From assembly GCF_022458985.1 (NCBI RefSeq), contig NC_061773.1:22788001-22852000 (forward strand): a stretch of DNA of 64,000 nucleotides, written 5' to 3'. Positions 1 through 64,000 of the stretch are shown one piece after another. Source of the DNA: Mugil cephalus (taxonomy: Eukaryota > Chordata > Actinopteri > Mugiliformes > Mugilidae). The first letter of the stretch is position 1; each line of letters opens with the position of its first letter. The notes under the pieces were generated by a model. The model had not been told where the DNA came from. It made no database searches and saw nothing but the letters and a program-made list of their open reading frames with translations. Made by a program: the position numbers and the translations under genes.

Positions 1-613
1 TTGTTTTTGGCTAAAATAACTCCAAAACCTCAGAAATCAAAGGCTGTACAAAGGTGAGATGTGGGAGAAGGAAAAGGGGAAGGAGGAAGGAAAGAGGATA
101 CACATAAAGACCACAGCAGATGATTCTTTTAGGGGGGGGACAGAAGAAGAAAACCAACAGAAAATTCAAAGCTATTTACGAAATGTAACAAAGCACAATG
201 AGGGAGGAAAGAACGAAGAGGGTAAACAAGACATTTTTCCTCCTTTGGCAAAGAACAGATAATAATACCCATAATAACTGTTGCTGAAGGGGGTTGGGCG
301 TCAGTTGATAAGAGGGACAGATCTGCCTGGATTTCCGGCCCTTGGCTGCTCTGGTGAAGAGCGGTGATTGGAACAAGATGGCAAAGTCTGTGATAAAAGA
401 AATTCCTCTGATTTCATTGTTCCCTAGCAGTTCAGCAGCATACCACCAGAGACGAGTTAAAAAAAAACAAAAAAAACAAAAACAGAGCAGCATAGAAACA
501 CAACATGGTTTACACTGATGTGCAACGAAAGGAAAAAGTTGATTTTTAAATCCAACTTCATTTAATAAATGAAGCCGACTTTTCCACTGACTTTACGTGT
601 GTTTAACCCACAG
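1..613 (+). other. Intronic sequence of hdac7 upstream of the first visible exon
   Basis: No exon of the deacetylase domain is recognisable here. The residues that should precede the exon at 614 (a MLPCGG-like stretch in relatives) are not found, so this is intron. It is A-rich and purine-rich in its first 250 bases. A polypyrimidine stretch and CAG acceptor end at 613. Confidence 0.7.
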
Positions 614-3600
614 GTAGATATCGACACGGTCTGGAACGAGCATCACACATCGGCAGCTTCGCGCATCGCTGCTGGATGTGTCACAGACCTGGCACTCAAG
701 GTGGCGCAAGGAGAGCTGAAGGTGGGTCTTTATCCCTTTGATTTCATCTATATTAATAGCGTGCACTCCAAACTGAGTATTTTGACATATCATTATTAAA
801 ATGTACATGACTGTACACATTGATGCAATATAAATACTGTAGCTGTATGATGTATGTATTCAAGCTATGATCATCTGTTCAAAATCACTGTATCTCAAAA
901 AGTATAAAAGCCACAGCTTAGATATTTGTATATATAATGTGTTCACCCATAGGCAAATTTGTATATCTCACAAATTGAATGACTAGCAATGGTTAGAAAA
1001 TGTGCACAAAATGAGAAATTAAACATTTTAATGTCTACTACTACTACTACAAAAAAAGATCAACCGTGTGGTTATGATTCCAGTCCAAGGGTTAAAAGCA
1101 AACACCTTATCTATAGCTATACACTTTCGCAACTATTTCTAGAACACGGGTCTTCAACAGGGGGTCTGCGACCCATAGGGGGCCCGTGGAGGTACTGCCG
1201 GGAGGTCGCAAAATCTTTGGTTGATTAGACATTTTTTATATATATGTTTTTAATTTTCCCCCACAAATTTACAATTTTTATTCTTTAAATACACATTAAC
1301 GTGAATCAAACATATTTTAGTAAAGGGATAAATGGAGGCAGAAAACGTAGGCCCCGCCCCTATCGCTGCTGAGCCAATCACGAGGCCGCGTACTACTCCG
1401 TCAGGTTCCCCCGCAACTGGCTGAGGTCCTATTCAGTCCCCAGGTGAAATCCCAGACCCACGCTGCTGTGTTTGTGTCAGGTGTGTTTAGATTTATGCAC
1501 AGTTGGCCTCCCTACTGTAGCACATGTTTGAAATCAAAAAAATATATATTTAAACCTGTGTATTATAGCTTAATAATGAATGCAAAATGATAGTTTAATA
1601 TAGAACACATATAGTAGGCAGGGGGTCGACACTTAATATCTCACCAGTTTGGGGGTCCTTGGCCTGAAAAATGTTGAAGACTCCTGTTCTAGAAGATCAA
1701 AACGCCGCAAAGTCTAAAGTCTGGAAACTTTTTCAAACTGTGATGTTTGAGAATATGATGTTATAAACGCAGCAAGGTGATAAAGTTTTTTTCCACCCTC
1801 TTGTCAGAATGGCTTTGCGGTGGTTAGGCCCCCTGGACACCATGCAAACCATTCCTCCCCTCTGTAAGTACAGCAACCTACACACACACACACACTTTAC
1901 ACACACACCAGGAGCCAGGAGGCCTGCAAAGTGTTTCAAAGGATTTATTACAGATCAGCTATACTTCTGAGCAAGAGAGAGGGGGAGAGCCCGCCTGTGT
2001 CTCTCTATCTTAATGTATGTGTGTGTGTCTGAGGTTGTGTGATGTGTGCTACCTGCCCGACGCCCGAGGCAAACTACCTCCCCCGCTTAGTTTCTTTTAA
2101 GCTTTCAAGACACAAAGCAAAGCACCTCAAAAGAGCTGCCGTGCGCGGGCGGGCGGGCGCACGCGGGCGCACGCGCGCGCGTGTGTGTGTATTTTTGTGC
2201 GGTACGTGCGTATTTGTGGATGTGTTTCGGTCTTTGATAGGAGGCATTAGCCAAGTAACCGCATTCAGCTGGGGCCGTTTGTGTGTGTGTGAGTGTGTGT
2301 GTGCTCAGCAGTGCTTGTCAGTGCTGGTTATTTATGGGATGATAATGACTTTTCTTGATGAGCAAAGTTTAGACAGCACATAATATATACTCTTCACTGA
2401 CGCGCGCTCGCAAAAAAACCCGCGCGCGCACTTTACGACACATGCTGACGCCGACACTTCCAGCATTCCTCGATTGTTCCTCATACGTCAACACTTTTTT
2501 GCATACCTTTATCGTAGGCAGCGAAAAAAAACTGCCGCGCCGCGGGTTGGGAGTTCATTTCTCCGAAACCGTCTTCTCGAGCGTCCCGCCCAGCCGCCCT
2601 CGCTGCCTTTTATGATTAGCTCGGTTTTCAGTTTGTCACAAAATTGTGTCTCGGGAGTGCACGATTTCAGGCTCGGCGTGATGTCCCGATGTGAAAAAGA
2701 CGGTTTTGTTTGTCAGCCGAGGACAATGAAATACAACGTAAAAAATCAAACATGCTCATTTCTGAAATATTTGCAGTAATTGTTAACGTGGCAGGAGTTG
2801 TGACTTGCACATTTGAAGTCGGCGCTGTGACTGTCACGTCCTGGACTGAATAGCCATCACACGAAGCCAGATAACTGTCTAACTAAACTGTGACATGTCT
2901 TAGAGGTTCCTAAGGTCCATATGGTGGTTCTGTGATATTAATTTGCTGAAGATGTCCTCATAAACACATGTGGCCGCCACTCTTCCTGTCTCTTTGTCCA
3001 CAGGGGCTTCTGTTTCTTCAACTCGGTGGCCATCGCTGCCAAGCAGCTCCAACAGAAACTCAACGTCAGCAAGATCCTCATCGTGGACTGGGTAAGGACC
3101 CACTGGTTCCCACTCACACGGGAATAAACAAAATGCACAGCTGCGTCGCGGGTACACACAAAGTTCCCAGGTGCAAGAGCAGCCCTGTACAGTAGCACTC
3201 CTATACATAATTTAGATACCCTTATCTCTGGTATCCATGTGTGAGCTGAACAATAACAAATCCCTAGAGTGGAGCCAAAGTTACACACAGCCACAAGAAC
3301 GCACGCCCATACCCATACATGTGGCCGTGTCTGCTCAACATGTGTGTATAGGAGTCGCGCCGCGGCTCTCTTGCATGTTGCCGTATCGAACAGTAATTAT
3401 TACCTGCTGCACGCCTTGAACGCGTGAATCCTTTTCTCAAACCCTGTCTTCCGATCACTTTCCAGGACGTGCACCACGGCAACGGCACCCAGGAGGCCTT
3501 CTACAGCGACCCGAGCGTGCTGTACATCTCCCTGCATCGCTATGACAACGGCAACTTTTTCCCCGGTAGTGGACATCCCAGTGAGGTGTGTGCAAAACAG

Positions 3601-6600
3601 CCCTCGAAAGCAACGGGCAGACAAACACAGACAGTGTTTGTCTGCCTTTGTTTGCGTCGTCATGGTGACCCTCGGGTATTTGTGCGTCTTTGCCGGTTCA
3701 TAGATTCTTGTAAATAAATAGCGAGTAAGAGCAACAAATGAGGAGCCCTCAGATGCTTAGATCACGGTTCCTTGTTGCGGAGTGAATTTTGGATATTGAT
3801 AAGATATTTTCTCTTTACCAATACAAAGTTTATAACAGTGCCACCAATGTTTCACGAAGACAGATACGTTGGCATGGAAATATTTGGTTATTGTGCGATT
3901 CCGATGGGACATTAGGGAGCTTAAGAGCCTTGTGTTTCGCATTTACTTGTCAAAACAGGAAGAATAATTGTAACACTGAATCAATGAATAATCTTCATTA
4001 TATAAATATCCGGTTATAAACTCCGTTTGGTCGTGATGACTGACTTTCAGGATCTAGTCTAGCGCTGCACAAGAAAAAAAACAAAAAAAAAAGAATCGGA
4101 GCGGCTGTTTTGGATATGTTATTCAACAAGTGTTCAGGATAAAAATATCTGAGCACGCGGAGCTATCACAATCAGAGCAAATATTAACTGATACGACTGG
4201 AACGTGAGCGGTGGACCCCGTAATCTGAGCAGGTTATTATATAAATCAGAACAAAAAAGTTTAATCTCACACTTAATCTTTCTGTTAGTTGTAGCTGCAC
4301 GACATGCAACGCTGTTATCTGTCCACTGACAAGTTGTTCGAGTTTCCCGATGTGTTTATCCACGGGACTTGCTGTGAGCACGTCTCATTGTGTACTGGAG
4401 TTGTGTACTGTTGGTTTACTTCCACACTTTGAGTTTATTTGAGACACTTCAGGGCTTCGAATGTCGAGACTTCCCAACAGGATGTGTACAGTTGAATTGC
4501 ATGCTTGTGTTTGCGTACAGGAAATTGAGATGCCTATGAATTCTGCCTGTGGTCTTACCAGAAACCAAGTGTGATGACTATCCCCAGTCAGATGAACTGA
4601 CCCCAACCCACGCTGGCATTCACCGCCCATTCAAAACCCCTACACTCCCCCCCTCCCCTCTTATTCTCCCGTCCTCCCCCACAATAATGAGGATAAAATA
4701 GTCAATGTTTTCCCATAAAATCCCCTGATGAGGGACGGTACATAAAACGCTCGGTTGGCTTGGATGTGGCTTTGCCTTAAGTGGCCTCTGAACCTCTGTT
4801 GAGCTGTGTGGTAAACCTCTGGAGTCTCGCTGTCCCCCGTGTAGGTATATAACACACCATGGGGTAGTTGTGTGATGTCATAGCCATAACAGAGAGAGCC
4901 GAGTACCTCACAGAAACCAGCGAAGGCCTAATCCAGTCCAGCAACTCTTGAAACATGAAAGGGAGAAAGAGGACAGAGAAAGAGGAGTGCAAAAGACTTG
5001 GAGCTATAGCAGGAATTGTGTGTGTGTGTGTGTGTGTGTGTGGGTCCGTGTGCACGTGCGCATGCGCGCGGGTACATTACCAGTTGGCAGAGGACAGGAA
5101 GCCTCATGTGTTTTTCGTTTGCCCTGCGAACATCCCGTCCACTGAGAGAAGAATGGAGACAGACGCTCTGCGATGCTCATCAGCATTCTTTCTCTTTCAA
5201 GCATCCTCTCACACCCATACGCGCGCACACACATACGCACAAAGGAAATTACCATACGCCGTTGCCAAGACCGTGTCAATCAACCTCCTCAAACTCCCCT
5301 CAAACTGACACATTGACTGATGGTGAAGGGCTCAGAGAACAGCTAAATGGCTGCTCGCAGGACTACAAAGAGAGACACAGGAATCCTTGAACCTTCTTTC
5401 CAAGACCCGGGCCTCAGTTCACTGTCTGCCCCAAATATGTGAGGTCAGAATCGGACGACCTCCATCCCATCTGCCTGGCATTTTAGCATCACATGCCAGT
5501 CTCAGTGCGGCTTAAGCAGCCCTCGAAAATCATTTACAACATGCGAACGATTAGTGGCGTTAATAGAGTAGCGCACCGTGTGTGTGTTTTATTTGACATG
5601 TCGTATATACCGCTCCGACGCGTCCACGTTCGGATCGCAAAACACACAGATTTGCTGAATTTCTATATAATTTCAGTATATAAATTCGCCAGATGAAAAA
5701 ATGCTTCCCGGTTTTCGCCGTAGCCTAAAGCTTGGGAACCGTAAACGGGTGTAACTCTGTTGTGGCTCAGAGTGATTTATAAGACCATTTGACAAATTGT
5801 ATCAAAATCAAAATGGAGAGACAGGGGTGTTGAATTAACAGCCATCCGTCTTTCATTTGGGAATCATAATCACTCCCTGGTGTTGCCCTAAAGAGATGCA
5901 GCCACTTTCTCTCAGTTGCTGCAATGCAAAGTTTTGCAACAGCGGCGCAGATTTTGTGAACATTCGACACAAATCTGTCATCCTCGCGCGAGTTTCCCAA
6001 CTTGCGCTGGGACTCATTAACTTTCTTGACATTCTCAGATGAAGTACCTTTCTTACGCCCTTTCTCTCTCTATATCCAGGTGGGCGCAGATGCGGGTGAG
6101 GGCTTCAATGTGAATGTCGGATGGACGGGAGGTCTGAACCCTCCGATGGGCGACGCGGAGTACTTGGCTGCATTCAGGTAAATAACGTACTCAGCTGTTT
6201 GAAATCGGAAATGAAACGTCCGAGCTGGTGATTCATCGCGATTTTCATCTGTTTTCCACAAATTAGATATGGTTTCAACCATTTTTTCCCCATTTACAAT
6301 CTTTATTTTTCAGTTTTGTGCCATTGCAGTGCAGCAACTGGTGCCTTCAAGGTCTAGCCGTAAGCTCGGCATGGACTATATTGCTTGCCAAACACAAAAC
6401 ACACTCATCACCTCCTACTTTATGTCGAGGGTCATATCAGCAGCAATCAGCGTGCAGGGAGCTCAGCCAATCAGCCAATCAGCATCCTCTACGCTCCGTG
6501 CACAGATCCCTGATCCACATGCAGTAGGTCCATCGCTCCCAGGTTTCCTGCACAGGTAGAGCCGGAGTGTTTAAACCCCAGTATCGGTGCTACACGTGCT

Positions 6601-9600
6601 GAATATAAATCTGAAGCCGCTGCTGAGAGTCAGTGCAATTAGCGTGAAACGGAATAAAGCTTTTATGGCATCAGCAATAGCACTTATTACTCGTCGTTGA
6701 GCTGAACACAAAACCATACATCAACGTGTTACCCAGACACACCTTTGCTCTCAACACATTTTTCATTTCATTCAAGCTTTTTTTTTCTCTTTTTTTTTTC
6801 CCCCCTGAATGAATACAGTTTAGTTTTGCACTCCACTGTAATGAACTCAGAATGTTTCTGTCAGCAACACTGGCTCGCCACCAGATGATTAAACCGTATG
6901 TGAGCTCTACATGGTGCTGCATGCAGCAGACTCAGTGGGTGGGCCCCCTCGTCAAAGGAAAGATGCTAATGAGCTAACCCATACTGGTAAAATCCTTAGC
7001 CCCAATAGGCAGGCTCGGAAACACTAAGTCCAGTGTTTACTGGAGCCCGGGATGCTAATTAAGAAACAACTGGTCCTTTTCCTGAGAAGGCGTCTGGTTT
7101 GGGTATTTTTTCATCCAGTATGAGAAATGGCAAGTGTTTTCATGTGTAAACCTTCCTCAGTTAACCGCAGCATAGTACTGTACTGTATTGTGTTGTGTGT
7201 CACCCAAAGAAACCCTGTAAGGAAGGAGTGTCCTGGTGGTCCTGCGCTCAACTCATGTCCAGGATGAGACTGTTGTCGTGGCTCATAATAATCGAGGGAC
7301 CGTGAATACCTCCGTGATTGGCTCCGGGGAAAACAAAGATGGTTCCCGATTGAATAATCTTCCAGCGCCCTTTCTTTTCTACCGTTTTCTGCGAATTAAC
7401 TGTCGCGATAACACGCCATACAGTCAAAATTTAATGCATCGTGAATTTGTGTTTATGCAATTAAGTCGTACGTAGCGCGGTGCCAGTTCCGTAATTCAAT
7501 TTGAATACTCGGTTTAGACGACAGGGTGTTCCAGGCTCCGTGTGTTTCTCTTCGGGATGGAACAGAAAGCTAAGCCAGAGTGCGGTCGACGATGATGCGT
7601 GTCTCTGTTTTTGGGTGTGTATTAGTGACAGGGGAAATACTGTGGTCGAGAGCAGCGGTGGGACTCCAGCACAATCAGAAGAGAGCTCAGCTGCGCCGAG
7701 ATTAAGTGTCATGACGTAGTATGTGTATGTATGGAGGATTACTAAGGTGGTCAGAATTTAAGGTCAGCCTAATCACCGGTAGCGTGGCGCACATGCGACT
7801 TCCACTTTCAAAGGAGCAGCACGCGTACGTAGGTAATTTAGCCCGTTTTCGTGCATGTGAACGTACATATTTTCTTATACGTTTCCAAGTGGCTCCTGAC
7901 GAATGATGAACTATCGAGGAGAGCAAAGGAGAATACAGCAGAGGAGAGAGGAGAAGAAGTGGGGGGTGCATTGTTAGGGAATCCAAAGGCGGCGTAATTA
8001 GGCCCAATGGATCCCAGATGGCTGGCTGTCAGTGACGTGAGAAGAGGGACGAGCTCCTAATAGGAACCAGACGCACACAAACGCCTTTGAACTGCCGCTG
8101 AGAGAGAGGAGAGAGCGAGAATCAAACGCGGCATGGGCCGTGTGCTCTTGCTAAATAACTGGCAGCGGGAGACAAGAGGAAGTAAGAAGGAGAGCATAGG
8201 CGCAGGGAAAGTGATCCCCCCTGAGTAGAGTACACAGTATGTGGACGTCTCAACCCAGACATGCCAAAGGTGTCGATTTTATCTGTTTACATCCCTCACA
8301 AAAAACCTTTTCAGTGTTTGCCACCTGTCTGACTTTTTCTTTAATATATATCCTGGAAAGGTTTCCAGAGCCTTTTTTTTTTTTTTTTTTTTTTTCCGAC
8401 CGCTTCACATTCGAACAGTTGCACACATTCACACCTGGGAGCGGTCCCACCTTCTAGTGCTGGCTGCTTACCAGGAGTGGATCAAGAACAGAGATCAAGC
8501 TCTTGGAGCGTTGCCTTTGATAATTTCTCTTTTCATCATTTTCAAACAGAGGGAGTTTACAATTAAGTAAATGTTTGCGGTTAATAATGCAGGAAAAAAA
8601 AAAAAAGTCTCACATTGTACAAGTCTTCCAGTGAAAATCAATCACCTCGAGTTTTTATTTTCATGTTGCAGGCTACCAAGAGTCTGTTCGTTACAACAAT
8701 TAATCTTTTCAGCCTGCTCTGATGTTAATTCAGTCACACCATGACTTCCCTTCTCACTTTATTAAACGATATTCAATCCTCCCAGGTCTCATTTTCTCCC
8801 AAATCACGAACACCTGTTGAAAACACGACTTCTTAAACATGCTATCTAATTTCAGGTGGACCGCAGGGACGAGTTAATATGACGGAACGTACAGTATTTG
8901 GTTTACAGTTTCCTCTCTTCTCTTCTCATCCTCAGGGCTGTGGTGATGCCCATCGCCCACGAGTTCTCCCCTGATGTGGTGCTGGTGTCGGCTGGCTTCG
9001 ATGCCGTCGAAGGACATTCGTCGTCGTTGGGAGGTTACAAGGTCACGGCCAAGTGTATGTCTCTCATACCAGCCTCTCGTACACATTAACATACTTATTG
9101 TTACCATGGTGGGAAAGTATCAGCCTGAGAGAAACCTGCTGATCATAAAACTTCAATACCAATATGGGTTTTTTAGGGCCGATACCGATTTTTTTTTACA
9201 GCAGATTGCTATGGGCGATACACACTGCCGATTTTTCTGATGGCACAATGATAACAAAGTCTCCGTTTAACCAAACACACAAACATTTATTGAACTCAAA
9301 GGATATTTAACGCTCTAATGCATAAAAAATACAAAAGAAACAGGTAAAAAGAGTTAGAGCACAAACAGGGGATTCTAGGGTCAGAAAAAATAAAGTAAAT
9401 TAATAACTTTCTACATTTTCTTATTTCAACTCTTATTTTCGCTGCATGTACCGTGTTAGTGGGGGGGGGGGGGCAATGTATGGGCTGCACGGGTCTGCAG
9501 CATCTCCACAGGGCTGCCTGTGGATGCGCCCGTCTGTAAGGCCCGGTTCATAGTCATGTAATGTGCATATGATAAACCTATTAATCATTTTGTTACACAA

Positions 9601-12029
9601 CAGAAGAAGACTATTGGAAGAGGCAGAAAAATTATGCGAGCTTGTACGTTCATTACATGCTTTAGCGCCTCCCACGGTGACGGATTGCAATACACGCAAA
9701 GCTTGATCGTTCGCGTTGACTATGAACCGGGCCTACATCTTTCCAGGGAAAAAAAACATAAAAGAAATATATATATATATATGTATCGGCGAACGCTCCC
9801 GCATATTGGCCGATACCAGTTTTACCAGATATTTGTATCTGTCGATATATCAGTGAATCTCAAATATTCATCTGCTGAGAAATTCTCTGGCTCAATCTTT
9901 GCATCTATGTATGATTTCCTCCAGGTTTTGGCTTCCTGACCCGTCAGCTGATGTCACTAGCCGGGGGTCGCGTGGTCCTGGCTCTGGAAGGGGGGCACGA
10001 CCTCAAAGCCATCTGTGACGCCTCAGAGGCCTGCGTCAGCGCCTTGCTCGGCATGGAGGTGAGCAAAGTGTTTGCGCGCACTACGCGTGTCTTTCGGACG
10101 ATGCATACGTCCCGTCCTCTAATCACTGACTCTTTGCCGCCCGCTCAGGTGGAGCCTTTGTCCCAGTCTGTGTTGGACCAGAAGCCTTGTGAAAACGCGG
10201 TGCTGTCTCTGCAGAGAGTCATCCAGGTTCATGGTGAGAATGCAGTCCGGTCATCAACATCATGTCGTGTATATCAAGTCTTGCACCTCTGTGGAAAATA
10301 TGTGCAGAAAATCTGTCTGTTGTAATGAGTTGGGTGTACAAAAAAAAAAAATAGACCACCAAGATGTAATCCAGATCATGTTTAAATAGTTGTTCTCAGG
10401 TGTGAGCAAATTTGGCACCTCCTGCATTTGATGCTTCAATTGTTCCGTTGCAGATGTTCCCACTGTTTTTTGACTTGCAACGTGGAACTGCACAATATCT
10501 CCGCTGCTCCCAGTTGCCTTTACTATCCCACCCTCATTGAGGCTGGTCAGAAGCTGCTCCAACTGACAGCTGAAAGTTACAAACAACTCGAAACGAGACA
10601 ACGCCATGTACATACTGTACGCGCCTCTCTCCAGTGGTTTTGAGTGAATAAACAGGCCTTCACGCATCAACTACCAGAGATGTTTAAGTTCCCTCCGGTG
10701 TCGTTGTATGTTCGTAGTTTTTATTTGAAGACTAGATCAAAGGAATAAGCTGCTGCGATGATCACACCTCCAAGTTCACCAACTGCACACGTGGGAGGAT
10801 TTTAGGTCAAATCGAATTTTATTCACATTGCCCACAAATCACAACGTCCTCTTCCGTCTAGATCCCCCTTCATCCTCTAATCTGTCTTCATACACTCAAT
10901 TAGAAGGAGGAAAACCTCTAAAAATCTGTTAAAATCTGTTCCTGCTCTTGGCCTGCCTCTTCATTTTACATCAAAATCTTTTTATTTAGTCTAGTTTGAC
11001 GATTCCATCAGTTAAAATGAAAAGAATTTTTTTTTTCCCTTTCTGCGTCTAAAAGCCATCCAGCATCCGCTTTTTGTCCCTCTTTCCCGCCGACATCTAT
11101 TCTCTATCCGCCGAGTTCTCCCCGTCGCTCCTGCTCTCTGACCACCTCTCCTCCTTTACATCCCTGTCTCCCATCCCTCCCTCCAGCCGTCCCACACACA
11201 GACAGCCGCGCACACACTCTCGCACACGGCCGCCCTGGCTCCAATTATCTTCAAACACTTCTCTGGCACACGACCTTCGCAACATCCCCTCCTGATTGCA
11301 CACAAATGTTATCCCAACCAAATTAGATTAATTAAAAATATTTGAATAGCCACAAGAATGTTAAGCCCATAATTTAGGCCCGGGGTGAAATATATGTGAG
11401 TTGCGTGCGCAGGCAGAACACACACAAACTCGTAGATGAACACTTTTTAAAAACACTGATTGGTTTTATTTTATTTTATTTTTTTCCTCTGGTGTGCGAG
11501 ACAAGGCCTGAGAGAATACATTGAACTTGAGTTTATGCTTCTGAAATGATCAATGCGGATATTTAATTCAGACCCGCGGGCTGTTTGTGTCATAGTCAGT
11601 GCTTACATTCAGATCAAACATCAGGTAGTGCTTTTCAATAATGCAGCCACTCGCCCTTAAGGAACCATTCAGGATGAAAACAGCAGTGAAATACCAGCGA
11701 CTGAGGCCATTAATCTTTCTCCATCCTGTTTCCTTCCTCCTCCTTCTATTTTCCATCCCTCGGCTTCCTGCAGGTGAATACTGGCAGAGTGTGAAGGACT
11801 CGGCCGCCACGCTGGATCTGTCCTACCTGCAGGCGCAGAGACGGAGACACAGGCGAGACTCGGACAGCGAGGCGGTCAGCGCCATCGCCTCGCTGTCCAT
11901 GGGATCCCTCGCACCCGACAGGTACGGGGCGGCGTCTTCTTTCGCGCACCGCTGCAGTCACGTGTCCGATTGCATCTAAACGTTTGCATTTCTCTCATCC
12001 GTTTAAGGAAACATCCCGATTCTCTCTGA
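614..12029 (+). CDS. hdac7: Class IIa histone deacetylase hdac7, 3' part (catalytic domain), multi-exon, 5' end outside window
   Basis: Exons read from the sequence: 614-721, 1808-1863, 3004-3091, 3466-3585, 6080-6177, 8936-9054, 9925-10058, 10149-10233, 11774-11921 and a tentative last coding exon 12008-12029. All have GT/AG borders and their phases join without a break. The product is the C-terminal half of a zinc-dependent deacetylase domain, a nuclear co-repressor acting with MEF2 and NCoR/SMRT complexes. Visible motifs are RPPGHHA (1808-1863), DVHHGNGT (3466-3585), SAGFDA (8936-9054) and LEGGHD (9925-10058). The His in EGGHD replaces the Tyr of class I enzymes and marks class IIa. The paralogue is chosen because slc48a1 lies nearby, as with human HDAC7; hdac4, 5 and 9 cannot be excluded from protein sequence alone. 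The window opens inside the intron before the exon starting [10 protein letters not shown]. The last exon is the weak part: it reads RKHPDSL-stop and lacks the usual acidic EEPM-type tail. Confidence 0.93.
1145..1686. mobile_element. hAT-type MITE with 8-bp target duplication, in hdac7 intron
   Basis: The 542-base element is bounded by perfect 8-base direct repeats TTCTAGAA at 1137-1144 and 1687-1694. Its ends are imperfect inverted repeats, CACGGGTCTTCAAC on the left and CAGGAGTCTTCAAC as the complement of the right end (12 of 14 match). An 8-bp duplication of the form nTCTAGAn is typical of hAT-superfamily insertions. There is no transposase frame, so it is non-autonomous. A partial relative lies near 55670-55790. 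Confidence 0.85.
5017..5042. repeat. (TG)n microsatellite in hdac7 intron
   Basis: Thirteen uninterrupted TG units, followed by a degenerate alternating purine-pyrimidine stretch rich in GTGCACGTGCGCATGCGCGCG. Such sequence can adopt Z-DNA in principle. Confidence 0.9.
6178..8935 (+). other. Large hdac7 intron without recognisable gene
   Basis: This is the longest intron of the visible hdac7 part (2,758 bases). It holds T-rich and A-rich tracts (including a run of T around 8375-8396) and two adjacent CCAAT-containing repeats near 6467-6482. I see no exon with homology to any gene I know and no clear mobile element. Confidence 0.5.
9140..9860. mobile_element. Degenerate DNA transposon remnant with GCCGATACC-type subterminal motifs, in hdac7 intron
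   Basis: The left part (about 9160-9230) carries GGCCGATACCGA and GGGCGATAC. The right part (about 9800-9855) carries GGCCGATACCAG and related GATA-rich words. These repeated words recur at 31330-31385, 45245-45320 and 46490-46565 and are typical of a fish DNA-transposon family. The exact ends and target duplication were not resolved. A run of 13 G lies inside it at 9461-9473. Confidence 0.5.
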
Positions 12030-14290
12030 AGGAGGAATCTCCTGACGGTTGCCTTCAGTGAGCGCACACGCAAAGCTGTGCTTTCGGACCATCACTGGAA
12101 GCAGAGACACAAAACCTCACAATAACCGCACCTGCATGACTACTGGCTGACCACTCTGATTTCAAACACACACTGAGGAAGAACAGTCATCTGGACCACA
12201 GTCATCTTTTCATTCCTGGAGGGGACGTCCTTCACTGGACCAAGAGACAGTTTTCAAAAAAAAAAAAAAAAACTTGACACAAAGCAGATTAATGAAGGAT
12301 CTCTTGCGGCAACATGACGTAGCATGAACGAACTCACACACCTCACTCACTGACTTTGTGTTTTTGGCACGAGACCACTCTGACGGCCTTCACCTCAGAG
12401 GTGGGACCAGGGGTCGCCTCAGCTCGATGGAGTCACAGGTGAAGGGGAGCAGGCGTGTCCTCCGCAGTTTAAACGGGCCCCGCTGGCTGCGATGACGTCA
12501 GTCGCCTGCGTGCGACAAAGAATCCAATGAAGGAAGAGATTTTTCCCAATCAACCTTGCACTGAATCGTTCCGCAGCGCAAGCCGGACGAGAAGGACGAG
12601 ACGCGCGTTGACAATCAAACATCTTGTTTGTTCATGGTTTCGGTTTATTTGAAAACCCCGTTCATTTGATCTGCGACACACATTTTTGTGAATGTCAGCG
12701 CGAGATATATTTTATTATTTTTTTTTATTTTTTTTTTCCGCGGGATCCAGTAATCCAGAGTGAAGCTACGATGAAGTCTGAGAGACATGTGTTTCATATT
12801 GTTTTGTATGTCCACATATTTTCTTAAACCTTTTTTCTTTCTTGGCCTGTCGGGCGAGCACATGCAGCAAGGCTTTCGAGCGCTGCAGTTATTGTTAATG
12901 CTCCCGATATACAGATAAAAAGACGACACGTCAGCCTCTGACAAAGCCATGCATCTTAAATATGTAAGCGTTTGCGTAGTGTAGTTGCGTCCGTGGCACT
13001 GGTCACAGCGAAGAGCTAATACCTCTGGTCGCTGGGGCATCGATGGCAGTGAGCCTTAAAAGTTCCCCCGACGCGCATGAACAAGAATCGGCGTCGGGGG
13101 AACTCAGAAAGTCAGAAATCACCCATGATGCCTCGGTGCAGTATGACCACTCAAGTCATGATTGTACATGTGGCGATGAAGATCCAAAGACTTTTTTAAC
13201 GACAATCACACAAAAGTGCACTTAACGCCGCCCTCAGGCGCGAGGGTCAGAATCTGAACTTAAGTGGACCAGTGTTTCTACCTGTGGATGAGCATTCCTG
13301 CTGTATTAGTTAAATATACTTTATTTTTTTCTCTTAACAAGGACAGCCTGGCGTGCCCATTGTTCATCATTTATGTAACGCCGCTCTGTTTACTGTCAGC
13401 GCCGGGGATGTTTTGCTCCCGGACCAAACAATGGCATTTTAGCAGTGGAGCAATAGTACTGAGACAGTTGAAAATCCACACAGTGCAATTGGACACAGGT
13501 TAAGCGCAACCAAAGCATATGAGAACAATGTGCTGTCCCTGGACTGGCACGGCCCGAAGAACTTCAAAGACTTTGTAGGAGTTTGTGAATGTTTCTCTTC
13601 TCCATCCAAACAGACGAAAAGCACCGAAAGCACAGGACGGATGCATAAACAGATTCATTCGACTTCTATTTATACATTCGGATGCCGTGCCTTTGAAGTG
13701 CTCTTTGCATGACTAACACAGTTATGATGGTGCTAATACAGTATGTTGGCTTTTTTGCGTTTCTTCCTTTATGTCGCGTTTTTGTGTGTGCGCGCGCGCA
13801 CTTGTGTTTGTGTGTGTGTGTGTGTGTGCTTGCAGCTAAAAAAACCTGTTGGATATTTGCTCATGTAACGAGAATGTGAAAAAAACAAACATTTAAAACA
13901 GCGGAGTGTAGCTTTGAAATACTTTAAGAGAAACCTTCCGTGACGTCGACCTGACATACATCGTGTCTTATCTCTTTGTCTTAAATCATGCGAATGATTT
14001 ATTTTTGCGTTCAAGCGATGAACGCCGTGCCTTCTTAGAGACCAAATTATCAATTGACATATCATGCTGACCAACCTGTGTGAAGGTAGCCTTAAAAGAA
14101 ACAAAAAAAAAACAAAACTGGAGCTTAACTAAAACTACAGACCAGGTCCAGTTTGATCGTAACTGACTGTCTGATATTGTTTCTGTACAGTGTACATAAT
14201 AACGTCTTGTTTTATCTGCCTTTTTTTTTCTACTATTTTCCTTTCCAAAAAAAAAAAATAAACCTTAATAAAGGTAAATTATATACATCT
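12030..14290 (+). other. Probable hdac7 3' UTR with paired polyadenylation signals
   Basis: No conserved coding frame is seen after the tentative stop codon at 12027-12029. Two AATAAA hexamers lie close together at 14257-14262 and 14267-14272 and are the first convincing clustered + strand signals. If the last exon is correct, the 3' UTR is about 2.2 kb. A GT/CA-rich stretch is at 13785-13830. Inference from signals only; transcript data would settle it. Confidence 0.4.
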
Positions 14291-17200
14291 GATTGTTCAT
14301 TTATTTCTGATGACATGTTTGTATATTTTAACAAGCTCAACTTGCGCCCGCTCACATTTGGATGCCAACCGGCGAGGCATCGCCGCGCTACTCGTGAATA
14401 ATGAAAATATTAGACTTATATACAACATCCAGGAAAGTTTTATTGTCCACAGGAGATGACACGAGAAAAAAAAAAATATCAAAAGCAAACACAACACAGC
14501 AAAAACACAATCACACAGCAACTCAGGATACAAATGAATCTACTCTAAAGAGGCTGCAGGCGCCACTTTAGCGCATTTTACAAGGAACTCGCTGCTGTTT
14601 TATTTTTTTGCATTATTCACTGAGAATACTTTTTTTTTAAGGTATCTTAAAGCTGCAAGAAAACAAGCATCTTTTATGTAAAAAAAAACAAACAAATACA
14701 AAATAAAATTTCCTCACTTATAGTAAAAAAAAAAAAGTGAAAATAAACAGGCGGCTGATCAGTGGTTTAAAACATTTTTCTTTAAAGCCGAGAGTAACGC
14801 ATAAGCAGGGTTTAAGCAGCGCACGTTCGCAAACAGAAAACACTTTTAAAAAACCCCAAAATACACAGAAGGCTATCCAGTTACTGCAGCACGACAAAGA
14901 TCTGCGTCAGATTCCTCGTGCTCTTCCTCTTCCCACAAGACGGGGCCTTGAGATCCAGAGCGATTAGCTTATTAGCATTTTAGCTGTAAACATTCATTGG
15001 CTGTGACCGCCCTCTAACCATCACTGCGCCATTATCATTAGTCATCCTAATGTCTGTCTGGCAGGGAGTCGCCCGACGTGGAGAGTCAGGTTGACAGTGG
15101 TTATTACGGTGTTACCGAAGGCACTCGAACCAGCAGCCATTTTGTTTCATTGTCACCGCAGGCCAGCTGTTTTGTTTTCTTCTCGTTTTCATCATTTAAT
15201 GAGTTCAGCGTCTCACCAGAGTCTCTGAAATGCTCCGCTGTGAAGGCTGTGAGACGACGTCTTAAGAGTCATGGCTTGAGCACGTGTCCGGGGGGAGGAC
15301 GGAGGGCAAAGGGGGGACAAAGATGAAAAAAGACACTTGGTGAGGCGGGAACGGACGTCTTCGAGTGTAGAGAATTTTCCATTTGTCGATTTTCTGCGGA
15401 GAGAGGGACACAGAGGAGAGTCGACACATTGAGATAAGGAGAGATTTTTTCTTTCTTTCTTTTTGTTTTTCATCGCGCGCCAGTCTGAAGCCTCAACGCC
15501 CAAGCTCAAAGACCGGAGATGTGTGTTGAGGTTATAAAATGTGTGTACACGCAAACAAACACTTCTGTTTAGTGGAAAGTGGAAAAATCCCTACAGCTCC
15601 TCAACTTCTCTTGTTTTAACAAGCAAACATTTCATCTGCAGCTCTCCCTAATTACAGCGTTCCTTTCTTTGCTTCTAGAAAGACATAAAGACAGAGAGAG
15701 AGAGAGAGAATCTGTCCCGCGGAGCAGAAGTTAAACGCATGTTTGCGGGTGTTGTCCCCGTCACATGACTTTAATCGTGCCACAAAAGCGTGAACGCGTA
15801 AATTGAAAGCAAAAGGTGCATTTTTTCCACGTTACGGGGCGGTGGAGCTGAAGTTGTAAATCAAACCCTACTGTTTGTAGTCGCTGATGTTTGTCCCGTA
15901 TTTACTTTCAGTAATCACCTCTCTGTTTAGAAGTTCTTTTAGTTTTTTTCTTTTTCTTCTACACTTTTTTTTTAATTTTTTTGTTTTTTTAATTTCAACT
16001 CTTGTTTTTTTTTTTGCGAACGGCACGTGACAGTTTGACAGATCCTGATGCGCCCTGAGCTCCAGTCATGTGGTCTTTTTGTTGCCTACGTGTCAAACCA
16101 GAGGCCTTTCCCCCCGTGGCCCTCTATCCCTGCAGCTGTCTGGCCAAACACACATATGGATATATGCACGAGCCCATGTCAAACGCACACACACACACAC
16201 ATATATATATATACACAACGTACCCTCCCACCTGCGCCCAGCTCTCTGTGTGGATCTCTAAAAATAAAGATGACTATCAGAAGCCACAACTTCTGGATGA
16301 GGCTTTTAAAAAAAAAAACGCAGATGAGCCGCAGAGGACCTTACATCTGGTCCCAGATCAGCCAGGAGTAAAAGCCAGAGATTTTAATATGCACAGAAGA
16401 GCATCCAACAGCTGTAAACACACACACACACACACACACATGCGTGGACGCAGCAGAGCCAGGGGTTCCGGCAGAGGGAAGAGCAGTGACAGGCATTGTG
16501 ATTATTGTATAAACAGAAAGGAGAGTATTGTTTTTTCCAACTCAAACAGAACAATCCTCTCATTTTGAAAGTCTCATGCTGAGCCAGACACCCACACGTC
16601 TTCGGGATCGTGCTCATCAAAAATCCACCGAAATCCGTCTGCGGTGCGCCCGCGTTCGTCGGTGCGTGCGTGCCATGGACCTCCAAGGAAAACACGAAGG
16701 GCTTCTCTTTACGCGGCGGGCACCACGTTTTAGGGACACTTTCGCATTTCTGTGCTATGCACGGATCGGCCCGAACCCAGACGAAAACAGTGAGCCGATC
16801 CCTGCGCCCAAACCCGCAGTTTAAAGCGTCGTTTTGAGGGGTCATTTCAAAGGTTTCGGAAAAGTTTGCCTGTATTCCGAGCACGTTTACATGTACGAGT
16901 GACATGTGTTATTTAAGGCCCACACGCATGACCTCATCAGCACGCTCGGCTTCGAGACACACATGCGTGCACGCTCCGCTTTTGAAGTTCCCTGACTCTC
17001 CCTCTAGCCTCATCTCCCTCCTAAAATTGCACGTTTAGCTCGGCTGCAGGAGTTTCTAGCACTTTCTGCGGCGGCCCCTGCAGAGCTGATGATAACAGGC
17101 AGAGCGTGCAAAGTGGTAGGTAATGGCAACAGCGATGCGTTCAAGGACAGCTGGCTCGTCCGTACGGTGGGGAAGGGGGGGTTGGGGTGGTGGTGTGGGG

Positions 17201-17782
17201 GGGCCTTGGCTTTTTTTTCATCCGCGGCGTTCGACGACTGCTGCTGAGGCCGCTGGAGGTTTTAACAGTAATTCAGAGCTGAACACCTGGAGTGTGCACA
17301 TGGCCCGAGAGCTGCGTGGCGTGCGTGTCTGGACAGTGTATTGTATATACGTATCGCCTTGTAGTATCATTCCTGCACGCTGAATTCTGCACATGTTTGT
17401 AATCATGGACCGCTCAGAGATCTGCGTGTGTGTGTGTGTTTACCTTGACCTGAGCTGATGAGAAAGTGTGCAGCACAGAAACACAGACACATCTCTCTCT
17501 CTCTACACACACACACACACACACAGCCTCTGCTCCCCGTCACATTTAAAAGCTTATATGTTGTCATTTTATTTTTGAGGGACTTCCTGTCGGGCTTTTA
17601 GGGTAAATGTAACTGAAAACTAAAAGCAGGAGACGGGGGAGATAAAAATCACTGAAACAACATCTGCGAGTGTATTCCTGTTTACTTATATGCACATGTT
17701 CACACACACACACACGCACACACACACTTCTGCACAGCTAATTAAAGCTCACTGCGAACACATACACGAATACACACACGCA

Positions 17783-17785
<3 letters not shown>

Positions 17786-17836
<51 letters not shown>
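17786..17836. repeat. (AC)n microsatellite
   Basis: About 25 uninterrupted AC units, preceded by a shorter imperfect CA array from about 17698. It produces spurious Thr-His and Cys-Val open frames on both strands. Confidence 0.95.
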
Positions 17837-17839
<3 letters not shown>

Positions 17840-17995
17840 GCCCGTGTGCCTGACCCTAACCCTGGTACACACACCTTCCTAATACCACACAACTGTTTCC
17901 AATCTAAAGGTTCCTGCTTGTCTGGGCCCCGGCGAGGCCTGATTGCACGATACAAGATCCTGAGGAGAGAGGGCAAGGCTGCAGGGGAGAGAGAG

Positions 17996-17996
<1 letters not shown>

Positions 17997-18042
<46 letters not shown>
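17997..18042. repeat. (GAAA)n microsatellite
   Basis: Eleven or so uninterrupted GAAA units directly after a short GA array. It encodes artefactual Lys-Glu-Arg or Ser-Phe-Leu repeats and should not be taken as protein. Confidence 0.95.
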
Positions 18043-19833
18043 GGTGCTTCCACTTTTTCCTCCCCACTCTCCCTTTCTTTCCCTCCTTCCATGCTGTACC
18101 TGTGCAGGAATCTGGTGTCAGTTAAAATGGTTGGAGAAGAAGAAGAAAAAAAAAGAAGAAGAAGAAAAAAAAAAGAGCCCCAGACCCTGGAGATCGAGGA
18201 GGAAAACATTTGTCTTAAGTACATCAGAGGTCTGTCAAACACTGGAGCTGCAGAGTTTAGATTACGAAGATGATAATATGCAGTTTGTTCATTTAATTTT
18301 ATGGAACAACCGAGAGGGAAGATTAAATTTACACACTAATCACGCTCATGTTATTTATTGTAGCCAGGAAACGTTGAGGAGTTGTTTCTGTTGATGAGGG
18401 TTCAGGACTCCTGGAGGTTTATTAAAATGATTGTGTGCATGTAGGCAGAGAGGCTTGTTTATGGCTGAATCACACACTGGCACAGGTTTAAAGCCATTGA
18501 TTTTACGTGTTTTTATTTCTTATTTTTATAATTCATTTTAAATTGCATTTGCCTTATATTTAATTGGAATATACTACAAACTTCAACGTTTCTGCAAATT
18601 CCTATCTTATCCTGTCAATAACGTATAAATTCAGATTGTTGGACTCTGGTCTTGTGGCTTTGTATATTAATGTTGCTTTTATTTTTTTTTATTTTTTTGA
18701 TTTTGTTTTTTAAAAAACATTTATTCTAATTTCATTGATCTTTTACTTTTTTGTCGAACCAAAAATCACTCATTAAATTTGCGCGATAAGTTTAAAATGA
18801 ACATGTTTACGTAGATCTACTGGAGATGATCTGAGACACGAGGCATAAACTAAACACTGTCACAGATCTTTACGTTTTTATTTAAAATGGCCTTCTCCTG
18901 CAGTCATCACTATGTCGTTCGGGATCCGTGTTTTGCCTGTTCATTTTCCAAATTTCAGGCTCAGAAAGCTAAAATGAGCAGATTGTATTTAAACGTGCAA
19001 ATGCAAAAAAAAAAAAAAAAAGCCGTTGCTAATAAACGTGGGCCCTCTCACCATGTGCGGCTGTGTTGTAACTGAGAGCAATTTAACATTTTAATGTTTT
19101 AATTGAGTTATAAATCAGCCTTGCCACAATTAAATTCAGCTCCCCGAAGCAAACGTGATATAAGTTACTTGGTAGATGTCTGCAAATAAAAGGTTTTCAT
19201 TGACTTTACACTGTGTCCATGCATAATAACGTAATGTGAATAATCAAAATTTAGCTGAATTTTACAAACGTTTGAACAGCACATACACATACATGTGTTT
19301 GCGTAGTGCTAGTGTTTGTCAGGCCTCGAATAATGTGACCATTTTCACGCTATTTTAAAAGAAGGCCCCACAAACCACTGATATTTACGACCACATGTAC
19401 ACGTTTTAAACGTACATTTGCTAGCGCCTGTGTAAATGTGTGTGTGTGTGTTTGCACGATTTGTCCGTACCTGAGGGGCTGCAGTGGAGCAACTTGTTGC
19501 ACTGGACGAAACTGTGGGACAGACAAGGGAGCGAAGTGGAAAGAGTGGAGGGTAAACGAGGAGGGGGGAGGGAGGGAGGAGGAGTGTGGAGGGGTATCGG
19601 GGACGTTCAGCGTGACTGAACCGTTTCGGGACACGGAGGTCGTGTGGGATGAGAAATGTATGCGAAGGGTTTAGATGAAAAGGTTAAGATCAGACCGTAG
19701 GGGAAGAATTTAAAGGTTCAGAGGTCAGGAAGTGGGTGCAAACACAGACAGAGGTTGGAGGGGGAGGAGAAGGGGGGGAGAGAGAGGTTGGACGTGTGGA
19801 CACAAGAGGGTGTTTGAGAGGTTCAGCGGGGTC

Positions 19834-20403
19834 CTAGTGGCTGGTGGACATGGCCCAGGCCCCCTCCATCCTCCAGACGGAGAAGGCGTAGCTCAGTCTT
19901 TCGTGGGCCAGGTAGTTGCAGCTGGCCAGCTTGGCGTCCATCTCGTCGCTCTGCAGCACCTGGTAGAGGAAGTCGATGTAGCGCGAGGCCAGCTTCAGGA
20001 TCTGGATCTTGCTCAGCTTGTCTGAAGGTAGCGTGGGGATGATCTTGCGCAGGGAGGCGAAGGCGTCGTTCAGGGACTGAGTGCGTTGACGCTCCCGCAC
20101 GTTGGCGATAACCCGCTGAGAGTGCAGCTCCTCGAACGGCGGCTCCGACCTGGGCCCCAAAGACGTGGGGGCCAGCGTCACGATCGTCGTGGGGCTTTTC
20201 TTCACCCTCTTCGGCCCGGACGGCAGCAGGCTGTTGGGGCTGCCGGTGCTGCTCTCCTCCGCCTGACTGAGGCTGTCCTTCTTAGGATAAGGGGAGCGTT
20301 TTCGATTCCCTGTTTGGAGGCTCTTTTTCGACCCCCTCTCCAGCTCCTCTTCACTGGCCCCCAGTCCTCCTTCAGGGGAGTTGGTGCACACCTCTTCTCT
20401 CAT
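19834..20403 (-). CDS. twist3: Twist-family bHLH transcription factor, single coding exon (twist3)
   Basis: A 189-residue protein starting [13 protein letters not shown] and ending at TAG (19834-19836). The frame upstream of this ATG stays open but has no other ATG, so the start is clear. The basic region (about residues 97-110, [12 protein letters not shown]) and helix-loop-helix (about 111-152) are nearly identical to vertebrate Twist proteins. The C-terminal Twist box ends [16 protein letters not shown] (about 174-189). A basic patch (GPKRVKKS) precedes the bHLH. Twist proteins bind E-boxes as dimers with E-proteins in mesoderm and neural-crest-derived tissue. It lacks the Gly-rich tract of human TWIST1. 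It is tail-to-tail with hdac7; HDAC9-TWIST1 and HDAC4-TWIST2 occupy the other paralogous positions, so this copy is best called twist3. Family assignment is near certain, the paralogue number less so. Confidence 0.9.
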
Positions 20404-20689
20404 TGTACTCTCCACAGATGACCTTCCAACCTCCACTGCGAAGACAGGATGCTGCGAGGCTCTTCTTCACTTCGCTGGCAGGCTCAACAAACCTGAGCTC
20501 GACAAGCTTGTGCAACAAAAGCTGTCTCTTCCGTCGGGCAAAGTTACGGCTGCTGAAGCTCCATCGGACTGGACGCCTGAGTATCCCGTTTCCTGGTTAG
20601 CTTGTTAAATTTCTCGCTTTCCCATTCCCCTCTAAAACTTCCAGACAGAACAACAACAAACCATCTGACAGGCAGGTCCACCTCCGACT

Positions 20690-20737
20690 CTTTTATATCG
20701 GAACGCTAACCCGGGGCCTGCGGGCGGCTCTCATTGG
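20690..20737 (-). promoter_or_regulatory. Probable twist3 core promoter (TATA box and CCAAT box)
   Basis: On the minus strand a TATAAAA box lies at 20697-20691, about 290 bases upstream of the twist3 ATG. A CCAAT box lies at 20737-20733, roughly 40 bases further upstream. The spacing fits a TATA-type promoter with transcription starting near 20665. Judged by motif only. Confidence 0.55.
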
Positions 20738-20739
20738 CT

Positions 20740-23700
20740 CAGCGGACTTCCAGAGGGTGTGGTCCGGCCTAAGACAGGCACGGAAAGCAGGAAGTGTGCA
20801 TTAGCTGGGCGGGTGATAGAGAAAGGGGGTAAGTGGCGCTCCCAGCCAATAAGATGTGGCGTGTCTAATGTTGCAGCGATGTCTGAGGCTTTATGGGTTC
20901 CAGATTTGGGCTGGACCTGGACCGGCAGTCCAGCCTGCATCCTCATGTTCACACAAACCTTGTATTTCTGACAGTCACCACGTGTGAGCATCGGTGTTTA
21001 ATGCTCACGATATTTTGTGGCGCTCACGGTGAACATTCTTATAAGTTTTGCGACAACAAACCTGCGACATAGAGGCCACAAGTCACACACGCTGATGCAG
21101 ATTCCTCACAAAACCGGGGATCACTAAGTAGAACGGAGGAGGATTTATAGGTTAAACGAAGAACTTATAAATGATCAATAAAACTGTCAAGACTGATTTT
21201 AAAGTCCTGAAAACTAAAAAAAAAAAAAAAAAAAGTGATGTTGTGCAACACACAGTACACCCTGGAAAAGAAGTTTTTCTTATGTCACCATGTCTGCAAA
21301 CACGCTGAAAAAGCTCTTCTGACATCAGAGCGCCTCTAATATCGCCTCCAACGTCAGCTGTCTCATATGTTGGGTTATGGGAGCGCTGGCGGGACCCTAA
21401 ACAACCCCTGACCTCAGTGGCCCAGAGACCTCAGACTGCAGAGGTGAGAGAGCACCTAATTGTGCCATCCATGGCCCCGAGGCAGAGCCGACACATGTTC
21501 CACCTCCACACCGCGGACCCATCTGGGTCTGCAGCCACTTAAACGCTTTCCTCACATCGGCAGTCGTGACACAGCAGGTAGGCCCCGCTGAGAAAATGAC
21601 AACGGGTTGTGTTTGTTTAATCGGCGCAACCCGCAATTTGGGCTAACGGCCGGCTCTTGCGTAAATCTACATTTGAATTCCTTTGTATCAGTTTCACAAC
21701 AGCAACCATTTATACCTTCATGCGTCACGACCCCGGTGACTCATCCGTGCATCACTGCAGAGAAATCTCGTGGGGGAGTTTTCCGCTGCAGAAATTGTGT
21801 ACTTTTTTTGATGACAGTGTACTTAAAGGCAGGTTTTACGTTTCGACACCTTCGCGTCCGCAAAATTTGTCACAGGGTTAGTGTTTCACCTGCTTCACCC
21901 CGTCCAGATAGACCACAGGCGGATGTTCGGGAACTGGTGCTGTTTCCGTAGAAAACTTTCGTTGGATTGTGTGTGAACCGTGTACACGGTGCCTGACAGC
22001 TCATAGCCAGCGATTTTGGGTGTGATTGTCGGGGCGTTTGAGGGATCGTATGAGCGGGGGAGCGGCTCAGAAGATTTTTGATGAGCCCCGTGATTGCACT
22101 GGTTTACATTTCATTCACGGAGCGGCGTTGAGCGGAAAGTAGCTCAATCCCAGTTGGGTTCAATCAACTTTGAGGAAGAAGAAGAGGAAGGGAAAAAAAA
22201 AATGGCCATCAAAGCAAGGCCGCGGACAGAGACGCGCAATTGTATGAGGTTAACTTTACATAACGTGCCGAGTCCTCCCCGGGATTAACTGGTATTAGAT
22301 GCAGAGCTTATTGGGAGCTCAGGGGAAGGACAGGAAAGTCATTGTTGCTGAGGCTAATCTCAGAAGCCGCTGCTTACCTTTAGCAAAAAGCGTGGCTCTG
22401 TGCCACCATCATGGAAAAAATGAGCTAACGTAGCGGGTAGGCCAACAGGAATGTCGTGGCGCATAGAAGAATAGAAAGGAAGGGGGAAAAAAAAGAGGGG
22501 AGAAGAATAAGAAAAGGGGAAAAGAAAAGGAGAAGAAAGGAGAGGGAGAAGGGGGGAAAAAGTGAGGCTGTCCAAACAGAACCAGATGCAGGAGTGTGGA
22601 GCCTCGTTTGATCTCGATCCTCATAGGCTGATTGATGTTGCACATTTCATTTCCTTGTCAGAGTCTTGACATAATGTTTCACTAAACACTTAGGCCCTGC
22701 TCTCATCTTCGCTCTGTTTCCACAGGGGTCATAATTAACCCTCTGTGGAGCTGAAAATAGATCATACACATCAATACATACAGCGTATAGGCTTTCATAA
22801 ACACACGCGGGACGGCTTGGATATCAAAACCGGTTGTTGTATTGTCTGTTTCTGTCTCCATATGGTTTCGTCTTGACAGGAATACGGCTCTGAGGAGTAG
22901 CCACGCTGAAACTTTGAAGTTGGGTAAAAAAAAAAAAGAGGAGTTTCTTTAAGTTCGTAATGCAGTCAATTCAATTACCGTCACGCATGGAAAGGTCGAA
23001 GCTCCGCGCTGACGTACGCAGCTGGTAGGAGAGCGGTGGTGTGACCAATCGTAAGTGATGTGTTTGGAAATCCGCGCTGACCCAACAAAAGGAACCAATC
23101 ATTAAATTCCTCCTCCTCACCTTCACCCTGGGAGTTTCTTCACCCTCCTGGCTGCTGTTATTGATGTTTGCACACAGCACACTATGCAACCTCCACCCCC
23201 CCTCCCACACACACACACACACACTCCACACATTACCACCACCAACCCCGCCACCCCATTCCCATCCTTCAAGGGCTCCATCTCTCCCGAGGAGCCTATA
23301 GCGACACAAAGGCAGACATCTGGGACCCATTTCCCCCCTGGAGAAGCCCTTCCTGTGGGGTATCCACTTAGAGGGGTTCAGGAGAAGCAGGGCGGAGGGG
23401 GAGGAGCAGGGGGCGAAGGTGTACGGTAGGTGGGGGGATGGTGGTGGGGTGGACGTGGGAGGAGGACTAATAATGAGGACGAGAGGTGTGCTGCGGAGGA
23501 TGTCCGAGCGTGGGGCGGGGATTACGATTGCAGACGTCGATCAAGTCTTCACCTTTTGTCGATGATGTTGAAGAAATCATCTGCAGTGGTTTTGCGGGAA
23601 AGTCACATGTGAAGATGTGTGTGTTTGTGCGAGAAGCCGCAACCACTCCACCAAAAAGCACACGTATTTAACACGTTACGTGGCATGACAGTTAAAGCAA

Positions 23701-26700
23701 AAAGGAAAACAACAGTAAAGTAAAACCGGTTTAGTTTTAGCTAAACTACTGGGCTGCATCTGTTTCTCCCACGTTTGTGGTTTGAATTAAGCTAAAACTC
23801 CTCTCCTCTCCACTAATAAACATATCTTCTGTGAAATCTGCGATCTGAAATGACCACATCCAATTCATTAAGAATCTTAAACATCCTGAAAGGTCAAAAA
23901 ATGTTAGCAAATTAACATCTGGTGAGCTCCTTCTTCTAACGACGGCCTTGTGATTCGATAGAAAGCTCCGAAACAACAGCTTAAAAGACCCAGAGATTAA
24001 GGAACTACTTTTTTTTGTGGGTCAAATGTCTCTGGATAGATGCTTGTTTTTTTGAAAGTAGGTGAAATGTTGCATTTAAAAAAAAAAAAAAAAAAAAAGC
24101 TTTCCTTCTTTTCACTGCGTGCAGGCCCGTGTTATTCTTGTTTAGCGGTGACTTATCTTCTCGTATTAGGCTGTAATTTATCAAAATATTTAGCGCTCAA
24201 GCTTCCTTCAAATGTAGCTGCTTTCATGTGTAATTTAGCCAATATCCTGCCCTGGCTCTGATTACAGTGGTTAAGTGCTGGGGTCCGTCCGCGGCACATT
24301 ACAAACAGTCCCAGTGGAGCTCACAGCTGAGCACCGGGTCAGACTGAAGCAAGATTCGTACGGCTCGTTTGTGACGGTTACGAGACGTAGATGACCAGAC
24401 TGAGATGCACTAGCCGTTCGGGTCAAATGCAGCTGCTCCTCTCAAACTGCCTGATAAAAATAAGTGGGTGGGTGGAGGGGAGGACTTTTTTTTTTATAAC
24501 AGGTTAAAGTGGTGCTTTCATTTCACTTTTTTTTTTTTTTTTTTTACACAGAAAGAAAATACATTTGTTCAGAGTTACATCGTAACATGCAACATGTGCA
24601 GGTCGTGCATGAGCTAATGTGATGCAGGAGCGAGGCTTCATCAGATATAAATACAGAATAGATTTCTATCAGATCATCCATCAACGATAAACACTGCATA
24701 TTTCAGTTTTAGCCTGTAATGCTGACTCTGAGCGGCGAGGCAGAAAGGCGCTGACGTGATGGGGCTCTATATTTAGCAGAAAGCCATTTTTGCTGCTGAG
24801 TCAGCCGCTCGAAATTGAACATGTTCACTTCCTTCGTAAACACAAATAAGCGTCTGAGTGAGTCAGCAGATCACAGCTGGGTCGTGGGCCCCGTTTCACA
24901 AGAACTTCAAGAAATCAGGCCGCGAGTCACTCCACCGCCGGAACCCAGCGGCAGGACGGACAGACGGCCTTTCGCTGACTTGCACCCTCAGCCCCCCCCC
25001 CAAAAAACCCGCGCTTTTGACACACGCAGCTTGCGCAGCGTGCTCCCTGCTCGTTCCCCGCCGCCGCCGCTCCTTTTAAATGCCTCGATATTAAAATACC
25101 TTTCTGGATCCAAAAAAGACTCACGCCCCGAATCACGCTGAGCAATAATTTCTGAAGATAAGCAGCCTGTCAGGGAGCGCTGCTGTCTCCAGCCTCACAC
25201 TTCAAAATGCTGGTTCCTGGAAGCTGTGTCAACCTGGGATCTCCGGGATTACACACTATCACGCAGCCAGCGCTGTCAAAAACGCACAGTGAAGCAGTGT
25301 CTGCGAGGTGCGGAGGAATGCTACGTTCCTCCAGCAGAGCTATTGCATTAGAAACATCAACAGGGCCGGCTTCAAAGGGGTCTGCCTTCACATTGAATCA
25401 GTCCCCACTTCCATTAGATTAGATGGCCTTAACCAAAGTTACATTGCGTTAACGTTTCTTTATGGTTTCTCAAATCCCTCGCTCTGGTTCTGGTTCCCCC
25501 TGTGAAGCCACTTCAAACGTCTCCCTGCCATGGCGTATCCCTTTGTGCTCTGAAACAGCAAATATGTGTCTCCGTAAAACGTTTCAGATGCGGGGCACCC
25601 AGAGGCACGGAGAGCATCGCGCAAGAGTCAGAAGAGGTAAAATCGATTTCTGAGGGCGAGGGGAGGGCATCTACTGTGCTGTCAGCAGGCACGTCTGCAG
25701 GGGTTCGGGTGGGGCCGGGCGGCTAAGGGAGGGGTGGGTTCGGCTCCGACTGACTGATGAGTGATGGACGAAGACGATGGAGGCAGACAGATGCAGGGGA
25801 AAAAAGCAAATAGTGTGGGAGAAATGCTGCAGCAGTAAATCTGTGTGGTAATAATAGGGAGAGATGGGAGGGGAGGGGGCCGCCGAGGTCTCGAAACATA
25901 TGTTTCAGTTTGTAAATAAAACAGTAAATTGCTATGGATATTGCCTAAATATCTGTGGGCTTTGTACCACGCTTTGCGGAAGTTCCTCGGAAATCATTCT
26001 GGGACTGCCTTCTTAAAATGCCAGAGCGACTTCTTAATGTCAAAGAGGCCATCTGGTTCTCGACCAATTCAAGATGTTAGATTTTCATTTAGCTTTTTTT
26101 TTTTTTTCCCCTCTTCTTCTTTTTCTTCCTCATGATGCTTCTTATTTTAGATCAAATGCCCGACATTGACATTAATAATACCGCTATTCATCCCTGGCAG
26201 TGGAAAGACAGAAAAAATGAATCACCGGTCACTATTTATCAGTCGTTCAAGGTAACGTTTACTTTTTTAAAAAATTTTTTTGTTGCTCTGCTGCACTTCA
26301 GAGGGACACATTACTGTTTTTTTTCCTGCTTTGCTCAGTCACAGTTTCTTTCTGTTGAACTTTATGTCCTTTATTTGGCATATGTCACTGGAGAGAGACA
26401 AGAAGTGATGGAGCTCAACGGGGTAGCGGACGGCAAACAGCAAAGGCCGCAGGCTGGAATCGAACCTGCGCCGCTGCACTGAGTGGGGTCAGTTTGCCCG
26501 AATTCTCGCATGCGACATGATCAGTGTATAAAATAGGATGCGCTGCTATTAAAGACACTATGTAATGTAGCCGGAGTCGGCATTTTACGCATCAACTCGT
26601 AATTTAATACTCTGAAATTTGCTCATGTGGCTCCTTGATGAGGCCTTTAATGCATTTAATTGACATAAAAGTATCTTTAGAAAAAAAAAAAAGAAAACTA

Positions 26701-27091
26701 GCCTGGTGGGCCGATACTTTGCTGATACTTTAGCGTAGGATTTCACCACTGAAGGCAACTCAAGAGGGATTTTTGTAAAGTCTTCATATATTTTCTATGT
26801 AATATCTCGATCTATAGTAAACAGTATCTTATGCTGTCGACTAACTGCAGTAAACTAAATATATCTTCTTGGATATGCACTAAAGAGCAACTACAAAGCA
26901 GTGGAGTTGCAGCTGATGCTTTTCTATCACCATCTAATTATGCACATTTTTGTTTACTGATATTTAATTGCACGGCAACACAGGAAAACATGTGCGTTTC
27001 AGAAGCTTAAATAGGACACTATGTGCAAACATCGAACATTTGGACTCATCTCTCGTTTGCTCTGCGGCCTCTAATTGAACAGGATGTTCAG

Positions 27092-27123
<32 letters not shown>

Positions 27124-28250
27124 GTATGTGTAAACTATGTTTTCCAGTCTAGCCACACTCTGCCAGACTGCCAGTCAGGACAACTTCCTTCCTTGATTTG
27201 GGTAGAAAGGAGGCTCATAATTGAATAAAACGAGACCCCTCCCTCTCTTTACATACTCCACGCACACACACGCAAACGCACACGTTTTTACGGGCTGGTG
27301 TATAAACTTAATGGGACGCATTTGGTTCCAAAGCCCCCAGCTTGCTCAGTGGAAAGTGAGCCGGATTGTTTTTCAGTCTCTTAATGTCGAAGTTTATAAG
27401 AGGCAGATAAAAAAAAGAGAAAAGGCGCGTTTCCATGGCGACCTAACCACAACATCGCAATTACCTTGATGCTGCGAGACTCTGGGGGCTCACAAACAAA
27501 CCAGTATAATGCAATTAAGATATAAGCACCGCAAAAAAAAAAAAAAAAAGTCCTTAAAACACGGAGGAAGGATGCAGGAGAGCAACAAAGAAAGTGAAAT
27601 AATGATAGTGGCTTCGTGGAGATCTAAGTTACTGATAAGTCTGGTGCATACTGAAACATGATGCGGGATTCACTTCCCTTATAACCACTCGGCGCTGTTA
27701 GATGTTCTTGTTTCCTTAAGTTCTGTAGGATGGATGTAAGAAACAGCAGATACTGCCCCATAAGCAAATCATTTAAGGAGTTTTAGAAGACCAGACTCTG
27801 ATAGAGCTGTAATAATTCAGTCACGTTTTTCGCATCAACTTCAAAGTCCTTCTATCAGGCGGCCGGCTTAACAAAATCATACACCAAAAACACCCCCTCG
27901 CTTTTCCTTTGAGGGACAATATAAAAAATGTGGATGGATGGAATAATTGCCTGACTTCAAAGTGCAGGTTATTGGCCCGCATTCACTGTTGCATTTGCAA
28001 TGCTGTGGGGTGTTTTCTCTTCATAAATGTGGCTCGGTTTGTTGGGGAAAGAGGTCCTTTCGTCCTATGGTGAAAATCTCAAGCTAATGCCCAATGCTGA
28101 CCCCCCCCCCCCCCGACCAGAGCTTAGCAGGACCGGGTGACACTTTCTCATATGAAAGTCACATGAACAATATAATGCTGTTACAATTTCTTTAAAAAGG
28201 AGGAATCACATTTGTCATCAGAGGAACAGAAACTGCGAAAGAGGCTAACC
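20740..28250. other. Gene-free interval upstream of twist3 and downstream of slc48a1
   Basis: About 7.5 kb without a recognisable exon. It holds homopolymer tracts (A at 21217-21234, T near 24528-24545, T at 27098-27123), a GA-rich block at 22460-22560, a C-rich run at 28101-28114 and the SINE fragment listed separately. Small open frames in the GC-rich stretch 24815-25145 show no family features. It lies directly 5' of twist3 and is a natural place for its enhancers, but no specific element can be claimed. Confidence 0.5.
26395..26500 (-). mobile_element. tRNA-derived SINE fragment
   Basis: On the minus strand the B-box GGTTCGATTCC lies at 26466-26456 inside a GCGCAGGTTCGATTCCAGCC context typical of fish tRNA-derived SINE heads. 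No complete tRNA cloverleaf can be built around it, so it is a SINE relic and not a tRNA gene. Ends are approximate. Confidence 0.6.
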
Positions 28251-28317
28251 AATTCTTTATTTTTTTTTTTAAAAAAAGAGGAAGAGTTAGTGCGAAGTAG
28301 ACGCCAAAACCACATTT

Positions 28318-28323
28318 TTTATT
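28318..28323 (-). terminator. Candidate polyadenylation signal of slc48a1
   Basis: AATAAA on the minus strand, about 880 bases beyond the slc48a1 stop codon. A second AATAAA is at 28256-28261. These are the nearest matches downstream of the gene; use of either is inferred. Confidence 0.4.
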
Positions 28324-29200
28324 CACATCACTCTCTGACGCACACACGTACAAGCCCACCTTGAGTGACACATGTGGACACACAACGCAGTGGGGTTTTG
28401 TTTCTTAAAGTGTACACCTGAAGAAAATAGAGCTAAATAATGTTATTATGCATCAATATAAATGATCACAAATGCGTTTGATAAGGACAACACAACATAA
28501 AAGAAGCATGCACATTACTGGTATCACTGGTAAATCAAAGCTCAGATTCATCTTAATTGTTGTCACACACACACAAAAAAAAAACATTACAAAAATCATT
28601 CTCGTGATTAAAAATGCCCATTCAGGTACCAGGACATGTGGCGCTTGTTACAAATTGCACAAAAAAAAAAAATCCCTCATGTTCATTTTGGCCTCTGAAA
28701 AACACTGACACTACTTGAATGTTAATCAACTTTAAAGCACAGTATTCATCTTCACGTTAATGCCTTTGCTTCTTTGCTCATTTAAATTTGCACTTCAGTC
28801 ATAGCTGGAAGCGCGGTGCCCTCCAGTGGTTGCGAAACGGAACTGCAGCTTACAGACGAGCTCGCGAGTTAAAACATGACTCGGTGTGTTTTGTCAAGAG
28901 GAAACCGTGTGGATTCACAATCAAATGAGATGAGGGGAAAATGTAAGAAAATAAAAGCTTGCAAGAATCATATAAAACTGGGACGGACTCATCTGAAAAG
29001 CTGAGGAGCTTACGACAAATCCGGAGGAGGTGCAGAGGAGACACTGGCCAAGAATGGCGAGGGTGTCACCTAGTGTGGTCATCCACAATACAAAGTATTT
29101 TGAACTGTCCTGTGATCCCTTCAGTAATCACGGAGCACCCAGCACGACGTGTGTGCTCCAAAAGTCTGAACAGTCACTGCAGGATGTGGGGACGGTGTCC

Positions 29201-32200
29201 TCAGAAGTCACTGAGGATGCTGATGTCGGCGAACTCCTTGCGATAGCGGTGAGCGCACAGGGTGAGCAGGAAGGACCACTTCAGGCTCATAAAGCTCCAC
29301 ACGCAGGACAGGTAGAGACTCCGAGGGTTGGTCAGGGCTATAGCAGCAGAGACACACAGGCAACCAATCACATGCATGCACGTAACAAGAACTAGATAAC
29401 TCTCCAGTAAATCTTTAAGACACTTCGACTGAGAGCAAGTTATCGCACGTAATCATCATCCTCTAAACAGAAAAATGTCAATAAATGATAGGGATTTTTA
29501 CGACAGCTCTGCAACAGTGACAATAAACGTGATGTGACGGGTTCACATGGACATGAGGTTTTCGCTTTTTTATCTTTTGCTTAAGAAGCAGATCGGGACG
29601 GGGTTGAAGTCTGTGCAGAACAGGCAGGTTTTTTCCAAACTAACCGGAGAAAACTTGTGTTGTTCACTGGAGTGTTTTCACCCCACCGGGTTTGAGGCAC
29701 AAAATTTAGTTTTAGATGTATAGTTTCGGTCAAGAAGACTTCAAAGAGGTGCGTGGTGGAAAAAAAATGACACAAATGTATTGTCAGATGATCATATTTG
29801 ATATTCTAGCTATTCCAGCGTTAGTGGAGGAATGAATCCACTGTGACTGATGGAGAGAACAGAAGAATTTCTCCATTCGTGGTGAGACAGGTTTTTACCA
29901 AAAAAAACATACAAGTTATATGGGCTCAAAGTGCTGACTCTCAGCTCCTAATTAGAGAAATGATTTAGGAATAGACCTCTGTGGTAAGTTGAAGCAGAGG
30001 CGACGGTGACAACACAGTGTCATAATTTACATGCACCTCCCCAGAAATGTAGCTACGCACTGAGCTGTGACTGGTCCTGTTTGTAGTAGCGTGTTTCCGC
30101 TTTAGTATTTCCAGCCTCTTCTCCGTCTCCGCAATTATTTAATTTAATTGTTTTGGAGTAACAAAAAATAGGTAAGGTTAACTGAGGACTTGTACTCAGC
30201 AAAGTTGAGCCAAAATTCTCAGTTTCAGTTGTTGAAAATTGAAGCAGGAAGTATTAACAAAAATTAACGCGAATGGAAAAAAAAAGACAAAGGGCCGACT
30301 ATCGTTTGAGTGGCGTTGACCTGGGTCTCCACAGGTTTCCTGGCAATCAAGCTGGAATTTTAGTGTGAAAGGTTTTGTCCCTCTAAGTCACCCGATGACG
30401 CTGATGCACCTGCCTGTTTCGTTATGATTTTGTCACTGGGAAGTCTCCCAGGCTGTCACTGTAGAAGCTCCAGGGCTGCGAGAGCTGCTCACCGAGATCT
30501 TTAATGGAAGTGCATACGTGAATTTAAACCTACGCCGTGCTTGGGAAATCCCATAGGCCTATATGCATATACACATATACGTGTCAACGGGGAAATCCCA
30601 TCCATCGGGGAATCCTGGTGTGACTGTGTTTATGTACAGCTTGTATACCGATATGGCACACCTTTTTTTTTTTTTTTTTATAGATCATAGCAGCTCTCTC
30701 ACATTTTCCAGTCTGTGCTGAGTTTGTGTTCTTTGCAAATGAGCCGTTGCACAAAAGGTGATTATGCACGGCTTCCAGTGGCCCTGGGTGCTTATTGATG
30801 ATGATTTATTGATAATGTGACAAAAAAACAGAAGCAGCAGGATGACTCACAAAGTGGATCTGGTATTTACTGTCTGCTCAGATTTAGGCAAAGATGACTG
30901 AAAGATGATGTTGTGTCACAGTGCAGACGGACAACGGCCCAATAAACCAGGAGTTTATGAAAGTAAAGAACTGGAATATTCTGTAGCAGCCGATTAATCG
31001 TCTCGTTGTCTCCTTGTTAGCTGCAGTAAAGGTTTGCTGAACTTCTACCTAGTTAATGTTACTCATATTACTCACTCTGTTGTTTTTACTCTCTGTTGTG
31101 GGTGTAGGTGTTGACTCTGAAATTAACCCTTTCATTCGTTGGGAGTTAATGTGCGTCTGTTGTGATTACAAGCAATTTGTGTGATCATATAGTCAGTCAG
31201 TCACAACATCAACACCAATGACAGGTGGAGACAATAACACTAATAATCTCATTGCAATGCAGTGTTATTTAGACACACACTGTGGCAGCAGCCAGTCTAA
31301 GCAGGACGACGCAGTAGGAGTGGGCGATACTGGGAATTTTGGTATCAATCCGATACCGGGCTAGTATTGCCGATACCGATACTTTTTCTTGAAACGTCAT
31401 GATTGTTGAATAACTTCGTAATTTTCCCTTCAGTTAGTTGATTGTGATTATGATAAAATACAGGGCAAATATTTGGGCAAACAAACTAATTATAACATTA
31501 AACAGTGAGAAAAAAATAAAAAGTCCCCTTTTACTGCACACAATTGTTTTAGAAAACAATCATTAGCTCAAAATAAGATAAGAAAGTTACAATGTTATGA
31601 AAATATATAAACAACGCAAAAACAATGGAAGTCAGGAACAAAGTCAGTCAAAAGCAAAAATGTAATAATAAATATTACATTTTTGAGAGGGCTCATTTAT
31701 TTTCCACCAAAGGGAAAAAGAACTATACACTATTAGGCAGATGGTTTTAATGTTGTGGCTGAATGAGAGTAAATACTACATTATAAAAATATGTTCAGTG
31801 ATAACTGAAGGCGACTTACACTCATGGTTGCTGATGGCAACGGACAAGAAGCTGATGAAGGCCACGACTGCAAGCAGAGAGAAGAAAATCCCCATGAAGA
31901 AGAAGAACTTGAGGCCCTTGAGCCAGGTCCTCCAGTAGTCCTGCAGGTACATGGTGTGAGTGATCAGGCACCAGAGCGCCAGCACACCTGAGGGAGGAGA
32001 CACGGCCGACTGCAACGTTAGCTTTCAGAGGACATCTATTATTATTATTAGTCTTAAAAAAAAAAATTCACGCGATTTTTCATCAATCAATCAAACTTTA
32101 TTCATATATCACTTTTCATGCAATAACAATGCAACACAAAAAACGGGCCATCCACACTAGAGCACTAGAGGACCACCCCACCCCGACCCGGAGAGACCAG

Positions 32201-35200
32201 GATAGACCCCACACAAGACGCAGAGCCCCCTAGTCCACCAGGCAAACCAAACCTCCCAGTGTGGAGGACCCCCATGAGGAAACACTGGAGATTAAAAACT
32301 GAGAATAAAAGAGAGTAAAATAAAGGGATAAAGATGAGCAATACATTTAATAACTATAATATATATATAAATTTAGGAAAAGTAAAAGATTTAATAATGA
32401 CTTAAATAAAATAAATAAATAAATAAATATAAAAAACATTAGAGATTAAGAATAGTAAAATAGGACAAATAAAAGAGTAAAAGAAATTAAATTAAGATTA
32501 AAAAGATGAGTCCTGAGCTTCTTTTTAAAAACATCAACAGTCCTGATGTTCTCTGGCAGGCCGTTCTGTGTTTTATATACTGTCTCTGCTGTTTTTAATT
32601 ATTTTTGTAAATGTGAAGTGTCTTTGAGTACCTTTTAAAAGCGCTCCATAAATAAAATGTATTATTACCATTATTATTATTCCATAATTTAGGGTCGTAA
32701 TGGCTGAATGCAGCCTCCCAGTGGGTTTTTGATCTGTCTTTGGGGATAATTAAAAAGCCGGTGCCAAAGGACCTCAGGGACTGTGAGGGCTGATATGATA
32801 AAAGCAGGTCAGATGAATAAGACACACAAACAAAAAGAAACACTCACGAATCGACCTACAAACTAAAATCTTCAACTGAGGATCATCATTTACTGTTGGT
32901 TGTTCACATCTGGCTGATACCTGATTCATTTAATAGGAGCATCCCTGGCATATTATCAGTTGGTTGACTCTCAAATCTTTGATGCAACACAGATTCCTTC
33001 AGTTCCCGAAATAGATAAAAAGTTTCAACCCTTTTCAAGTAAGTTTCATGCATCTCTGAAATTCTTCCTCTTATTCCCAAGGGACCTCCAGAGAGGTGGA
33101 CCGCTGGCTTTCTTTTCTATCAGTGACCAGGTGTGTCCCATCTTTTTGATGTCCGTCTGCAGTTCCCTTTTCCAGATGTTTCCAGGCCGACCTCTGTTTC
33201 TCTTCCCCAGAGTCTGTCTGGTGGTATTTGATATCGGTCCATTTCTTATCTTCTTCGTCCGATTTCGTCTCTAGCTGCTGCTTGCTTTGTTTTCGTCTTC
33301 AGGTCTTCGTTGGTGATCTCGTCTGGCCAATGTATTTTCAGAACTCTTCTCAGACATCCATTTGTGAAGGTTTGCACTTTGCTGGTTGTGTAATTTGTTG
33401 TTCTCGAGGTCTTTATATTTGAGAGATTCTTATTTTTGTTTGTCTTTTGAGCGCAATATATTCTTGAGTAAGGGGAAAGATGCCCTTGTCTTTCCTATTT
33501 TGGGTCCTTCTTTGTTGATGACGCCGCCCAAGTAGGTAAAACACTCCAATTCTTCCAGCTGTGTATCTTCGAGTTTTACTGGCTCCTCATGATTTTTGTC
33601 TTACTCTTGTGGACGTTAAGGCCACTAGGGTTGATTTATCTGCGAGCAGTGATGTCTTCTGGGGTTAGACTAAATAACATTAGTCGAGTTTCAACATAAA
33701 GAGAACACTAAAACAGTCATGTAGCTAAGACTTAGTGCAGAATGCATTCGTTTCCATTAGTGCATATGAGCGGTGAGGGTTCATACGAACTGAATTTAGC
33801 TGGTTGTGAATTCCTGTTCTTCACGAGTGGTGAATGTGCGTTTTCGGTTCATGACGCAGCATATTCCCAACTGCTGAGTCAATAGATCACGCTTCTTTCT
33901 TCACTCTCACTTTAACAGAAGGAAGTGACAGCTACAGTTTCTATGTGTTTCTGTGGGAGTCAGGCGTTTGTTTTCTATGCAAGATTTTACTCCTTCCAGT
34001 ACTTGTATTTTTGGCTTGCAGCCATTTGGAGAAGGGAAAATGCAGCTTCTAGTTTTAACACTGAAAACTGTATTAGTAGCAGTTCATCAGGAATTATCAT
34101 GAATGTTAGTTGTATGGAAAATAAACGAGACAAACGTTGAATTTCTGGCTAAAACGGTTGACTTAACAGCTGCTAACACCAGATACAGGACATCCCGCCA
34201 ACACCATGAGGGCAGAGGTCACAGATATAGAAACTTGTTAAGTTTTCTATATCTATATATCAAAGGTCAGATGCAGGGAGGCGGCGCTTATTGTAACCGT
34301 TTACATAACTGTGAATAAATCGTTGTTTCTGGCAGAATTAGCACGATCCAACATTGTTATTTATAAACCAACAAGCTACAAATTCAAAATCCTTGCATTG
34401 TCCGTACTGACGTCCAGACTAAAGGAGTCTGAACTCAAAGAAACACAATAGAAAAAGGAAAAGCTATTGATCGAGAACAATTACATTTTTCCACTATGCC
34501 ACATTTCCCTTCATTTTTCATTTTATTTATTTACTTATTTTTATCATGTGCTTTGTTTTAATTTCCAGCCACTTAAAGTTTATATAAACTAATTTATGCA
34601 CAGTTGCATGAAAAGATCGAAACACAATTGTAAAATATTGAACACCAGAACATATTAGTTGTTTGCACTATTATCATTATATATATTATTATTATATATA
34701 CATAATAATATATGTAATTATTTTACATTGTGACTGGGAATTTCACTTCCTTATAAATTATTTTAGGAGAAAGTGAATGGTGAGGAAAAACGCAAAATGA
34801 GCAATAAAAAATAAAATAAATAATTACGATGATGATAATAATGTGCCACATAGAAAACGTGAAAAAAAATATTATTTCCTACATGAGTGTTATTTTTAAA
34901 CTGACTTGTGTGTCCTTCAAATAGAAGTTTTGAGTAGTGACCTCTACATAAAAGGATCATTTTACAGTGTACAAAGTGTGCAGGTTTTGTAACTGCTGTG
35001 CAGGTTTTGTAACTAGGAGCTGTCCCCTGGAAAAGACAGACACGCAGACAGAGGGACAGACAGCTGTGATTACTAAATCCGTGTCATGCTCTGAGTGGAT
35101 CGTGGAGGACAGACTGTTTACTTTACCTGACAGCCCTCCCATGGCTGCAGTCCACGGCTGTTTGAACGCGATGTTCCACGCCAGGAAAGCGGAGAAGCCC

Positions 35201-35256
35201 ATTATCATCCCAAACGCCGCGTAGCCGATACTAATGTACGTTTTGTTGACAGCCAT
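29201..35256 (-). CDS. slc48a1: Heme transporter HRG1 (slc48a1), three exons
   Basis: Exons (minus strand): 35256-35127, 31987-31820, 29337-29201. They join in phase to give 144 residues (human SLC48A1 has 146). The protein moves heme from endosome/lysosome lumen to cytosol. It starts [16 protein letters not shown]. Exon 1 ends at TAAMGGLSG, exon 2 begins [20 protein letters not shown] and exon 3 ends [10 protein letters not shown], all matching the human protein closely. Four hydrophobic segments fit the known four-pass topology. The [16 protein letters not shown] stretch and the Tyr-rich C-terminal tail ([11 protein letters not shown]) are conserved. The 3' flank of exon 2 abuts transposon-derived sequence. 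Linkage to hdac7 matches human 12q13. Whether it is the a or b teleost copy cannot be told from the window. Confidence 0.96.
31311..31400. mobile_element. Terminal fragment of a GGTATCGATCC-type DNA transposon in slc48a1 intron 2
   Basis: The stretch begins AGTGGGCGATACTGGG and contains GGTATCAATCCGATACCGGG and GCCGATACCGATACTTTTT. It matches the left end of the larger element at 45237. The matching right end was not found before exon 2, so this is a truncated or decayed copy. Confidence 0.6.
32080..32700. mobile_element. LINE/SINE-derived repeat cluster in slc48a1 intron 1
   Basis: At 32085-32145 there is ATCAATCAAACTTTATTC-type sequence, the common fish repeat tail motif resembling TTTATTTATATAGCACTTTTCA. 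Near 32636-32690 the stretch AAAAGCGCTCCATAAATAAA plus (ATT)n is the typical 3' end of an L2-like retroposon. The AT-rich region 32335-32500 between them has runs of AAATA. Family names are from memory of the motifs, not a search. Confidence 0.6.
33050..33640 (-). mobile_element. Non-LTR retrotransposon (LINE) reverse-transcriptase C-terminal fragment, broken
   Basis: Minus-strand translation in pieces gives [18 protein letters not shown] and [11 protein letters not shown] near 33450-33570, then GRPKN-like and [13 protein letters not shown] near 33140-33200. The FTYLG and KTRAAF motifs, followed by GRP...W, are the standard C-terminal landmarks of non-LTR reverse transcriptases. Frameshifts separate the pieces, so it is dead. 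It lies in slc48a1 intron 1. Confidence 0.75.
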
Positions 35257-35700
35257 TGTTAAGTAAAACAGATAACGGCGGCGCGGGGGTCAAAGCGAGA
35301 GACTGAGCACAACCTGGAGCTGGAGGTGGTGCAGGACCTGGAGCTGGATCTCGACCTGGAGCAGAGCCGAGTATTTGTGAGGATTTCAAAACAACTGCAT
35401 CCGCTCGGAGGTCTCGTCGTGGCTAAACGCGTGCGTCCCGCTGACTAATGCTTTCTGTCACGCCAGGCTGAGACATGACGAAGCGTTTCTAGCGCGAACT
35501 CGCCGTGTTGTCTTCTCTTTTCTGTCGCCCAGCTGCAAAACATATCGCTTCACTTTACGTCACACGTTACCGACCAAAGTAACACGGCTCGGTCCCAGCG
35601 GCGAGGTTCCGAGCGGCCGCAGCGCCCCCCGCAGGACGACGGGGAGCCGACAGCTGTCCCCACATTGCTCAACGCTGCACGGGAGTCACAACACATGACA
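35257..35700 (-). promoter_or_regulatory. Probable slc48a1 promoter and 5' UTR, CpG-rich
   Basis: Immediately upstream of the slc48a1 ATG the base composition changes to GC-rich with many CpG dinucleotides (35270-35660), as expected of a housekeeping promoter. A degenerate tandem of CCTGGAGCTGGA-like units lies at 35310-35365. No TATA box is evident. Confidence 0.5.
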
Positions 35701-36690
35701 TGTCACTCATCTCTAGCCCTGCGTGGCAAAATGTTATGAACCGAATGTGGCCTGCCGTTTTGCCAAAGCTTTGGAATCACTGCCGGCACAAATGTGTGCC
35801 CCAGAGAACAAAACTCAACTAAAACTGAGCCAAAACTAATTTTGGAATTCCAAAATGTTGCCAGATCTGCCCCAAAGATAGGCCAAATCCCCCTAACCTT
35901 GCCAAAAACTAGCATAAACTGACCCAAAAGTATGTCATAGTTGAACCAAAATGGTGCTTTTTTTATTTAATTTATTTATCCATTAATTAATTTATTCATG
36001 TGGAAGCTGTGTCCCAGTATCCTAGAATCATGTGCTATTTGTGAATTAACTGTTTGTATATATAAAAAAAAAACACAACAAAAACACTGCATTTATTTTA
36101 AATTGTTTCTTAAAATTTTAATTCTGCTGGTGTCCTCCTCTCTTTTCTGTCCACAACCAAGTAAAACCACCTTCTCATGCCTACATGCACGTGTGGTGTC
36201 ACTTGCCAGCCCGTGTTGGGTCACGTCATGAAGAATTGATGAATCCTGCCTAAAATGGGCTGAGCTGTTTTTTCATTCCTTCACTGTGTGCACTATCTTT
36301 GACTCGGCTCCTCTATTGGGACACCTTTACCTACCTTGGACTCCTATGTCTCCAGAAATCTACACACAGGAACCCTCTGGATTCTCTTAATCCTGAGTGA
36401 GGTGACATGAAAAGTACAGTCCTATCAACACCACCTGCTTCCCTTCCCCTGTCCATCCTTCCACATCCTCTCTCTCCTTTATTCCCTCCTATATTCACTG
36501 AGGTGTAACAGTGCCCTCACTCACATGCACTGAAATAATAAAAGATTCAGCTGCAAGACTATAACTGCATCAATCTCATATAATGCTGACATCCTGTGGT
36601 GTTGAACTGTGAGGACAAATGCAGACAAATGCAATGTCTGTGGAGGTGCTCAGTCGTCCAGCTCATGGTATAGTGTATCAAAAAATAAAA
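35701..36690. other. Intergenic stretch with CCAAA-rich degenerate repeat
   Basis: Between about 35755 and 35955 the sequence repeatedly uses GCCAAA, ACCAAAA and CCCAAA words, suggesting a decayed short-unit repeat. No gene is recognised; the rest is AT-rich single-copy-like DNA. Confidence 0.4.
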
Positions 36691-36699
36691 AAAAAGCTA

Positions 36700-36945
36700 A
36701 ACCAGAGTAATGTGTAGTGGTTAGCACTGAGGCCTCGCAGTCACAGAAAGAGTTTACTGGGTTCAAATCCACCGATCCAGCCTTTCTGTCACTTTGCATG
36801 TTCTCCCTGTGTCTGCGTGGGGTTCTGTCCGGCTTCCTCCCATCGTCCAAAGACACGCTTGTTTAAGGTTAACTGGTGATTAGGGAGTGTGAATGAATGC
36901 TAGCTCTGCGTGGTTACAGAAAATAAATGAATGAAAGAAAAATAT
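36700..36945 (+). mobile_element. tRNA-derived SINE with conserved central domain
   Basis: The head has the A-box-like GTAGTGGTTAGCACTGAGG (36715-36733) and a perfect B-box GGTTCAAATCC (36760-36770). It is followed by TTTGCATGTTCTCCCTGTGT and GGCTTCCTCCCATCGTCCAA, the central domain common to many fish SINEs, and an A-rich AATAAATGAATGAA tail. It is near full length. Confidence 0.85.
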
Positions 36946-39020
36946 TATGATCCTTCATCCCCCAGTGGAGAAATGTACAGTGTCGCAGCAGCATACAGTT
37001 TAAAGGACAGTGCACGCAAGACAAGTAAACATTAAGTAATTAGAAAAACATATGTGGTCTCCTGGGATCAGGCCTGGTTTTACAGCCTCACAGCAGCAGG
37101 AAGGAAAAACACTCCTTCTCAAGGCGCCACTGCCCGGTGCTGTTACAGTGCCATGGAGGAGGTGAGTCTGGTTTTCCATCACATCCCCCCATCACCTATA
37201 ACCTACACAGACTCAAGAGGGCAAGTGATCTTCAGTAAGTGATCGTAGCATCTAGCATCTACTCTGGCCTTTCCATCTTGTCCAAACACACAGAGAAACG
37301 ATTCGGTGGTACTCCTTCACCTGGAGGACAAAGGACACTCCTCTGCAGAGGGTTAGCGTCTACATTTTAGCCAGAGAACGCAGATGGTAAAGGAAGCCAT
37401 GTAACATATGTAAAACTGGAAAATCCCTCTCTGAACAGAGGAGGTGGACTGAGGATTTATCTGCCATCAATTCACATTTAAGTCTTAACTTCTGTCCCCG
37501 AGAAGTTTCACCTCCCATGCACGCCTGGAGACTGGAGACTCGTCAGAGCACCGGGACGGGGACAAAGAGTCTCCACCAATGACAGGTAAGTATCCAGCTG
37601 TTAACAGACCAGTCAAGTGAGTTTCTGACACCCACGGATGTTCCTTTTCTATCCCCAAGTGGCTTCTTGGATGAGTGGTGAAACGTCTTCTAGAAAGTCT
37701 ACAAGTCCAATTGCCCTTGGATACATTTTTGGATAAGTCAGCACAATGTTTGCCACAGACGCTTTCTGACTTAATGTCAAATGACTAAAACGAAATATAT
37801 CATAAAAAAAATTACATTTCCGTATGCATCAATATTATATTAACTGCCTTGAATGGCCTAAACTATGCTCGACAAAAGAAAATAACTTATTTTAGTTCCA
37901 CTAACATGGTGGAGCTTATGACCTATACTGCAGCCAGACACCAGGGGGAGCTCTACTTGCTTTGGCTTCACTTTAGAGTATCAGTTCCGTAGACCATCTT
38001 TATCTGCGGTCTATGTTTGGATGTTTTCTGCAGGTCGAAGCAGCTGGTTCAGAGTAAACCACAACGGCACAGCAGCTTCTGACAACACGTTGCAAATAGG
38101 GTTTAAATGATCCTTCGGCTTTGGCTCAGATATCAAAGGTTTAAACCTGTTCTAAATGTTACACTGCCAGTAAGACAGTGACAGAACAGACTCGCAGACT
38201 CAGTGTGGTTACAGAGAAGATTTTTAATTAAAAAAAAAAAAAAAAAACTTGTCAGGAATAAAGCAGCAGCACAGCTACATCAGCTTTGGTAGTTTATAGA
38301 GCATTTCCAATTTATCGCAACCTTTTAAGATATTAACACACAAAGACTGAAGAAAGAAAGCACATTTATAAATAATATTTACTGTCACATGTGCCTACCA
38401 AGGACATTTTTCTGTTTAATTAATATTGTTAATACATGTTGGCATTCAGCTTAAGTTCACATCAAAGTGAATAATGTCAAAGACAATGTCAGAAAGACTC
38501 TAGTGTTAAAGAAAAGTGGAAGTTAAAGGAAATAAAGGTGCTGAATACATGTTTCCTCTTATTTAAAAATGAAGCTGAACACCTGCTCACCTGAAACTCA
38601 AAAGCTGTAGCTGTAGAATCAGTTAACAACCAGAGACTCGTACAACTTGAGAAATTGTTCAGAATATCCTGCAGGTGAGATCAGTGTCCTCAGAAATGTG
38701 CTCGACCCACATAAATATATTCCTAATAAAAACCAAAACTCCTATTGCCTGCGTTTTAGCTTTGGTTTTAGATGCACCCCGACCTGGATGACTGGGAACC
38801 TTCAGACATGATAAAGCTCTGAGATCTGAAAGGGGATTGAAATGTGTAGCAAGTGGGGAAACACAGACAAAACATCACTTGAAACTGTAACACTGCTCTA
38901 TTTGTAAGTTTTTTTCTGTCTTTCTTTCAGTGAATGACTGATCAAAGATTAATCAATATGTCAAACTACGCATGATAAGAACAAGAGTAGTAACACGAGA
39001 AACATGCAGGAAAAAAACAA
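36946..39020. other. Intergenic interval with no recognised gene
   Basis: Two kilobases of AT-rich sequence. Around 37660-37740 a GTGAAACGTCTTCTAGAAA-like motif resembles a tail seen in fish retroposons. A run of A occurs at 38230-38247. I see no exon. Confidence 0.45.
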
Positions 39021-39376
39021 TTCAGTTTGACAAAAGGACAAATAACAAAAAAAAAATATATATATATATAAGAAAAAGGAAATTCTAAATTTAGTGAAAC
39101 TAATACAAAAAAATCACACACTTATTATCAGTGGTGTTGTAGAGGTCAGAAAATATAACTTCGAGTCGTTTGCAGTCTACAAAAACACACATCCGAAAAC
39201 CTGAGGGGAACCTATGTAGGTTCATATACAGCTTATTTAGAATGGACAGTTCACAATTTGTGACAGGGACACTGATGAATGGTATAGGTAAAGATGTGTT
39301 TGTCTCATATGGCAAAAAGGCATGTCTCACAGCCAGAATAAAACCCCCTCCATAAGTCAGGGGTGTGATGATATCG

Positions 39377-42083
39377 CTACTGGGTCGTACTAGTGAAAAA
39401 ACCTTTCAAGTAGTAGCTGAAAAAGAACTCATCCAACTTCTCCTTCATGTCCGTGATGTTGGCCTCGTCGCGGTAGATGCGTTGAACAAGAATGTCTTCT
39501 CTGGAGTACACCAGCAGATCGCACCACGTCGCTCCGGTCACCATCATCTCTCCTTGGATGTGCCAGTAGCTCAGGTGGTGCCTCTTCAGCTGTAAATCTC
39601 CGTTCCTGCTGAACACGAAATTGGAGTCGGCGAAGCTCGGCAGCATGACGCACTTGATGTGCACCAGTCCGAAGCGGTCCTGCTCGTTGGGGTCGTACAC
39701 CAACCCGTGAGGCGCTGCCCCAAGCCACGGGGCGTTTGGGTGGACAACCAGACCGCAGGGATACCAGTTCACACACAAATGGCGGCAGTATTCCCGAAGT
39801 GCTTCGGTCTTCAGCTCCTCCTCTATCTGTGCCATCTTGGACCTGGGGGGTCCTTTCAGAAGCTTATATATCAGGTCTTCTGCATGTTTACGTCCCGGCT
39901 GAAGTTTGCAGATTTCTTTGAAGCGGTAGGTCAAGCGCATCTTCCGGTGCTCTTCTATAGACTCCCTGCATTCACGTGTCGAGAGCTCCAGATGATGTGC
40001 TGCCTCCCAGGTGATCTGCATGCTATTTACACGTTCATGGTCCTCAGCACTGAGCACAGAGAGGTCCGCAAGCTCCAGGTTGTTAATAGCAAGCGGGAGC
40101 TGCGGCCGAGGGGGAGCGTCGTCACAAGCCTTAAAGTCCTGACTTGATGGCAGAGGGAAATGATAGGAGAGAGGGCAACCTTTAGGGACTTGACCAAGAG
40201 CAGAGTCCACCAATTCTACATTGGACGTCAGGTCAATTGTTGTGATCAGAGGCTTCTTATCATCGGGAAAATCTATAAAGGCTTCCTTGAGACTTTCAAA
40301 GAATGACTGGCAGTCAGGTGGGGGAGGCATGAAAGGTTTGTAGGGCATGATCCTGTGAAGAGAAACAGGTTAGTGCTTTTATCTGTGGAAGAAAACAGGT
40401 ACGACACATTCCGAGTCTCACCGCCCTTACCTAGGAAACTTCAGCATGGTTTTCTGCAGGGACGGGTTATTCTTCTGTTATTGTGTGGCACGATTTCCAC
40501 CCAAGGAAAGAAAATATATATATTAAACACATGTAGTATGTTTCTAACAGTTTCAACAACAACTCAGACTTGCATTGTGAGGGGCTTGGTCTCAATCAAT
40601 CTGAACTGAGCTTCGATTAACTTTTGAGAACTTCTACATGGTCATCAAAGAGAAACCTTACCTTCCACCTTCTCACAAAAGCCAACGCCTGAGATTTGCA
40701 AAGCAACATCTGGATAAACCTGAGTCATCAGTCTTTTGTTGAGGAATAAATGACGTTAAACTGGATTTGATGACCGGCCCATTTCTGTAGAGCTCTGCTG
40801 GAGCGTCTTCAGCCGAGGTACAAGCGACATTAACTTTGACGGACCTATTTGTTGGACTTAATGCAACAAAACTCTACTTTTTTTTTAGGAAAACACACAA
40901 AAACATTACAAAAATGTATTCTTCCATTGCGTTTGTCATATGGGGGATACATTGCTTTGTGTTTTTGTGGCCGCTTGAGGCACTATGTTTGACACCTATG
41001 TTCTAGGGCATTTTTTCCTAAACTTACATTCGTCTTTGAAGATGCAGGACGAGCTTGACGTTCCTGGTTCTCAGCTTCTGCTTCATCGCCCCTGAACGCT
41101 TGTGAGCAATCCGAACCTGCTCCAAGCTCTGAGAAACTCTCCCTCTGGTCACTGTTCTCTTCCTCATCTGAGAGGGTGGCTGAAGAGTCGGTGCTGTAAT
41201 CCACTACATTAATCTGGTATAAATCAGCGATGCTTGTGTCTTCTTCCTTCGGTTCAGTTTTTACACAGTCAAGTACGGCCTCCCCGGGTACTTGTTGCTG
41301 CTCCGGTTCCCACTTTACCTCTGTTTCAATTAACTCTTCTTTGGGTTTTTTAGTCGGTGGCTCAGATACTTCGAATTCAAACTGGGAGTTTCTCTCAAAC
41401 GGCCTCTCTGCGTGGGCTCCAGTGTGTCGACCGTCATCTATTGAAAGAAAACATTGTTAATCAACTACACATCTCCTGCCTTATTTTGAGTATAAAATGT
41501 CTGTAGACGTAGTACCTGCGCATTAAACTGTAATTCTTTGTAGGTACCAGAGAAATAAGCTTTGGATGATTATTACTAATGGAGCAGTAAAGCAAGATGA
41601 TAAACCCTAACAATGCTAAATTACACTCATGTTGGATTTATGAGTTGTTATAATCGTCATTTAGTCTGTTTGGTTTAATAGTATTTGGTTTGCTTATACC
41701 AGAATATTTTATTTCCTTGGGGTTTTAATGCATCCATGCACCCTATTTGCTTAATTTAAGACTATTTAAGTAATAGTTGGGTAACAAATGAGTAGTTGTT
41801 CTGCAGAGGAAGGATAAACCATCATCATCAGTGTTTGACTTCGTTGCGACTCTAAAACTCATGTGCAGCATTAAACTAACCCTGGTAAAGAATGAAAAGA
41901 CAAACCTATGCGGGTTAGCTTTAACTCGGGATTGATCACCATGTGCAGCGTGCTCCTCAGGCGTTTGTTTTCCTCACAGCAATCCTCCAAGATACTTTCA
42001 ACTTCTCCAAATATCTCATCGAACACGGCGTTGAGGCGTTCAGTTAAAATGCCCCTTAAATGCTGGACCCTGCGACGAGCCAT
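39377..42083 (-). CDS. YqaJ/lambda-exonuclease-like protein with zinc-finger-protein-type N-terminus; catalytic acids replaced
   Basis: Four exons (minus strand): 42083-41906, 41437-41028, 40474-40431 (44 bases) and 40352-39377. All have GT-AG borders and join in phase to 535 residues plus stop. Residues 1-60 (MARRRVQHLRGILTERLNAV...) form a heptad-rich helix like the N-terminus of many fish C2H2 zinc-finger proteins. About 60-197 is acidic and low in complexity, with KPKEE and KTEPKEE. From about 330 a YqaJ-type PD-(D/E)XK nuclease fold follows, recognised by the frame LVVHPNAPWLGAAPHGLVYD, then VHIKC and YWHIQGEMMVTG. In active YqaJ proteins these positions usually read SPDG and E-x-K. Here they read APHG and HIK, and the upstream E-P-x-A motif reads KTEA. 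No zinc finger follows. The start has a fair context (GAAATGG). No stop or frameshift breaks the frame, so the gene looks maintained, but it is probably not a nuclease. Role unknown. Confidence 0.85.
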
Positions 42084-42182
42084 TTCCAACAATGTTATAA
42101 ACTATGGTAATAATAATAATTAAAAAAAAAAAAAAAAAAAGGTTCTTGCAGACAGAGCTACAAAAACAGAGCCGGGTATGGC

Positions 42183-42265
42183 GATTCTTCTTCGTTGAAT
42201 TTTAGTGGTTGGCATTTGTTACATTAGCGCCCTCTTCAGAAGAAGAAGAAGAAGCAGAAGAAGCT
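42183..42265 (-). mobile_element. LINE-type 5' repeat copy, inverted relative to that at 43585
   Basis: Read on the minus strand it has AGAAG repeats, GGGCGCTAATGTAACAAATG, GCCAACCACTAAAATTCAAC and GAAGAAGAA. This is the same layout as GGTGGCGGTAATGCGCC...CCGCCAATAAACA...GAAGAAGAAG at 43585-43672. Both resemble the common fish repeat beginning CAGTAGGTGGCGGTAATGC. Confidence 0.55.
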
Positions 42266-42419
42266 GTGGACAGAACAAGCTCAAACAGGTTATTGTGTGT
42301 TCAGACTCATCATCTGCACTGATACATTCACAGAAAATGGCATCACAAAGCATACCAGATTTGTTACTTATATAGGTTGCACAGATTACATATAAAGGTC
42401 AAATTCATTTGGGTAACAG

Positions 42420-43000
42420 CACACAGGAGAGTTAGAGGGGAATGAAATAGCGAATGGATGGAGATGGAGGTGGAGAAACACGCAGTTCAACAAGGGGAGG
42501 TCTTGGTGGTATATTTCAGCAAGAAGTTAATTGGGAAACATGAGACAGATTTGTGTGAATCTGGAGAAGAGGAGGAGAGTGTTAAACATTTTATTTGCAA
42601 GTATCAGATGTACAAAACAAGCAGGGGAAAAACAGGGCCGAGTTAAAGAAAATTAAAGAATTGCAGTGTTTAATCTCAAAAATGTATTGAGGAAAGAAGA
42701 AATAAAATATAGAGCCTTGTTTCAATTTTTTAAGAGAAATGGGAGTGATAAAGAGAATTACAGTGGTGGGAAAAAAAAAGTTTTTGGACACCCCATGTGA
42801 GATATTGCATTAAGAATCACTGTTCAAGGGCAATTACTTTTAGTACCAAAGCCATTAAAAAATAAAATTGATTGGTTCCATTAAAATACTTAAGGCATTT
42901 GGAGTATTGGGCCATTTTGGTTCCAGTGATCCACTAATGAAGGTGCTGGTTTTATTAAAAGACACAAATTATTATTATATAAAACTAGCACATTTTAAAA
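42420..43000 (+). mobile_element. Probable LINE 3' fragment, decayed
   Basis: A short frame (42458-42646) carries C-E-S-G-E-E-E-E-S-V-K-H-F-I-C-K-Y, which resembles the C...H...C knuckle at the end of fish LINE reverse transcriptases (ESVKHFI...C). The continuation to about 43000 is broken. Judged by resemblance only. Confidence 0.45.
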
Positions 43001-43584
43001 AGTTCTTGTTTTAGACGGAAATGTGTAAAAATATGATCCTAATTCAGGAATTGATGGTTTATTAGATTTTGTTCAGTTTTAAACACATTCTGTGTTATTT
43101 TTTGACTTAAAGACCCCTTCATGGTCTACGTCACAGTGATGTCACGTTGTTAACTGGAGACAAAACAGAGCCTGAGAAGTCTGAGGTGAACACAATCACT
43201 TTCAGCTATGACAATGTCCTCTTGCTGTAGTTTTTGGTGCCAAAACCGAAAAATCAAAAACACTAACTTGAAGTTTCTACACATACCAGCCACTGCCACT
43301 TGTAGACAGCTTTGGTTTGACTTTGATGATTAAAAGAAAGGAATGGAATGAGACAGTCAACAAGGGACACACTTCTTATCAGATAAGATTAATATGTAAT
43401 GAATCATCAGTTTCAGCCTTGATAACTATGAGATATTATGAATTGGAATAACTCTTGACTGAAAATATGTTAAGTTAATATTTTTCCATAAATATTTCAT
43501 GATAATGTTTGAGATTGTATACAATTTTACGGATGTCCGAAACAGTTTTTCACTACTTTTTTGTTTATGTTTTGTTCCCCCCTA

Positions 43585-43672
43585 CACTCCCAGCACAGTA
43601 GGTGGCGGTAATGCGCCTTCCTCGATTAGATGCTACCCGCCAATAAACAAAGAGAAGAAGAAGAGGAGGAGG
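43585..43672 (+). mobile_element. LINE-type 5' repeat next to phf13 5' UTR
   Basis: Contains CAGTAGGTGGCGGTAATGCG, TAGATGCTACCCGCCAATAA and an AAGAAGAAGAGG tail. It is the partner of the inverted copy at 42183-42265. It lies at or just before the likely start of phf13 transcription. Confidence 0.6.
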
Positions 43673-43679
43673 GGGTGGG

Positions 43680-44087
43680 AGCAGGCAGCTGGGTGACAGC
43701 CGAAGTGAAACACTCCCCCAGCAGAGTCAGTAAACTGGATCAAACGGAGACATTACTGGACAAGTCGATGGAAACGTAGTAGGACTAGGCTTGTGAAACA
43801 CCCGCTGGTAACGAGGAAGAGGGGGGAGGAAGCTCGTGTCGCTACTTTGAACCGACGCTGTGTGGATCTGGTTCCGAGTGCTGTTATCGTCGGAGCCAAA
43901 ACTTATTATTAACACTGTTGCTTCGAGTTTTTAGCATAGGTGGACACCTAGCGAGCAAAGCTAAGCAACACCGAGTGTTTACGGTCCCCACCACCACCAC
44001 CACCCCTCACACCCCATCGGATAGCCCCGATTTCTGCAACCTGTCAGGGTACCAACAACACGTCAGGTGGTCGGGCTCTCGGTAAAG
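43680..44087 (+). promoter_or_regulatory. Probable phf13 5' UTR and promoter
   Basis: A moderately CpG-rich stretch before the ATG, with a (CCA)n run at about 43988-44003. The next gene upstream, the YqaJ-like gene, starts 2.0 kb away on the opposite strand, so the interval is shared head-to-head. No TATA box is evident; the start site is not resolved. Confidence 0.45.
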
Positions 44088-47000
44088 ATGGGTGACATAG
44101 ACCCATCGACATCCCGTGCCTTCCAGTCGGAGGTAAGTGTTTTATGTGGGTGTTTTGGCAGTGAGCGGTTTTGCAGGTGTAGCAGCAGCAGCAGCTGGTT
44201 GGTTGGTTGGTTAGCCTTAGCCCCCTAAGCTAATGTTGACACAACGTTACGATAGACGTGTGGGGGGAAAAATAGAAAGAAAAAAAGTTGAAACACGTTA
44301 AACATTCAGACGAGCTCTGGTCAGACTACAAAGTTTTTTTCGCCCAGACGCCTGATATTGAGTTGGGGTGTGTGAGTCATTGATGTTACTTCAAGAGTGC
44401 ACTTGGTTCGAGCTAGCTAGCTAGAAAAAAATCTTGGCCTTCGTCCATCGTACCTCTGTATCCACATTTCTCCCCCCAAAAAAAAACAAAAACAAAAAAA
44501 GGGAAATATTTTTTTGAGGTCACAGGACATCTTACCGATATTTGTTCCTGAAGTTAGAGCAGGAAAGGGTAAAATGGCTCGACTTTCATGGGAGCCTGGA
44601 ATATGTTACAAAATCATCTAAAACTCGAGGAGCAGATCTTATTTGATATTTTTTTTTTTAAATCTATGTAGAAGATCTGATGGGTTGATTTAACTGTCTG
44701 GTCATGGTTTAACTAGTGTAGGTTCCTTTTAGCGTGATCATCAAGTGACTCGTGTGTGTGAATTGCATTCCTGCTGTGTGTGTTTTCCTGTTGTCTGTAT
44801 GCTTTTTTTTGTTGTTTCTCTGTCAGTAACTTTGTGTTTTGGATGCATTGCTGCATATCTTGGCCAGGTCTCTCTTGAAAATCAGATTTTTAATAGTTAA
44901 ATAAAAGCCTTTTTTTTTTTTTTTTTTTTTTAAAGAATAGAGAAAACATTCCTTCACCATTGCGGGGAGATGCTAACATTAGTACTGGCTAATTAACCCT
45001 CGTATTCACGACATCTCCGAGGGTCCTCACTTAACAGTCACTGATGCTTTTATGGATTTCTGTCACTATTTTGTAAACGATAACACAATTGTGGCTCCGC
45101 TGTTTTTGTTTGCTCGTTGAATTATACTGACGCTAGCCCCTTAGCACCAGCTAGTCACTTAGTTACCGTACACCGCTAGCCCACCAGGCTACCATTAGCT
45201 GCCGTTTTTAGTTTGTCAATCGGTGGGGGTTGGTAGTAGTGGTGTGCGATGCCGCTACATTTGGTATCGATCCGATACCAAGTAAATACAGGACCAATAT
45301 CACCGATAGCGACACCGATACTTTTTTTTTTTTTTTTTTTTTAAACACCTCAGGCGAATGTATCATTCATTTTAATTAATCTAAATGAATTTTCAAGACC
45401 TTTAAATGTTTTTGTGATTTGGATTATTAATCAGTTAAAATCTAGTACATAATTTGTTCAAAGATTAAGTGTAACACGGATCATGCATTACGATTATATA
45501 TTTACACAAAATGTTTTTTTTTATATAGGTAAATAAAAAGATGGTGATGAAAAACAATTTTTTTGTTGTGGAGGGAAAGTTTGGTACACTTTCAGGAAAA
45601 AAAGCAGAAAGAAGGGCACACTCTGAAAACTCTACCTCAAAAAGCGTTTGTTTTCATAAGTTCTCAAGTAATAATTTTCTGTTGTTTCCAAACTAAAACA
45701 TTTACTGCGATAATAAATTATTTTATTATATATTTGTTTGCATGCCTGATGGTTGTGAGCTACTCCTTCTCAGGCAGAACTTTAATTAGCCTATAATCCC
45801 TGAGTTCTCATTTGTAGGACACTCCATTTTTCTTTAAAGGACCTTGTACCCCCCAAAACTCTCCAGTTTTCCTCGTTCCATTTTCCTGTCTTTTATTGGG
45901 TCTCGTTTCATCGGTTAACATAAATATTTGTATCTGTGTTATATCCACATTTTAAGGGCTCCCTAGAGGGAGGTAAAGCGGATCATTATTTGTTATTGTT
46001 TCATCTTTGTCGTTAGATAATAAAGACGCTTGAAAGAGCAGAGATATGGACTCATTTCACCTTCTTAAAAAAAAACGAAAAAAAGAATAACTAGTAAATA
46101 CAAAATAATTAATTATCGCAGTAAATGTTTTTGTTTGGAAACAACACAAAATTATTACTTGAAAAAAAAATATTTTTGAGGTAGAGTTTTCAGAGTATGC
46201 CTTTCTTTCTGCTCTTTTTCCTGAAAGTGTACCAAACTTTACCTCCAGAAGAAATATTATAATAAAAAAAGTAAAACAAATTTTTTCATCACTATCTTTT
46301 TATGTACCTGGATATTCTCTGCCAAACTGAAAGGCTTCATCCAATGAGCTCTGTGTTTTCTTTTCCCTGATTTTTCATGTGCTTTTACAAGTTTGTTGTA
46401 ACTTACAACCTTTTTTACAACTCGCAAATAACTTGCTGTCGTTACATTTCGACTTTGCGTAGGAGAGAAGCTGAAACCTAAGTATCGATCTCATTACATA
46501 CATATCGATCAGTATAGATAACAACGTTGGTATCGATATTATCGGTATTCGGATCGATCCGCCCAGCACTACTTACTTTTTTCTTGTGTTAGTCGACATG
46601 TTATTTAGTGTTACACAGTTCAGTTTTGTTTCGTGACATTGAGCGAACCCCGAGTATGAATGGTCTGATGCAGCTAACGTGTTGACTGTTTTCTTCAGGG
46701 CTTCAGTCCGCCATACGGGAGGAGGAGGACAGTAGAGGATTTTAACAAGTTTTGCACTTTTGTCTTGGCCTATGCCGGCTACATCCCATACCCCCAAGAG
46801 GTAGGTAAACAACACCCTCAGTGCCCTTACACACATCACCAAACAAGCACCTGCGTTCTTAGACTGTGTTTGTGCTTCTTTTAATGTTATTGTGGAAGCT
46901 ACTGTTGTTTTACACAGTTGATGTTTGTTTCCACATGTACACAAACCAACAAAGAAAAAGTAACACCCTGGTTATGTAGAAGGACTCATTTAAAAACCCA

Positions 47001-49217
47001 CACACTCTATTCATTGGAGTCATTATGCGTTTGATAAACTGATGAAGTCAATAACAAATATATATATATATATATGTGAATTATTGTGGATAAAAGTTGA
47101 TACAGTTGTTCAGTCTGTGAATCTGTTTGTTGACATCTTGTCTTCAAGTTAAATTGCTTGGCAAGTTGTATATGAAGCGTTAAGCTTCCTTTGAAGTTAA
47201 TCTTCTGTTTGGATACAGGGAGGGTGATATGCAGACAATGAGATTAAGTTAAACATGTTCTTTGGTCTCTGGAGTTTAAAGTGTTAAAGTTTTGCACGCC
47301 CTTTCACGCCCTTTCATGGTGTAGCCTATGACTCCGTTGCCTCCTGTCTAGTTTGCTGCCTTTCATTTGCCGTCTGTCAGATGATTTAGAGCCACATCAG
47401 CCTCGACTGCTCTTTGTCACCTTCGTAACTCGACCCTTTACTCGTAAGAAAAAAAATCTGATCACAATGTCAACTCATTTCAATCCATGTGCCAGCTTAT
47501 GTCATATTTCCACACAGTTATAGTTAATAAAAACACTGAAGCTGTGCACCTCTAACCAGGGTGTTGGATATTCTGTCTGTTGTTACACACATTATTTATT
47601 TTTTCCAATTTCAAAGTCTCATAGATGTGATTCATGCACTGGGTGTTTTTGCTACTCTGCAAGTATGACAGAACATTGCCCGACAGTTCCTCGCCCTTAA
47701 TATAATTTTATTTGAAAACATAAACCGTGAGTCCCTTTTTTTCCCCCCTGTTAAAGTGTACTTACTTCTTTGCCGTCAGCAACAGGGTTCTCTAGATTTT
47801 GCGCCATTTCTTTTACTCTGAAGCTTTAGATAATCATATGAATGACCAGTTAAAGGTTTGTGAAGAATTTTGAAACTGAATCTCAGTTCTGTTCTGTTAG
47901 TCTGAACTCCCCCTGCATCTCCGTTTGTTGTTACAGGACTCTCCTCTGCGTAGTAGCTCCAGTCCCCCCAACAGTACGGGCAGCACAGCCGACAGCGACG
48001 GCTGGACCCCAGGACCCCCGACCTCATGCCCCCAGCGCCCTCCCAAAGTCCCTCAGGACAGGAGCAGGAAACGTCCCCAGCCGGGACCCATGCTCTCCAG
48101 TCACGGCAAAAAGGATGTAGGTTGAATCGACGCGTTCATCCACCAAAATACGATCAACACGCGGATCTGGCGTCATTTTAAAATGCCTATTTTCTCTTCC
48201 GCAGCACACAATCACCACGCTGCATCCAGATGATCGCAGAAAAGTCGACAAGCTGAAGAAGAAGAAGCGGAAAAAGGAGAGGGAGCATCAGTCCGGCGAG
48301 GAAAGCGGGGCGCAGCAGCCTCACTCGGCAGTCTCTCCGCTGCCGTGCCCTCTGTCCTTCGGCGGCCGAACAATCAAAGAAGAACCCGAGGATGATTTCA
48401 GGATCCCCCTCCACCCCCCGTGCCTGCCCAGCCCGTCCCCCTGCAAGGAGGAACCTAAGGAGGAGCCCAAGGAGGAGCGGCGACACTGGGACGGCCGAGA
48501 CCTCGAGGAGGGGGTGGTAAAGGTTCAGAAGGTGGAGGGCTTTTCAGGAAACAGGACGGTGTTCCGCCAGGGGAAACAGGTGGTGTTCAGAGACGAAGAC
48601 GGGTCGGGAGAGGACGAGGACATAATGGTGGACTCGGGTAAGATCTCGCCTCGATACACATGTTTAAATGTGATTAGCTACTGCAGGCGTATGCACTCAC
48701 TGTACGCTTAATACAACAGATGACTACCTCTGTATTCTGAACATGTGCCACATCCCACTTAGCAACAGAACCAGAATTTAAAACCCAACAAACCATGATA
48801 TCCACCTTATTTCTGTTGTTTTATTTTGCTCATTCAAACGTGATTATATATTTATATACATATGAATACTATTTGTTTTATTAATGTTTATTATTATTAT
48901 TATCTTGGTCATTACTCACAAAAAAAAAAAAAAGTCAAACACAAAGAGCGACTGCTGATTGTTTCGCGTCTCCCGTCTCCTCAGACGATGACTCATGGGA
49001 CCTGGTGACGTGTTTCTGCATGAAGCCTTTCGCCGGCCGGGCTATGATCGAATGTAACAAGTGCAACACCTGGATCCACCTGTCGTGCGCCAAGATCCGC
49101 AAGAGCCACGTGCCGGAGACGTACGTGTGCCAGAGCTGCAGGGAGATGCACGGAACCCCGGACGCCCGCCGCTCCCACCGCTCGCGCGTGGGCCCGCGCA
49201 AACATCTGCTAGACTGA
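44088..49217 (+). CDS. phf13: PHD finger protein 13 (phf13/SPOC1), five exons
   Basis: Exons: 44088-44132, 46699-46800, 47937-48116, 48205-48637, 48985-49217, in phase, 330 residues (human PHF13 has 300). PHF13 reads H3K4me3 and takes part in chromatin compaction, germ-cell and DNA-damage functions. Exon 2 has the PHF13/PHF23 signature [20 protein letters not shown] followed by YIPYP. Exon 4 has a nuclear-localisation-like [12 protein letters not shown] (about 125-136), acidic [11 protein letters not shown] stretches and [12 protein letters not shown]. Exon 5 is a C4HC3 PHD finger from [10 protein letters not shown] to VCQSC (about 263-302), ending [27 protein letters not shown] and the C-terminal tail favour PHF13 over PHF23. 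Exon 1 ([15 protein letters not shown]) differs from the human start. Neighbour dnajc11 matches human 1p36. Confidence 0.96.
45237..46572. mobile_element. 1.3-kb foldback DNA transposon in phf13 intron 1
   Basis: The outer ends are inverted: AGTGGTGTGCGATG...GGTATCGATCCGATACC on the left (45238-45275), and the complement of the right end reads AGTGCTGGGCGGATCGATCC (46569-46550). Inside lies a long imperfect inverted repeat, with left arm about 45528-45725 and right arm about 46101-46306. Both arms share TTTGGTACACTTTCAGGAAA, ACTCTGAAAACTCTACCTCA and CATTTACTGCGATAAT. The spacer is 45726-46100. There is no transposase, and no target duplication was resolved. Related ends occur at 31311 and 9140-9860. 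Confidence 0.75.
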
Positions 49218-51385
49218 TCCCAGGCCAAAACCCTGAACTCTGACCCCCCCTCCCCTCCCTCCCCATCTCCCACTGCTCCTCCTTCTCACCCCTCCACCTG
49301 CCCGGACTGACCCTTCCTCACATTCAGGTCTTGCACCCCTTCAGTCTCTTGCCCCCCCCCCCATGAACCCACATTTTCTACAGACACTTTGATGGACCTA
49401 TCCCGAGCCCCTCTCCCCATTTGAAAACAGTTCTATTTTAGATGACTACGGTTTGTTTCTGCTTCCTACAGACTCGTAAGTGCGTAAGGCAATCACTGAC
49501 TGGATATCTGTCTGTAGACGACGTTAGCATAGCAGCAAACCGCTACTGTTGGGACTTCGGTGTCTCGTGAACACTGGAAACATTTGAACTGCCATATTAG
49601 AGAGAATGTCCTCACAACTGCCACCCACTATGGTGCATGCTGGGATCCGTGGGCAAGATGGTTTGCACTTTTTCTCACTTTTTTTTTTTTTTTTAATTTT
49701 TATTTTTGGATCCACCTATGGCCTGTCTGTCATAGAGACAGGCATGTCTTTCTAATTAAACTGGATTTGATTTCTCTATGATGCCTCTATTAATGTTACA
49801 TAATTAACCATTTAAACAAGTTAAGCCTTGTGTCGATTGCTTCAGACGGTGCTATAGTATTAAACTGAGGTATAATCCAATAGAACAAAGATGTACGATA
49901 AGAGACTAGAGTCTGCATCTGCTTCATCTGTTTGTCGTTCCGTTTTGTTATTTAAGACATTGTGAAAGAATATCATTGAGGCTATACGCCCGTGCTACTA
50001 AACCAAGCGCTTGTTCTCCTCCCTTTTTTCACTTCACGAGCCGTCTTCCAACCTCGTCCGTTCGTCTGAATCAAGATGTTACTCGACCGCAGCTTTCACC
50101 CTCATACGATAAAGTGTTAAAACAGTGTTCTTATCTCGCCTGAGTTTCGTTCCTCAGGAAGAAATTGTTAATTAAAAGCTCAAAAACAAAAAAAAAAACA
50201 AGCTAATGGACGAGAACATGATGTATTTCCCGTTGCCTCGGTGCGTTTGAATTTCAGCGGCGGATTTGTGCACGAGCACTCTTTACTTTTCAAAACCGTC
50301 ACTTGCCGTTTCCTTTAGTTAATGGTTTTCGGAGTTTTCAGAGACAAACGTATTTATAAAAAGGGAACTCTTTGGGCCGTCCGGTTGGAAGTATCACCGA
50401 AAAAGGAAGCTACGATGAACTGGAATAGTCCGGTGGAAGTTATGCATGTCGGTTTTTGTCCGAGCGAGGGCGCTGGCGACGCATGTGCTGCTATGGGTTG
50501 ACTAAGCTCCGTGGCTTTAGGTCTTTTGTAGAAGGACAAAAAAGACATCTGCCAAGTGTCACGGTTTGTTTGTTTGTTTGTTTGTTTTGTCTCTGGAGCC
50601 TCAGATCAGAAGAACAGATCTCTGTCCCTTATCAACGCTCACTAGCCGCAGTATTGAGTTTCACACAAAGAAGCAGGTTCAGCGGAAAATGTATTTTTGA
50701 GCATTTTTCCATAAAACTTACTTCAGTTAAGAAGAAGAAAGATTTGGAGAAGGAAGATTTGTTATTCATGTGCCATCTGCTGTTGGGCCTGTCTGTCGAA
50801 GGCTACGTGTACCTGATTATATATAAAAAGCCATAACTGTAAAGCGACAGATTTTTAGACTCAGAACTTTGGATTTTAGTCCAGGATGAGGTTTTACAAT
50901 GCAGAATCAAAGACTTTGACCCCCACATTTACACACACACACACACACACACACGCGATGAATGTTTGGTTTGTAAAGAACACAAGACTTTCCAAGAGTT
51001 TAAAGTGGTTAAGCTCATCTGTGCACTCTTGTCTTCTGGTATTTACAAATGTCGGTTAACTGGTTTCTGCCCGGCAACCACCGTCAAGTAGGTCGTGATG
51101 TTCCATGACTTAAAAAAAATAATAATTTCATTTGCTGTTTTGTAATGACACGCATGTCTTGAAAGAGAATCTGAAGACACCTTCAGGCACAAATTCTTAA
51201 TTTTAGTCTGCGTCTTAAAGACATTTGTGTAATTAATGTTAATGCTCATAGTGATACAGCTTGTTTATTCTGATCCCGGGTCGTCCTATCCCCATACTGA
51301 GAAAGCGTTGTCTGTACTGTGGTGCAAACTGTTTCTGTGAAACTATTGTAAACTATTGTAAATAAAGAGTTACCATTTTAATTTG
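49218..51385 (+). other. phf13 3' UTR
   Basis: About 2.15 kb follow the phf13 stop without a conserved coding frame. They hold C-rich stretches (49240-49370), a (GTTT)n run near 50566-50588 and a CA array at 50934-50954. An AATAAA signal at 51361-51366 is followed by a T/GT-rich element (TTTGTATTTGTG), which is a good polyadenylation context. Confidence 0.65.
51361..51366 (+). terminator. phf13 polyadenylation signal
   Basis: A canonical AATAAA with GT-rich sequence 15-30 bases downstream. It faces a minus-strand AATAAA at 51489-51484, suggesting that phf13 and dnajc11 transcripts could end only about 100 bases apart. Confidence 0.6.
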
Positions 51386-51938
51386 TATTTGTGCGTCTCC
51401 GTAATACCCCACCCCCTACGTTTGTGTCCTATCTGGAAGCTCTTGTAATGAAAATCCACATCCGTTTCTTTTTTCTTTTCATATTTATTGAAGTCATTAC
51501 AGGACAGGACAGAGGTTCCTCAAACATACATAACATTTACATACTAATGCGAGTCCGCTCAGATGAGGAATGTAACAGCAGGGAGCAGTCTTTGTGTCGG
51601 CCTCACGGGGGCACTGGAGCAGAGGTGACCCGGCCAGGCCGGACGCTGAACGGCACATTTAAACAACAAAAGGTAAAAGGTGAGACGTGTGCAAGAAAGA
51701 GTCGGTGCAAAATGGCTGACGCAACCGTTACCTCGACCCCCGAGGACGCTTTAACGGATCTCACTGATGCCCGTCTCTGCAGACATGGGCAATTTATTTA
51801 CTTATTTTTTTACAATTAAGCCTACGCGTGCACACACACACACCTTGTGCTCGTGAAGGTTTTTTCACAGCAATGGAGAAGACTGAACTCAAAGGAGGAC
51901 CCCATTTCAACTTTTAAGATTCAAGTTAGTATGTAGAG

Positions 51939-52294
51939 CACAGGTGTCAAACATAAGGCCCGCGGGTCAAATCTGGAACAAAGTTACGAAGTGTGAAAAT
52001 GACATCTCTAATTTGTCGACTGTTTTAGTCAGAGAAGAGGCCAGAACGCAACACTGAGTCCCAGGATTACACAGCAGACAGCAATGAGCCCAAATTGCAC
52101 TAACTTTTCTTTTCTTAATAAATTTTTGAAGGATAGGTTTATTAAACGTTAATATCCTCCTAATTTACTTGTTGTTCTTTGCACTAAAACAAATGAAGAA
52201 AAAAAAAATAATGCAGTTACTTAAAGGTTATTATGCTATTGTGTTACTGGTCCGGCTCGCTTCAGATCAAACTGGGCTGAGTTTGACAACACTG
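51939..52294. mobile_element. hAT-type MITE (356 bases) with near-perfect target duplication
   Basis: The left end is CACAGGTGTCAAAC and the complement of the right end is CAGTGTTGTCAAAC (11 of 14 match). Flanks ATGTAGAG (51931-51938) and ATTTAGAG (52295-52302) differ at one base, as expected of an aged 8-bp duplication. Internal CCCGCGGGTC and GGTCCGGCTCGC are usual in this fish MITE type. Confidence 0.8.
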
Positions 52295-52808
52295 ATTTAG
52301 AGGCTTCGGATGCCACTCTGACCATATTTAGCGAATTAGCCTCCGATACTAATTCAAAATATTGTGCATACTGTGCAAAATATTAGTGTTCTATATCAAT
52401 AAAATGCTTTCTGATAGACATATCCCAAGCAATACAGGGAATACCTGACTAACTCTGTAGTCGCACGTTCAATATACTCTCATCTGGACCATCAGAATCA
52501 CTGACACGAATAACAGATCAGGATGAGGAGTAGAATCGAATTCAACGAACGCTGCATTGTGCGACTGAGTGGGAAAATACTTGTGCTACTTGTACGTAGG
52601 TGTGGTAATTATCATCTAAACCGGTCTCGGGTCGAAACATATGGCACAGGACTGGTGTGCAACTTAAACACACACTCTAACCTACCCAATGCAGACAAAG
52701 GAATGTAGCCATGTTAGCATGTCATAATTGAACAGCAGCACAGGTTTCAGCCAGGCCCAGTTGCATCAAACATGCTACATGAGGCATCCTGCCACAAAAT
52801 AATCATAT

Positions 52809-52814
52809 CCCCCC

Positions 52815-52851
<37 letters not shown>
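52809..52851. repeat. C14-T29 homopolymer pair
   Basis: An unbroken run of C followed directly by an unbroken run of T. Lengths of such runs are unreliable in any assembly. Confidence 0.9.
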
Positions 52852-53108
52852 CTAAATCCATACCAGTAGTTGCTGTTATCGCTGGCTTGGAGCCAGACAC
52901 ACATCAACGAGGTACAAACTATAACCTTCAGCGTATTAAAAATCATTACAGAAAATTCAGTTTTGGCTGCAACTGCACCAAGATGATCAATAAACACTGA
53001 CGCAAGTCAAATCCAAGTTGCATTTCTTGCCTTTAAACTGCGGTCGAGAATGAGATATTAAAAATCGATACGGAGAGCTCGAGCTCGAAGGGCAGCTCTC
53101 GCTCTTAA

Positions 53109-53131
53109 CCCCCCCCCCCCCCCCCCCCCCC
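53109..53131. repeat. Poly-C tract
   Basis: Twenty-three C in a row, followed by further CT-rich sequence to about 53150. On the other strand this is poly-G and could form a quadruplex. Confidence 0.9.
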
Positions 53132-53973
53132 TCCCCCCCCTCCCTCCATATCAGAGTCTTCACAGATGTTAAGTTTGCAGCACCAGTTCAGTTCACACCT
53201 GCTGACGGGCACCACGACGAGCAGCAGACACGTCACTAGAACGTCTAATAACTCGGGATGAGATTCAGTCACTCCTCAGCCCTCAGCCTTCGGGGGTTAC
53301 CGAGACGTGATCCTGCATAGTGTTACCATAACAACATTTGTAGGATTTATTGCAGAGACTACGCTACACTATTATTAGATTCAAAACTACCAGGACGCTA
53401 TACATACAGGGCACAGGATACAGTGATGTGGGCAAATTTACAGCTCGCTTCTGACGGCATTAATGCGTCTGTGCACATGTAACTCTTTAAAGGAGGAAAT
53501 CACCACCACGTCCGCAGTGACAATCGGTCCCTCCGTGTAGTGCAGATATACAACTCTATTCTGGGTCGAAGTCTGATCTCCTACGACTGACGGATATCGG
53601 AGCAGCTCTGTCGGGTGTAAGCCGGCAAGGGACACGAAGGGTCACGGCTCATAGAGACTCAGAGCAGACTCCTGCATTCACCCGGACAGGGGGGAAAACA
53701 GGGGAGGGGGGGGGGAGTGGAGGACATGGATAAAAAGATTCACTAACACCATGCCAGAAGAAGGCCAGATGAGAGAAACAAACTCATGTTTTTTGACGCG
53801 TCCCCTTCGTTCTCGGGTTCCTCTTCCGTTTTACAGTCTGTTTTATCCACACTTGCCTTCTGGCGCTGCAGGATCGGTGTCGCTCTTAAGACTCGGACTC
53901 AATCCTGTGAGCTGACGAGACAAGACAAGGAAGGAAAAAAAGAAAAAAAACTTGAACTTGCAAGCTCATAAGC

Positions 53974-53979
53974 TTTATT
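53974..53979 (-). terminator. Nearest candidate dnajc11 polyadenylation signal
   Basis: AATAAA on the minus strand about 55 bases beyond the dnajc11 stop codon. Use of this site would give a very short 3' UTR; the distal alternative is at 51489-51484. Confidence 0.4.
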
Positions 53980-54031
53980 AATTCTGTAATTAGCATGCAG
54001 CTGCACGAGCCCTACGTGGAGTCTCTGAATA

Positions 54032-57000
54032 CTAACATTGTTTAGGTATCCGTAGCGCCTCGGTGTCTGCGGAGATGACTTGGTGCATGACACCTCTGAA
54101 CTGGTACAGTAATTTTAGACTCTTCTCCTCTCCCACGCAGGGGTCGTAGAAGCCGGGCAACCCCGCCTGCACACAGAGAAACCATTCAGAGACACAGCGC
54201 TCGCCTTTGAACACGCGCTACGGTTTGAGTAGACTCGCCTTGGAGGCCTCGGTGAGGATGAGTTTGGAGTCTTTGACCAGGCACTGCAGAGGCACGGTCA
54301 CGTCGATGACCTTGGCTTTCTCTTGCTTCTGGCTGGTGTCTGACACGAACTTTCCGTACCAGGCGTTCAGGATGATGAGACCTGGACAGTGACGGATGAG
54401 ACCCGGTGAAAGAGTGTTTCGATTATCGAGTGGGTTGCGGTTGACGCTGCAATTGTGTAAACACAAAAAACTGAAAATATGTTGCATGGAAACCAGACTT
54501 GTTGCCATGGCACCTTGATATCAGTGCTACCCGCTTCGCCTGAGCATTAGAAAGTGCTGCGGACGCATCCAGAAATGAACTTTTCAAGCAAAAGCATCTA
54601 ATAAACCTGACATCAGCTCACCGAAAATCAAAGTTTGGATTTATGTCAAAGCTCTGTGGTGTTCTGCGTGGAGCCTAACCTAGAGATGGGCCCCCCCACC
54701 ACCACCACCACCACCACTATCATGACTTGCCTCACAGATGATAAGCAGGTGATCAGAAAAGCAGGTATCCTGAAGCTACTATATATTATGTAGTGTTGAC
54801 AGCTACGCCGACGAGTGCATTTGAATTAAAAATTTCGGTTTTTCACCTGGTTTGGACTCCCTACAAACTGAAAAAAAGGCTTTCCCACCCAGGTGTAATG
54901 CCCGAAAGTGAGTGCGTGCGTCTGTGTCTCACCCATCTTGGATTCTTCTGCTTCTATGATTCTCCTCACAGACTCCTGCATCAGCAGAACCTGCAGAGGA
55001 GCCGAGGGAATGGATGGAGACGAGGAGGAGGAGGAGGAGGAGGAGGAGGAGGAGGGGTGATGGAGGAGGAAAGCGAAACAAGATAGGATGGTAGAGAGGT
55101 TCTCAGACGAGACTCAGTCATGAGTTCGTAATGAGGAAGAGCTGAACTTAGAAACAATGATCAATTATCCCTCCCCACACACACAACACACAACGAATAA
55201 CTGTGTCTTTGCCAGCGAGCACTCACAGCAGACTCTGCCTCCTGCTTCTTCTTGGCGATGTCTGTGGCGGAGCTCTTCCTCTGCAGCTCCAGCTCCCTGA
55301 GAGACACGGAGACAGACAACGCAGACATCAACAACTCGCCCACTGGGATTCACCGCGGAGCCTCAATCTGACGACAGCGCGAGTGTGAAAGAAACCCCTC
55401 TAGTATTCACGACACCCAGAACTGGAATCCTATTTTTGCCCATATCAGAGGTGTGTGCACGGATGGACATAGTCAGAGATCTAACTATTATTTAACCCTT
55501 TATGGGACACTCGTGTACGGAATAGTGTCAGAAAACTGTCAGAAACCGTTTTTAAAATGTTTTCATTTCCATGGGGAAACTCAAGAATTTACTATATACG
55601 GTTCCTTGGCCTTAAGTGGTAAACAAACATGTATTTAGACCATATTTAGACCAAAAATAATAATATTTGAACTGGTGCATAATTTGAATAGCTTAATACT
55701 GAACGCAGAATGATAATAATAATGTATATTTATCATTTGCAGAGTTTAATATAGAACACACATCTTTACATCAGTTTGGGGGTCCTTGATTCAGGCACTT
55801 GTCAACATTATTGCATCAGACAACATTAAGCCACTTCTTCGGAGGTGCAAACCACATTTGACCTGAGAATGTTTCCTTGATCTTCTCTGATTGGCTGAAT
55901 GAAAACTACATGCTTCTAAACCTCACTGAGAGGTACAAGGATGCAATTTAAAATGTGTGACCATATGTGGTTCCTTGCCCCATAAAGGGTTAAGCGTACT
56001 AAATTATATTTAAAACAAAAATCAGTAATAGGAGAACTTAGCAAGTCTAGGTGTGTGGTAAAGACAAGTCTATATCAATTACATTAAAGACAAGCTGGGA
56101 ACCGAGATGATCTGCTACTGAGATAAAGTGGTGGTTGAGGCAGAGGACATGTACTTACTGCTCTTTCTGTGCTCGTGTATACGGGATGATGACCATCCGG
56201 TGGACGGCCATGTACACCAGCAGGGGCCCCACGGTGGCATAGAAGACAGCGCTGGGCAGCAGCTGGTCGGTCAGGTGGACTGGAAACAGGTACGTCTGAC
56301 TTGCGCGCGCCAGCCTGCACGAAAACAAAATAAACCCAGCAGAGGTTTAAACACGGCCATCGGGTAATGACGCAGAGCGACGGGTACACGCTTTTTTTTG
56401 CCAGTACTTGATCTTGAGCGTGACTCCCTGCGGGACGCCGATGCTGACGGTGGCTGAGAGGACACTGTGTCTGCTGATCTTCCTCTCCGCTCCGTATTCG
56501 ACCACCGTGCCAAACCAGCCCGTCCTGCAAAGGGAGGAACGCAAAAGTGAACGGAGGACGTTGGACAAATGGAGCTAGGCAGCAAATTAAGACAATGAGT
56601 AATTTCAGTCGATAAAGTGTATTCATTTTTAACAATGTGAATATTTTTAAATGTATTTTACACCAATGCCTGTATTTTACAGTATTTAATTTAGTATGAG
56701 TATTTAGTATTTAGCTCACTATCAACTAAATATATCTTTTCCATTGAGGTGATTTTACTTGATATTCTTGTCTTATGAACTGTTTGATTTATATATATAT
56801 ATATACAGACATACTTGAAAGAGCCTTTAACTTTAGTCTGGTCCTCATCCTGGAACTTGTACTGGTAGCTCATCATCAGGTAGGAGTGAAGCACACCCAG
56901 CTGGACGGAGCAGAATAAAAATAAATAAAGACAAGGTAAATTTAAGCAAAATATTTAGAGAAATCTTGAGATAGCCATCGATGCTACATCCACTCCCGCC

Positions 57001-60000
57001 TACCTGCAGAGCGAGAGTAAAGTGGCTGCTCTTTGTGTCTCGGACCAGGCTGGTGGTCATGGCGCTGTTGGGCCCCCAGCGCCACTGAAGATAACCCATG
57101 GTGTTCTGATCCAGGTGGCGAGCTGTCATCAGAGAACAGCTCGGCCGCAGACCTCGAGGAGAGAACTGTAATCCACTCTGGGCTGTTAAGAAGCTGGGCG
57201 GAAAGAGGATATTAAGGGAAGGAGACTGGTGCACATATTTTAATATGGTACTTAATAATTATAATCATAATAATCGAGATGTTATGCCGTACCACCGCGG
57301 AGTGAGATTGCGAAACACCTTCAGCCCAATAAGAGGTCCCAGGATGTCTCCAGCACCCAGCTCCACCTGCAAAGACGAATGCAGACATAAGCACAGGGGA
57401 AGGAAGCTAACAGAGCCAACCGTTCAATCTGCTAAATAAAAAATGGACGAGCAGCTACAGCGCGCTTAACAGCGTGTGCACTTGTGTGTACCTCTCCCCA
57501 GCCCTTGGCCGACATAACTCTGCGTACGGTCATGTTAATGTTGCCGCCTCCATTTCCATTGTGGGTAGAGAGCGAACCTGACAGCACTGCTGTGTCAGAG
57601 TTTGTCAAAGGTGCCTGAGAAAAGACAGGGGGGGGAAGTGGCACGCAAATTAATGACAGAACACCAAAGTGGACCCGGCCCAGGTTAGGAAGCGGGTGAA
57701 CGTTAAACGCAAAGTGAGTGCGTCTGGTCGCACCTCAATGGACTGTGAAATATGCATCTTGTTGATTTCAATATGAGGAAAGCCTCCTCCTGGCATGTCT
57801 TCAAAGTCCTCATCATAGCGATCAAACAGGTCCGTTGCATCTATGCCAACGCTGATGGTGCCCTGATTGATGATGGAGAGAATAAACAGAGACTGACAGG
57901 ATTAATTAAGAAAAAAGGAAAACAGTCGGGGGCACAGCAACATGGATGTGGAAACTATCCGCAATAAAATCCAAATTGTATGAGACAATCTTTTTAAATA
58001 ATATTTAGATTGAAGCGGTGACGTTAAATTTACTTTATTGTCAAGTACGTTCCACATACAATCAATTTATCTTCTTTTGTTTGGTGCATAACAACAACAA
58101 CAGTAAACATAGCAACAAAAAACTATTAGAAAGTAAAAAGACTGAGAAAACCTTGGGGTTCGTTCTTTGTTGCAGCCTCCTCTCCTCTCTTTCTCTCTGT
58201 AGTCTTTCATACTCCTCTCGGATTTCTGCCGGTGTCCTCTTCCTCTCCACCACCTGCACAGTATCAAAATCACAAGATATGGGCGATGAAGGTAGGTAAG
58301 GTGGCAGCAAAACTCCTCAAAGTTAAGATAAATAGCTTAGACTTACCTCCCAGCCTTCCACTTCCAGCCCTTTCTTCCCGAAAATATCATAGATGGCTCT
58401 GGAGTGAGCATCACTCAGCACTGAGGGGAAAGAGGGAGGAATTACTGGTCAGCTCATGCAGATGCTTAGTCCGTTTTCAGGTCCTCTTTTGGGAGACTTT
58501 TTTGAGTAAAAACCTTCTGTACCTGTGAGCGCTCTTACCTTCGTAAGCCTGGTGAACCTGGTTGAAAAGTTGTTCGGCTTGCCTTTTCAGCTCAGGGTCC
58601 CGGTGTTTGTCGGGGTGGTAGAGCATACATAGCCTCCGGTACGACGCCTTCAGCTCCTCTAAGGTGGCCTGAGGGAAAAGAGGGAGGACAGGCGCCACTT
58701 CTGAGCAGGGCTGCAATCAACAATTACTTAACATCGTTGCATCACCGCACTTTGTTAAGTGGCTTATTAATTGTTTGGCTGAACAAACGGAGGTTCTTCA
58801 GATAAGTGGCTTTTATCCAAACAAGTTCAGGTCCTTAATCTTTACCCACAAGATGATTACGAGGGGCTGGAACCTTATTTTTCTTGCTTGGTTTTCATAG
58901 GGAGGTGTGAAAAAAACACTTTAAACTAAAAATGCTTGATAAGTGTTAATATGTCTGTGAACCCTTTGCCTTCAAGACTGCATCAATTCTTCTAGGTACT
59001 TGCACACGGTTTCTGAAGGAACTCGACTGGTAGGTTGTCCCAAACATCTTGGAGAACTAACCACGGACACTCTGTGGATGCAGGCTTCCTCAAATCCTTC
59101 TGTCTCTTCGTGTAATCCAAGATGATGTTGGGATCAACACGCCCCCATGCTCACTTCCAGGACTTCTTGTTCTTCTTTACACTGAAGACAGTTCTTAAAC
59201 ACCATTAATCCTGACCAAATCCTCCATGCTTCACTGTTGTCTGCATACACTCATTATTGCAGCACTCTCCAGCCCTTTCGGTGAACAAACCGCCTTCTGC
59301 TACAGCCAAACATTTCACATTTTGTCTCATCAGTCCAGAGCACCTGCTGCCACTTTCCTGCTCCCCAGTTCCTGTGTTTTTTCACGCATTGCTGAGAGCG
59401 ATGGATTTTTGGCTGCAGCTCTTCCATGAAGACCACTTCTGGCCAGACTTCTCCAGACAGTAGGTGGGTGTACCTGGGTGCCGCTGGATTCTGCCAGTTC
59501 TGAGCTGATGGCAATACTGTTCATTTTCCAATTTGGAAGAGAAATAAGCTTGATGCGTTTTTCATCCGCTGCACTAAGTTTCCTCGGCCGACCACTGCAT
59601 CTACGATCCTACAAAGTGCCATGCATTTTGTAAATTGATAAAAAATAAACGATTATTTATATTTTTGAGCACTTTCTTAGTTTACAGCATTTTTTTCCAC
59701 ACCTGCCTAAAACATATGAGGCGACATGCAGAGGTGGACCTTGTAGACCACATTTGACCCTGATTTGACCTGAGAATGTTGTCTTGATCTTTACTGGTTG
59801 GCTGAATGAAAACTACATGCTTCTAAACCTCACAGAGACACGGGGATGCAATTTAAAATGTGGCTGAATTTTACCAAATATTTTTTCCTTGCCCAACATG
59901 CTTTTAACATGAAAATAAAAGTATAAAAATGTTCCTCCTCTGGGCTCTGCCTTATCCAGCAGGTCAAAGTCGTACCTGCCCCGTTTCCAAAACACTCCAA

Positions 60001-60335
60001 TCCGAGATGCTTTTCGATCATCAGAACACTTTAGCTAATACACATGTGTATACAGCACACGGCTACATAGCCTGTTATCTGTATCTGCAGCATCAACTGG
60101 TTTGAACCTCGACCGATGATGGTGTTGACTGAGGACCGTCATCCGACTGGAAGATGATACACCGACTGCAGACTACTGTCTCGATGACAATATGACCCAC
60201 GGCCACGGCAAAAGGCCCGTGATCGTCGAACTTCAATGCAAATCACGGAACAACCCCTACCTCTTTCCTGACGTTGAGCAGAGAATAGAAGTCCTGGTTG
60301 TTTAACTCTAAATCATCCTCCAAGGAAGCCGCCAT
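54032..60335 (-). CDS. dnajc11: DnaJ homolog subfamily C member 11 (dnajc11), 15 coding exons, complete
   Basis: Exons (minus strand): 60335-60261, 58668-58539, 58420-58347, 58253-58152, 57862-57734, 57614-57492, 57366-57293, 57193-57004, 56900-56815, 56524-56408, 56314-56159, 55296-55227, 54990-54933, 54381-54239, 54166-54032. They sum to 554 codons, 553 residues (human 559). DNAJC11 is a mitochondrial outer-membrane J-protein associated with MICOS/SAM and cristae shape. The J domain (about 15-80) has the HPD motif in [14 protein letters not shown] charged helix follows ([20 protein letters not shown]), then the long beta-rich DUF3395 region ending LRIPKQC. All introns are GT-AG except the last, whose donor is GC and whose length is 72 bases. 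The C-terminus stops at KQC, without the human SHRIDTDG tail. It is tail-to-tail with phf13 and head-to-head with camta1. Confidence 0.97.
54695..54717. repeat. (ACC)n microsatellite in dnajc11 intron
   Basis: A C7 run followed by about six ACC units. Non-coding. Confidence 0.8.
55022..55056. repeat. (GAG)n microsatellite in dnajc11 intron
   Basis: Eleven or so GAG/GGA units on the + strand, giving an artefactual Gly or Glu repeat frame. It lies close upstream of exon 13 on the minus strand. Confidence 0.9.
55670..55790. mobile_element. Partial copy of the MITE family seen at 1145-1686
   Basis: Shares AGCTTAATAMTGAAYGC-like sequence, AGTTTAATATAGAACACA and CAGTTTGGGGGTCCTTG with 1568-1665, in the same order. 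Both inverted ends are missing, so it is truncated. Confidence 0.65.
55859..55958. repeat. Dispersed repeat, copy 1, in dnajc11 intron
   Basis: About 100 bases starting TTGACCTGAGAATGT and including TTGGCTGAATGAAAACTACA, TGCTTCTAAACCTCAC and GATGCAATTTAAAATGTG. It matches 59764-59866 with a few differences, in the same orientation. Confidence 0.8.
58930..59640 (-). mobile_element. Tc1/mariner-like transposon relic in dnajc11 intron 1
   Basis: The minus-strand translation includes [20 protein letters not shown] (about 59300-59360) and, in another frame, [14 protein letters not shown] (about 59420-59460). The VLWTDE-x-x-x-E-x-FG motif is the second catalytic block of Tc1-like transposases. Frames are broken, so it is inactive. 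Ends are approximate. Confidence 0.75.
59764..59866. repeat. Dispersed repeat, copy 2, in dnajc11 intron 1
   Basis: Second copy of the unit at 55859-55958. It is flanked upstream by a shared CATTTGACC. It directly follows the Tc1-like relic, so it may be part of a larger composite element. Confidence 0.8.
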
Positions 60336-60480
60336 GTTTGAGTTTGGCCCCGGTTCGGTCCCGCCCACCCGCTCAGTGTACTCGAAGCTGATTGGTCAGC
60401 GTCACCGGGAGCGGAAGTTACTTTGTCGCCTTCTGTTGGAAACATGGAGACACGGCACCTCCAAACACGGGGAAAGGCGA
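60336..60480 (-). promoter_or_regulatory. Probable dnajc11 promoter with CCAAT box
   Basis: A GC-rich stretch upstream of the dnajc11 ATG with a minus-strand CCAAT at 60395-60391 (in GACCAATCAGC), about 55 bases before the start codon. No TATA box. This fits a housekeeping promoter. Confidence 0.5.
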
Positions 60481-61315
60481 CTGTGAGGGGGGTTGGTTCT
60501 TTTACAAGGTACGGCATTTGACACCAATCAATCAACAAATAAGTAAACAAATAAAAATATAAAAACAGCAATTTTTAATTTATAGAAAGAGTTAACTTTG
60601 GTCTTCTTCGATGGCGCTGTTCATTAAAGGTTTAGCTTGTTAAAGTGGGAAACAAATACGTTTAAATGACTAGCCTTGCTACAGTTTAAGCATTAATGAT
60701 ACACACAAGATAAATGATAATTTATTTTATGTTAACTGTTATATTTAAAGCAAACTCTTCTCTCGAAAACAGCAAGTGTCACTATCAAGCAGTTCAGCTT
60801 TAGGTTTACCATCAAAATGAGCTGCTGCAGGCAAGTATGACCTTGCTTTATTATTTCTCTGTATCTCAGGGGACATCTAAACACAAATGAAGGACAGGTC
60901 AAGGACAGGCCAATGGGACAAATTTAGGAACAAACATGGCTGCTTCTTTGGATTAAGACTTGCCTTGAGGTATTTAGTCATGACTAATTTAATGCTGTGT
61001 GTTATTTAAAATAAATAATAAAATAAAGTTAAAAGTAAAAACAAAAAAATGCACATGTAACCTTAGCAACCATTCATGACTGAGTGTAAAAAAAGTACTT
61101 TACATTTTTATTCAGCCTCATACCACCTAGGAAATATATAGGTATATCATAATATATATGAACAATACATGCATGCGTCAATAACAGAGAGGTTGTAAAC
61201 CTGAATTATATACATCTATTAATGCATTGTGTGTATTAACATGAATAGTTTTTTAATGTTGTAAAACTGCTGGTAGCTTTATTTGGTTGATAATATTGTG
61301 CCTGAGTCCTTCAAG

Positions 61316-61347
<32 letters not shown>

Positions 61348-61890
61348 TTTAGTGAGTGATCTGCAAAACTCCTCTTCTCAATTTTATATACAGACTGCAT
61401 TATTAGCCTGTTCAACTGCATTTTGAGCGATATTCATATTCTAACCGCCGACTAACCAGGTGTCAGATGTATACAAAGTTATGCCCTATGCTCATCCACG
61501 ACTTTCACAAGTAATCATGCCTTAGATGTATGTACGTTTTATTTTTGGGGTTGATATTCTCAGTTGGTACACGTTCCTCGTTATTATTCATCCTGCTTGA
61601 ATTCCGGTGATGTCAAGTACACGACGTGCCTCTGCACTCCGAGGCTACGCAACGCATACGTAGCCGAGGACGGACCATTCAAAACCTCTGTTTTCCGTGA
61701 AGCGTGTCTACGAAGAGGATTGTCTCTGTCAAAGACACGGCTTTGGTGCAAAGGCGATATTCTACCCCGAGGCACCGAGTGACAGTGTGGGCTGGGAACG
61801 AGAACATAATGGTCCCAGTTAAGCCCGACTGTTTAGAAGGGATAACCTAGTGTAAAGGGCTAGAATTATAAATAGCCTACCGAGAGGAGG
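60481..61890. other. AT-rich intergenic stretch between dnajc11 and camta1
   Basis: No gene seen. It has a run of T at 61316-61342, and 60481-61560 is very AT-rich. Near 61610-61720 the composition turns CpG-richer. Confidence 0.5.
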
Positions 61891-62964
61891 GAAGATATTG
61901 TGTTACGGGCTCGTTATGAACTTAACTTTCCCTCGGGGGTGTTATTGCGGTGGCGATACAGTGATTTTCCTGCTCGAGCCAAAATAAGGAGGACGCGGAG
62001 GGCACGGTTTTCATTTCATCCTCTAAGTTTCCCTCTGACCCGTCATCGCTTCAGTTTAATAACACGCCTCATAGATGGGAAAGCAGGTGGTGAGCGCGTA
62101 CGTAGCCTACAGCCTTGTGTAGGCGCGCGTGGAGCTGTCCTTTCAGCACCGCGAGCTTCAGCACCACGGCGAATGACAGCACCCGCCAGCCCACGCGCAT
62201 TTTAGAAAAAAAAAAAAAAAACTCTCTTTAAGGCAGTCATTTAAATTCAGGAGTGCGTGTGGGGAGGTTCATAATTTATGGCGAGACGCGACCTTACGTC
62301 GCATTTTCTCCACAGTCCGCTGGGTTCGCGTGCGAGGAAATTTACACGCGTGTGACATATAGCTATGTGTAAGCGTGTATGCGTGTAGGCCTACGCGCGC
62401 GCGTGATAGGGAGAGAGAGGGAGAGAGAGAGGATGATGATAAGCGCGATGATGATGCTGTGGGAGGCTGTCAAGGTGTCCTCGAATACAGACGTCGTTGG
62501 GTGACGTGAGAGGGGAGAGAGAGAGAGAGAGAGAGAGAGGGCGGGAGGAAGAGTGCGCGTGAACGTGGGAGAAGGGGGCGTGGGCAACGGGAAGAATAAT
62601 CGGAAGGATGGAGAATTCCGCGAGTCACCATCACGGAGCCCCGCTGTCAGTCCTCACCGCCCGGGCCAATCGTCCCACGGAGCACGGCAGGCTCGCCCCC
62701 CCAACCCCTTCTTCTCAGACCCGCCCCCCTCCTTGAGCTGTCCTCTCTGTTCACGCGCGTGGTACCCACCCCTCCACCTCCTCCCCCCCTCTTCATCCTC
62801 CTCCCCTCCTCCCTCACATCCACCATCACCATCACCAGCACCCCCCCTCCTCCCTCCCTCCCTCCATCCATCCCTCCGTCCCTCCCTCCCTCCCTCCCTC
62901 TACCACCACTAGGTCGAGTCGAGGAGGAGGAGGAGGAGGAGGAAGAGGAGGAGGAGGAGGAGGG
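61891..62964 (+). promoter_or_regulatory. CpG-rich promoter/5' UTR region of camta1
   Basis: CpG dinucleotides become frequent from about 61900. The region includes a (GA)n array at 62515-62539, a C-rich and CT-rich tract at about 62700-62900 (CCCTCC repeats) and a GGA-rich tract at 62919-62963 ending two bases before the ATG. The CT and GA blocks are complementary to each other. The transcription start is not resolved. Confidence 0.5.
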
Positions 62965-63012
62965 ATGAGGCGCGCGGCGGAGGGGAAATGGCTGCCGAAA
63001 ACAAGCCGGAAG
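62965..63012 (+). CDS. camta1: camta1, first coding exon (partial gene, continues beyond window)
   Basis: Sixteen codons read MRRAAEGKWLPKTSRK and end at a GTAAGA donor (63013). Human CAMTA1 begins MWRAEGKWLPKTSRK, so the match covers nearly the whole exon. CAMTA1 is a calmodulin-binding transcription activator with a CG-1 DNA-binding domain encoded by later exons. A second ATG at 62989 in another frame (MAAENKPEG) is less likely because it lacks this match. Position next to dnajc11 and phf13 agrees with human 1p36. In human the next intron is extremely long, which fits the absence of exon 2 in the last kilobase. Confidence 0.88.
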
Positions 63013-64000
63013 GTAAGAGAGAAATAAGGCTTTCTATTTGAGGTGGCAGAGTCCTGCTTCGCGGGGTTCAGGCGAGGCGATGAGGGGACCGAGGCACGGA
63101 GGAGGGTAGACATAGCGGCGGGGCTTTCCCTCTTCTCTTGCAGCCCGTCCCGAAAACACGGACGCTTGGGTGCTGAACCAGCGTCCGTGTGGAGCACGGT
63201 TAACCGACAGCAAATAAATAACAGAGGGAGAGTTGTCCTGTCGGTGGGGCTCCGAGTGAGTCCGGATAGGGGGGGTGATAGTTTATTTATTTATTTATTT
63301 TTTTGTTACCGTCCGATGCTTTCAGCGTTTCATCCCCCCCACCTCCTCCAACCGAGGAGCTTTTTAAGCGTTTGGCATAAAGGGATGAGGATGAGAGAGG
63401 ATGAGAGTGGTTCACGCTGAAGGAATTCAGATGCCTCCTCTCGCTCTCCCTCGGTGTGTGTGCGCCTTTGCGTGTTTATCTGTCTCCGTGTCTCTTTAAG
63501 CATAAAATAGACCACCGAATTGCAGATTTCCCTCTCCTGACGAGCACACAGCGTCTCCGACCAGCTGTGTGTTTATTTAGTCCGACAATCTAGCCTCGGT
63601 GTGTTTATGTTTGTGTTCATTTTCGGTGTTGATGTGTGTGCTCACGGTTGCTAAGGCACTGAAGGTGAGAATCTGGCTGCATTTAGGCTGCGGAAGGGGT
63701 GGTGGGGGGGTGCGGGTGGAGGGTGGATGGGGGTTGGATGGGGAGGGGGGCGTGTATGTGTGTCAGTTTCAGGTCATATCATGTATGAATCTAATTTAAT
63801 TTTCTACTCCCTTAACTAAACTCTTGGGGTCGTTATCATCGCACACAGCCACCATTTCATTCACACTGCAATTCATTCATTCATGAATTATTTAAGTTTG
63901 GCTATATTATCTGTCTCTCTCTCTCAACTTATGGTTTAAGAAAGACTTCTTTATTCTTTATTCACTGTGTTCCTAAACATGCCCCGGGTAGTTAGTTTAA
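63013..64000 (+). other. Start of camta1 intron 1
   Basis: CpG-rich to about 63270, then ordinary sequence with a (TTTA)n run at 63281-63300 and a GGGGT-rich stretch at 63695-63755. No second camta1 exon is recognised. Confidence 0.6.

Follow-up and report, generated by a model that had tools for sequence, protein, structure and literature searches.

The genome of Mugil cephalus contains a gene in which a domain of the YqaJ/lambda-exonuclease type follows an N-terminus of another kind, and the question raised by this locus is where such a nuclease-like protein came from and what it might do with an altered active site. The gene was analysed within a window of 64,000 nucleotides (C4:22788001-22852000), and sequences related to it were sought in the whole genome (634.8 Mb in 24 contigs).

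Gene structure and the N-terminal exons

The gene occupies positions 39377-42083 of the window on the minus strand and has four exons (all coordinates below on this strand), separated by three GT-AG introns and joined in phase to encode 535 amino acids. Exon 1 (41906..42083; an ATG and 59 codons, ending at G|GT in phase 1) carries an N-terminal module common to C2H2 zinc-finger genes, exon 2 (41028..41437) encodes an acidic linker with 35 D/E versus 14 K/R in 137 residues, exon 3 (40431..40474) has 44 nucleotides, and exon 4 (39377..40352), which ends with TAG, encodes the putatively transposon-derived part. The open frame of exon 4 is not due to chance: it requires 324 codons, and the longest frame in order-1 Markov resamples of the sequence had 264 (0/2000). 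The four in-phase exons and 535 residues of the original prediction are thus borne out by the introns and the resampling. The exons have a GC content of 0.46-0.52 versus 0.34-0.46 in the measured introns and flanks. The predicted 44-base exon holds as regards its in-frame use, its omission breaking the frame, but its exact extent is less firm: its acceptor is weak (pyrimidines at 8 of 16 positions from -20 to -5), and a second AG 21 nucleotides inside it (9 of 16 pyrimidines) allows an exon of 23 nucleotides (40431-40453), also in frame, that would give a protein of 528 amino acids.

There are 47 matches to exon 1 elsewhere in the genome with E of 1 or less, individually weak (best 0.004) and mostly clustered on C7, C8, C10 and C22. 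Twenty-nine other exon-1 loci were examined, two of which had been misplaced by tblastn and were dropped; the splice point and the phase-1 G|GT donor are common to all 27 placeable loci, and in 13 of the 27, at least two C2H2 units follow within 1.5 kb on the same strand. Because of these matches, the common splice point and the downstream C2H2 units, exon 1 is assigned as a module of zinc-finger genes, which supports the zinc-finger-type N-terminus proposed originally. The gene shares its first exon and splice point with the clustered C2H2 zinc-finger genes of this genome but has a YqaJ exon in place of the zinc fingers: no C2H2 array was found within exon 1 and 1.5 kb to either side (region L200), and the spliced protein has no C2H2 match in Pfam at E up to 10. 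No transposase was found in Pfam for the N-terminal 196 amino acids, and exon 2 matched nothing else in the genome with E of 1 or less among 7 scored candidates. Splice sites and phase indicate fusion by splicing, with a host exon in frame with the transposon part. On C7, two dense tandem clusters with zinc-finger first exons of the exon-1 type, very alike by eye (G000:C7:2464172-2627889 and 3332447-3568590), represent a large and probably young zinc-finger expansion.

Active site and fold of the YqaJ domain

The YqaJ/lambda-exonuclease-like domain is encoded at 39395..39946 (residues 142-325 of the exon-4 open reading frame). Its homology to the YqaJ family (PF09588) was detected as a match to 3syy (E 0.0011), by tblastn against phage (5e-5) and with a profile of our own (69.5 bits); the score against the Pfam model was 16.1 bits (E 0.014), below the curated cut-off of 22 bits. 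When only the fish protein was used to query viral contigs, four stretches were returned, none of which was confirmed, and Rfam gave no match at gathering score. A structural model, built with an alignment of active relatives that favours the lambda-exonuclease fold, supports this fold for the YqaJ part, with a mean pLDDT of 81-96 per 10-residue block over residues 151-320, except for 70-76 in residues 241-260.

Lambda exonuclease is reported to require E85, D119 and K131 of the active site and W24 and R28 of the 5'-phosphate pocket for activity (PMC7496540), and D119, E129 and L130 are described as its metal ligands (PMC3118119). In the gene, the equivalents are Lys392 (AAG, 39809..39811) at Glu85, Ala424 (GCG, 39713..39715) at Ser117, His426 (CAC, 39707..39709) at Asp119, His442 (CAC, 39659..39661) at Glu129, Lys444 (AAG, 39653..39655) at Lys131, the one residue kept, and His475 (CAC, 39560..39562) at Gln157. 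The metal-binding acids E85, D119 and E129 thus read K, H and H; the alignments agree with the original prediction on these three and on the retention of K131, and add the losses of S117 (to A) and Q157 (to H). S117 and Q157, like S35, are residues that we take to belong to the lambda active site. Through these five replacements the gene differs from lambda exonuclease and LHK-Exo.

The family residue is present at all six sites (E85, S117, D119, E129, K131 and Q157) in 99 of 99 relatives, from an alignment of 149 rows before removal of redundancy, although this conservation is partly imposed, because one scan for relatives selected for EIK (E129 and K131) and another for DG and LE(I/V)KCP (D119, E129 and K131). 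Phage proteins free of motif selection retain E, SPD, EIK and Q in 10 of 10 cases (10 chosen of 68 records). In the C-terminal part of the domain, the gene retains 1 of 6 active-site columns but 12 of the 15 other conserved ones (Fisher p 0.014), and the same comparison over the whole domain gave p 0.041. The outcome varies with the set of residues chosen: an extended set including S35, S117 and Q157, on which both of these values are based, gave p 0.007-0.047 in a separate test, and a set restricted to residues cited from papers gave p 0.18-0.28, which is not significant. Taken from the sequence, the losses suggest that catalysis has gone and the fold has been kept, a pattern that does not prove selection; some conserved residues outside the catalytic set (the equivalents of Q19, G30, E64, G81 and R167) are gone too. 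The residue alignment and the modelled fold are together in favour of the earlier proposal that a YqaJ nuclease fold was captured and that its active site is dead.

The states of W24, R28 and S35 differ among alignments. In the 5'-phosphate pocket, the profile alignment of 99 relatives has W24 kept and R28 lost, the register of the relatives within the genome has R28 kept and W24 lost, the N-terminal alignment being unstable, and in closer viral rows the motif after R28 is anchored and a gapless register puts His at R28. A first N-terminal alignment, with His at R28, was rejected since the relatives within the genome align RK-x-R-x-T, which makes R28 Arg347.

Genomic relatives and the source of exon 4

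Searched against the genome, the exon-4 protein yields another 20 matches with E no higher than 10, and the weaker ones may be due to chance. Among the copies inspected, stop codons interrupt those on C1, C2, C22 and C23, and the C6 and C9 copies are partial. A check for transposase open reading frames covered five regions (L193, L194 and L196 being left out): in four (L192, L195, L197 and L199) at least one of THAP, HTH_Tnp_4 and DDE_Tnp_4 is on the other strand from the YqaJ piece, and in the fifth (L198) a DDE_Tnp_4 frame shares its strand with a weak match (E 0.04). This last frame (L198:6128-6859, on G000:C6; E 5.6e-23) perhaps belongs to another Harbinger-like element. Exon 4 is therefore homologous to YqaJ frames linked to a THAP/HTH/DDE_Tnp_4 transposase, and published accounts give THAP/HTH/DDE and a YqaJ open reading frame as the content of ISL2EU transposons (PMC4482050, PMC9179366).

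Most of exon 4 is homologous to the ISL2EU second open reading frame, and this homology takes in a stretch ahead of the nuclease domain (40091..40291; residues 27-93) with 48% identity to the C1 copy (L193), which shows that more than this domain was captured. In contrast to that open reading frame, the gene has lost the acids, has host exons ahead, has no clear transposase or transposon ends nearby, and has no CxC..CxH finger, a pattern, presumably SWIM, that is found ahead of YqaJ in four of seven regions (by pattern match only). Such a finger is not among the defining features given in the accessible parts of published ISL2EU descriptions.

Where they can be read, the relatives in the genome have the family residue at E85 (4/4), D119 (6/6), E129 (6/6) and Q157 (4/4), and S at S117 in five of six, the sixth (L196) having N. 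These counts exclude eight cells lying past breaks or unaligned: E129 (H) and K131 (A) in L195; S117 (K), D119 (H), E129 (H), K131 (gap) and Q157 (stop) in L197; and E85 (K) in L175. L189 and L198 gave no row in this alignment at E up to 1. At the nucleotide level, the gene region matches the transposon copies in two short stretches only (104 and 58 nucleotides), both outside exons. The sequence comparisons support as the source of exon 4 the second open reading frame of ISL2EU-type transposons, still there as broken or partial copies, and we regard an origin of this type together with a dead catalytic centre as highly probable.

Identity between pieces of the gene and most of the copies is 34-48%, falling to 26-37% for the C2 and C23 copies. 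L193, L194 and L195 are 82-93% alike in aligned DNA and are already broken or partial. When substitutions alone were simulated, the number of runs (of 2000 each) in which an open frame of this length survived was 112 at 5% divergence, 9 at 10% and 0 at every step between 15% and 40%. The open frame, the divergence and the simulation, though indirect, indicate that the frame has probably been under selection.

The locus is an ordinary gene-rich stretch. On one side are a histone deacetylase gene (HDAC6 first by whole score, HDAC4 by best single stretch), a bHLH gene with an HLH domain, which looks to us like TWIST, and an HRG1-type frame just below the Pfam cut-off; on the other are genes of the PHF13 and DNAJC11 types. 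The window has no clear transposase remnant: the best match, at 54737, has E 0.04, a THAP-like stretch at 43193-43315 reached E 0.09 only, and nine open reading frames of the window had no transposase match in Pfam. Terminal inverted repeats of the ISL2EU type were not found around the gene among the 25 longest of 214 inverted pairs, which are A/T-rich runs or the weak AT-rich pairs I19 (36082-36108/42645-42671, 78%) and I20 (37814-37843/42995-43024; 30 nucleotides, 70% complementary, first 10 identical). Both pairs bracket the gene; I20 is probably a chance occurrence among 214 pairs, and neither starts with GG, as ISL2EU ends usually do (PMC4482050).

Several other sequences were noted. The C1 transposon copy is flanked by open frames (L193:681-1478 and 7568-8326), which by motif look like immune-type V domains. 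A YqaJ piece of a different subfamily (L175:1465-1803; G000:C9:225388-225570, minus strand), with SPDG and LEVKC intact in an open frame of 112 codons and followed by a second exon-like piece (L175:1009-1296), could be another host gene. A fragment of a Tc3-type transposase (HTH_Tnp_Tc3_2, E 8.4e-8) is present at 59333-59608 of the window on the minus strand.

Possible functions and significance

The account that we favour, and hold to be probable as a whole, is that of a host gene derived from the ISL2EU second open reading frame and now acting as a non-catalytic nuclear adaptor. An open reading frame with a SWIM-like finger and a YqaJ nuclease would have lost its front part, and two exons, the first of a C2H2 zinc-finger gene and an acidic one, would have come to be spliced ahead of the remainder. 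The domain kept its YqaJ fold but lost the metal site (E85K, S117A, D119H, E129H and Q157H), so that no DNA cutting is expected by the known two-metal mechanism. The fold might then bind DNA or a partner and form oligomers, the N-terminal helix might pair with zinc-finger proteins that share it, and the adaptor might regulate chromatin or transposons; as a mode of action, this adaptor function is put forward tentatively. The cap-binding domain of eIF3d, a nuclease-like fold used for binding, is in the PDB listing for the model (rows 42, 49 and 50) and may offer a precedent for retaining such a fold as a binding module.

The main rival, rather unlikely in our estimation, is a dominant-negative effect, in which dead subunits would hold back transposition by entering trimers of active ISL2EU YqaJ proteins or by competing for DNA ends. 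The same genome contains relatives of the source transposon, and mixed trimers of lambda exonuclease containing K131A are reported to lose activity approximately in proportion to the share of mutant (PMC7496540). However, no full open YqaJ frame was found among the inspected copies (best-scoring candidates only), so that there may be no target left, and identities of 26-48% in the aligned pieces make co-assembly doubtful.

A further reading, which we consider improbable, is that the magnesium site has been rebuilt, the histidines at D119, E129 and Q157 forming a putative three-His pocket for zinc, another metal or a ligand; histidine at three of five losses has a probability of about 0.001 at a 5% rate of His, in a test made post hoc. 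If true, a transposon nuclease would have become a metal-dependent binding module, paired with the zinc-finger network via exon 1.

There is only a small likelihood that the gene is dying, its acids lost by drift after recent capture or under long relaxed constraint: the loss of non-catalytic conserved residues, the weak exon 3 acceptors and the lack of significant concentration of losses in the strict residue set fit decay, but three introns and 535 codons are intact at 26-48% identity to the inspected relatives, a divergence of 15% already left none of 2000 simulated frames open, and the inspected transposon copies are themselves broken or partial. An enzyme working through a rebuilt site devoid of carboxylates is very improbable, for in spite of His at three of five lost residues and the kept Lys, the metal-binding acids are present in 99 of 99 relatives (partly by scan selection) and lambda exonuclease is reported to need E85 and D119 (PMC7496540). 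That the gene is a transposon copy is scarcely credible: exon 4 is ISL2EU-like over residues 27-327 and the gene lies between the arms of I19 and of I20, but these pairs are weak and lack the usual GG, no clear transposase remnant is in the window, the SWIM-like finger is absent and the first exon is of host type.

A search of one open-access library by title and start of abstract returned no host gene of this kind, which is weak evidence of novelty, and the word YqaJ does not occur in the main text of a survey of transposon-host domain fusions (PMC12062965). A roach YQAJ gene, excluded from qPCR for unspecific amplification (PMC10525477), may be a transposon. The functions of additional open reading frames such as that for ISL2EU YqaJ are described as unknown (PMC4482050).

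The proposed host gene with a nuclear adaptor function can be set beside known captures. Host capture of transposases is well known, and Cosby et al. 2021 reportedly described vertebrate genes in which host and transposase sequences are fused. The present gene resembles these in that a transposon-coded protein is spliced to a host exon, but the captured part is an accessory nuclease rather than a transposase, and the N-terminus is a module of fish zinc-finger genes. In this case capture has involved the accessory protein YqaJ of ISL2EU, and the zinc-finger N-terminal exon is seen acting as a shuffled module. A host copy with the fold but without catalysis would make non-cutting roles of this fold open to experiment.
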